From contig VFZG01000026.1 in NCBI GenBank assembly GCA_016871275.1, positions 1 through 46,757 of the forward strand: a stretch of DNA of 46,757 nucleotides. The letters run 5' to 3'. This DNA is from Acidimicrobiia bacterium (GTDB lineage: Bacteria > Acidobacteriota > Vicinamibacteria > Vicinamibacterales > UBA2999). Shown here piece by piece: positions 1-46,757 of this stretch; the stretch's first letter is position 1; each line of letters opens with the position of its first letter. A program made the position numbers and the translations under genes. The notes under the pieces were generated by a model that saw only the letters and a program-made list of their open reading frames with translations, had not been told where the DNA came from and did no database searches.

Positions 1-474
1 GAAGAGGAGGGCGTGCCGCTGCCCGACGACCTGGCGATGTACCTCGCCACCCGCGTACGAACCAACGTCCGCGAGCTTGAAGGCTCGTTGATCAGGCTGA
101 TTGCCTACTCATCGCTCACCACCAAGCCGCTGACCATCGCGTTGGCTCAGGAAGTGTTGCGCAGTGTTCTTTCCGTTGATGAGAAGTCAGTCACAATCGA
201 GCAGATTCAAAAGAAGGTGGCCGACTACTACCACCTTAAGCCGGTGGAGTTAAAGTCACGCAATAATGCAAAGTCCGTTGCAATGCCGCGCCAGGTGGCT
301 ATGTATTTGTGCAAGGCGCTGACGGCCTCGTCGTTGCCCGATATTGGCCGCAGTTTTGGCGGTAAACACCATTCGACGGTCATTCACTCAATCAAGAAGG
401 TTGAAGAGCATCGTCAGAAAAACGCCAGTTTCGATAAACAGGTGGCCGGCCTGCTCGACTCCTTCAAGCACTGA
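1..474 (+). CDS. dnaA: Chromosomal replication initiator DnaA, C-terminal part (5' truncated by window edge)
   Basis: The reading frame is open from base 1, so only the end of the gene is present: the lid of the AAA+ module and the DNA-binding domain IV. Domain IV is recognised by the DnaA signature GRSFGGKHHSTVIHSI (about bases 340-396), part of the helix-turn-helix that contacts DnaA boxes. The upstream helix VRELEGSLIRLIAY is the typical domain III/IV junction. DnaA binds oriC and opens it; the candidate oriC follows directly and dnaN comes next, the common dnaA-oriC-dnaN layout. The GTG at base 13 is internal, not a start. Nothing unusual is seen in the visible part. Confidence 0.97.
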   Translation, partial: EEEGVPLPDDLAMYLATRVRTNVRELEGSLIRLIAYSSLTTKPLTIALAQEVLRSVLSVDEKSVTIEQIQKKVADYYHLKPVELKSRNNAKSVAMPRQVAMYLCKALTASSLPDIGRSFGGKHHSTVIHSIKKVEEHRQKNASFDKQVAGLLDSFKH

Positions 475-498
475 GACTGGGGATTTCCACAGGTTTAA

Positions 499-507
499 TG
501 TGTATAA
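499..507 (-). promoter_or_regulatory. DnaA box (TTATACACA on the minus strand)
   Basis: Exact match to the DnaA-box consensus TTATNCACA, 25 bp after the dnaA stop codon. It could serve origin function, dnaA autoregulation or control of dnaN. Confidence 0.6.
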
Positions 508-607
508 ATTGCGCGGCTTGAGGATGGGGCGAAAGACCCCTTGACGGCGGCCCGGGAACGCGCGAAGCATTCACCGAAAAATACACAGTTTAAGTATTTG
601 AAAATAA

Positions 608-645
608 AGGTGTTGTTGTGGATGGAAATTTCGTAAACAACACCT
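608..645. repeat. Perfect inverted repeat between dnaA and dnaN
   Basis: AGGTGTTGTT (608-617) is repeated as its exact reverse complement AACAACACCT (636-645) around an 18-nt centre that contains a weak DnaA-box-like TGTGGATGG. No T-tract follows, so a terminator is unlikely. A protein-binding operator for dnaN or an origin element fits better. Confidence 0.5.
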
Positions 646-706
646 AGATCTTATATACTTTTATATCTTCGCTTTTCACTCAATTTTCAGAGGTTAAGCA
701 GCGCTT

Positions 707-1816
707 ATGGAACTGGTCGCCAGGAAAGCCGATCTTGTGAGTGAACTGCAATTTTTCCAGCAGATCATCGAGCGCAAGAACACCATCCCCATCCTGGCGA
801 ACGTGCTGCTCGAGGGTACCGGCAATGAGTGCACGATGCTGGCGACCGACCTCGAAGTCGCGCTACGGAGCCGTTGCGAGGCTGCGGTGAACAAGCCTGG
901 CGCGGTCACGCTTCCAGCCAAGAAGTTCTACGAAGTGGTCCGCGCGCTGCCTGAAGGCGATGTCAACATTGAGACCGACAAGGCCGGCACCAGTGTGAAG
1001 GTGTCGGGCGGTCAGTTCAGCTCGAAAATGCCGACGCTGCCGAGGGAGGATTTTCCCAGCCTGCCGGAAGCGGGCGGCGGCGTGAAGGCGACCATCAACG
1101 GCAAATCGCTGCTGCAGATGGTGAGCAAGACGCAGTTTGCCATCACCGGTGAAGACACGAGGTTCTATCTCAACGGTGCGCAGTTTATCCTTAAAGCCGA
1201 CGACATGACGCTGGTGGCCACGGATGGTCATCGCCTGGCCCTCGTGACCAGCAGGCACGACGGCAAGAAGGGCGACGAGATCAAGGCCATCCTGCCACGC
1301 AAGACGCTGTCCGAGTTGTCGCGCCTGCTGGCCGAGAGCGACACGGACGTGAAGTATGAGCGCGGTGAGAATCACCTGTTCTTCGAGATTGGGCCGCGCC
1401 TGCTGATCTCGCGCATGATTGACGGTCAGTTTCCCGCCTACGATCGCGTTATTCCAAAGGGCAACGACAAGACCGTCGAGTTCGAGCGCGATCGCCTTGC
1501 CCAGGCCGTCAAGCGCGTCGCGATTCTCTCGAACGAGCGATCGCGCGCGGTGAAGATGATTCTTGAGAAAGGCAAGGTGAACGTAACATCGAGCAGTCCA
1601 GAGTTCGGCGAGGCGCACGAACCGATTCCTGTGGAATACAACGGTCCGTCGATCACGATTTGTTTCAACGCGCAGTATGTCCTCGACTTTCTCAACGTCG
1701 TGGAATCGGACGTCGTCGCGCTCGAGTTAAAGGACGAAGTCAGCCAGGCGGTGATGAAGCCGGTGGGAGCTGATGACGACGACTACACCTACGTCATCAT
1801 GCCGATGCGGGTCTGA
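707..1816 (+). CDS. dnaN: DNA polymerase III sliding clamp (beta subunit)
   Basis: A 369-residue protein of the normal length for the bacterial beta clamp, the homodimeric ring that tethers polymerase III and other partners to DNA. The N-terminus (ELVARKADLVSEL, then RKNTIPILANVLLEG) and the C-terminus (DDYTYVIMPMRV) are the conserved ends of the family, and three repeated clamp folds fit the length. The ATG at 707 follows the AT-rich dnaA-dnaN gap. gyrB starts 31 bp downstream; recF, often between these genes in other bacteria, is absent. Confidence 0.98.
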   Translation: MELVARKADLVSELQFFQQIIERKNTIPILANVLLEGTGNECTMLATDLEVALRSRCEAAVNKPGAVTLPAKKFYEVVRALPEGDVNIETDKAGTSVKVSGGQFSSKMPTLPREDFPSLPEAGGGVKATINGKSLLQMVSKTQFAITGEDTRFYLNGAQFILKADDMTLVATDGHRLALVTSRHDGKKGDEIKAILPRKTLSELSRLLAESDTDVKYERGENHLFFEIGPRLLISRMIDGQFPAYDRVIPKGNDKTVEFERDRLAQAVKRVAILSNERSRAVKMILEKGKVNVTSSSPEFGEAHEPIPVEYNGPSITICFNAQYVLDFLNVVESDVVALELKDEVSQAVMKPVGADDDDYTYVIMPMRV

Positions 1817-1844
1817 TCGACGCTTTCAGGATAGACACGGATAA

Positions 1845-4418
<2,574 letters not shown>

Positions 4419-4421
4419 GCG

Positions 4422-4457
4422 GGGATGAGGGAACAGGGAATTAGGGATTAGGGATTA
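4422..4457 (+). repeat. Heptamer tandem array filling the gyrB-gyrA gap
   Basis: Five consecutive units of form GGGANNA, lengths 7, 7, 8, 7 and 7 bp, occupy 4422-4457. They run from 3 bp after the gyrB stop directly to the gyrA GTG. The last units are identical GGGATTA. The purine-rich units also supply the only Shine-Dalgarno-like sequence (AGGG) in front of gyrA. Similar arrays with different units occur in five other gaps of this window. Confidence 0.75.
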
Positions 4458-6979
<2,522 letters not shown>

Positions 6980-6983
<4 letters not shown>

Positions 6984-7690
6984 AGAAAGCCGTCGCCGCC
7001 GCTTTGTTGATCATTCCGTCGGTGGGGTTCGTGATCGGCTGCTCACGCCCGCCGGAGCAGCAGTTCCTGACGCAGTTCTTCCGCGCGTCCCGCAGCCGCG
7101 ACAACACCACGGTCGGCCGCATGTCGGCGGTGGTAATCGATCCGAGGACGCAGGGGACGGTCGAGGACTTCACGATCGAGAACATTGGCGCGGAGACCCG
7201 CACGCCGCTGACGTTCAAGCCGTTGTTCGAGGCCGAGCGGAAGGCGATGGACGCCGAGAAAGCGTTCCTCACGACGAAGATCGAATATCAGAACGCCAAC
7301 ATCAAGGCGATCGAAGAAGTGCTGAAGCTCGAGGCCCAGGCCGGCGCCAAGTTCACCGCCGCCCAGGAGAAGGTCAAGGCCGAGTGGGACAAGTGGCGCG
7401 AGGGCATCGCCCAGCACGCCCGCAACACCTCGTCGGCGACCGCCGCAATCCGGCGCAACACCGGCGTCGCCGAGGCGTCGTTGTCGCAGCCGGGCCAAGC
7501 CGGGCTCGACCCCAAGACCTTCGAGGGTGAGACGATCACGAAGGACGTGACGGTGAAGGCAAACTTCAAGTCGCCGGAAGGCCAGGCGTCTGAGAAGACC
7601 CTCCTCATCACCATCGAGCGCGTCTCCGGCGGCGGCCGCGAAGGCCGCCCGATCATCACCAGGATTTCGGGGATTTCGCCCGCGTCCTGA
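6980..7690 (+). CDS. Putative lipoprotein of unknown function
   Basis: A 236-residue protein with a lipoprotein signal: positive MKKA, a hydrophobic stretch, and a lipobox ending GFVIGC with the lipidated cysteine at residue 21. About residues 75-150 are rich in A, E, K and Q and probably form a coiled coil. A C-terminal region (about 180-236) looks like beta-strands with a VTVKANFKS...TLLITIERV pattern. I do not recognise a family. The ATG overlaps the gyrA stop (ATGA), so it is likely co-transcribed with gyrA, which is unusual for an envelope protein. It is followed by a nested hairpin and convergent pcrA. Confidence 0.8.
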
Positions 7691-7717
7691 GCCGCCTGGT
7701 CAGGGCATGACAGGCGC

Positions 7718-7775
7718 GATGGCGGCGTCACCACGCACCGGGAACGGGTTCTGGTGCGTGGCGATGGCCGCCATC
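7718..7775. terminator. Nested hairpins between convergent genes, candidate bidirectional terminator
   Basis: The outer stem GATGGCGG (7718-7725) pairs with CCGCCATC (7768-7775). The inner stem CCACGCACC (7731-7739) pairs perfectly with GGTGCGTGG (7753-7761). It lies in the 128-bp gap between the plus-strand lipoprotein and minus-strand pcrA. No long T-tract is present, so intrinsic termination is not certain. Confidence 0.5.
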
Positions 7776-7818
7776 TTCGCGTACTCGCTAAGCGCTTCCA
7801 GGTGTATCGGCGACGGAA

Positions 7819-10104
7819 CTAAACGCGCTGCAGCCGGGCGTAGCGGGCGCGAAGCGTCTTGGTCCCGACGGAGGCGAATTTCACCACCAGTTTCTGATCG
7901 TCTTCCAGGTCTTCGACGCTGACAACCGTTCCTGGACCGAACTGGGCATGTGAAACGCGCGCGCCCGGTCGAAGACCGGGGGTCTGATCCTCCTCCTCGT
8001 AGCGGAAATTCCTGGTCGGGACCTTCGCGTCCGGATCCTCGCGCTGGCTGGGCGCATACCGGCGAGCGTACGGATTTGGCCGAGAGCTCGCTCCGCCGCC
8101 AAGGCTGTTGGTGTAGCGCGGCGCTGCCGCCGGGAAGTCCTGCTCGATGAGATCGGCGGGAATCTCGTCGATGAACCGTGAGGCCTCCGTGTTCTGATAC
8201 TCGCCAAACACCCGGCGGCGCTGGGCGCTGGTCAGCACCAGTTGCCGGCGGGCGCGGGTAATGCCGACGTAACAGAGACGCCGTTCTTCTTCGAGCTCGG
8301 CTTCGTCGTCTCGCGATCGCGAGTGCGGGAACAGGCCCTCTTCGAGACCCGCCAGCACCACGGTCGGAAACTCGAGACCCTTCGCCGAATGAAGGGTCAT
8401 CATCATGACCTTCGGCTCGGCCTTCTGGCCCTGGTCCTTGTCGACATCCGAAAGCAGGGCGAGACGATCGACGAACCCGCCAAGCGATGGCTCGGCTTCC
8501 CTGGACTCGTACTCGTTGGCAGCCGACACGAGCTCCATCAGGTTCTCGATGCGGGCCTCGGATTCTTCGCTCTTGTCTTCCCGGAGATCCCGCAGGTAGC
8601 CGGATTGGTCGAGCACCTTGCCAAGCAGGATCGACACCGGCTCCCGGCGGGCGACATCGGCAAGCGTGGTAATCAGGTCCCGGAACGCCGCAAGCGACGC
8701 CACCTGGCGGGGACTCAACCGCTTGCCGTCTACCGCGATGACCAGTTTGGTCCACAGCGAATTTCGCGCCACAGTCGGCGCCAGCCCCGCAAGCAGCGGC
8801 GGCAGGTTCGGGTCGACCTCCGAGACGTCCACGGCTTCCAGCGTGTCCATCACGCCTTTGCCTATGCCACGGGCCGGCACGTTGATCACCCGCCTGATCG
8901 CCACGTCGTCGTGGGGATTGAGGATGAGCTTGAGATACGAGAGCGCATCCTTGACTTCCTTGCGCTCGTAGAACCCGACACCACCAAGAATGACATAGGC
9001 AATCCTGGCGGCGCGCAGCGAATCTTCAACGGCGCGCGACTGGGCGTTAATGCGATACAGCACCGCCGTCAGGGATTTGTAGTCCTCGTCGAGCTGCTTC
9101 CGGACCATACGGGTGATGTATTCGGCCTCTTCAAGTTCGTCCGACGCGCGAAACAACCTGATCTTGGCGCCGCCCTTGACGTCGGTCCACAGCGCCTTCT
9201 TCTTCCGATTGCGATTGTTGGCGATGACGGCTGACGCCGCGTCGAGGATTACCTCCGTCGACCGGTAGTTCTGCTCGAGGCGGACGGTCTGCGCATCGGA
9301 GAAGTCCGATTCGAAGTCCATGATGTTGCGCAGGTCGGCGCCGCGCCACTTGTAGATGGACTGGTCGGGATCGCCGACCACCGCCAGGTTCCGGTGCCGG
9401 CCGGCGATCTGCGTCATCAGCAGATACTGCGGACGGTTGGTGTCCTGATACTCGTCCACCATCACGTACTTGAACCGGCGCGCATAGCGCTCGCGAACCG
9501 ACGGGTTCTTCTCGAACAACTCCACGGTGGCCAGCAACAGGTCGTCGAAGTCGAGCGCGCTGGCGTCCCGCAGCGCCTTGATGTAGCCGGTGAAGAGCCT
9601 GCCGATCTCCTTGTCCCGCACGTTCCAGGTGTGTTCGAAGCTCTCCGGGCCCTCCATCCGGTTCTTGGCGGCGCTGATTCGGCCCAGCACCAGCCTCGGC
9701 TGATAGGTCTCGTCGGCGAGGCGATACTCCCTGAGCAATTGCTTGATGACCGCTTGCTGGTCGGCGGAGTCGTAGATGGTGAAATCGCGGCTCAGACCGA
9801 TATTGTGAGCCTCGCGACGAAGCAGCCTTGCGCAGAGAGCGTGAAACGTCGAGATCCACATCGTCCGGCAGTCCATGCCAAGCAGGGCCTCGACACGCTG
9901 CCGCATTTCCTGCGCGGCCTTGTTGGTAAAGGTGACCGCCATGATCTGATCCGGACAGGCGATCTGCTCGGAGACGAGATAGGCAATGCGGTGCGCGATG
10001 ACGCGCGTCTTGCCCGAGCCGGCGCCCGCCAGGATCAGCAGCGGGCCTTCGGTCTGTCGTACAGCTTCTTGCTGTGCAGGATTCAGCGAGGAGAGGAGAT
10101 CCAC
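7819..10104 (-). CDS. pcrA: ATP-dependent DNA helicase PcrA/UvrD (SF1)
   Basis: A 761-residue 3'-5' helicase for nucleotide-excision repair and removal of replication obstacles. SF1A motifs appear in order: Q motif (LNPAQQEAV), Walker A AGAGSGKTRV (about 27-37), motif II VMVDEYQDTN, motif III GDPDQSIYKWRGA, motif IV LEQNYRST, motif V TLHSAKGLEFP and motif VI VGITRARRQL. The C-terminus (GARVSHAQFGPGTVVSVEDLE...) is the tudor-like domain of the PcrA/UvrD group that contacts RNA polymerase. The start is GTG at 10104, 5 bp after the glmS stop, so it is the last gene of a glmU-glmS-pcrA unit. Confidence 0.95.
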   Translation of the reverse strand: MDLLSSLNPAQQEAVRQTEGPLLILAGAGSGKTRVIAHRIAYLVSEQIACPDQIMAVTFTNKAAQEMRQRVEALLGMDCRTMWISTFHALCARLLRREAHNIGLSRDFTIYDSADQQAVIKQLLREYRLADETYQPRLVLGRISAAKNRMEGPESFEHTWNVRDKEIGRLFTGYIKALRDASALDFDDLLLATVELFEKNPSVRERYARRFKYVMVDEYQDTNRPQYLLMTQIAGRHRNLAVVGDPDQSIYKWRGADLRNIMDFESDFSDAQTVRLEQNYRSTEVILDAASAVIANNRNRKKKALWTDVKGGAKIRLFRASDELEEAEYITRMVRKQLDEDYKSLTAVLYRINAQSRAVEDSLRAARIAYVILGGVGFYERKEVKDALSYLKLILNPHDDVAIRRVINVPARGIGKGVMDTLEAVDVSEVDPNLPPLLAGLAPTVARNSLWTKLVIAVDGKRLSPRQVASLAAFRDLITTLADVARREPVSILLGKVLDQSGYLRDLREDKSEESEARIENLMELVSAANEYESREAEPSLGGFVDRLALLSDVDKDQGQKAEPKVMMMTLHSAKGLEFPTVVLAGLEEGLFPHSRSRDDEAELEEERRLCYVGITRARRQLVLTSAQRRRVFGEYQNTEASRFIDEIPADLIEQDFPAAAPRYTNSLGGGASSRPNPYARRYAPSQREDPDAKVPTRNFRYEEEDQTPGLRPGARVSHAQFGPGTVVSVEDLEDDQKLVVKFASVGTKTLRARYARLQRV

Positions 10105-10109
10105 CTCGC

Positions 10110-11954
10110 CTATTCTACCGTGACACTCTTCGCCAGATTGCGCGGTTGATCGACATCGCAGCCGCGACGGACGGCAATGTAGTACGAAAGAAGTTGCAAC
10201 GGCAGAGACATTACCACCGGCACCAACAGCCGCTGTGTAGCGGGAATTGCGATCAGGCAGTCGTTGTCACTCAGGAGATCTTTGAGTGTGGTATCGCCCT
10301 TTGTGGTGACGGCGATGATCGAGCCGCCGCGCGCCTTGGCTTCCTGGATGTTCCCCTGCATCTTCTCGAACACGTGATCGTGCGTAGCGAGCGCGACGAT
10401 CGGCATGTGTTCGTCGATCAATGCGATGGGGCCGTGCTTCATTTCGCCGGCCGGGTAGCCCTCGGCGTGGATGTAGGAAATCTCCTTCAGCTTCAGCGCC
10501 CCTTCGAGCGCGATCGGATAGCTGATGCCGCGGCCCAGATACAGGAAGTCGGTGCGGTTGTGGAATCTGCCGGCGATCTCCTTCACCTGCCTGGCGGTGT
10601 CCTTGAGCGTGTCTTCGAGGACCTGGGGCAGTTGCATCAGCGCGGCAATGTGGTCACAGCGCTCGGCCCGCGACAAGGTGCCGCGCACCTCGGACAGCTT
10701 CAGCGCGAACAGGTAGAGGGCGACAAGCTGTGTGGTGAAGGCCTTGGTTGACGCCACGCCGATCTCCGGACCAGCGTGCGTGTAGATGGTGCCTTCGGCC
10801 TCGCGCGTCGCCATGCTGCCCACCACGTTGCAGATCGACAGGCTGCGCGCCCCTTTGCGCTTGGCCTCGCGCATTGCCGCCAGCGTGTCGGCGGTCTCGC
10901 CAGACTGCGTGATGGCGACGGCCAGGGTCTTGCTGTTGACGATCGGATCCCGGTAGCGGTACTCGGAGCCGTAATCCACCTCGACGGGCAGCTTGGCGAG
11001 CTCCTCGATCATGAACTTGCCGACCAGTGCGGCGTGCCAGGATGTGCCGCACGCGAGCATCGTGATCTTGTCGATCGCCTCCAGGTCCGCGTCAGAGATC
11101 GACATTTCGTGCAGGTGGATCCGGCCGGTCTCCAGCGAGGCGCGGCCCAGCACGGTTTCGCGGACGGCCGACGGCTGCTCGAAGATTTCCTTGAGCATGA
11201 AGTGTTTGTAGCCGGCCTTCTCCGCCGAAATCGGATCCCACGTTACCCGGGTCGGCGTGCGCTCAACAGCGGCGCCCTCGAAGGTGGAGAACGTAACCCC
11301 GTTCGCGGTGATCACGGCCATCTCGCGGTCGTCGAGGAACACGACGTTCCTCGTGTGGCTCAGGATGGCGGGCACATCCGAGGCGACGAAGTACTCCCCT
11401 TCGCCAATGCCGACGACAATCGGCGGGCCGTTGCGAACGGTCACCAGTTTTTCGGGATCGTCCGCCGACAGCAGCACCAGCGCGAACAGGCCGCGGACGC
11501 GCTGCATGGCGCGCAGCACCGCGTTCTCGAGGCCGTCGTTCTTCCACTCCTTCTGCACCAGGTGCGCGACGACTTCGGTGTCGGTCTCCGACTCGAACTT
11601 GTGTCCGTCGGCGATCAGCTCGCGCTTGATTTCGAGGTAGTTCTCGATAATGCCGTTGTGGACCACGACGATGCGGCCGGTGCCGTCGCGGTGCGGGTGC
11701 GCATTCTCCTCGGTGGGCCGGCCGTGTGTGGCCCAGCGGGTGTGGCCCAGGCCATAGACGCCGGCGAGCGGCTGCCCCTGAATGGCGTTCTCGAGGTTGA
11801 TCAGCTTGCCGGCGCTCCGGCGCACTTCAATGGCGCCGTCCTGGACGACAGCCACTCCGGCGGAGTCATAGCCGCGGTATTCGAGCCGGCGAAGGCTATC
11901 GAGAAGAACTGGAACCACGGCCTTTGGCCCGATATAGCCGACGATTCCGCACAT
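10110..11954 (-). CDS. glmS: Glutamine-fructose-6-phosphate aminotransferase (isomerizing)
   Basis: Makes glucosamine-6-phosphate from fructose-6-phosphate and glutamine, the first step toward UDP-GlcNAc. At 614 residues it has the standard length. The N-terminal Ntn-type glutaminase begins MCGIVGYIG with catalytic Cys2 exposed after Met removal. Two SIS sugar-isomerase domains follow ([33 protein letters not shown]). The end [11 protein letters not shown] is the conserved C-terminal tail. The start ATG overlaps the last base of the glmU stop (TGATG), joining consecutive pathway enzymes. No glmS ribozyme can be fitted because there is no leader. Confidence 0.97.
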
Positions 11955-13360
11955 CAGTTTGTCGCCTTGGTTTCTTTACGTTTCTTCACCCAGCCGTCCT
12001 TGTTCTCCTGGCGGGCGCGGCCGATGGCCAGCGCGCCGGCGGGCACATCCGCAGTGACCGCGGAACCGGCTGCAATGTACGATCCATCGGCGAGCGTGAC
12101 CGGTGCCACGAGCGTGCTGTTGCTGCCCACGAAAACGTTGGCGCCGATCACGGTTCGGTGTTTCTTCTCGCCATCGTAGTTGCAGGTAATGGTGCCGGCG
12201 CCGACGTTGGTTTTCTCGCCAATGGTCGCGTCCCCGAGGTATGCCAGGTGGTTCGCCTTGGCACCGTTGCCCATCGAGGTTTTCTTCAGCTCGACGAAGT
12301 TCCCGACATGCGCATCCTCGCCGACCTGCGATCCGGGACGCACGTGGGCGAAGGGACCGAGAAACGCGCCTGACTCGACTGTGGAATCAGTGACCACCGT
12401 GTGGTTTCTAATACACACGCGATCGCCGATCGTGGAATTGACGAGGCGCGTCCCGGAGTGAATCTCGCAGGCCGCCCCGATCTTCGTGGAGCCCTCGAGA
12501 TACACGCACGGGTAGATCACCGTGTCGGGTCCGACCACGACGTCGGCGTCGACATAGGTCGTTGCGGGATCGATCAGGGTGACGCCGGCGGCCATCAACT
12601 CTTCGTTCTTCTGCTGGCGGACCATGCTGGTGACCTCTGCGAGTTCGGTGCGGCTGTTGATACCGCGGATCTCGCCGGCGGACTCCACGGTCCACGTTTC
12701 GACGACCCGCGACTGCTTGCGATGAATGGCGACGAGATCGGGGAGGTAGTACTCCCCCTGTTTGTTGGCCTTGCCGATTGAATCGAGCGCCGGAAACAAC
12801 GGCGCGAGTTCGAAGGCATAGATGCCGGAATTGATCTCGGTGAGGGCCTTCTGCGCCGGCGTTGCGTCCCGCTCCTCGACGATCTTCGTGAGTCGGCCGT
12901 TGGTGCGGACAATGCGGCCATACCCGAAGGGGCGTGCCATGTTCGCGGTGATGACGGTGGCGGCCGCGCCCGCGGTGTTGTGCGCGGCAAGTAGCGCCTG
13001 GAGCGACTCGACTCTCAGCAGCGGCACGTCACCAGACAGCAAGACGACCGTGCCGGCCTTGCCTTCGAGGATGGAGCGGGTTTGCAGCAGCGCGTGACCG
13101 GTTCCCAGCTGTCGTTCCTGCGCGACGAACCGGACGGAGTCTTGCCGGGAAAGCGAATCGCGGACTTGGTCGGCGCCGTGACCAACCACAATCGTGATGC
13201 TTGCCGGCTCGAGACCGGATGCCGTCCGCACCACCCGCTCGATCAGCGTGATGCCACCAATCTTGTGCAGGACCTTGGGCAATGCCGACTTCATCCGGGT
13301 GCCCTTGCCGGCTCCGAGGATGACGACGTGGATATCGGTCACGAGTGGAGGGTGAGACAA
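11954..13360 (-). CDS. glmU: Bifunctional GlcN-1-P acetyltransferase / GlcNAc-1-P uridyltransferase
   Basis: Catalyses the last two steps to UDP-GlcNAc. The N-terminal Rossmann pyrophosphorylase has [19 protein letters not shown]. The C-terminal left-handed beta-helix acetyltransferase contains hexapeptide repeats, the conserved NFVELKK and [12 protein letters not shown] segments, and CNYDG. The length of 468 residues is typical. The start is uncertain: TTG at 13360 gives the full frame, but GTG at 13342 would begin just before the conserved [14 protein letters not shown]; neither has a strong ribosome site. It is the first gene of the glmU-glmS-pcrA unit. The gap upstream (13361-13410) is AT-rich and probably carries its promoter. 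Confidence 0.95.
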
Positions 13361-13410
13361 CGCTGTATCTTACTATTAGAGCGAATGTTAGTAGAATTTG
13401 GTCATACTAC

Positions 13411-14262
13411 CTATTTATTCCGCTCCATAACGGCGTAAACCTGTTTCGCTGTCATCTTTAGCCGCTCTCCTACTTCCCTTGCCACATCTCGCTTGGAGCT
13501 GAAGTGGCTTTTTTGTGTTATTTGACCAAAAACGGCCACCACCTCGGCGTCCGATGGCGCCACAGACTCGATTTCCTGAGAATTTGAGGCCGGGACAATC
13601 ACCGTGAACTCGCCGTGGGGCTGGGAAAACCTCTCTGATAGGTCGCCAGGGTTGCCGCGGATGAACTCCTCGTGGAGCTTTGTGATTTCTCGACCGACCA
13701 AAATTGGTTGTTTAACATAAAAATCGAGCTCCCGTAGTGTTTTTGCGATGCGGTGAGGAGCTTCAAAGAATACAACCAGGCGCGATCTTGAGGCTCCCTG
13801 GAGTTCCTCAAACCATTTAGTGCGGTCTTTTGACCTAACTGGTGGAAACCCAAGGAACGTGAACCCTTGGGTGGTCTCCCCCGCTACTGAAATGGCCGCT
13901 GCCACCGCACTCGGCCCCGGAATTGGCTCGACCACGAATCCGGCGTCCCTGACGGCGGCCACAAGGGTGGCTCCAGGGTCGGAAATTCCGGGGGTCCCAG
14001 CATCCGTGACCAGCGCGACCGACTCCCCCTTGCTCAAGCGCCCCGTGACCAGTGAAATACGCTTCCGCTCGTTGTGCCCGTGCACGCTAACTACCGGAGT
14101 TTCAATGAGGTAGTGGCGCAGTAGCGTCGCAGACCGGCGCGTGTCCTCAGCCGCCACCAACTGCACCTGCCTCAAGACCTTGAGCGCCCGCAGGGTGATG
14201 TCTTCGAGGTTGCCGATGGGGGTCGCGACGACATACAGGACGCCTTTCGAGTCGCGAGCCAT
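13411..14262 (-). CDS. rsmI: 16S rRNA (cytidine1402-2'-O)-methyltransferase RsmI
   Basis: A 283-residue SAM-dependent tetrapyrrole-methylase-fold enzyme that 2'-O-methylates C1402 in the ribosomal P site. Diagnostic motifs are YVVATPIGNLEDITLRAL at the N-terminus, AAEDTRRSATLLRHY, LVTDAGTPGISDPG and PGPSAVAAAI. The C-terminal extension (FSSKRDVAREVGERL) is the usual RsmI tail. Base composition is noticeably lower in GC than the neighbours, with many A/T-ending codons, especially about 13660-13760. It diverges from the DUF885 gene across a 62-bp gap. Confidence 0.93.
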   Translation of the reverse strand: MARDSKGVLYVVATPIGNLEDITLRALKVLRQVQLVAAEDTRRSATLLRHYLIETPVVSVHGHNERKRISLVTGRLSKGESVALVTDAGTPGISDPGATLVAAVRDAGFVVEPIPGPSAVAAAISVAGETTQGFTFLGFPPVRSKDRTKWFEELQGASRSRLVVFFEAPHRIAKTLRELDFYVKQPILVGREITKLHEEFIRGNPGDLSERFSQPHGEFTVIVPASNSQEIESVAPSDAEVVAVFGQITQKSHFSSKRDVAREVGERLKMTAKQVYAVMERNK

Positions 14263-14324
14263 CTCCGGATTTTAAGCTACCATTGCAAAGATCTCCCCTG
14301 GCTGACTGACAGACACAGGAAGGC

Positions 14325-15983
14325 ATGCACGCGGCTGAACCGTTACCTCACTTCGTAGACGACTACCTGTCTTTCCTCTACGAAGTGCACCCCACCGGGG
14401 CCACCATGGATGGGGTCCATGTTCACGACGATCTTCTCGAAGACTACCGGCAGACGGCGATCGACACGCACGTCAGCGCGCTGGCCGGCTTTGCGCGCCG
14501 CCTCGACGGCATCCCGGTCAATCAGCTGCCGGCGAAGGAAAAGATCGAGCACGAGATCGTCTCCTCGAACATTCGCGCGCGGCAATTCGAGCTGGAAGCC
14601 GTCAGGTCCTGGGAGCGCAATCCACACTATTACGCCGAGACGCTCGCGGTGAGCCTGGCGGCGCAAACGATCTTCACCTATGCGCCGGAATCGGAGCGGG
14701 CCAGGCGCGTGCTCTCCAAGCTCCGCCAGCTACCGCGCCTGGTGCAGGCGGCCCGCGACAACATCAAGGAACCGGCCGCGATTTACGTGAAGGTGGGGAT
14801 CGATACCTGGCGCGGCGCGATGTCGTTCATCGACAGCGACCTGCCCCGCGCCTTCCCCACCGTCGACGACATCCACCTGCTTGGCGATCTGGACGACGCC
14901 TGCAAGGAGGCGGTGCGGACGATCGGCGCCTACGTGAACGATCTCGAGCACGACGTCCGGCCCAAGGCGAAGGGCTCGTTCCGTCTTGGCCGCGATCGGT
15001 TCGAACAGAAGCTCCGTCTCGAGGAGGGCCTGAACATCCCGGTCGATCGCCTGCTGACGATCGCCACCCGTGAGCTCGTACGCACGCAGGAAGAATTCCG
15101 CCAGCTCGCCGGCCGCCTCAATGGCAGCGATCCGGTGCAGGCGTGGCGGAAGGCGAAACGGCAGCACCCCGAGCCGGGCCAGCTGATTGCCACGGCGCGC
15201 GCGCAACTCGACCAGCTGCACACGTTCCTATCCGGACACCAGGTGATGTCGATGCCCGAGACGGGCAGCATCAGCGTGGCACCGACGCCGGAGTTTCTCC
15301 GTTGGTCGTCAGCCAGCATGTGGACGCCGGGTCCGTTCGAGACCAGGCCATCCCGCGCGATGTACTACCTGACGGACGTCGATCCGAAATGGGATAGCGA
15401 TCGTCAGGCCGAGCACCTGCTCGACTTCAACCTGCCGACCCTCTGGTCGATTTCGATTCACGAGGTCTATCCCGGGCACTTCCTTCACTACCAGTTTCTG
15501 CGAAAGGTCGAATCGAAGGTTCGCCGCTCGACGCTCTTCGCGCCGGCCTCCTACATCGAGGGTTGGGCGCATTACTGCGAGCAGATGATGCTCGACGCCG
15601 GCTTCGGCCGCGGCGACAACGCCATGAAGCTCGGGCAGCTCGCCGAAGCCCTCGTTCGCCTCGCCCGCTTCATCGTCGGCATCCGCCTCCACACCGAGGA
15701 CTGGTCGGTGGAGCAGGGGATGCGGTTTTTCCGGGACGAGGCGTTTCTCGAGGAAGCAAACGCGCGGCGCGAAGCCGAACGCGGCACGTTCGATCCGACC
15801 TACTTGGTGTACGCCGCGGGGAAGATGATGCTGCTCAAGCTACGAAAGGATTGGCACGAGGAGCAGGAAGGCAAGCCGTCGTTGCGCGCGTTTCACGACT
15901 CGTTGATGTCGCACGGCTCGGCGCCGTTCTGGGCGCTGCGGAAACTGATGCTCGAATCGCCCGACGATTCGGTGCTGGAATAA
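14325..15983 (+). CDS. DUF885 family protein, probable metallopeptidase-like enzyme
   Basis: A 552-residue protein of the DUF885 family. The C-terminal half holds the HExxxGH motif HEVYPGH (H379, E380, H385) and, about 35 residues on, EGWAHYCEQMM, which supplies a third likely metal ligand. This arrangement resembles helical zinc metallopeptidases. No signal peptide or membrane segment is visible, so a cytoplasmic location is expected. The ATG at 14325 has a strong Shine-Dalgarno AGGAAGG (14317-14323). The true substrate is unknown. An octamer repeat array and the FmdB-type gene follow. Confidence 0.85.
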   Translation: MHAAEPLPHFVDDYLSFLYEVHPTGATMDGVHVHDDLLEDYRQTAIDTHVSALAGFARRLDGIPVNQLPAKEKIEHEIVSSNIRARQFELEAVRSWERNPHYYAETLAVSLAAQTIFTYAPESERARRVLSKLRQLPRLVQAARDNIKEPAAIYVKVGIDTWRGAMSFIDSDLPRAFPTVDDIHLLGDLDDACKEAVRTIGAYVNDLEHDVRPKAKGSFRLGRDRFEQKLRLEEGLNIPVDRLLTIATRELVRTQEEFRQLAGRLNGSDPVQAWRKAKRQHPEPGQLIATARAQLDQLHTFLSGHQVMSMPETGSISVAPTPEFLRWSSASMWTPGPFETRPSRAMYYLTDVDPKWDSDRQAEHLLDFNLPTLWSISIHEVYPGHFLHYQFLRKVESKVRRSTLFAPASYIEGWAHYCEQMMLDAGFGRGDNAMKLGQLAEALVRLARFIVGIRLHTEDWSVEQGMRFFRDEAFLEEANARREAERGTFDPTYLVYAAGKMMLLKLRKDWHEEQEGKPSLRAFHDSLMSHGSAPFWALRKLMLESPDDSVLE

Positions 15984-16015
15984 CGGGCGAACAGGCGAAC
16001 GGGCGAACGGGAAAA
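15984..16015 (+). repeat. Octamer tandem array after the DUF885 gene
   Basis: Four consecutive 8-bp units of form CRGGCGAA (last unit CGGGAAAA) fill 15984-16015, starting at the base after the stop codon and ending 4 bp before the next ATG. Confidence 0.75.
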
Positions 16016-16019
16016 CCAA

Positions 16020-16334
16020 ATGCCCCTCTATGAATATCAGTGCGACACATGCACCCATCGTTTCGAGGTGATCCAGAAGTTCTCGGATGCGCCGATCGAG
16101 GTGTGTCCAAAGTGCGGCGGCGCGGTGAAGAAGCTGCTGTCGTCTCCGGCGATTCAGTTCAAGGGCTCAGGGTGGTATATCACCGACTACGCGCGCAAGG
16201 GCGACAGCGGCGCGACGACGCCGGCGGCGGGCGAGGCCAAGACCGAGACGAAGACTGACACCAAACCAGACACCAAACCTGACACGAAGACCGCCACGAA
16301 GACCGCCACGAAGACCGACACGAAGACCGATTAG
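16020..16334 (+). CDS. FmdB-type zinc-ribbon protein with Lys/Thr/Asp repeat tail
   Basis: The first 60 or so residues are a classic FmdB/CxxC_CxxC_SSSS putative regulatory domain: MPLYEYQCDTC, then CPKCGG, giving a four-cysteine zinc ribbon, followed by LLSSPAIQFKGSGWYITDY. Its biochemical role is not established. The last 30 residues are a low-complexity tetrapeptide repeat (K-T/P-D/A-T) that is not part of the core domain and is encoded by a 12-bp DNA repeat. The length is 104 residues. It converges with galU. Confidence 0.85.
   Translation: MPLYEYQCDTCTHRFEVIQKFSDAPIEVCPKCGGAVKKLLSSPAIQFKGSGWYITDYARKGDSGATTPAAGEAKTETKTDTKPDTKPDTKTATKTATKTDTKTD
16240..16332 (+). repeat. 12-bp coding tandem repeat in the FmdB-type gene tail
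   Basis: Roughly seven degenerate copies of a 12-bp unit of form AAGACCGACACG encode repeated Lys-Thr/Pro-Asp/Ala-Thr. Copy number is likely variable between strains. Confidence 0.65.
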
Positions 16335-16380
16335 CGACAGTCCGCCTGACGCCGGACGCCACCACTTCGACTTCCTGTGA

Positions 16381-17253
16381 CTACAGGTTCTTCAAAAAGG
16401 CGCGGAACTGATCCGCGATGTCCGGCCGCTTCAACGCGAAATAGACACTGGCTTTCAGGAAGCCGAGCTTGTTGCCGGTGTCGTGGCGGACGCCGTCGAT
16501 CTCCAGCGCGTACAGCGGCCGCGATTTCAGCAACCGCCGCAGTCCATTGGTGAGTTGAATCTCGCCCGACTTGTCCTTCGCGGTCTCGTGGAGAGCGGGG
16601 AAGATGTCCGGCGTCAGCAGGTAGCGGCCAACAATCGCCAGGTCTGAGGGCGCCTGTTCGCGCGGCGGCTTTTCGACCAGGTCCGTGATCCGGTAGACGC
16701 CCCTGCCGAGCGCGGGCGCCGGCTCGCCGGCGATGACGCCGTAGGCCGACACGTTTTCCATTGGCACCCGCTCGACCGCCAGCACCGGTCCGCCGGCGCG
16801 CTCGAACACGTCGATCATCTGCTTCAGCGCCGGCGGCGTCGCGTCGTAGACATCGTCGGCGAGGATCACGGCAAACGGCTCGTCGCCGACGATTGTTTCG
16901 GTGACCAGGACCGCGTGCCCCAGGCCGAGCGGCTCGCCCTGGCGCACGTACGACACCTGGATCAGTTCCGAGATCTTGCGCACCTCGTCGGCCAGGTCCT
17001 GCTTGCCGCGACTTTCGAGAAACGCCTCGAGCTCCTTCGACACGTCGAAGTGGTCTTCGATGGCATTCTTGCCACGGCCGGTGACCACGACAATGTTCGG
17101 CACACCCGAGGCGACGGCTTCTTCAACACCGTATTGAATGGTCGGCTTGTCGACCAGCGGCAGCATTTCCTTCGGCTGGGCCTTGGTGGCAGGCAGAAAG
17201 CGCGTGCCGAGGCCGGCGGCGGGGAACACAGCCTTACGAATCCGGGCGTTCAC
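16381..17253 (-). CDS. galU: UTP-glucose-1-phosphate uridylyltransferase
   Basis: Makes UDP-glucose from UTP and glucose-1-phosphate for envelope glycans. The nucleotidyltransferase signature AAGLGTRFLPATKAQPKEMLPLVDKP is at residues 12-37. VEKPPREQAPS and the C-terminal DGVRHDTGNKLGFLKA segment are diagnostic of bacterial GalU. The length of 290 residues is normal. The start is GTG at 17253. Only 19 bp separate it from the divergent serS start, so the promoter of each must lie partly inside the other gene. Confidence 0.95.
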   Translation of the reverse strand: MNARIRKAVFPAAGLGTRFLPATKAQPKEMLPLVDKPTIQYGVEEAVASGVPNIVVVTGRGKNAIEDHFDVSKELEAFLESRGKQDLADEVRKISELIQVSYVRQGEPLGLGHAVLVTETIVGDEPFAVILADDVYDATPPALKQMIDVFERAGGPVLAVERVPMENVSAYGVIAGEPAPALGRGVYRITDLVEKPPREQAPSDLAIVGRYLLTPDIFPALHETAKDKSGEIQLTNGLRRLLKSRPLYALEIDGVRHDTGNKLGFLKASVYFALKRPDIADQFRAFLKNL

Positions 17254-17272
17254 TCAAATAGAATAGTCGAGG

Positions 17273-18559
17273 ATGCTCGATTCCAACTTCGTCCGCGACA
17301 ACCTGGAAGCGGTAAGGGCCGCCATGGCCGCCCGAGGCAAGGACGTGTCGGCCGAGTTGCAGACCTTTGCGGCGGCCGAGTCGAACCGGCGCCGGTTGAT
17401 TCAGGAGACCGAGAAGCTGAAGCGCGAGCAGAACGCCTCGGGTGAGCAGGTCGCGCGCGCCAAGAAGGCGGGCGAGGACGTCTCGCACCTGTTCGAAGCC
17501 AGCAAGCAGCGCGGCCGGCGCATCAAGCAGCTCGAAGCCGAACTGGACACTGTTGAGCGCGAGCGGACGGGCGTGCTCGAGACACTGCCGAACGTTCCGC
17601 ACTCGAGCGTGCCGGTGGGCCGGAGCGCAGCCGACAACGCACTGGTGCGCACGTGGGGCGAGCTTCGCACCATGGACTTCGAGCCCAGGGCGCACTGGGA
17701 CCTCGGCGTGGAGCTCGGCGTCATCGACTTCGAGCGCGCGACGAAGATTTCCGGCACGCGTTTCGCCGTGTTGATGGGCGCCGGCGCACAGCTGTCGCGC
17801 GCGCTGATCAACTTCATGCTGTCGCTGCACACCAACGAGCACGGTTACACCGAGGTGTTGCCGCCGTTCATGGCGTCGTCGGCGACGCTGTACGGCACCG
17901 GCCAGCTGCCGAAGTTCGAGCAGGACCTGTTCAAGATCGCAGGGGAGTGGGACCTCTACCTGATTCCCACGGCGGAAGTGCCGGTCACCAACCTGTACCG
18001 CGGCGAAATCATCGATGGCCGCCTGCTGCCGTTGAACTACACCTCGTACACCCCATGCTTCCGCAGCGAAGCTGGATCGTACGGCGCCGACACGCGCGGA
18101 CTGATTCGCCAGCACCAGTTCGAAAAGGTCGAACTGGTGAAGTTTGCGACGCCCGAGACGTCGTACGACGAGCTCGAAGGGATGACCGCCAACGCCGAGA
18201 CGGTGCTGCAGCGGCTCGGGCTTCCGTATCGTACGGTGGCGCTGTGCACCGGCGACATGGGGTTCTCGGCGGCAAAGACATACGACATTGAAGTGTGGCT
18301 GCCAAGCCAGAAGGCGTATCGCGAGATTTCATCGTGCTCGAACTGCGAAGCGTTCCAGGCGCGGCGGGCCAACATCAAGTTCCGGCGGGACGGGACCGGC
18401 AAAGCAGAGCACGTCCATACGCTGAATGGCTCCGGCCTGGCGGTCGGCCGGACGCTGATCGCGATTCTGGAGAACTACCAGCAGAAGGACGGTTCGGTGG
18501 AGATCCCGGGGGCGCTGCGGCCGTTCATGGGCGGACGATCGGTGATTAGCAGCCAGTAG
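17273..18559 (+). CDS. serS: Seryl-tRNA synthetase
   Basis: A class II aminoacyl-tRNA synthetase, 428 residues. The N-terminal antiparallel coiled-coil arm (about 30-100) binds the long variable arm of tRNA-Ser. Class II motif 2 is visible as [23 protein letters not shown] with following EKVE. Motif 3 is in [23 protein letters not shown] at 17273 has only a short GAGG in front. Its last codons run into a heptamer array, and the tRNA-Ser gene follows 48 bp later, so enzyme and cognate tRNA are adjacent. Confidence 0.97.
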
Positions 18560-18601
18560 CCGGTAGCATCCGGCTACTGGATGCTGGATACTGGCTACTG
18601 A
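18553..18601 (+). repeat. Heptamer array with hairpin between serS and tRNA-Ser
   Basis: Seven consecutive 7-bp units cover 18553-18601. The first two (form CCRGTAG) are reverse complements of the later ones (form NTNCTGG), so CCAGTAGCCGG (18553-18563) pairs perfectly with CCGGCTACTGG (18570-18580) around a 6-nt loop. The first unit includes the serS stop codon. No T-tract follows the stem. Confidence 0.75.
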
Positions 18602-18607
18602 CAACAC

Positions 18608-18697
18608 GGAGAGGTGGCTGAGCGGTCGATAGCGGCGGTCTTGAAAACCGTTGAACCTTCACGGGTTCCAGGGGTTCGAATCCCTTCCTCTCCGCCA
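18608..18697 (+). tRNA. tRNA-Ser (anticodon UGA)
   Basis: A complete 90-nt cloverleaf with encoded CCA. The acceptor stem GGAGAGG (18608-18614) pairs with CCTCTCC (18687-18693); discriminator G and CCA are at 18694-18697. The anticodon TGA is at 18642-18644 in loop CTTGAAA. The long variable arm is class II, as expected for serine, and the T-arm contains GGTTCGAATCC. It reads UCA and related serine codons. It is immediately downstream of serS. Confidence 0.97.
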
Positions 18698-18705
18698 CAA
18701 CTTTT

Positions 18706-19116
18706 ATGACGCGAGCACTTTTCATCACCTTATTGCTGGCTGCGGCGATTGCCTGCGGCCCTTCAGGATCTATGGACCTGCAGATCGTTGACAGCGTTGT
18801 CGGCAGCGGCGCCGAAGCGACACCAGGCAAGACCGTGCGCGTTCACTACACCGGGTGGCTGTACGACGGCGGCAAGCCCGAGAATCGCGGCGAGAAATTC
18901 GACAGCTCGAAGGATCACGGCGAGCCGTTCGAATTCCCGCTCGGAGCAGGCCAGGTGATCCACGGCTGGGATCAGGGCTTCAAGGGCATGAAGGTCGGCG
19001 GCAAGCGCGTGCTCACCATTCCGCCGCACATGGGCTACGGTGAGCGCGGCGCCGGCGGCGTCATACCGCCAAACGCGACACTTGTCTTCGAGGTAGAACT
19101 GCTCGAAGTGAAGTAA
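18706..19116 (+). CDS. FKBP-type peptidyl-prolyl isomerase, lipoprotein
   Basis: A single FKBP domain of about 110 residues behind a lipoprotein signal peptide (MTRALF, hydrophobic LLLAAAIA, lipobox cysteine at residue 17). Family motifs are [43 protein letters not shown] and the C-terminal [17 protein letters not shown]. The enzyme would assist proline isomerisation in the periplasm, tethered to a membrane. The ATG lies 8 bp after the tRNA-Ser CCA end with no good ribosome site and no room for a promoter, so it is probably expressed by read-through from the serS/tRNA promoter. Confidence 0.92.
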
Positions 19117-19186
19117 CCAGTAACCGGTAGCCAGATGCCAGAACAGACACACCGGCTTCTGGATCTTGGCTGCCGGATACCTGCTA
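19117..19186 (+). repeat. Heptamer array forming a long imperfect palindrome
   Basis: Ten consecutive 7-bp units fill 19117-19186 from the base after the FKBP stop to 3 bp before the next ATG. The first four have form CCRGNNN and the last five resemble the reverse complement (YYGGNTN), so the two halves can fold into a long imperfect hairpin around a loop near 19145-19151. The unit is related to that of the array before tRNA-Ser. Confidence 0.7.
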
Positions 19187-19189
19187 CTC

Positions 19190-20269
19190 ATGTTTTGTAA
19201 ACATTTCGGTGTCTGCGGTGGGTGCACGCTGCCCGGCGTGCCGTATACCGAGCAACTGGCGAGCAAGCGCACCAAGCTGTCGCGGTTGCTTGGCAGTGAC
19301 GTCGCCTCGGTGATTCCGTCCCCGAAGGAAGCCGGCTTTCGAAACAAGGTCGCGTTCGTGTTTGGTCATGGCGTGATGGGCCATTACGCGCTCGGTTCCC
19401 GGAAGGTCGTTCCCATTCAGGAGTGCCCGGTTCATCACGATCGCGGGAACCGGATCGCGTTTGTGGTGCGCGATCAGTTGGCGCGCGTCGCGCCTGGAAT
19501 CCTTCGACACATCATCGTTCGGACCACAGACGATGGCCGGGAAGCATCGGCGCTGCTGGTCGTGCGCCGCAACGACAAGTCACTGCGCGCCCCGGCGCGC
19601 AAGGTCCTGTCGTCGAAGGAGAAGCCCGACGGGTTCTTCGTCAACATTCACGACCAGCCGGGCCCTTTCATGGTGGGGGAGGAGACCCTCAAGATCGAAG
19701 GCCGCAGCCACGTCAAAGAGGTCGTGGGCGGCGTCAAGTACCTTGTTTCGCCAACGGCGTTCTTTCAAACGAATGTCGGCGCCGCCGGCGAGCTCGTGCG
19801 AGTGGTCCTCGAGGAAGTCGGGGCCGCCAAGCGCGTCCTTGATCTGTACTGCGGGTCAGGGTTGTTCTCCCTGCCGATCGCACAGGCGGGTGCCCTCGTC
19901 ACCGCGATCGAGGAGAACCGCCAGGCCATCGCGGACGCCGAGGCGAACGTGGGTCTGAATCGACTCCAGAGTGCGAGGATTCGCTTCGTCGCATCGAGAG
20001 TGGAAGAGGCGCTGGTCAGGGCCGCCCGGGAGCCGTGGGATGCAGTGGTGCTGGATCCGCCGAGGCAGGGATGCCCGCCGGCAGTGCTCGCCGCCATCTT
20101 CGAGGGCGTGCGGCCGGCGCGGGCGGTCTACGTGTCCTGCAATCCCGATGCGCTGGCCAAGGAATTGCCGGGTATCCTCAAGACCGGCTATCGCGTCACT
20201 CGCGTGCAGCCGGTCGACATGTTTCCGCACACCGAACATATCGAGACCGTGATCTCGTTCGCGCGATAG
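19190..20269 (+). CDS. TrmA/RlmD-family (uracil-5-)-methyltransferase, short form
   Basis: A 359-residue RNA m5U methyltransferase. The N-terminal MFCKHFGVCGGC (C3, C9, C12) plus the cysteine in QECPVHHDR gives the [4Fe-4S] ligand set of RlmC/RlmD-type enzymes. The SAM-binding motif is LDLYCGSGLFSLPIA. The catalytic region has LDPPRQGCP and VYVSCNPDALAKEL, the latter holding the catalytic cysteine. The N-terminal TRAM domain seen in many homologues is missing. ATG 19190 is preferred over an in-frame TTG at 19166, which lies inside the repeat array. The exact rRNA target cannot be fixed from sequence. Confidence 0.88.
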   Translation: MFCKHFGVCGGCTLPGVPYTEQLASKRTKLSRLLGSDVASVIPSPKEAGFRNKVAFVFGHGVMGHYALGSRKVVPIQECPVHHDRGNRIAFVVRDQLARVAPGILRHIIVRTTDDGREASALLVVRRNDKSLRAPARKVLSSKEKPDGFFVNIHDQPGPFMVGEETLKIEGRSHVKEVVGGVKYLVSPTAFFQTNVGAAGELVRVVLEEVGAAKRVLDLYCGSGLFSLPIAQAGALVTAIEENRQAIADAEANVGLNRLQSARIRFVASRVEEALVRAAREPWDAVVLDPPRQGCPPAVLAAIFEGVRPARAVYVSCNPDALAKELPGILKTGYRVTRVQPVDMFPHTEHIETVISFAR

Positions 20270-20290
20270 GCCACAAACGGCACAGACAGG

Positions 20291-22300
20291 ATGACCCCTC
20301 TCGTTGCTACCCGGATCGCGGTGATCGTCTCGACGGTGCTGGCCGCGCTGGTTCTCGCCTACCTTGCCCCATCGCCGGATCATCCGATTGAGTTGATGCT
20401 GGGCGGCGCCGCCGGGTTTACCGTACTGGCGGCCGTCGGCCAGCGCTACCGGCACCTCACGCTTCCGATTCTGATGGCGTTGCTCTACCTGTTGCCGGCG
20501 ATCATGCTGGTGACAACCGGTGGCCGGGGTTATTGGCTGGATGTCATCTGGAGTCTGCCGCTGCTGGGACTGATTTGCTCGGACCGTGGCGCGCTGCAAT
20601 GGTCGGTGCCCGATAGATGGCAGTGGCCGCTGGTGACGTGGTCCACGCTGGTCGCGTTGACCTGGCCGATCGTGTTCCTGCGAGAGGCGGACTTCGCGCC
20701 GTGGATCCTGGCGCTCCAGCGAGTGTCCAACACGAGCATCGGCATGAGCCCGGGCGATGTGGGCTTGAACATCGCGTACTTCGCTCTCGGACACAACGTC
20801 GGCCTGTTGTGGATCGACGCGTTGTGCCGGTGGTACCGGCACGGGCGCGCACGATTCACTGGCGAAGTGCTCGCCGGACTGCTGGCGGCGGCCGCCGCCG
20901 CCAGTGCCGTCACTTTCTACCAGGGGTTCGTCGATCTCGGGTTCCTGCAGCCGGGATTCTGGGAGTACATGATCCGGGCCACTGGCACCCTCGGTGACGC
21001 CAACAAGATGGGCGCGGTGGCCGGCTTCTGGACGATCGGCGCGATGGTGTTTGCACGATACCTCGATCGACCGTGGTCGTTGCTGATTGCCGGCGGTGGC
21101 CTGGTGCTCGGCGGCGGCGCCGCGTGGCTCTGCGGCTCGCGGACCGGGCTGGCGGCAGTGGCCCTCAGTGTCGCGATGGCGATCGTCGAGGTGCTGCGCT
21201 CCGGCGTGTTCACGCGCCGTCAGCTCGGCATCGGCGCCGGCGCGGCCCTGGTCATCAGTGGCGGTCTCGCCCTCATATTGCAAGGCGCCTCCACCCACAC
21301 CATCGTGCAGCGCGGCACGCTCGAGAACTACCTGCCGTTCTTCGGCGACCGCGGCATCGCGGCGAGCGCCAATGAATTGCTCTGGGATCGGTTCGGCTAC
21401 GGGCCGGCGGCGATCCAGATGATCAGTGAGCACCCGCTGGCCGGCGTTGGCGTGGGCATGTACCACGCACTGGCGCACGATTACGGCAAGGCCGCGGGAC
21501 GGACCGTGCCGGCGCCCGACAACGCACAGGCCTGGTGGCGTCATCACCTTGCCGAGCTCGGCACCCTCGGCATCATCCCGTTGATCTGGTGGTGTGTCGT
21601 TTTTGCCCGCGAGCTGTTTTCGGCCGGCGGCGGCGATCGGCTGGCATCGGGGATGCTCCGGGGGGTGTTGATCGCCTTCTTTGTCGCCTCGATGTTCGGC
21701 GTGGCATCGCAGTCGGTGGCCATCACCTTGACGTTCTGGGTGTTCGTGTTCTGGTTTGTGACGGAGAACGGCAGCCCTCAGACGACTCCCAGCCGGGACT
21801 GGGCACGGCCCGCGCTGCTTGCCGCCGCGTCCCTGGTCGTGCTGCACGTCGGCCTCACGACCGTACACGCATTCGGCGATCTGCGCCCGCGCGCCCGCGC
21901 CGAGCGGTTCGGCTGGTATTACCGCTACGGCTACAACATTACAGACGATGGTCTTGACCTCGAACCGGATCCGGGCGGCAACCCGATTGGCCGAAGATGG
22001 ACGTTCAAGGATTCACTGGCCGTGATCCCGGTCAAAGGCAAGGCGCTGAAGTTTGTGGCGTGGATCGATCATCCGGATGCCGATGTCAATCCGGTGCGCA
22101 CGCAAATCTGGGCGGACGCACGCCTGGTGTACGAAGGCGATCTGCGCCGTACGCCAATCTTCCTCGCTATTCCCGCGATGCCCGGCAAGGCACACATGAC
22201 GATCGAGACCTCGATCGAGAGGACGTGGCGGCCGGCCGATTACGGCAGCCGCGATCGGCGGGAGCTTGGCCTGTCGATTCGCGACTGGGTCTGGGAATAG
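20291..22300 (+). CDS. O-antigen ligase-like polytopic membrane protein
   Basis: A 669-residue protein with about 12 hydrophobic segments in the first 540 residues, then a soluble region of about 120 residues. The central part (SRTGLAAVALS, followed by EHPLAGVGVGMY and HHLAELGTLGIIPLIWW) matches the Wzy/WaaL-like O-antigen ligase family, whose long periplasmic loop precedes an E-x-G-x-x-G helix. It would act at the periplasmic face in joining or polymerising glycans. The C-terminal soluble domain is not recognised. It ends 3 bp before the convergent crotonase gene. No other polysaccharide genes are near except galU. Confidence 0.75.
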   Translation: MTPLVATRIAVIVSTVLAALVLAYLAPSPDHPIELMLGGAAGFTVLAAVGQRYRHLTLPILMALLYLLPAIMLVTTGGRGYWLDVIWSLPLLGLICSDRGALQWSVPDRWQWPLVTWSTLVALTWPIVFLREADFAPWILALQRVSNTSIGMSPGDVGLNIAYFALGHNVGLLWIDALCRWYRHGRARFTGEVLAGLLAAAAAASAVTFYQGFVDLGFLQPGFWEYMIRATGTLGDANKMGAVAGFWTIGAMVFARYLDRPWSLLIAGGGLVLGGGAAWLCGSRTGLAAVALSVAMAIVEVLRSGVFTRRQLGIGAGAALVISGGLALILQGASTHTIVQRGTLENYLPFFGDRGIAASANELLWDRFGYGPAAIQMISEHPLAGVGVGMYHALAHDYGKAAGRTVPAPDNAQAWWRHHLAELGTLGIIPLIWWCVVFARELFSAGGGDRLASGMLRGVLIAFFVASMFGVASQSVAITLTFWVFVFWFVTENGSPQTTPSRDWARPALLAAASLVVLHVGLTTVHAFGDLRPRARAERFGWYYRYGYNITDDGLDLEPDPGGNPIGRRWTFKDSLAVIPVKGKALKFVAWIDHPDADVNPVRTQIWADARLVYEGDLRRTPIFLAIPAMPGKAHMTIETSIERTWRPADYGSRDRRELGLSIRDWVWE

Positions 22301-22303
22301 CCA

Positions 22304-23053
22304 CTACTTCCTGATGGTCCTGTCCAGGTACGCCTTGATCGTGTCATAGGTGTGCTGCTGCCCCCACGCATCGACCACCCGAGCGTTCACGTCTGCGAGC
22401 AGTCGTGTTCGCTCCAGGATCGGCGCGTAGAACGCTTCTTTGGTGAAGGCGAAGGCCCCGGCGGGAATCGATGCCAGTCTGGCCGCCGCCTCGGTGGCGC
22501 GATCGAGCAGCATCCCCGCCGGGCATTGCTCGTCGATCAAACCCATGGCCCTTGCTTCGTCGACCTGGACGGTGCGTCCGGTGAAGACCAGATCGCGCAG
22601 GTGTCCGTCGGGTATACGCGCCGCGATGATCTGCAGCGGCAGGGCGGGGAAGGGCACTCCCACCGCCAGCTCCGGCATGCCGATGCGGCCGTTGCCTTCC
22701 GTCATGATGCGGTGATCGCACGCGGCGGCGAGAATGCAGCCACCGGCAATGGCGTGGCCGTTGACCGCCGCGACCACCGGCTTCGGGAACGTCAGCGTGA
22801 CCCGCAGGAGTTCGTCCAGCACGGGAAGGAACCGCCGTGCGTAATCGGCGCCGTCCTCGACGAGCCGAAAGAGATCGACACCGGCGGAGAACGACGCCCC
22901 AGATCCGGTGATGATGACGGCCTTCACCGAAGGCGCCATCGCCTCGGTCATTTCGGCGATGAACCTGTTGCCAAGCTCGATGTCCATGGCGCTGACCTTG
23001 CCGTGCGCCAGCCTCAGGAGACGAATGCCGTCGGCGTCTTTTCTCTCTATCAC
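22304..23053 (-). CDS. Enoyl-CoA hydratase/isomerase (crotonase) family protein
   Basis: A 249-residue crotonase-fold protein. The oxyanion-hole loops are visible as SGASFSAGVDLFRL and AIAGGCILAAACDHRIM. Of the two catalytic glutamates of classical enoyl-CoA hydratase, the second is present in MPELAVGVP, but the first position (GGGCE in the archetype) is isoleucine in GGCIL. A canonical hydratase is therefore less likely than an isomerase or another crotonase reaction. The start is GTG at 23053. It diverges from the NUDIX gene; no beta-oxidation partners are adjacent. Confidence 0.85.
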   Translation of the reverse strand: MIERKDADGIRLLRLAHGKVSAMDIELGNRFIAEMTEAMAPSVKAVIITGSGASFSAGVDLFRLVEDGADYARRFLPVLDELLRVTLTFPKPVVAAVNGHAIAGGCILAAACDHRIMTEGNGRIGMPELAVGVPFPALPLQIIAARIPDGHLRDLVFTGRTVQVDEARAMGLIDEQCPAGMLLDRATEAAARLASIPAGAFAFTKEAFYAPILERTRLLADVNARVVDAWGQQHTYDTIKAYLDRTIRK

Positions 23054-23084
23054 GCTGACAGACTACACTTAGCGGAGCGCTGCT

Positions 23085-23777
23085 GTGACCGAGATCGTTC
23101 CCGCTCGTCCCGCATCAACCGTCGTCGTGCTCCGCGACCCTTCGACGCCGCTCAGGGCGCGGGGCAGTGCCTTCGAAATTCTGATGGTCCGCCGCAACGA
23201 CCAGGTGGCATTCATGGCGGGCTCGTATGTGTTTCCCGGCGGCCGCGTTGACCAGGGCGATCGGCTCGTACACGACGAGACGGTGGCGTTCCGCGCCGCG
23301 GCGGTGCGCGAGCTGCAGGAGGAAGCCAACGTCCGCATCGGCGTCGACGACCTTCACCCGTTGGCGCACTGGGTGACGCCGGAAATCGAGATCAGGCGTT
23401 ACGACACCTTCTTCTTCCTGGCCCGCATGCCACGGGACCAGGTCGCCAGGCACGACGAGGGTGAGACCACGGCACTGGAGTGGTTGACGCCCGCCGAAGC
23501 CATCGCGCGCTTTCGGCGGAAGGAGTTGTTGCTGCCGCCGCCGACCTACACCACCATTTGCCAGATCGCGCCACTGCGCTCGATCGACGAAGTGCTGGAC
23601 TGGGTGAAGCGGCGTCCAATCGTCCGAGTCATGCCGGGCTTCTTCAAGAACGGCGAGGAAGTCACGCTGACGCTGCCAGGCGACCCGCTCTATCCGACGA
23701 TTCCTGGGTGGGATGTCCCGGAAGAAACGCGGTTCGTGCTCGAGGACGGTAACCGGTGGGCTCCAAGGAAACCCTGA
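23085..23777 (+). CDS. NUDIX hydrolase
   Basis: A 230-residue protein with the NUDIX box: PGGRVDQGD, then after an insertion AAVRELQEEANV, giving the REx2EE metal-binding helix. The spacing between the GG and the helix is longer than the standard 23-residue box, as in the coenzyme-A/NUDT19-like subgroup. The substrate is a nucleoside-diphosphate-linked compound, possibly acyl-CoA given the neighbouring crotonase gene (inference). The start is GTG at 23085. Its end overlaps the next gene by 22 bp. Confidence 0.88.
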   Translation: MTEIVPARPASTVVVLRDPSTPLRARGSAFEILMVRRNDQVAFMAGSYVFPGGRVDQGDRLVHDETVAFRAAAVRELQEEANVRIGVDDLHPLAHWVTPEIEIRRYDTFFFLARMPRDQVARHDEGETTALEWLTPAEAIARFRRKELLLPPPTYTTICQIAPLRSIDEVLDWVKRRPIVRVMPGFFKNGEEVTLTLPGDPLYPTIPGWDVPEETRFVLEDGNRWAPRKP

Positions 23778-24235
23778 TCGAAGGCATCGATCAGGTGATC
23801 GAATGCTTCAACCGGCGCACACTCGATCTGCCGGACGGATTCTTCGACAGGAAAGCGCAGTTCATCATCAACGGCGCGACGTTCGAAAGCCTGTTGAGCA
23901 CGGCGCCGAACGATCCGCTGATCCTGATGCTGTCGCGCGGGCCGGCCGGCTATCGGTTCACGGTGAAGGCGCTGCAGCATGCCATGCCGGACGCCAAAGT
24001 CGAGCGAGGCGAGGTCGCCAGCGATGGCGACCCGTTCAAGGTGACGTCACGGCTGCGGCTCTCTGGAACCCTGCGAGATAGCGGCGAGGCCGTCCACGCG
24101 CTGGTGTCGGTTGCCCTGAGGCTGAGTGCCGCCGGAGCCGTCGAAGTGGCGGATGCGGCGGTCCTTCCGCAGGATCTCGAAAGAATCCGGCGAGCCCGCC
24201 TCAGCAGCGGTCAGTCGGGATTGATGAAACGATAG
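23756..24235 (+). CDS. Hypothetical protein downstream of NUDIX gene
   Basis: A 159-residue soluble protein without signal peptide or cysteine motif. I do not recognise a family. It has an N-terminal helical part (ETLIEGIDQVIECF), a mixed alpha/beta middle and a C-terminal beta-rich part. Coding bias resembles the neighbours, and the start (GTG 23756) overlaps the NUDIX gene by 22 bp, which argues for a real co-translated gene. It converges with the selenoprotein gene. Confidence 0.65.
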   Translation: MGSKETLIEGIDQVIECFNRRTLDLPDGFFDRKAQFIINGATFESLLSTAPNDPLILMLSRGPAGYRFTVKALQHAMPDAKVERGEVASDGDPFKVTSRLRLSGTLRDSGEAVHALVSVALRLSAAGAVEVADAAVLPQDLERIRRARLSSGQSGLMKR

Positions 24236-24240
24236 ATTAC

Positions 24241-24267
24241 CCGGACAATCCGGTATGCCTCGGGCAT
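24241..24267. terminator. Two short hairpins between convergent genes
   Basis: CCGGA (24241-24245) pairs with TCCGG (24249-24253), and ATGCC (24255-24259) pairs with GGCAT (24263-24267), each with a 3-nt loop. They sit in the 63-bp gap between two convergent genes. No T-tract follows. Confidence 0.3.
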
Positions 24268-24298
24268 GTCAGGCCGCGAGCACTCGACCGTGTCCGTA

Positions 24299-24958
24299 CT
24301 ACGAGCTGGCTTCTTCGGGCAGGCCCAGGGCCTGCCGGACGAACATTTTCTCGGGCAGGCCGCCGAGAATCTCGATGGTCTCGTTGACGATGGTCTTGGG
24401 CACGCCGGTGACGCGGTACTTGCGGCTCAGATCCATGAACTCGGTCGCTTCGATCGCATCGGCCGTGATGTGCTCGTTTGCTGCTGCCATCTTGTGTGCG
24501 AGGACGACCGCCCTCGGACAGTGCGGTCAAGTCGGCGTCGAGAACACTTGAATGTGGGTCGGCGTGTCCACCGCCTGGATCCAGGTCATGGTTTCGGGAT
24601 CGAGATCGATCGTGCCGGTGCCGGCGACGATGATGGCTTCAACCAGGCCGACGAACTCGTAGCCGGTGGGCGCGCCGTACATCCGCATGCGCGTGTCGAC
24701 GCCGTCGCTCAGGACGACGATGGCCGGCGCCATGGTGACGTTGTACTTGGCCTTGTCGTCCGAATCGAGAACGAAGTTCTTGTTGACGACGGTGATTTTC
24801 TCGTTCAGCGACGCGATCTCGAGGAGAATCTTCTTCGCCACGTCGCCGCTGTCGGAGCCGCCAAACGTCTGCGTGAAGAGCACGAGCTGGACGGGATGAA
24901 CAAGCCCGGACAAGTGCTGCTTCAGCGTGGCTTCGTCTTGCGGCGACAGCAGTCCCAT
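24299..24958 (-). CDS. Predicted selenoprotein: two-thioredoxin-fold disulfide oxidoreductase with UPHC active site
   Basis: Read through one in-frame TGA (24529-24527), this is a 219-residue protein of the glutaredoxin-like / protein disulfide oxidoreductase type with two thioredoxin folds, similar in layout to the AhpF N-terminal module. The first fold (about 1-115) has lost its redox pair (FTQTFGGSDSGD). The second starts IQVFSTPT, where Cys-Pro-His-Cys is expected, and reads TGA-Pro-His-Cys: residue 144 is the TGA and C147 the resolving cysteine. The frame stays open for 75 more codons and contains the cis-proline loop TGVPKT and a normal fold end. A SECIS-like hairpin follows the TGA. 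Without recoding the gene would appear as two fragments (24527-24958 and 24299-24490). Alternatives are a nonsense mutation or sequencing error, but the position makes selenocysteine much likelier. Confidence 0.82.
24495..24520 (-). promoter_or_regulatory. SECIS-like hairpin downstream of the in-frame TGA
   Basis: On the coding (minus) strand, CGAGGGC (24516-24510) pairs with GUCCUCG (24505-24499), 7 bp including one G-U, closing a GGUC tetraloop (24509-24506). Below a C-C mismatch, three more pairs (UGU 24520-24518 with ACA 24497-24495) extend the stem. The apical loop starts 17 nt after the TGA, inside the 16-37 nt window usual for bacterial SECIS, and has G in its first two positions as required. 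The loop matches the GGUC loop of E. coli fdhF. The bulged U of the E. coli element is not evident. Confidence 0.65.
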
Positions 24959-24965
24959 CCGGTCA

Positions 24966-24997
24966 GGCTATCAGGCCATCGGGCGATCCGGCCATCA
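24966..24997 (-). repeat. Octamer tandem array upstream of the selenoprotein gene
   Basis: Four 8-bp units of plus-strand form GGCNATCN fill 24966-24997. They reach from 7 bp before the selenoprotein ATG into the stop codon of the upstream gene, so the array occupies the ribosome-binding region. Confidence 0.75.
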
Positions 24998-25486
24998 GAA
25001 TTTGAAGAGATCGTCGAACGCCTTCTTCGCCCCGCTGGGTTCCTTGGGGCTGGCGCCCTTGTCAGCCACGGCTGCGGTGGTTTCGCGCTCCCATGACGTG
25101 CGAATGCTGAAGTGCTGGCAACTGTTGGCGATGTCCTTGGGGGACACTCGAGCGGGCAGCTTGATGGCGCACTCGAAGCTGGCGCCGGGGTCGAAGTTCA
25201 CGCACTGGATGCACGACCGCATGTCGACCTGGCACTTGGCGCACTTGCTGAGCGACATGACCTGCGGATCGGCGATGGTGCCGCAGCGGGCGCAACGGGC
25301 GACCTGACGCGAGTTCATCATGCGCGGGTTGCGCGCGCCTTCGGATGAAATGCGCCGGGCGCCGGCCGGCGCGCCGGGCTCACGCTGGGGCCGGGTGCCG
25401 CCGCCCTCCGGCCGGGGACCGTTCGGACGGCGATCGCGGTCGTCGTCCTGGTAGCCGCGCTGGCGATACTTGCGATCGTCGCTCAT
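24995..25486 (-). CDS. Cysteine-rich zinc-ribbon protein of unknown function
   Basis: A 163-residue protein. The first 60 residues are rich in Arg, Asp, Gly and Pro and probably disordered. Then come two CxxC pairs (CARCG about 65, CAKCQ about 81) forming a probable zinc ribbon, followed by CIQCVNFDPGASFEC and NSCQHF, four more cysteines that could bind a second metal or Fe-S centre. I do not recognise a named family. The ATG at 25486 overlaps the amidohydrolase stop (ATGA). An upstream in-frame extension to 25708 reads antisense of the amidohydrolase and is rejected. It lies between the amidohydrolase and the predicted selenoprotein. Confidence 0.75.
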   Translation of the reverse strand: MSDDRKYRQRGYQDDDRDRRPNGPRPEGGGTRPQREPGAPAGARRISSEGARNPRMMNSRQVARCARCGTIADPQVMSLSKCAKCQVDMRSCIQCVNFDPGASFECAIKLPARVSPKDIANSCQHFSIRTSWERETTAAVADKGASPKEPSGAKKAFDDLFKF

Positions 25487-27204
25487 GCTTCGTAGACGGT
25501 CTTGCCACCGACGACGGTCCTCAGGATCGCGATGTTCTTGATCTCGTCGGGATTCACGTCGTGCGGATCGCGGGCCAGCATGGTGAAGTCCGCAAGCTTG
25601 CCCGCGGTGATCGAACCTTTGGTGTTTTCTTCGTGCGAGGCGTACGCGCCGTTGATGGTCGCGACCATCAGCGCCTCGTCTACTGTGATCCGTTGTCTTG
25701 GCCCCCACACATTACCACTGAAATCCTTGCGGGTGACCATGCTTTGAATGGCCATCAGGGGCTCGAAGGGGCCTGGTCCGTAATCGGAGGCGCCGGGGAC
25801 GGGAATGCCGGCGTCGATGAACGAGCGGTGCGCGAACATCCAGTTCATCTTTTCCTGGCCGTAGAACCCCCATTTCTCGCCGTGATAGTGCGCGTAGGTC
25901 CAGAACGGCGTGGGGATGGCACCGAGCGCCTTGATCCGGGCCAGCAACTCCGGGTTCACCAGTGAACAGTGCTCGATGCGGTTGCGGGGATCGGGCCGCG
26001 GCCACTGCCGCTGCACGCGCTCGTAGGCCTTGAGCACCATGTCGATGGTGGTGTCGCCGTTGGCGTGAATCGCCAGCCGCATGTTGGCGCGCCACGCGTC
26101 CTCGACCGCGTCGTGGATCTCCTGCTGCGTCATGGTGAGAATGCCGTAGTCGCTGGTGCCGACAAACGGCGTGCTCATACGCATGGTGCGCTCCGACGCC
26201 GAGCCGTCGGCGGCGTATTTCACGCCGATGCACCGCAGGCTGTCGTCGCCGAACCCATAGGCGATGCCGGCGCTCTTGAAGGCGTTGAACGTCTCGCCGT
26301 TGGCGACGAGGAAGGCCGCGCGATGGCGCAGCTGGCCGGCGTCCCGCGCATCCTGGTAAGCCTGAATGCGGGCACGGCCGGCGCTGGCATCGTGCACCGA
26401 GGTCAGGCCCGCGGCGGTGAGCAACTTCGAGATGTGGACCATCCCGGCTCTGCCGCGCTCGCGCTGCTGCTCGGGCGAAAAGCGCTCACGCGTGCCGACC
26501 TTGCCAAAAACGCCGCGTGCCAGTTCGGCGACGCGTCCGGTCAACTCGCCGCTGTCGTCCCTGAAAAAGCGTCCGTGATCCGGATCCGGCGTGTTCTTCG
26601 TAATGCCGGCGAGCTCGAACGCCTTGGTGTTGTACCAGCTGGTATGGCCGCCGCGGTGGTTGACGGCGATCGGGTGATCGCGCGAGACCTCGTCCAGCTC
26701 CTTGCGCGTGAGCGGCACGTCCAGCTTGGTGTCGTCGAACATGATGGCTTCAACCCACTGGCCGGGCGGCGTCGCGTCGGCCCTGGCCTTGAGGTTGGCC
26801 TGCAGCTCGCGCACGCGCGGGACATTGGCGTTGACGCTGAACAGCTCGCCGACGCCGCTGACGTGGCAATGGCAGTCGATGAACCCGGGCGTGATGGTGG
26901 CGCCGCCGGCGTCGATCTGCTGCGTCCTGGCAGCCGCCAGGTTGCGGACGTCGGCGGTCGAGCCGACCGCGACAAACCGGCCGTCCTTGATCGCGAACGC
27001 CTCGGCGCGCGGCAGCGACGGATCACTGGTCAGGACGCGAGCGTTGGTGACAATCAGGTCAGGCGCGGCCCCGGCAGCGACTGCAGCCTGCGCGGCCGGC
27101 GGTGGGGGCGTCGCGAAGGCATCGAGGCCGGACGACCGCAGGCCCGTGGCGCCGGCAAGCGCCGCGCCAAGGCCCAGAAACTGCTTGCGGGAGAGGTTCG
27201 GCAT
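25483..27204 (-). CDS. Exported YtcJ-type amidohydrolase
   Basis: A metal-dependent amidohydrolase of the YtcJ/amidohydrolase_3 group, 573 residues from ATG 27204. The N-terminus PNLSRKQFLGLGAALAGATGL resembles a Tat signal with one Arg replaced by Lys, so periplasmic export is probable. Metal-site motifs are IDCHCH, AIHANGD, RIEHCSLV and the C-terminal SDYGPGPFEP. The last segment (GSITAGKLADFTML...VVGGKTVYEA) is the usual composite beta-sandwich end. An upstream TTG at 27231 lies inside a repeat array and is rejected as start. The substrate is unknown. It heads the unit amidohydrolase - zinc ribbon - selenoprotein. Confidence 0.88.
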   Translation of the reverse strand: MPNLSRKQFLGLGAALAGATGLRSSGLDAFATPPPPAAQAAVAAGAAPDLIVTNARVLTSDPSLPRAEAFAIKDGRFVAVGSTADVRNLAAARTQQIDAGGATITPGFIDCHCHVSGVGELFSVNANVPRVRELQANLKARADATPPGQWVEAIMFDDTKLDVPLTRKELDEVSRDHPIAVNHRGGHTSWYNTKAFELAGITKNTPDPDHGRFFRDDSGELTGRVAELARGVFGKVGTRERFSPEQQRERGRAGMVHISKLLTAAGLTSVHDASAGRARIQAYQDARDAGQLRHRAAFLVANGETFNAFKSAGIAYGFGDDSLRCIGVKYAADGSASERTMRMSTPFVGTSDYGILTMTQQEIHDAVEDAWRANMRLAIHANGDTTIDMVLKAYERVQRQWPRPDPRNRIEHCSLVNPELLARIKALGAIPTPFWTYAHYHGEKWGFYGQEKMNWMFAHRSFIDAGIPVPGASDYGPGPFEPLMAIQSMVTRKDFSGNVWGPRQRITVDEALMVATINGAYASHEENTKGSITAGKLADFTMLARDPHDVNPDEIKNIAILRTVVGGKTVYEA

Positions 27205-27222
27205 GGGCGAATGATAGTCCTC

Positions 27223-27254
27223 GGTTGCCAAGGTGCCAAGGTGCCAGGGCGCCA
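27223..27254 (-). repeat. Octamer tandem array upstream of the amidohydrolase gene
   Basis: Four 8-bp units of plus-strand form RGKYGCCA fill 27223-27254 in the divergent gap between the amidohydrolase and actCD. The two middle units are identical (AGGTGCCA). Confidence 0.75.
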
Positions 27255-27259
27255 GCGGC

Positions 27260-27289
27260 TTGACTCACTGCGACGCGTGATGGTAAAAA
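27260..27289 (+). promoter_or_regulatory. Candidate sigma-70-type promoter for the ACIII/oxidase operon
   Basis: TTGACT (27260-27265, five of six matches to TTGACA) is followed after 18 bp by TAAAAA (27284-27289, four of six matches to TATAAT). It lies 35 bp before the actCD start and right after the octamer array. Confidence 0.4.
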
Positions 27290-27323
27290 CGGCCACCGTT
27301 CAAACTCAAAGCGAGGATACGGA

Positions 27324-29354
27324 TTGGCCCAGCCGGATGCAGATCTGCTTCACAACCCTGTCGCGGGCCACCCACCGCTGATCCTGAGATCACCGGATTT
27401 CCACTCCATCACCGAGGCCGTTGCGGAGCCGGTCGAGCGGACGACGCCGATCGGCTGGTGGCTCTTCTTCATTCCGTCGCTCGGACTCCTCAGCCTCCTC
27501 GGCATTGCCGTCGCGTGGCTGTTTTGGGAGGGAATCGGCATCTGGGGCCTCAACCAGCCGGTCGGCTGGGCATGGGACATCACGAATTTCGTGTTCTGGG
27601 TCGGCATCGGCCACGCCGGAACGCTCATCTCGGCCATCTTGTTTCTCTTCCGCCAGACATGGCGCACCTCAATCAACCGCTCGGCCGAGGCGATGACCAT
27701 CTTCGCGGTGATGTGCGCCCTGACGTTCCCGGGGATTCATGTGGGACGCGTCTGGGTCGCCTACTGGATGTTCCCGCTACCGAACCAGATGGACATGTGG
27801 CCCAATTTCAGGAGCCCGCTTCTCTGGGACGTCTTCGCCGTCAGCATCTACGGCACCGTCTCGGTCCTGTTCTGGTACGTCGGCCTGATCCCCGACCTGG
27901 CGACGATGCGCGATCGGGCGAAGACCAGCACCCGGCAGTTCGTCTACGGGATTTTCGCGCTCGGATGGCGTGGCTCGCAGCGGCAATGGCATCACTACGA
28001 ATCCGCATACCTGATCCTTGCAGCCCTCGCGACACCCCTCGTGCTGTCGGTCCATTCGATTGTGTCGATGGATTTCGCCGTCTCGCTTCTCCCTGGATGG
28101 CATACGACGGTCTTCCCGCCCTATTTCGTCGCCGGCGCCATCTTCTCCGGGTTCGCCATGGTGCTCACGCTCATGGTGATCTGCCGCTGGGCATTCAAAC
28201 TCGAGCACATCGTCACCCTCCGGCACTTCGACTACATGGCGAAGATCATGCTGGTGACGGGGACGATCGTGGGCTACGCCTATGCCACGGAGTTCTTCAT
28301 CGCCTGGTATAGCGGGAACCCCTACGAGGTGTTCACGTTCCTGAACCGCGCGGGCGGACCGTACGCCTGGGCCTACTGGATCATGATCAGCTGCAACGTG
28401 ATCAGTCCGCAGGTCTTCTGGTTCAAGAAGGCGCGCACCAGCATCCCGATCCTCTTCGCGGTGTCGATCGTCATCAACATCGGGATGTGGTTCGAGCGGT
28501 TCGTGATCATCGTGACCTCGCTGCACCGTGACTTCCTGCCCTCCTCCTGGGGCTACTTCAGTCCCACGGTCTGGGACATCGCGTGCCTGCTTGGAAGCTT
28601 CGGGCTGTTCTTCACGATGTTCTGCCTGTTCGTGCGCTTTCTTCCGATGGTGGCCACCGCGGAAGTCAAGACGGTCCTGCCGCAGGCCAATCCGCATGGG
28701 CAGCACGGACACGCAGTCGCCGAGCGCGAGATCGCACTCCATCACGAGGTCGTCCCGGTCGCGATGGTCGAGCCAGCCCCTTCCCGGTGGCGCTTCGAGA
28801 TGCCGCTGGTCCCACGGCTGCCGAAGGGGCCGTATTTCGGAGTCCTGGCCGAGTTCACGACGCCGGCGGAGCTCTATCGCGCGTGCGAGCGCGTCCGAGA
28901 CGCCGGCTTCTCGCGATGGGACGCCCACACGCCGTTCCCCGTCCACGGCCTGAGCAAGGCGATGGGGCTCCGACGGTCGACGCTCCCCTGGATTGTGCTC
29001 GTGCTGGCGCTGACGGGGGCCGCGGCTGGGTTCCTCCTGCAGTGGTGGGTCCACACCACCGCCTATCCGCTGGTGATCAGCGGCAAGCCGTTTTTCACCT
29101 GGCCCGCCTTCATTCCGATCACCTTCGAGGTCGCGGTGCTCTTCGGCGCGCTCGGCGCCGTCTTCGGCATGTTGGGCCTGAACCGGCTGCCGATGCACCA
29201 CCATCCGCTCTTCAAGTCCAAGGTCTTCGAGCGGGCGAGCGACGACACCTTCTTCATCTCGATTGAATCGTGGGATCCACGGTTCGATCCGTCGGGCACG
29301 GCGACGTTGATGAAGTCATTGGGCGCGCGAAGCGTCGAGCTGCTGGAGTCGTGA
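27324..29354 (+). CDS. Alternative Complex III subunits ActC-ActD fused in one protein
   Basis: A 676-residue fusion. Residues 1 to about 445 are the NrfD/PsrC-like quinol-oxidising membrane subunit ActC, with about ten helices and family segments [31 protein letters not shown] and ISPQVFWF. A His-rich linker (about 450-500) joins ActD (DUF3341, about 500-676), which has the [15 protein letters not shown] motif and two transmembrane helices. ACIII oxidises menaquinol or ubiquinol and reduces cytochrome c or directly a heme-copper oxidase. The start is TTG at 27324 with GAGG at 27313-27316. actF overlaps the stop by one base. actA and actB are not upstream; the neighbour is a divergent amidohydrolase. 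Confidence 0.93.
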
Positions 29355-30559
29355 TGGCCGATCACGTTGAGCTGCGTCCCGAGCAAGCCACGATCCCGCC
29401 GGGGCACTCGTGGAACCGCCTGCCCCTCATTGCCGGTGCCCTGGCGCTGCTGGGGGCGGTGGCGTGCGCGATTCTGGCCCCGGGGAATCCGAAGCAATTC
29501 TTCTTTTCGTGGCTGGTGTCGTTCCTCTTCTTCACGAGCCTGGCCCTCGGCGCGCTGTTCTTCGTGCTGATCCAGTACGCGGCCCAGGGAGGCTGGGGGA
29601 TTGTCCTGCGCCGGATCGGGGAGACGATCTTCTCCACGATTCCTGTGATGGCGGCCTTGTTCGTCCCCCTGCTCTTTGGCCTGCACGATCTGTACGAATG
29701 GTCTCATGCCGACGCGGCGGAACACGACGCGCTGTTGGCCTGGAAGGCGCCGTATCTGAACGTGCCGTTCTTCCTGATTCGGGCGGCGCTGTTCTTCGGC
29801 ATCTGGTCCTTCATCGCCGTCGTGTATTACCGCGGCTCACGCTCCCAGGACGCGACGGGCGATCACGCGGTGTCGGCGCGCCTGCGCAAGTTCGCCGGAC
29901 CCGCGATCATCGTCCTGGCGCTGACCCAGACGTTTGCCTCGATCGACTGGATCATGTCGCTCACGCCCCACTGGTACTCGACCATGTTCGGCGTGTATTT
30001 CTTTGCCGGCTCCTGGGTGGGGTTCATCGCGCTGCTGTCTGTCGTCGTGCCGGCGATGCGCGGCAGCGGGCTGCTGGACACGGTGATCAGTGCCGAGCAC
30101 CTGCAGGACATCGGCAAGTTCCTGTTCGCATTCACCGCGTTCTGGGCCTACATCGCGTTCTCCCAGTATTTCCTGATGTGGTACGGGAACCTGCCGGAAG
30201 AAACGATCTGGTACAAAGCACGGATGGAGGGGTCCTGGTTGACGGTCTCGCTCCTGTTGCTGTTTGGACATTTCATGGCGCCGTTCTTTTACCTGATGGG
30301 CCGGAGCGTCAAGCGGAACGGCGCGACACTGGCCGTTGGCGGCGCCTGGATCCTCCTCATGCACTTCGTCGATCTGTACTGGCAAGTGATGCCGGGCCTG
30401 CATCCCGAGGGATTCGGCCCGTCGCTGCTCGATGGCGCGGCGTTCATGGCGGTCGGCGGGTCGTTCGTGGCGGCCGCGAGCTGGCTGATGCGGCGCCAGG
30501 CGCTGGTGCCGCTCGGTGACCCGAGACTCGGCGAATCGCTGGCCTTCGAGAACGTCTGA
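29354..30559 (+). CDS. actF: Alternative Complex III subunit ActF
   Basis: A 401-residue polytopic protein of the ActF family, the second NrfD-like, quinone-interacting membrane subunit of ACIII. About ten helices are visible. Family-typical segments include LLAWKAPYLNVPFFLIRAALFF, TFASIDWIMSLTPHWYSTMFG and FWAYIAFSQYFLMWYGNLPEE. ATG 29354 is chosen because it overlaps the actCD stop (TGATG). A longer frame from 29270 would only extend into the actD coding region. actE, usually between actD and actF, is missing here; an ActE-like gene is at the right window edge on the other strand. Confidence 0.93.
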   Translation: MADHVELRPEQATIPPGHSWNRLPLIAGALALLGAVACAILAPGNPKQFFFSWLVSFLFFTSLALGALFFVLIQYAAQGGWGIVLRRIGETIFSTIPVMAALFVPLLFGLHDLYEWSHADAAEHDALLAWKAPYLNVPFFLIRAALFFGIWSFIAVVYYRGSRSQDATGDHAVSARLRKFAGPAIIVLALTQTFASIDWIMSLTPHWYSTMFGVYFFAGSWVGFIALLSVVVPAMRGSGLLDTVISAEHLQDIGKFLFAFTAFWAYIAFSQYFLMWYGNLPEETIWYKARMEGSWLTVSLLLLFGHFMAPFFYLMGRSVKRNGATLAVGGAWILLMHFVDLYWQVMPGLHPEGFGPSLLDGAAFMAVGGSFVAAASWLMRRQALVPLGDPRLGESLAFENV

Positions 30560-30590
30560 GGGGTTGCGCCAGCAGGGGGCTCGGTGTAGA

Positions 30591-30610
30591 GTCGGCCCAT
30601 CCGGGCCGGC
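30591..30610 (+). terminator. Hairpin between actF and the cupredoxin gene
   Basis: GTCGGCCC (30591-30598) pairs with GGGCCGGC (30603-30610), eight pairs including one G-U, around an ATCC loop. No T-tract follows and the operon seems to continue, so it may be a processing or attenuation structure rather than a full stop. Confidence 0.35.
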
Positions 30611-30644
30611 GTGGATGAGGTTGACGATGTCCAAGGAGACGAGC

Positions 30645-31370
30645 ATGCGCGGAATTGGCAACAGGCGGTGGCTTGCAGCTGGACTGTTGGTGCTGACGTG
30701 GCCGGGCATGGCAATGGCCGCGTCGACAATCACCGGCACCATCACCTTCACCGGCAAACCGCCCGCGCTCAAGCCGCTGGCCATGGACGCCGACCCGGCG
30801 TGCGCCAAGAAGCACACCAAGCCGGTCCTGGCTGAAATGCTGGTCCTGGGCAATGGCCAGACGATGGCGAACGTCATCGTCTGGGTCTCGAAGGGCCTGC
30901 CGGCTGGGAAGAAGTTCCCCGTTCCCTCGACGCCCGTGACGCTCGATCAGAAGGGGTGCGTATACATGCCGCACGCGATGGGGATCATGGTCGGTCAGGC
31001 CTACCGCATCCTCAACTCCGACGGCATTCTCCACAACGTCCACACTCTTCCCAAGATCAACCCGTCATTCAACCGGGCGATGCCGGCCACGAGCAAAGAG
31101 GCGAGCACGACGTTCGCCAAGCCGGAGCCGATCTTCCAGATCAAGTGCGACGTCCATCCATGGATGAGTGCGTACATCGGCGTGTTCGAGCATCCCTTCT
31201 TCGCGGCGACGGGCATGGACGGGAAATTCACCATCGCCGGGCTCGATGCCGGCACCTACGAGATCACCGCGTGGCATGAGCGCCTTGGCACGCAGACCGC
31301 GTCGATCACAGTCAGCGGCAGCGATACCAAGGCCCAGGACTTCAAGTTCGCGGTTCCCGGCGCGAAGTAG
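30645..31370 (+). CDS. Exported cupredoxin-like protein
   Basis: A 241-residue protein with a signal peptide cleaved near AMA-A (residue 26). Residues 60-180 form a plastocyanin-like domain. Probable copper ligands are H130 (DGILHNVHT), C168, H171 and M174 (IKCDVHPWM), a type 1 site; the CxxHxxM spacing is also close to a CuA loop. The C-terminal 60 residues (GMDGKFTIAGLDAGTYEITAWHE) are a carboxypeptidase-regulatory-like beta sandwich. It likely carries electrons in the periplasm between ACIII and the adjacent oxidase (inference from position). ATG 30645 has an AAGGAG 6 bp upstream; ATG 30627 is an alternative start. Confidence 0.85.
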   Translation: MRGIGNRRWLAAGLLVLTWPGMAMAASTITGTITFTGKPPALKPLAMDADPACAKKHTKPVLAEMLVLGNGQTMANVIVWVSKGLPAGKKFPVPSTPVTLDQKGCVYMPHAMGIMVGQAYRILNSDGILHNVHTLPKINPSFNRAMPATSKEASTTFAKPEPIFQIKCDVHPWMSAYIGVFEHPFFAATGMDGKFTIAGLDAGTYEITAWHERLGTQTASITVSGSDTKAQDFKFAVPGAK

Positions 31371-31392
31371 AAAAATCTGGAGTAGAAATCCA

Positions 31393-33156
31393 ATGAGTCA
31401 CCCGGGAACTGTCGCCGCCGGTGCGGCGCACCGCGCGCACGAAGCTCATCACGAAGAACTCGGCTTCTGGCGCAAGTACGTCTTCTCCACCGACCACAAG
31501 GTCATCGGCATCCAGTACGCCGTCACGGGGCTGCTGTTCCTGCTCTTCGGCTTTGTGTTGATGATGCTAATGCGCTGGAACCTGGCGTATCCAGGCGTCC
31601 CACTGCCGCTGATCGGCGGGCTCTTCGGCGAGGCGCGCATGCCGGGCGGCACGATGCTGCCTGAGTTCTACAACGAGCTCGGCGCGATGCACGGCACCAT
31701 CATGGTCTTCCTCGGCGTGGTGCCCCTCGCCGTCGGCGGATTCGGCAACTTCGTCCTGCCGCTGCAGATTGGCGCGCCGGACATGGCGTTCCCGAAGATC
31801 AACATGGCCAGCTACTGGTGCCTGTTCCTCGGCGGCATCACGATGCTCGGCAGCTTTTTCGTCCCCGGCGGGGCCGCGCAATCCGGGTGGACGTCCTACA
31901 CGCCGCTCGCCGTCATCGCCGGCTCAGGCCAGACTTGGTGGCTCGTCGGCATGATCTTCCTGATCACCTCGTCGCTGCTCGGCGCGGTCAACTTCCTCAC
32001 GACCACCATCCAGTTGCGCGCCAAGGGGCTGACGTTCATGCGCTTGCCCTTCTTTGTGTGGGCCCAGTTCGTCACGTCGTTCCTGCTGCTGCTGGCCTTC
32101 CCGCCGCTCGAAGCCGCTGGTGTCATGCAGTTGATGGATCGCGTGGCCGGCACGAGCTTCTTCATGCCGAGCGGCCTCGTGGTCAGCGGCCAGGTCCTCG
32201 CCAATGCCGGCGGCGGCAACACGGTGCTGTGGCAGCACCTGTTCTGGTTCCTGGCGCATCCCGAGGTCTACGTCCTGATCCTGCCCGCCATGGGCATCGT
32301 GGCCGAGATCATCGCCAACAACACGCGGAAGCCGCTGTGGGGCTATCGCTCGATGGTGTACTCGATCGTGTTCCTCGGCTTCGTGTCGTTCATCGTGTGG
32401 GCGCACCACATGTTCATGACCGGCATGGGAACGGCGATGGCGGCGTTTTTCCAAACGACGACGATGATCATCTCGATTCCGTCGGTCGTGATTCTCACGG
32501 CGCTGGTGGTGTCGCTCTGGGGCGGATCGATACGCTTCAACACGCCGATGCTCTTTGCGATCTCGTTTCTCCCGATGTTCGGCATCGGTGGTCTGACGGG
32601 CCTGCCCCTCGGCTTGAACATCTCGGACATCCCGCTCCATGACACCTACTACGTCATTGCTCACTTCCATTACGTCGTCGCGCCGGGGACGATCTTCGCG
32701 CTGTTCGCGGGTATCTACTATTGGTATCCCAAGGCGACCGGGCGGAGAATGAACGAGACACTCGGCAAGGTCCACTGGTTTGGCTCGCTCGTGTGCATGA
32801 ACGTCGTCTTCATGCCGATGTTCCTGGTCGGGCTGGCCGGCGTCTCGCGGCGCTTGTTCGACGCCGGCTCGGCCTACGACTTCGCCCAGGGGACCATGCA
32901 TTGGAACTCCGTCTCCTCGTGGGGCGCGTGGATCATGGCCCTCTTCCAGATCCCGTTCATCTTCAACTTCTTCTGGAGCATCCGCAACGGGGAGAAGGCC
33001 GAGGACAACGTCTGGCAGGCCACGACGATCGAGTGGTCCGCGCCCTCGCCGCCGCCGCACGGCAACTTCGCGGTCGCGCCGCAGGCGCATCGCGGGCCCT
33101 ACGAGTACAGCGTGCCCGGAGCCAACAAGGACTTCACGCCCCAGTTCGAGGCCTGA
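31393..33156 (+). CDS. ctaD: Cytochrome c oxidase subunit I
   Basis: A 587-residue heme-copper oxidase catalytic subunit with 12 or more helices. Heme a ligands are H100 and H426, the heme a3 ligand H424 (HDTYYVIAHFHYV), and CuB ligands H289, H338 and H339. H289 lies in HPEVY with the cross-link tyrosine Y293 and the D-channel glutamate E291, which indicates the A1-like family. It reduces oxygen to water and pumps protons. ATG 31393 is chosen; an open frame upstream overlaps the cupredoxin gene and is not coding. The C-terminal 50 residues are a Pro/His-rich soluble tail. Confidence 0.96.
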   Translation: MSHPGTVAAGAAHRAHEAHHEELGFWRKYVFSTDHKVIGIQYAVTGLLFLLFGFVLMMLMRWNLAYPGVPLPLIGGLFGEARMPGGTMLPEFYNELGAMHGTIMVFLGVVPLAVGGFGNFVLPLQIGAPDMAFPKINMASYWCLFLGGITMLGSFFVPGGAAQSGWTSYTPLAVIAGSGQTWWLVGMIFLITSSLLGAVNFLTTTIQLRAKGLTFMRLPFFVWAQFVTSFLLLLAFPPLEAAGVMQLMDRVAGTSFFMPSGLVVSGQVLANAGGGNTVLWQHLFWFLAHPEVYVLILPAMGIVAEIIANNTRKPLWGYRSMVYSIVFLGFVSFIVWAHHMFMTGMGTAMAAFFQTTTMIISIPSVVILTALVVSLWGGSIRFNTPMLFAISFLPMFGIGGLTGLPLGLNISDIPLHDTYYVIAHFHYVVAPGTIFALFAGIYYWYPKATGRRMNETLGKVHWFGSLVCMNVVFMPMFLVGLAGVSRRLFDAGSAYDFAQGTMHWNSVSSWGAWIMALFQIPFIFNFFWSIRNGEKAEDNVWQATTIEWSAPSPPPHGNFAVAPQAHRGPYEYSVPGANKDFTPQFEA

Positions 33157-33162
33157 TACGAG

Positions 33163-33753
33163 ATGGATATTCCCTACACCGTCGAGGTACGGCGCGACAC
33201 TGGTCTGAACAACGGCAAGATCGGTATCTGGCTCTTCCTGGCCTCGGAAGTCATGTTGTTCGGGGCGCTGTTTGCGAGCTACATCCTGATTCGCACCGGG
33301 TCACCGAGCTGGCCGCGCGGCGACACCGTTCTCGACTACCGGCTCGCCACGTTCAACACGATCGTCCTGATCGCGTCCTCGGTGACGATGGTGATGGCGT
33401 GGGCGTCGCTGATGCGCCGCCGCTTCGGGACCTTCCGGATCTACATGGCCGCGACGGTCCTGCTCGGGGGCGTCTTCCTGGTGGTCAAGTACTTCGAATA
33501 CAGCCATCACCTGCACCTCGGGGAGTATCCGAGCCACAGCAACTTCTTTGCGATCTACTACACGCTGACCGGCCTGCACATGCTCCATGTGTTGGGCGGC
33601 ATGGTGGTGAACGCCTATTTCTGGGGCCCCGGCGCAAAGCTCTGGAACACGAATCCGGTCTGGTTCACCAACCGGGTCGAGCACTCGGGTCTCTTCTGGC
33701 ACTTCGTCGACCTGGTCTGGATCTTCCTCTTCCCGACGCTGTATCTTCTCTAA
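33163..33753 (+). CDS. ctaE: Cytochrome c oxidase subunit III
   Basis: A 196-residue five-helix form of subunit III, lacking the first two helices of the mitochondrial type. Conserved segments are KIGIWLFLASEVMLFGALFASYI, FTLTG-like YYTLTGLHMLHVLGGM and HSGLFWHFVDLVWIFLFPTLYL, the last with the family's EHSGLFWHFVDLVW signature. It stabilises subunit I and its proton uptake. It starts 6 bp after ctaD. Confidence 0.95.
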   Translation: MDIPYTVEVRRDTGLNNGKIGIWLFLASEVMLFGALFASYILIRTGSPSWPRGDTVLDYRLATFNTIVLIASSVTMVMAWASLMRRRFGTFRIYMAATVLLGGVFLVVKYFEYSHHLHLGEYPSHSNFFAIYYTLTGLHMLHVLGGMVVNAYFWGPGAKLWNTNPVWFTNRVEHSGLFWHFVDLVWIFLFPTLYLL

Positions 33754-33763
33754 GGCGGCATTG

Positions 33764-34141
33764 ATGAGCGACCACCTAGCGACGACCGACCACGACGATC
33801 ACGCCGGTCACGATCCTGCCGACATCGACCGGCACGTCAGGGTCTACATCATGGTGTTCGTCGCGCTCATGGTGCTGACCGTCATCACCGTGGCGGTCTC
33901 GCGGCTCCACCTGTCCGTGCCGGCTGCCGTCAGCGTGGCGCTACTGGTCGCGACCGTCAAGGGAGGGCTCGTGGCGTGCTACTTCATGCACCTGATCTCT
34001 GAGAAGAAGCTGATTCTCGCGGTCCTCGCCCTCACCGCTGCCTTCTTCGTCGTGCTGCTGGCCCTGCCGTCGCTCACCCACAGCAACGGGTTCTGGATAC
34101 CCCAAGCCGAGCCGGCCCATTCGGACGACGCGCACAAATGA
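33764..34141 (+). CDS. Cytochrome c oxidase subunit IV (prokaryotic, COX4-like)
   Basis: A 125-residue protein with a His/Asp-rich N-terminus and three transmembrane helices. The segment VATVKGGLVACYFMHLISEKK matches the small COX4_pro subunit of A-type oxidases. Its role is structural. ATG 33764 follows an AAGG; a TTG one codon earlier is an unlikely start. It overlaps the next gene (ATGA). Confidence 0.85.
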   Translation: MSDHLATTDHDDHAGHDPADIDRHVRVYIMVFVALMVLTVITVAVSRLHLSVPAAVSVALLVATVKGGLVACYFMHLISEKKLILAVLALTAAFFVVLLALPSLTHSNGFWIPQAEPAHSDDAHK

Positions 34142-34338
34142 ATCTCAGGTTTATCCACGCGGGGCTGATCCTTTGTTCCGCCGCTCTCGCGGTGCTGGTG
34201 GGTCTCTGGAGCCTTGGCGTGGCCGGGCTCGGGACCGGGAGCGCAAGCCTCCCCGCGGGCATCGCGTCGTTCGCCGTGGCGATTGGCCTGGTCGTCTACG
34301 ACTCGTGGTTCCTGCGCAAGACGAGGACGCTGCGATGA
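34138..34338 (+). CDS. Small two-helix membrane protein in the oxidase operon
   Basis: A 66-residue protein with two hydrophobic stretches (about 8-27 and 39-55) and a basic C-terminus (RKTRTLR). No known family is recognised. Its start overlaps the subunit IV stop (ATGA) and its stop overlaps the next start (ATGA), so it is tightly coupled in the oxidase operon and could be an accessory subunit or assembly factor. Confidence 0.7.
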   Translation: MNLRFIHAGLILCSAALAVLVGLWSLGVAGLGTGSASLPAGIASFAVAIGLVVYDSWFLRKTRTLR

Positions 34339-34637
34339 TCCGCCTGCGCAGCTTCGCAGCTTCGGCGGGACAGGTCCGAACGATCACAATGGCGGTCTTC
34401 CTCTTGATCTTCAGCAGCTCGGAGGCTTTCGCCTGCCCGGTATGCTTCGGGGCGGAAGAGACCTCGATGATTGATGCGTCGAGGCTCGGTATTCTGGCGC
34501 TGCTGATCGTCACTTTTGCGGTGCAAGGCGCGTTTGTCGGCTTCTTCCTCTATCTCCGCAAACGCGCGAAGCTCATGGCCGATATCGATCTCGACAACGA
34601 ATGGTCGGAACTCCAGGGAGGAGCAACGAGAACATGA
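34335..34637 (+). CDS. Small membrane protein with CPVC motif in the oxidase operon
   Basis: A 100-residue protein. After a signal-like hydrophobic segment (about 16-33, ending SSSEAFA) comes CPVCFGAEETSM, then a transmembrane helix (about 53-76) and a charged cytoplasmic tail. If the N-terminal segment is cleaved, the CPVC pair faces the periplasm right at the mature start. It could bind copper or heme, or act as a thiol pair, which fits its place directly before the CuA subunit gene. This role is inferred; no family is recognised. Overlaps both neighbours by 4 bp. Confidence 0.72.
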   Translation: MIRLRSFAASAGQVRTITMAVFLLIFSSSEAFACPVCFGAEETSMIDASRLGILALLIVTFAVQGAFVGFFLYLRKRAKLMADIDLDNEWSELQGGATRT

Positions 34638-35431
34638 CCGAATGGCTCGGACTGCCGCCGCTGGCGGCCGCCCACGGTGGACAGATCGACAGCCTGATTG
34701 GCTGGATCCACGTGTTCATGTTCATCCTGTTCATTGGCTGGGGCGGATTCTTCCTTTACTGCCTGGTGCGGTTCCGCAAATCGCGAAACCCGGTCGCCGA
34801 CTACGTGGGCGTCACGTCGCCGGCGTCGAAGTATTCCGAGATTGCCGTGGCCGTGATCGAAGGCGTTCTGCTGGTCGGCTTCGCGATTCCGTTATGGGCG
34901 GCGAGGGTCGAGGGCATGCCCTCAGCCAGTGAAGCGCTCACCGTTCAGGTCACCGCCGAGCAGTTCGCCTGGAACGTCCACTATCCAGGCCCCGACGGAG
35001 TGTTCGGCCGCACCGACATCAAGCTGCTCGATCTCCAGACCAACCCGCTCGGACTCGATCGCGACGATCCGGCCGCGAAGGACGACGTCACGACGCTCAA
35101 TCAGCTGTATCTGCCGGTGAACCGGCCGGTGATTGTGAGGCTCAGAAGCAAGGACGTGATCCACAGCTTTGGCGTGCCCGAGTTCCGCGTCAAGCAGGAC
35201 GCGATTCCAGGTCTCACCATCCCGATCCATTTCATCCCCAACGTCACGACCGCGGAGATGCGAACGCGGCTGGGCAAGCCTGAGTTCCAGTACGAGATTG
35301 CCTGCGCGCAGCTCTGCGGCCTGGGCCATGCCCGGATGCGGGGATTCGTCACCGTCCAGACCGCCGAGGAGTTCCAGAAGTGGTTGGAGGAACAAATCGC
35401 GGAGCAGAGCGCGCCGGATCCCTTCCGGTAG
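34634..35431 (+). CDS. ctaC: Cytochrome c oxidase subunit II (CuA)
   Basis: A 265-residue subunit with two N-terminal helices (about 21-45 and 69-91) and a periplasmic cupredoxin domain. The CuA ligands are complete: H177 (VIHSFGVPEF), C224, C228, H232 and M235 (CAQLCGLGHARM). It accepts electrons from the periplasmic donor and passes them to heme a. No cytochrome c domain is fused. ATG 34634 overlaps the previous stop (ATGA). Subunit II is last in this operon, the reverse of the more common order in which it comes first. Confidence 0.96.
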   Translation: MTEWLGLPPLAAAHGGQIDSLIGWIHVFMFILFIGWGGFFLYCLVRFRKSRNPVADYVGVTSPASKYSEIAVAVIEGVLLVGFAIPLWAARVEGMPSASEALTVQVTAEQFAWNVHYPGPDGVFGRTDIKLLDLQTNPLGLDRDDPAAKDDVTTLNQLYLPVNRPVIVRLRSKDVIHSFGVPEFRVKQDAIPGLTIPIHFIPNVTTAEMRTRLGKPEFQYEIACAQLCGLGHARMRGFVTVQTAEEFQKWLEEQIAEQSAPDPFR

Positions 35432-35437
35432 GGCGCC

Positions 35438-35496
35438 GCCAGGGCTTCTGCGCCTGCCGTCGCACTTCGTGCTACGGCGGGGCAGGCCGCCCTGGC
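35438..35496. terminator. Long compound hairpin between convergent respiratory operons
   Basis: The outer stem GCCAGGGC (35438-35445) pairs with GCCCTGGC (35489-35496). Inside, GCCTG and CCGT (35452-35460) pair with ACGG and CAGGC (35474-35487, with a bulge), capped by GCAC/GTGC (35462-35465/35469-35472). It covers the 40-bp gap between ctaC and the radical SAM gene and the last codons of the latter. A bidirectional terminator is likely. Confidence 0.55.
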
Positions 35497-36872
35497 TGAC
35501 CAAACATCTTCGGGGTGGGCATCCGGGCGCGGATTCGCTCCAGCTCTTCCACGGTCACGCGGTCGAGGCCGCCCTTGCGGCAGGACTCCTCGACGGCCTT
35601 GATCACCATGCCGCGGACAAACGCCGGGATCTTCTTCATCCGCGCCGCCGCCTCATCGTCCCACGCGATGGTCGAGGGTGATTCGGGGCCGTACTCGATT
35701 GCGGGCACGCTTGGCGCCAGGCCGCGGATGGCGAGCAGCGGCGACCCGGTGAACGTGCCGGGCGTGTGAGTGCAGAGGGGATCTTCGGCCATCACGTCGC
35801 CGCTCATCCCATAGGCACGCGCGCGGCAGCCGCCGCAGTGCCCGTTCATCTCGCACTCGCCGCATCGCCCGCCGAGTGACGTCCGGCGCCGAATGTCGGT
35901 GAACAAGGCCGAGGACGTCCACAAGTCCGCGAGACTCGCGGTGCGAAGCGTGCCCGCGAAGAGCGGGAGGTACGGGCACGGTGTGACATCCCCGTTCGGC
36001 CGGATCCCCATGTAGTGCGTGCCTGCCGGGCATCCGCCGGCGCCTCCGGAGTAGGTCCTGATCAGGGACAGACCGGCCCCGGAGAGGGAGTCGCCAGCCG
36101 TTGCGGTCGCCTCGGCCGGCGAACCGGCCTTTTCCAGCACGGTCTTGATGTAGTGCGGCGCGCACTTCGCGTTCACGAGCATCCGCCCCTTGTACTTGGC
36201 CTGGATCCGGTAGAGCGATGCGAGCACGTCGTCGTACTGGGCGGGCGTGATGTCCGACACGAACTGGCCGCGTCCCGTCGGCACCAGGAAGTACAGGTTC
36301 CAGACCTTGGCGCCGAGGCGATCGTGGGCGAAGTCGGCGATCGCGTCGAGCTCGCCAAGATTGTGCGACCCCGCGGTCGTCTGCACGATGAAGGGCAGCC
36401 CAGTCCGGTTGAGAATCTGGGCTCCCTCAACCGTGTTTCGCCAGGCGCCACGGACCTTTCTGAAGCCGTCGTGACGATCGGGGTCGAGGGCATCGAGCGA
36501 AAGCGACAGCCCGCGCGCGCCGGCCTCCGCCAGCCGGGTCGCCAGGTTCTCGGTGATGCGGACGCCATTGGTGCCGATCACGACCCACAACTCGCGCTCT
36601 GCCGCGCGCTTGACGATCTCGAGAATGTCGCGCCGCAAGAGCGGCTCGCCGCCCGTCAGGATGGTCACGCACTCAGGCGCGAAGGCGGCAATCTCGTCGA
36701 TGACCCTGAAGCACTCCCCGGTGCCGAGCTCGCTGCGATCGGCGAAGTTCTCGGTGCCGACTTGCGGCGTGCCGCCGGCGTCGAGATAGCAGTGCTCGCA
36801 GGCAAGGTTGCAGCGGTAGGTCAGGTTCCATGACACCACGTACGGCCGGGCAAATCCGTCGACGCCGCTCAT
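35472..36872 (-). CDS. Radical SAM/SPASM protein, NirJ/AhbD-like, with C-terminal PCP_red-like domain
   Basis: A 466-residue enzyme. The radical SAM cluster motif is C21-x3-C25-x2-C28 (RCNLACEHC), followed by LTGGEPLLR. A SPASM region holds CPYLPLF, CGECEMNGHCGGCRARAYG and DPLCTH, the pattern of heme-modifying NirJ and AhbD. Residues 402-451 (AWDDEAAARMKKIPAFVRG...) form a PCP_red-like helical domain. The likely role is peripheral modification of a heme or tetrapyrrole, or of a peptide; heme is favoured by the respiratory context. ATG 36872 (TGATG overlap) or GTG 36875 may be the start. It is the last gene of the minus-strand unit. Confidence 0.85.
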   Translation of the reverse strand: MSGVDGFARPYVVSWNLTYRCNLACEHCYLDAGGTPQVGTENFADRSELGTGECFRVIDEIAAFAPECVTILTGGEPLLRRDILEIVKRAAERELWVVIGTNGVRITENLATRLAEAGARGLSLSLDALDPDRHDGFRKVRGAWRNTVEGAQILNRTGLPFIVQTTAGSHNLGELDAIADFAHDRLGAKVWNLYFLVPTGRGQFVSDITPAQYDDVLASLYRIQAKYKGRMLVNAKCAPHYIKTVLEKAGSPAEATATAGDSLSGAGLSLIRTYSGGAGGCPAGTHYMGIRPNGDVTPCPYLPLFAGTLRTASLADLWTSSALFTDIRRRTSLGGRCGECEMNGHCGGCRARAYGMSGDVMAEDPLCTHTPGTFTGSPLLAIRGLAPSVPAIEYGPESPSTIAWDDEAAARMKKIPAFVRGMVIKAVEESCRKGGLDRVTVEELERIRARMPTPKMFGQPGRPAPP

Positions 36873-37306
36873 CACATGCCGAAGAAGTCTTTGGCCGCGT
36901 CCAGGATGGTCTCGTCCACTTCGAGGGCCCCTCGGTCACGGGCGAACTTCTCGATGCCGGTCTTTGCCATGGGGCGAACGAACTCGGGAATATTCGCGAG
37001 CCTGGCTTGGGCGGCGACGGTCCAGCGCACGGGAACGGGCTCGCCGACGCGATGCTCGGCGGTGCCGTCCCCAGCCGGGATCATCCCGGGAAACGGACAC
37101 TTGCCATCCCCCTTCGCTGGCGCGTCGGCGGGACCGATCCGCACGCCGAGCGACTGCACGACCTGCGTCTCGTAGGCGTTGGTCAACATCGCCATCTCGT
37201 AGCCACATGCGGGACACGAGTAGACGACGGACAATGAACCGCGATCCGGCGGCACGACGGTTTGCAGTTTCATCGGGGTATCACAGGGCACGCAGAGAAA
37301 TTTCAT
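36872..37306 (-). CDS. Small zinc-ribbon protein with PCP_red-like domain
   Basis: A 144-residue protein. C5-x2-C8 and C31-x2-C34 form an N-terminal zinc ribbon (FLCVPC, YSCPACGYE). Residues 93-144 (RWTVAAQARLANIPEFVRPMAK...) match the PCP_red-type helical domain named after a protochlorophyllide reductase subunit. The function is not established. It overlaps both Mrp and radical SAM genes by a few bases, so the three are expressed together. Confidence 0.8.
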   Translation of the reverse strand: MKFLCVPCDTPMKLQTVVPPDRGSLSVVYSCPACGYEMAMLTNAYETQVVQSLGVRIGPADAPAKGDGKCPFPGMIPAGDGTAEHRVGEPVPVRWTVAAQARLANIPEFVRPMAKTGIEKFARDRGALEVDETILDAAKDFFGM

Positions 37307-38220
37307 GAGAGGCTGTCCAGGAGATTCTGGGTCACGTGGTCGAGCGCGCGGCGGACCGGTGTGTCAGGCAGTGCCGCAAAAGGCATCCCTCGATCGCAGT
37401 GCCGCGCGAGCTCGGGGTCGAATGGCACGGTCCCAAGGCACGGGATCTCGAGCGTTGGTTGGGAGTCCGCCTCGTTGAAGCGGTTGCGCGAAGGCGGGAA
37501 GAGCGGTTTGACGGCATTGCAGTCGCGGCAGAAATAGCCGCTCATGTTCTCGACGTAACCGAGAATGCGATTGGGTCCCTTCGCCCCGCCGTCGCCAGGG
37601 CTGCGGCGCGCCAGCAGCGCTGCCGCCGATCGCGCGACCACGCCGCGCGACACCTCCGACGGGATCGTGACGAGGACGAACGAGGTTCGCGGGCCGAGAA
37701 AGTCTGCGTACTGAACCGTTCGGTCGGCTCCTGGCGGCAGATCGAACATCAACAGATCGAGTTCTCCCCACTCCGAGGACGCCAGGATCTCGCCGAGCAG
37801 CGCGAACTCCTTCGTGGCGCGCCAGGTATGCGAGTCGCCGTGCGCCGCGCTGTCGAAGTCGAGCGCTTTCGACTCCGGGACGAGCGAGCCCATCGAGAAG
37901 ACCGCGATCCCATTCACGGTGCGCGGCAGCGCCATCCGGTGCTGGCCGGGAACGAACACCGCGTCCTGGACACCTGCCATGCGCGCCTGCGAGGGGCCGT
38001 TGAAGTCCGCGTCGAGGATCGCAATCCTGAGTCCCCGCTCGCGCAGCGCCCCCGCCAGATGCAGCGTCAGCGTGCTCTTGCCGACGCCGCCTTTGCCTGA
38101 CCCCACCGCGACGAGATGGCGCACGGCGGCGAGCCCGTCAGCGATGCGGTTCTGCTTTTCGGCCACCTGCTCGAGGATTCTGGACCCTCCGTCGCCGACA
38201 ATGTCGTGGTAGCCCTTCAC
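37303..38220 (-). CDS. Mrp/NBP35-family P-loop ATPase, Fe-S carrier type
   Basis: A 305-residue deviant-Walker ATPase. Walker A is GSGKGGVGKST (about 41-51), switch I has LDADFNGPS, and Walker B is LLMFDLPPG. The CxxC in GYFCRDCN is the pair that bridges an Fe-S cluster in Mrp/ApbC dimers. It would load Fe-S clusters onto a client; the downstream radical SAM enzyme, which needs at least one [4Fe-4S], is the obvious candidate (inference). It is placed 169 bp after the GNAT gene with a hairpin between, so it may have some independent expression. Confidence 0.9.
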   Translation of the reverse strand: MKGYHDIVGDGGSRILEQVAEKQNRIADGLAAVRHLVAVGSGKGGVGKSTLTLHLAGALRERGLRIAILDADFNGPSQARMAGVQDAVFVPGQHRMALPRTVNGIAVFSMGSLVPESKALDFDSAAHGDSHTWRATKEFALLGEILASSEWGELDLLMFDLPPGADRTVQYADFLGPRTSFVLVTIPSEVSRGVVARSAAALLARRSPGDGGAKGPNRILGYVENMSGYFCRDCNAVKPLFPPSRNRFNEADSQPTLEIPCLGTVPFDPELARHCDRGMPFAALPDTPVRRALDHVTQNLLDSLS

Positions 38221-38380
38221 GGTGAGCGCTTAGCCTACCGTACCTGGGTGTAACATTCGCCGGGCCAGTCAGGCCGATCCGGTTGCGCGAATTCCCCTTC
38301 AAACTCGACATCGCGCGAAGCCGAGGTGGAGTATTTGGTCGAGTGGTGAGTTTTCCGGGTGGCGACGTCGAAGGGTTGGG

Positions 38381-38402
38381 GCGATCCGGTTACGCGGATC
38401 GC
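38381..38402 (-). terminator. Perfect 8-bp hairpin at the end of the GNAT gene
   Basis: GCGATCCG (38381-38388) pairs with CGGATCGC (38395-38402) around a 6-nt loop containing the GNAT stop codon. A 15-bp near-copy of its left part (one mismatch) occurs at 38275-38289. The remainder of the 169-bp gap (38221-38389) shows no gene. No T-tract follows, so partial attenuation is as likely as termination. Confidence 0.4.
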
Positions 38403-39229
38403 GCTTTGGCGGCGTAGAGTCGATGGGCACCAGCGGAGCGGAACCCGAGCATCGCCAGCCACTCCGCGGAGATCTCCGCCGGGTGGACCTTCTGGATCCT
38501 AAGGGTCTGGACGCCGCGCGCGCGGAGGTGTGCGAGCAGGTGGTCCAGTCGTGCTCCACCGTCCTCGATGAAGGAACGCATCGCCAGAATCTCTCCGTCC
38601 GGCAAGAACAGCACGAAGGCTTCAAGGCGTTCATCAGAGGCGATCGCGAACCCCTGCATGTCGTCCTTCCGCGCCGTGAGGGTCTCAACCGATCGCTCCC
38701 AGCAGACAGTCGGATCGTGCTCTCCCAGCAGTCCATTCGCGGCGAGATCGTCGACCGTGACAGGGATCACGTAACTGTCGATGCGCTCGCCGGCAACCGG
38801 CGTCTCGAGGACGTAGTTAGTGAGAACGGCTTCCTGGATGTATCCGCTGGCGACGAACAATTCGCATGCCGGCGTGAGCGTGTCAGGAATCTCCGCGACT
38901 ATTTTCGGCGGGCCGAGAATCGCGAGCTTCGAGGAGAGCGATGTGAGCACATGACGGCCATGACCCTGGCGACAATGATCGGGGTGGACGGCGATTCTGT
39001 GGATGAGGGTGCCTGACGGCCGCTTCGCGCCGATCAGCACGGCGATCGGATCGGCGCCCGCGAAGGCCACCATGCAGCTGCTGCACCACACCTGGAGGTC
39101 GCGGATCGACCGTTTGAACGCCTCCGGCGTCATCGCCGGCTCGCTGGGGAAGTGCGGCGACCAGCAGCGATTCAGCGCGGCGACCAGCAGCGAGACGTCA
39201 TCGGTGCGGCAGAAGCGGTACGACGACAA
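38390..39229 (-). CDS. GNAT-family acetyltransferase-like protein
   Basis: A 279-residue protein. The first 150 residues are a GNAT fold with the acetyl-CoA motif HRIAVHPDHCRQGHGRHVLTSL (the usual Q/RxxGxG/A appears as RQGHGR). The C-terminal half (about 150-279) looks like a second, degenerate GNAT-like fold. The substrate is unknown. It starts 10 bp after the universal stress protein gene and is presumably in the same unit, although its link to respiration is unclear. Confidence 0.75.
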   Translation of the reverse strand: MSSYRFCRTDDVSLLVAALNRCWSPHFPSEPAMTPEAFKRSIRDLQVWCSSCMVAFAGADPIAVLIGAKRPSGTLIHRIAVHPDHCRQGHGRHVLTSLSSKLAILGPPKIVAEIPDTLTPACELFVASGYIQEAVLTNYVLETPVAGERIDSYVIPVTVDDLAANGLLGEHDPTVCWERSVETLTARKDDMQGFAIASDERLEAFVLFLPDGEILAMRSFIEDGGARLDHLLAHLRARGVQTLRIQKVHPAEISAEWLAMLGFRSAGAHRLYAAKARSA

Positions 39230-39239
39230 TCGGTTTCGA

Positions 39240-41306
39240 TCAGTGTTCGCGGTGGTCGCCGGGCTTGTGTGGCACGGACAGCGAGCTCACCTCGTTGAGG
39301 TAGCCGCTGCCGACGGCCGGGACCACCTGCCCTCTGCTCTGGGCGTCGGCGATATTACGAGGCTGCAAGGCCGCAGGGTCGTGCGCCGCTGGATGCGGCC
39401 CCGCCGCCGGCGCGCCCTTGGTTGCACCGGGGTAGGCCGCGATCACCTCGGCCATGATCTTCTTGCCGATCTCAATGCCTTCCTCGACGAGGGCCAGCAC
39501 GATCGTCGAGGCGCCGCGCTCCCGCGCCAGCTCTTCAATTCGCTCCTGCGTCTTGCTCCGCATGAACCCGGCAGGCACGCGAAGAATGCGGGCGGCGGCG
39601 TCTGGCGCCCACTCAAAGGTCGAGATCAGCGGGTTCTTCTTGTCGTCGCGGGCCACGAGCCTGGCTTCTCCCGCAGACGGTGACGCGCCCGGCGCGGAGG
39701 CGGACTGGATCTCAAGCGGCGTACCCGTCTCTTCCTCGATGACCTGGCGGGCGAACTCGAGCGTGATGGTGTCGAGCTTCGTCATGCGGGCGCGCTTTTC
39801 GACCCGCGCCTTCACCCGGCGACGCTGATAGGCGTTCTTCATGGTCCAGAGGCCCTTCCTCGCGTCCTCCGACCAGCGGAGCTTCCTGCCGTCGTAGGTG
39901 GTCTCTTCTTCGAGACCGCCCTCGGCCGCCGCAATCTTCTCGATCATCTCCGGCGAGATCACCTCGAAGTCGGTGGCGCCGCAGACGGTGCACTTGACGG
40001 CGCCGCTCTGCGTGGCGGCGACGCCGCACGACTTGCACATCGACACGGGGCCTGACTTCGCCCGCTCCAGCGCGACGGCTTCCGCCAACGCCTTGGTCGC
40101 GGCCGAGGCGCTCTTCGGCATGAACCGGTCCATCGCCTCGTCGATCACCGCGTTGGTGATGACCGAATGCCCTTTTTCCAGGGCGAGGCGCAGGACGCCG
40201 GTGCGGGCAATGCCCTTGACCTGCTCCGGCACGTTCTTCATCCGCGCCTCGGCTTCGGGCGTCCACCGGATGGTCTCTTCGGCGCGCACATCGACCGTCG
40301 GCACTTCGAGGCGCGTGGACAGCAGGACATCGCACGTCGCAGCGCGGAGAATGTTCTCCACGTTGCTTCCCAACGCCGTCTCGTCTTTCGGGCTGTGCAC
40401 GCCGATGCGGCCCAGCACGATCAGGAACGGATTGGTCTTGCGCGCGTGGTCGATGATCTTCTGGAACGGCTTGCCGTCGAGCAGCGTCTTCTTGATCTCG
40501 ACGCCCGCCTCATTCGCCATCCGCTCGGCCACCTCGAGGTGCGACTGATAGATCTGCGCCAGCCCGGTGTCGATGATTTCCTCGTGCAGCTGATTCTGCT
40601 CCTCGAAGCGGAACACCTTTGCCGCCTGTTCGGTGAGGACGTTGACGATGCCGTTGAAGACTGAGTAATGCAGATAGGGATCGTAGACGGCGATCGTCTC
40701 GACCTTCTTGTCGAACGTGCGGGCCAGGTCGATGGCGGTCATGAGCGCGCCGAACGACTGCGGACTGCCATCCACGCCGACCAGGATCGTGTCCCGCTCC
40801 GCCTCGCCCGGCTCGGGCACGTGCTTGACCACCCAGACATCGCGGTCGGATTGGCGCGCGACACGTTCGCAGACCGAGCCAATCACGCTATCGCGGGCGC
40901 GCCCGATTCCCAGCGCGCCGATCACGACCAGGTCGTGCGGTGAGCCGACGATGTCCTTGAGGATCTCGACATGATGCTTCCCGTCCATCATCCGGGCCTC
41001 GAACTCGACGTTCGACTCCCGGCATTGGCGCGACATGCCATCGAGATAGCTGTCGGAGATGAGCTTGAGGCCCATGGTGATGAGGCTGTCGTGAATCTTC
41101 CGCTGGCGCTCGAGCTCCACCTCGTCGATGTACTCCTCTGGCAGCGTGTACTCCATCTGCCTGAAGCGATAGTCGTGCAGCTTGGCCGCATAGACATGGC
41201 AGCCGACCAGCTTCGCCGAGTACGCCTTTCCCATGGCCAGGCTCCACGCGACCGCGCGGTTGGAGTGGTCTGAGTTGTCAACGGGAACGTAGATGCTCTT
41301 GTACAT
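39240..41306 (-). CDS. Tandem universal stress protein with zinc ribbon and three PCP_red-like domains
   Basis: A 688-residue multidomain protein. USP domains occupy about 1-162 and 172-333. The first keeps the ATP-binding G-2x-G-9x-G-S pattern (GALGIGRARDSVIGS); the second is one residue longer (GRIGVHSPKDETALGS). Then come PCP_red-like domain 1 (347-397), a zinc ribbon (C424, C427, C439, C442), domain 2 (477-525) and domain 3 (564-625), each starting with W-x-x-[DE]-A. The C-terminus is Pro/Ala/His-rich. The function is unknown. The same helical domain is found in the two genes further down the unit. It sits 18 bp after the diheme cytochrome gene. Confidence 0.85.
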   Translation of the reverse strand: MYKSIYVPVDNSDHSNRAVAWSLAMGKAYSAKLVGCHVYAAKLHDYRFRQMEYTLPEEYIDEVELERQRKIHDSLITMGLKLISDSYLDGMSRQCRESNVEFEARMMDGKHHVEILKDIVGSPHDLVVIGALGIGRARDSVIGSVCERVARQSDRDVWVVKHVPEPGEAERDTILVGVDGSPQSFGALMTAIDLARTFDKKVETIAVYDPYLHYSVFNGIVNVLTEQAAKVFRFEEQNQLHEEIIDTGLAQIYQSHLEVAERMANEAGVEIKKTLLDGKPFQKIIDHARKTNPFLIVLGRIGVHSPKDETALGSNVENILRAATCDVLLSTRLEVPTVDVRAEETIRWTPEAEARMKNVPEQVKGIARTGVLRLALEKGHSVITNAVIDEAMDRFMPKSASAATKALAEAVALERAKSGPVSMCKSCGVAATQSGAVKCTVCGATDFEVISPEMIEKIAAAEGGLEEETTYDGRKLRWSEDARKGLWTMKNAYQRRRVKARVEKRARMTKLDTITLEFARQVIEEETGTPLEIQSASAPGASPSAGEARLVARDDKKNPLISTFEWAPDAAARILRVPAGFMRSKTQERIEELARERGASTIVLALVEEGIEIGKKIMAEVIAAYPGATKGAPAAGPHPAAHDPAALQPRNIADAQSRGQVVPAVGSGYLNEVSSLSVPHKPGDHREH

Positions 41307-41324
41307 AGATCCTCCGAATAACCC

Positions 41325-43037
41325 TCAGGCTCGAGTGGCAGCCGGGTGGCTTCCGCCTTCGCGCCCCTGTCGCTCAGCCGCGCTCCGGCGAGACCACCGC
41401 ACCCAGCCGATCACGGCCAGCTCAATGACGAGAAGGAACAGAGCCGTCCTCACCATGGGACCGACGGCCGAGGGGACGACTTCCGGCTCGACGTAGACCG
41501 AGTACCAGGCCGTGAGACCTCGGCTGTTGCCACGCTCGCGCGAGAATCCGTCCCAGACCGAGAAGGCGACCGGCAGGAACCCACCGGGTACGAACGCGAC
41601 ACCCGAGCTGGCGCGGAGAGGCCGCTTGAAGATGACCGACCATTCTCCCTGGTCGTAGCTTGCGACCCCGGTGACGTCTCCAGTGTCGTTCGGTACGACG
41701 TCGGCGCTTCCCCGGCCCGTGAACTGAAGGGGATCGGGGCGGGCCAAATCGAAGAACCAGAGATCCACGGAGTTCTGCGCGTCGCCAAAGATGAAGTACG
41801 GCTTGCGGGCGCCCGTCGGCGCCTGCGTGGGAATCTGGATCGCCACGGCGTCGTTGAACTCGGATGGCGGAGCTTCGGCTGCTGCCCCGGCCGGGTCCGC
41901 AAACGGATCTGCGGGGTCGGCCGCGGGTGCGGCGGCCGGTTTCGCCGCTTCCACTTCCTCCTCCAGAGGCACAGGCAGCGTCGGATCGGCCTTCCCCGTC
42001 CTGTCAGCTCTGCTGTCGTGCCATCGGACGAGCAGGGCGATCGACTCGGCATCGTAAATGGCCTGCACGGTCACGGAGGTGGCGGCAGGATTGAACTGGC
42101 GCCCGGGCTCCATGATCTGTCCGACGATCGGAAAGCGCGCTACAGGGGCGGACGCAAAGACCTCGGCGCCCTTTGCCAGATCGATCGGATCCAGAGCGTG
42201 CTTGGCGACGACAAGGTTGGTATAGGCGGGCACCTCGCTCCCGGACAGCGAGGCGATGAAATCCGTGATCGCCCATCGCTGCTCGGCCGGCAAAGCGTCG
42301 GCGAACGAGGGCATCGGCGTGCCATTGAGCCCCGTCGTCATGGTCCTGAAGATATCCTGGCGGGTTGGACCTCCCCTGAAGGTCCAGGGCTGCGTGAGGT
42401 CCGCCGCGCGTATCGGGTAGCCCAGGTCGTCCAGCAGGGTTGAGGCCGAGGGTCCGTCGCCCCGGCCGAGCGCGCCGTGACACTTCAGACAGCCGTTCTC
42501 CTCGTAGAGCTTCTTGCCGAGCGCGATGGTCTCGCTCGTGGACGCCGGCGCGGCCGGAAACTCCAGGGGCTTTGGGACACTCTCGGCGACCGAGAAATCT
42601 GGCGAGAAGGTCTTCGTGTAGTAGGCGAGATTCGAGACGTCCTGGTCGGACAGGTTCGGCCAGGCAGGCATTGACGTGTAGGGCATGCCGCGCCTGATGA
42701 TGTTGACGAGATCCTGATGCGTCGGGAGTGCTCCGCTGGGAGTCGTCCGAATCTTGAACTTGCCGGTCGTGAAGTCGCGGGGCCTGGGGAGCAGGTGCAG
42801 GGTGGCATCGCCGGCTCCGTCTCCCTTCTCGCCGTGGCACTGTACGCAGTACTTCGCGTAGAGCACCTTGCCAGACTCGCGCTGCGCCTCGGTGCCGAGG
42901 TCAGGCTGCGCTTCGACGTCGCTCAGCGCGAGCGCGCGCAGCTGCGCTTCCATCGGGCCGGACGGGGCGCCACACAACACGGCGATCACGACTGCGAGAT
43001 ATCCAAGCGCGCTGAGACCGATGAGACGGGAGGTCAT
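41325..43037 (-). CDS. Diheme cytochrome c fused to an ethylbenzene-dehydrogenase-type heme-binding domain
   Basis: A 570-residue exported protein. After a signal or anchor (about 5-24) are two cytochrome c domains with C64-VQ-C67-H68 and C183-LK-C186-H187. Residues about 265-520 resemble the EB_dh fold (gamma subunits of ethylbenzene and DMS dehydrogenase, which bind heme b), recognised by IYDAESIALLVRWHD and FIFGDAQNSVDLWFFD. An Ala/Pro/Glu-rich insert (about 358-392) interrupts it. A C-terminal helix (526-548) anchors it in the membrane. It would be an electron-transfer protein with three hemes beside the bd-like protein. Overlaps the upstream cytochrome gene by 4 bp. Confidence 0.87.
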   Translation of the reverse strand: MTSRLIGLSALGYLAVVIAVLCGAPSGPMEAQLRALALSDVEAQPDLGTEAQRESGKVLYAKYCVQCHGEKGDGAGDATLHLLPRPRDFTTGKFKIRTTPSGALPTHQDLVNIIRRGMPYTSMPAWPNLSDQDVSNLAYYTKTFSPDFSVAESVPKPLEFPAAPASTSETIALGKKLYEENGCLKCHGALGRGDGPSASTLLDDLGYPIRAADLTQPWTFRGGPTRQDIFRTMTTGLNGTPMPSFADALPAEQRWAITDFIASLSGSEVPAYTNLVVAKHALDPIDLAKGAEVFASAPVARFPIVGQIMEPGRQFNPAATSVTVQAIYDAESIALLVRWHDSRADRTGKADPTLPVPLEEEVEAAKPAAAPAADPADPFADPAGAAAEAPPSEFNDAVAIQIPTQAPTGARKPYFIFGDAQNSVDLWFFDLARPDPLQFTGRGSADVVPNDTGDVTGVASYDQGEWSVIFKRPLRASSGVAFVPGGFLPVAFSVWDGFSRERGNSRGLTAWYSVYVEPEVVPSAVGPMVRTALFLLVIELAVIGWVRWSRRSAAERQGREGGSHPAATRA

Positions 43038-43852
43038 TGCGTATGGACCTCCTCCCTGGCGCGAGGTTTCTGGCCGGTGAACTCATAGAGAAACAGGATC
43101 GTGTCCCAGATCTCCTCTTCCGTCAGGAACTTCTCCCAGGCCGGCATGGCGGTGTCCCAGGGCGCGGCTTCTTCGGGAAGCCCGGGGCCGCCCTTGGAAA
43201 TCCGCCAGAAGAGATAGGTATCGCGCAAGATCGAGATCGCCCCCTGATCGGCGAAGTTGGTCGGGATCGGGTCGAGCCCATGGACGAACATGCCGTTGGC
43301 GGTCATGTTGTCGCCATGGCAGAAGACGCAATTCTGATAGTAGACCCGGCGGCCGTTCTCGACGTGCTTGCGGAACTCCTCCGGATGCGACACCGCAAGT
43401 TCCAGGAAAGGGTTCTCTCCGGCGTCGAGATCGATCTTCTTGTCGTGGACGGTGATCTCGGTCGGCGATGCGGGATGGACCGTCCGCGGAAACAGAGGAG
43501 GCTCCAGGGGCACGTTCATCTGGACGTAGACATTCGCGGCGGCGAGCGCCGGGATGGCAACGACCGTGGCGCCGAGGAGCGCGGTGTACCGCTTGTCGGT
43601 CATGAACCGGATCAGGGGGCCGGAGATTTCTTCGCGCCGCTGTTCGCTCGAGGACACGTACGCCAGAATCGCAATCGAGACGATGCCCATGTAGAGCGAG
43701 ACGACAGAGGCGGGAATCGGCGCGCTGAAGCCAAATCGGAAGATGACGTACAGTCCCACCCACCACGCGCCCGCCCACACGAGCAGGTTCGCGCGACGGA
43801 AGCGAAGGAACGTAAATACGGCGGCGACGGCGAGGACGACCGGAATGTTCAT
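43034..43852 (-). CDS. Membrane-anchored monoheme cytochrome c
   Basis: A 272-residue protein. The first 110 residues hold about four transmembrane helices (starting IPVVLAVAAVFTFL). The C-terminal half is a cytochrome c domain with C175-VF-C178-H179 and a candidate axial Met in DTAMPAWEKF. A helical membrane anchor of this size on a small cytochrome c is uncommon. It could be a subunit of the bd-like complex rather than a free carrier (inference). 4-bp overlaps with both neighbours. Confidence 0.85.
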   Translation of the reverse strand: MNIPVVLAVAAVFTFLRFRRANLLVWAGAWWVGLYVIFRFGFSAPIPASVVSLYMGIVSIAILAYVSSSEQRREEISGPLIRFMTDKRYTALLGATVVAIPALAAANVYVQMNVPLEPPLFPRTVHPASPTEITVHDKKIDLDAGENPFLELAVSHPEEFRKHVENGRRVYYQNCVFCHGDNMTANGMFVHGLDPIPTNFADQGAISILRDTYLFWRISKGGPGLPEEAAPWDTAMPAWEKFLTEEEIWDTILFLYEFTGQKPRAREEVHTQ

Positions 43853-44421
43853 CGGGTCACCGGGGCTTGCGCCGGCGTGGTGTTGGTGGGCGTGGCGTTG
43901 GTCGGCGCGCCGCCCGGGGCCGCTGGCGCTCCGCCCGGGGGCGTGTAGTAGGCGTGACTCGTTTGGAGTGTGACCGTCGGCGTGCCGCCAAGCGTCTGGA
44001 GGAACGCGATCACGCAGAGGATTTCCTGATCGGTGAGGCCGATCGGCGGTTTGTTGATGACCGGCATTCCCGGATTGAATCCCGCCACGATGAAGCTGTC
44101 AGGCGCGTACAACGATTTCGCGAAGTACTCGATCTCGCTCATGCCCGGAATGCGCGTCGACGCGCGCGTGGCGACCCCCTCGAGGTCGGGGAACCGCAGG
44201 GCCCCGCTCTTGCCGATCGTGTGGCAGGTCATGCAGAGGCCCTTGCCCACCATGAGCTCGCCGCCGACCTTGACCATGTCGGCGGTGGTCATATCGGCTC
44301 GGAGCACGGTCTCCGTCGGAGGCTGCACTTCCCGCTGCGGCACCAACTGCCCGACATACCCATAGAAGGCAGTCGTCACCAGGACGAGGCCCGCGATCCT
44401 GACCGAGTGTGGGATCGTCAC
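43849..44421 (-). CDS. N-terminally anchored monoheme cytochrome c
   Basis: A 190-residue protein with an uncleaved-looking helix (about 8-24), heme motif C63-MT-C66-H67 and a candidate axial Met in NPGMPVINKPP. The C-terminus (about 155-190) is a Pro/Ala/Thr-rich flexible tail. The GTG start at 44421 overlaps the CydA-like gene stop. Likely an electron-transfer partner of the CydA-like protein. Confidence 0.87.
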   Translation of the reverse strand: MTIPHSVRIAGLVLVTTAFYGYVGQLVPQREVQPPTETVLRADMTTADMVKVGGELMVGKGLCMTCHTIGKSGALRFPDLEGVATRASTRIPGMSEIEYFAKSLYAPDSFIVAGFNPGMPVINKPPIGLTDQEILCVIAFLQTLGGTPTVTLQTSHAYYTPPGGAPAAPGGAPTNATPTNTTPAQAPVTR

Positions 44422-46283
44422 GACGACCTCTCGTGCGGGTGGGACGACCGCTGGTCGAAATCAGGCAGATCGTGCAGGCTCGCGAGCCAGAACACGAAGC
44501 CGATCAGGAGGAAGAACGCCAACACGGTCACCGACACCACCTGTGTCGCGAAACCGAGAGTGGGCGTGAACGCGTCGGGCGAGGTGTCGCGAATGACGCC
44601 GTAGACATGCCAGTGCTGGCGCAGACCCGACCGCACGTAGCCCATCAGCCCCATGAGCCAGGTGAAGGTCACCGCGATGAAGATCAGGACGTACTGCGAG
44701 ATGGCCGGCATATGCCCCCAGCGCACGTCGGCCGTCATCTTGGGGCGGCGGTACAGGAAATAGTCGATCGCCGTGATCGCCACCATCGCGAACAGCACCG
44801 CGCTGACCTGCGGCACCGAGAGGCCGATCCGCACGCTCGCCTCGACGAAGTAGCCGTAGACGCCGAGGAAGATCACGAAAATCGCGGCGGACGCGAAGAT
44901 CAGCAGCTGCGCGGTATGGCCGGTCTTGGCCCAGGCGACCGTCGCGGTCTTGCCGGTGCGGCGATACAGGAGGAAGCTCATGTAGGTCGTCAGGATCAGG
45001 ATGTTGACCGCGGTGTTCTTGGCGGACATCACACCCAGGAAGCCGAGAATCGGGTGGGATGATCCCCCCATGGACCGGATTTCAGCAACGGTCGCGATGA
45101 TCGAGCGCGGCGTGGCCCAGACCATGAAACAAATCGCGATCGCGATCAGCAGGTACTTGACGAACTTCTGAACCGGCTGCGCCCCCTTCACCCGTCCCAT
45201 CCCCAGCCACAGGTAGTAGTTGGCGCCGAGAAACAGGTTCCCGATCAGGACGGCCTGGATGATGAAGAGCCAGGAGAACGCGCCGCCCATCATCGTGAGG
45301 CCGAGTGTCTGTGAATACGCGTAGATCTCCTTGGCAAGCCAGTAACCGGCGAACGGCAGCGGGAGAAACGCGATGATGGCGACGAAGTTGCCGATGTATC
45401 CCATCCAGTCGTAGTGGGCGCGCTCCTCGTCGGTGGTCGCCTGCAGGAACTTGAAGGCCGCGTACGCGGCCGCCACCGACCCGCCGAACGCGACATTCGC
45501 GATCACCCGATGGACGTTGATGGGCATCCAGGTGAAGTTATAGATCGCCTCCCAGACGGAGATCAGCGCCCCCGCGTCGGAGATCCCGTTCGGCGACATC
45601 ATGAACGTCAGCCAGGCATTGGCGATGAACATGATCGCGGTGCCGACGATGTTGAGGCCGATCCCGAGCGCGAGATGAACGAGCGGGTGGAACTTCCCCC
45701 AGCCGTAATAGTAGGTGTAGAGGAAGAAGGCCTCCGCAAAGAAGAGCCCGACGTAGGGAAGAAAGGTCGGGGAGAACACGCTCATCATGTAGTTCGTGAA
45801 CTTCGGATACAGGATGATGAGCATGAACGTCAACGCGGCGCCGAAGGTCGCGGTGAGCGAGAACGACACCGACAGCAGCTTCGTGAACTCATAGGCCAGC
45901 CGGTCGTATCGCTTATCACCGGTCTTGTAGCCGATCGCCTCGATCAGCACCGCGAAGATCGGAACGGCGAGGACGAACGCCGCAAACAGGAGGTGGAGCT
46001 GCGCGACCGCCCAAATCGCCACCCGGCTTCCGACGACGGGAAAGGCCCGGTACTCCGCCTCGACGTACGGCGTGGCCCGAGCGGTCGCTTCCGCTGCCGT
46101 TCTCTCCGCTTCCAGTCCTGCCGCGCGCGGAGTCGTGTCGACGACCGCGGCCGGAGCCCGGTACGGCTGCGTGTACTCGCGATTGGTCAGGAACGTCGCG
46201 ATCACCAACACGGCGCCGAACATCACCAGGCCGGTGACCGGACCGAGCACGAACAGCAGTTTGCGGTTCGAGAGACCGTTCAT
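44418..46283 (-). CDS. Cytochrome bd-superfamily CydA-like membrane protein
   Basis: A 621-residue protein with about 14 helices. An N-terminal helix and periplasmic segment precede the CydA core. Core matches to E. coli CydA: H97 (AVAQLHLLFAAF; heme ligand H19), E184 (FFAEAFFLYTYYYGWGKF; E107), H258 (NVHRVIANVAFGGS; H186). The E99 position is not acidic. Near the C-terminus GLRQHWHVYGVIRDTSP resembles the GRQPW...R(T) segment with Pro replaced by His. No CydB is adjacent; three cytochrome c genes are. It therefore looks like the divergent, cytochrome-c-associated part of the bd superfamily rather than a normal quinol bd oxidase. Oxygen reduction is plausible but unproven. ATG 46283 chosen. 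Confidence 0.82.
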   Translation of the reverse strand: MNGLSNRKLLFVLGPVTGLVMFGAVLVIATFLTNREYTQPYRAPAAVVDTTPRAAGLEAERTAAEATARATPYVEAEYRAFPVVGSRVAIWAVAQLHLLFAAFVLAVPIFAVLIEAIGYKTGDKRYDRLAYEFTKLLSVSFSLTATFGAALTFMLIILYPKFTNYMMSVFSPTFLPYVGLFFAEAFFLYTYYYGWGKFHPLVHLALGIGLNIVGTAIMFIANAWLTFMMSPNGISDAGALISVWEAIYNFTWMPINVHRVIANVAFGGSVAAAYAAFKFLQATTDEERAHYDWMGYIGNFVAIIAFLPLPFAGYWLAKEIYAYSQTLGLTMMGGAFSWLFIIQAVLIGNLFLGANYYLWLGMGRVKGAQPVQKFVKYLLIAIAICFMVWATPRSIIATVAEIRSMGGSSHPILGFLGVMSAKNTAVNILILTTYMSFLLYRRTGKTATVAWAKTGHTAQLLIFASAAIFVIFLGVYGYFVEASVRIGLSVPQVSAVLFAMVAITAIDYFLYRRPKMTADVRWGHMPAISQYVLIFIAVTFTWLMGLMGYVRSGLRQHWHVYGVIRDTSPDAFTPTLGFATQVVSVTVLAFFLLIGFVFWLASLHDLPDFDQRSSHPHERSS

Positions 46284-46296
46284 CCTGCCGCCTCCA

Positions 46297-46757
46297 TCAG
46301 CGGTTGCCCGCCGGCTTCTCCGCCGGAGTGGCAGCGGCGACGGGCGCACTCGCGGCCCGTGCCTGCCGATCGCGCTGGAGCCCGCGCACATGGGCGACGA
46401 TGGCCCAGCGGTCCGCGGGAGGAATCGGCCACTTGTAGCCCGACATCAGTCCTGACCCGTTCGTGATCACGTCGAAAATCTGCCCGTCCGTGTACTTCAG
46501 GACTTTCTCCTGGTGGAAAGTGGCCGTGGGGACGTTGCCGCGCTGGAACAAGATGCCTCTGCCATCGCCCCGAGCGTCGTGGCACGGCTGGCAGTAGATG
46601 GCGTATCGCTGCCGGCCGCGTTCGAGCACCCGGTCGTCAACCGCCACGGGACTCGCCGCGACGAACTGCCCGTCCGCGCCTTTGCCGGTGAAAAAGGCGG
46701 TGTCCTCTTTCAGCCCGCCGATGGCGACCGTTCCCGCAATGGGCTGGCGCATCGACG
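46297..46757 (-). CDS. ActE-like monoheme cytochrome c (5' end beyond the window)
   Basis: At least 153 residues, open to the window edge; the apparent Met at 46752 aligns inside the conserved RPPxEGTVA-type segment of ActE (here RQPIAGTVA), so the start is outside. The heme motif CQPCH is at 46593-46579, followed by RGDGRG, VITNGSGLMSGYKWPIPPADRWAIVAHVRGLQ, all typical of ActE and related cytochromes. It would carry electrons in ACIII. It precedes the CydA-like gene by 13 bp on the same strand, apart from actCD-actF. Confidence 0.85.
   Translation of the reverse strand, partial: SMRQPIAGTVAIGGLKEDTAFFTGKGADGQFVAASPVAVDDRVLERGRQRYAIYCQPCHDARGDGRGILFQRGNVPTATFHQEKVLKYTDGQIFDVITNGSGLMSGYKWPIPPADRWAIVAHVRGLQRDRQARAASAPVAAATPAEKPAGNR

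Follow-up and report, generated by a model that had tools for sequence, protein, structure and literature searches.

The window, a 46,757-nt stretch of Acidobacteriota DNA (contig VFZG01000026.1 of assembly GCA_016871275.1), very probably carries at positions 24958–24299 a single gene for a selenium-containing protein disulfide oxidoreductase (PDO), in which an internal UGA is read as Sec144 by way of a SECIS-type hairpin. On the minus strand, the frame that runs from the ATG at 24958 to the TAG at 24301–24299 contains one internal stop, the TGA at 24529–24527, and the surrounding codons translate as T-P-T-[TGA]-P-H-C-P. If the TGA is read as selenocysteine (Sec), the product is a protein of 219 residues with a UPHC motif; the fourth residue of the motif, Cys147, is its sole cysteine, and none precedes the TGA. 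The initial annotation of this DNA had described two minus-strand fragments in one frame, separated by a single TGA, and had proposed a selenoprotein. The frame is indeed otherwise open, and the selenoprotein interpretation as a whole is supported, with none of the refutation tests that were run speaking against it. ORF calling breaks the gene into two ORFs, one of 143 and one of 63 amino acids, the second starting from the ATG at 24490. A plain ORF caller thus halves the enzyme, and misannotation as fragments is easy.

Table 1. Features of the PDO locus, in window coordinates.
Feature	Position	Strand	Evidence or remark
PDO selenoprotein gene, 219 aa with predicted Sec144, ATG to TAG	24299..24958	-	TIGR02187, 224.3 bits against a cut-off of 185; mean model pLDDT 93.9
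In-frame TGA, predicted to encode selenocysteine (Sec144 in the UPHC motif)	24527..24529	-	column is TGA in 45/79 and TGC/TGT in 34/79 family genes
N-terminal thioredoxin domain without CxxC (GGSDSG) and start of C-terminal domain	24530..24958	-	
Rest of C-terminal thioredoxin domain, Cys147, V-P187 loop; purifying selection	24302..24526	-	model and pN
Predicted bacterial SECIS hairpin	24495..24520	-	pair counts, covariation, 36-nt fold; outer pairs weak
Hairpin core stem, tip GCGGUCGU and GGUC loop (loop in local fold)	stem 24516-24512 with 24503-24499; tip 24511-24504; loop 24509-24506	-	
163-aa protein with 8 invariant cysteines	24995..25486	-	36 nt before PDO start

The protein matches NCBIfam TIGR02187 (PDO_seleno_TRX) above the curated cut-off over profile positions 3–206 of 209, and Pfam Thioredoxin_3 matches residues 135–211. 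The nearest sequences with solved structures are the PDOs of Pyrococcus and Aquifex. In the AlphaFold2 model (pTM 0.90; built from 28 window and locus proteins, with Cys substituted for Sec), two thioredoxin folds are arranged in tandem, and the best-ranked PDB matches are 2ywm, 2ayt, 1a8l and 1j08 (TM 0.88–0.92, query-normalised), followed by the N-terminal domains of AhpF. The AhpF profile itself (TIGR03140) reaches 70.1 bits against a cut-off of 502.9 and is matched over positions 8–179 of 515, the flavin reductase part being absent; TIGR03143 is also far under its cut-off, and such AhpF-type models match the window's protein through the thioredoxin-fold part alone. Thioredoxins carry their nucleophile just before a helix of the kind formed by residues 147–160, and in the model Sec144 sits directly before this helix. 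The V-P187 loop is presumably of the cis-Pro type. The sequence downstream of the TGA had been taken for the second half of a thioredoxin fold; its thioredoxin nature holds, with the refinement that the second domain begins before the TGA.

The in-frame TGA recurs in related genes. The window's protein has a match in 29 of 60 genomes, its own included, and in the Sec column 24 of these (25 genes) have TGA and four (G015, G027, G033 and G042) have Cys, while a fragment in G056 misses the site. In a search of 395 genomes of the phylum, TIGR02187 was over its cut-off in 73; the 74 matches comprise 33 with one TGA and 41 that are stop-free, and in all 33 the TGA falls at the Sec column. Altogether, 79 family genes were read at the site (45 TGA, 18 TGC and 16 TGT), an uneven set in which every TGA match over the cut-off was taken along with 31 of the 41 stop-free (Cys) ones. 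Its 45 TGA and 34 Cys genes are made up of the phylum matches, three TGA genes below the cut-off and extras from the 60-genome search. The set excludes the fragment from G056, which lacks the motif, along with one further stop-free match in G037 and a weak one in G033; from the phylum search, ten stop-free matches over the cut-off and almost every match below it are also absent. One gene of G033 (L042) was counted at the Sec site and excluded from the tree and from the N-terminal counts. The motif search required a stop or Cys at the site, and 50 of the 50 loci given satisfied this requirement. Sequencing error cannot account for a TGA that recurs in the same column of 45 genes from many genomes. 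The TGC and TGT codons of the 34 Cys homologues bear out the earlier proposal that the TGA takes the place of the cysteine of a CPHC motif. Homologues neither end nor start at this point, the Cys forms continuing as one frame. A record titled “Cyanobacteria bacterium” (L009/L016) looks mislabelled, as its contig agrees in length and in the position of the gene with a contig from a genome of the window's genus.

The N-terminal site of the window's protein reads GGSDSG, with no Cys, and the protein thus lacks the two CxxC motifs of a classical PDO. This absence, pointed out from the start, extends to the window's family, in which none of the 18 genes judged (16 Sec and 2 Cys) has the motif, and to another cluster within the class, in which none of five (4 Sec and 1 Cys) has it; the N-terminal CxxC is kept in the other 55 of 78 genes, reading CEWC in L096. 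Sec144 and Cys147 are the only predicted redox pair in the window's enzyme. The claim that Sec is the protein's sole nucleophile needs a slight refinement, Cys147 being retained as the resolving residue. The best-surviving alternative, though an improbable one, is a dual output in which a truncated single-domain product is made at low selenium and the full enzyme with selenium, both being useful. The truncated form would retain the N-terminal domain, and Sec insertion is known to be inefficient in other bacteria, but without a CxxC in any of the 18 judged family genes such a form would have no redox site, and no hint of another function for it was seen here.

Profile searches of the window's genome (G000; 124 contigs, completeness listed as 100%) detected selA at 535 bits (cut-off 268), selB at 319 bits (cut-off 242) and selD at 362 bits (cut-off 125), so that the check for Sec machinery suggested by the initial annotation came out in favor of the selenoprotein. 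The best tRNA-Sec match scored 63.8 bits against a gathering score of 47, and ARAGORN reported tRNA-SeC with anticodon TCA. The selC call rests on the ARAGORN result because the RNA model is unspecific, with matches in all 14 Sec-free control genomes (over the cut-off in five) and over the cut-off in 53 of the 60 genomes, at scores that ordinary tRNAs reach too. In the controls, SelA was over its cut-off in 1 of 14 genomes, SelB in 2 of 14 and SelD in 2 of 14. The selD of G000 (L113, G000:C76:10121-11047) is itself a predicted selenoprotein gene, with its own in-frame TGA followed by a hairpin with a GGTC tip. Insertion of some other amino acid at the PDO's TGA, whether through a suppressor or an altered genetic code, is very improbable: the genome has selenocysteine machinery, homologues align Cys at the column, and the adjoining 8-cysteine gene terminates at TGA. 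The one point in its favor is that the context is UGA-C in 45 of 45 TGA genes; UGAC is a leaky stop context, and the C in most cases simply begins a conserved proline codon.

The presence of selA is associated with TGA at the Sec column. It is over the cut-off in 24 of 24 genomes with a TGA-type PDO vs. 20 of 36 others (Fisher p = 5.7e-5), and among the 45 genomes at least 90% complete in 19 of 19 vs. 18 of 26 (p = 0.014), with kinship among genomes making these and all other p values given here optimistic. In G015 and G027, which belong to the window's family and have Cys, no selA match was found and neither selB nor selD was over the cut-off, the genomes being 83% and 77% complete, respectively; the tRNA-Sec model marginally exceeds its cut-off in both, at 50.4 and 48.4 bits. 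The Cys genome G042 likewise has no selA over the cut-off. An exception to the link is G033, which pairs a Cys-type PDO with a selA over the cut-off. In the G033 gene (L042/L117), the C-terminal part alone is readable, the upstream half being absent or out of frame.

Downstream of the TGA lies a predicted hairpin, which was examined in 25 TGA genes (21 distinct) in a gap-free alignment starting from the TGA. Offsets 14 and 29, which are synonymous third bases of Pro148 and Leu153, are G-C in 15 genes, C-G in nine and G-G in one, such that 24 of 25 pair (Fisher p = 4.9e-6). Over the seven-pair stem, 83.7% of cells pair vs. 74.2% when shuffled, and the covariation score of 0.244 (0.106 when shuffled) was as high in none of 500 shuffles. 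Sliding the partner by 1–3 columns gave 0.024–0.139, with all six slid versions lower. Three pairs are altered on both sides, a count attained by 52 of 500 shuffles, and nine of 14 doubly changed cells fall in the 14/29 pair. The tip reads GCGGTC in 23 of the 25 genes, and the same bases encode a conserved Ala-Val.

Comparison of the 45 Sec with the 34 Cys genes separates the informative pairs from the rest. Pair 14/29 forms in 39 Sec vs. 14 Cys genes (p = 2.8e-5), pair 16/27 in 33 vs. 8, and pair 17/26 in 40 vs. 18. No Sec/Cys difference is seen for pairs 13/30 (45/45 and 33/34) and 15/28 (24/45 and 22/34). The outer pairs 9/34 and 10/33 were set aside as evidence, being present in every one of the 34 Cys genes; fewer of the Sec genes have them. 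Four or more of the five core pairs are present in 33 of 45 Sec genes vs. 4 of 34 Cys genes; the remaining 12 Sec genes form two or three, and some of these may fold otherwise. Two lengths of the window's sequence were folded. The 50 nt from the TGA give a different structure, no stabler than shuffles (z = -0.38), in which the hairpin does not appear; 36 nt give the hairpin with its GGUC loop at -13.4 kcal/mol. Because the 50-nt single-sequence fold does not favor the hairpin, the case for it rests on covariation. Synonymous change points to the same segment: codons 145–158 show synonymous differences of 0.044 within the genus, vs. 0.346 before and 0.375 after them, and stretches starting from codons 143–145 are the lowest of 202. 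Across the window's family (16 Sec genes), the values are 0.262 for codons 145–158 vs. 0.391 and 0.403, and this stretch ranks third. The covarying SECIS-type hairpin thus adds support for the predicted Sec reading of the TGA.

Selection on the protein continues beyond the TGA. In 21 within-genus pairs, mean pN is 0.062 after the TGA vs. 0.103 before it (mean pS 0.39 and 0.45, respectively). This is the opposite of a decaying tail and agrees with the earlier remark that the downstream frame is intact. It is hardly credible that a nonsense mutation in an ordinary Cys gene left a decaying pseudogene here. Cys homologues are common in the set of 79, and the product is known from sequence alone, but the TGA is shared by 45 genes, the window's gene has no other internal stop, amino-acid change falls rather than rises after the TGA, and the hairpin covaries at third positions. 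Just as hard to credit are two separate genes, one for the 143-aa N-terminal piece and another for a 63-aa product initiated from the ATG at 24490: both appear as ORFs, but the second would start at residue 157, inside helix 147–160 and missing the active site, no ribosome site is seen in the 15 nt before its ATG, and the Cys homologues are single continuous frames.

In a quickly built, unrooted tree of 78 genes, the Sec/Cys distribution needs nine changes, seven of which are forced by well-supported branches. One genus of the phylum holds a Sec form (G326) beside Cys forms in G392 and G321 (L086, L070 and L075), a recent Sec/Cys exchange. Both losses of the N-terminal CxxC fall in Sec-rich parts of the tree, a placement suggesting that the second site became dispensable through Sec. 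Tentatively, and at rather less than an even chance, the window's enzyme may represent a single-site selenium PDO in which the CxxC decayed after Sec was gained, probably twice independently (in the window's family and in the second cluster), converting a two-site disulfide isomerase/reductase to a dedicated selenol reductase.

We infer the Sec insertion, catalytic direction, reductant and substrate of the window's PDO as follows. The hairpin, located 7–32 nt beyond the UGA, would bind SelB with Sec-tRNA-Sec, and the UGA would be decoded as Sec144 rather than as a stop. Sec144 would then attack a substrate disulfide, Cys147 would resolve the mixed selenenyl-sulfide, and thioredoxin reductase would probably re-reduce the Sec144/Cys147 site. 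With the N-terminal CxxC lacking and a single active site left, the enzyme is most likely a reductase or thiol-transferase and not an isomerase, by analogy with the Sulfolobus PDO, in which thiol-transferase activity resides mainly at the C-terminal site and isomerase activity needs both (PMC7465337). Archaeal PDOs draw electrons from thioredoxin reductase (PMC7278568); in G000, a single thioredoxin reductase (399 bits) is over the cut-off, alongside a single PDO.

The gene directly upstream, perhaps cotranscribed with the PDO gene, encodes an 8-cysteine protein with three CxxC pairs and a conserved C-terminal FDxLF. It matches no Pfam family at E 0.01, and its structure prediction is poor (pLDDT 54.3). 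The gene adjoins the PDO in 26 of 79 loci and in 18 of 19 in the window's family (the exception being G033), as counted with the window's 8-cysteine protein as the only query and with little upstream sequence in some loci. In G017, two Sec-PDO genes (L029 and L044) each have their own 8-cysteine gene directly upstream. The protein occurs in 51 of 60 genomes, the window's included, many of them without a PDO match, and lies apart from the PDO in G038 and G050. A role as dedicated partner or substrate of the PDO is unsupported, given this spread, and it is best described as a conserved protein without assigned function. Window positions 27324–35431, beside the PDO region, contain alternative complex III genes (ActD and NrfD-type domains) and, as judged from ORF reading, a cytochrome oxidase cluster; Act-like ORFs, read in the same way, adjoin the PDO in L012 too.

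The window's protein is a further member of an already catalogued selenoprotein family and not a new kind. Table 1 of PMC13188914 lists a “Homolog of AhpF N-terminal domain (Grx-like domain protein)”, TIGR02187, with UxxC, as a confidently predicted selenoprotein family (example ABB15282.1); the same family is also listed in PMC9312934, and PMC1794560 places family selenoproteins in Carboxydothermus hydrogenoformans and Symbiobacterium thermophilum. That TIGR02187 was catalogued in this way (PMC13188914, Table 1; PMC1794560) had been overlooked by the initial annotation. Table 2 of PMC1794560 gives four selenoproteins of three families in Acidobacteria. In the open-licence literature searched, no report was found of this clade or of a one-site form without the N-terminal CxxC. 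The C. hydrogenoformans and S. thermophilum proteins share with the window's the family model, the UxxC motif and bacterial Sec decoding, a likeness drawn from published descriptions; they differ in organism, and the window's family is without the N-terminal CxxC.

Archaeal and Aquifex PDOs (1a8l, 1j08, 2ayt and 2ywm) have full-length tandem thioredoxin folds, as does the window's protein (TM 0.88–0.92, 30–33% identity), which in contrast has Sec for the Cys of the C-terminal site and no N-terminal CxxC. PDOs are described in PMC7465337 as found only in thermophiles; the window's bacterium appears to carry no mark of thermophily here. The N-terminal domain of AhpF (1zyn and 5h29) has the tandem fold in common with the window's protein (TM 0.82–0.88), which is without the flavin reductase part. 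Sec-containing thioredoxins and glutaredoxins are single-domain proteins, unlike the two-fold protein of the window. The UxxC motif is common to both, as listed in PMC13188914 (Table 1). To these known systems, the window adds a well-supported Sec-PDO clade with close Cys relatives, in which Cys/Sec exchange and loss of the second site can be tested together.
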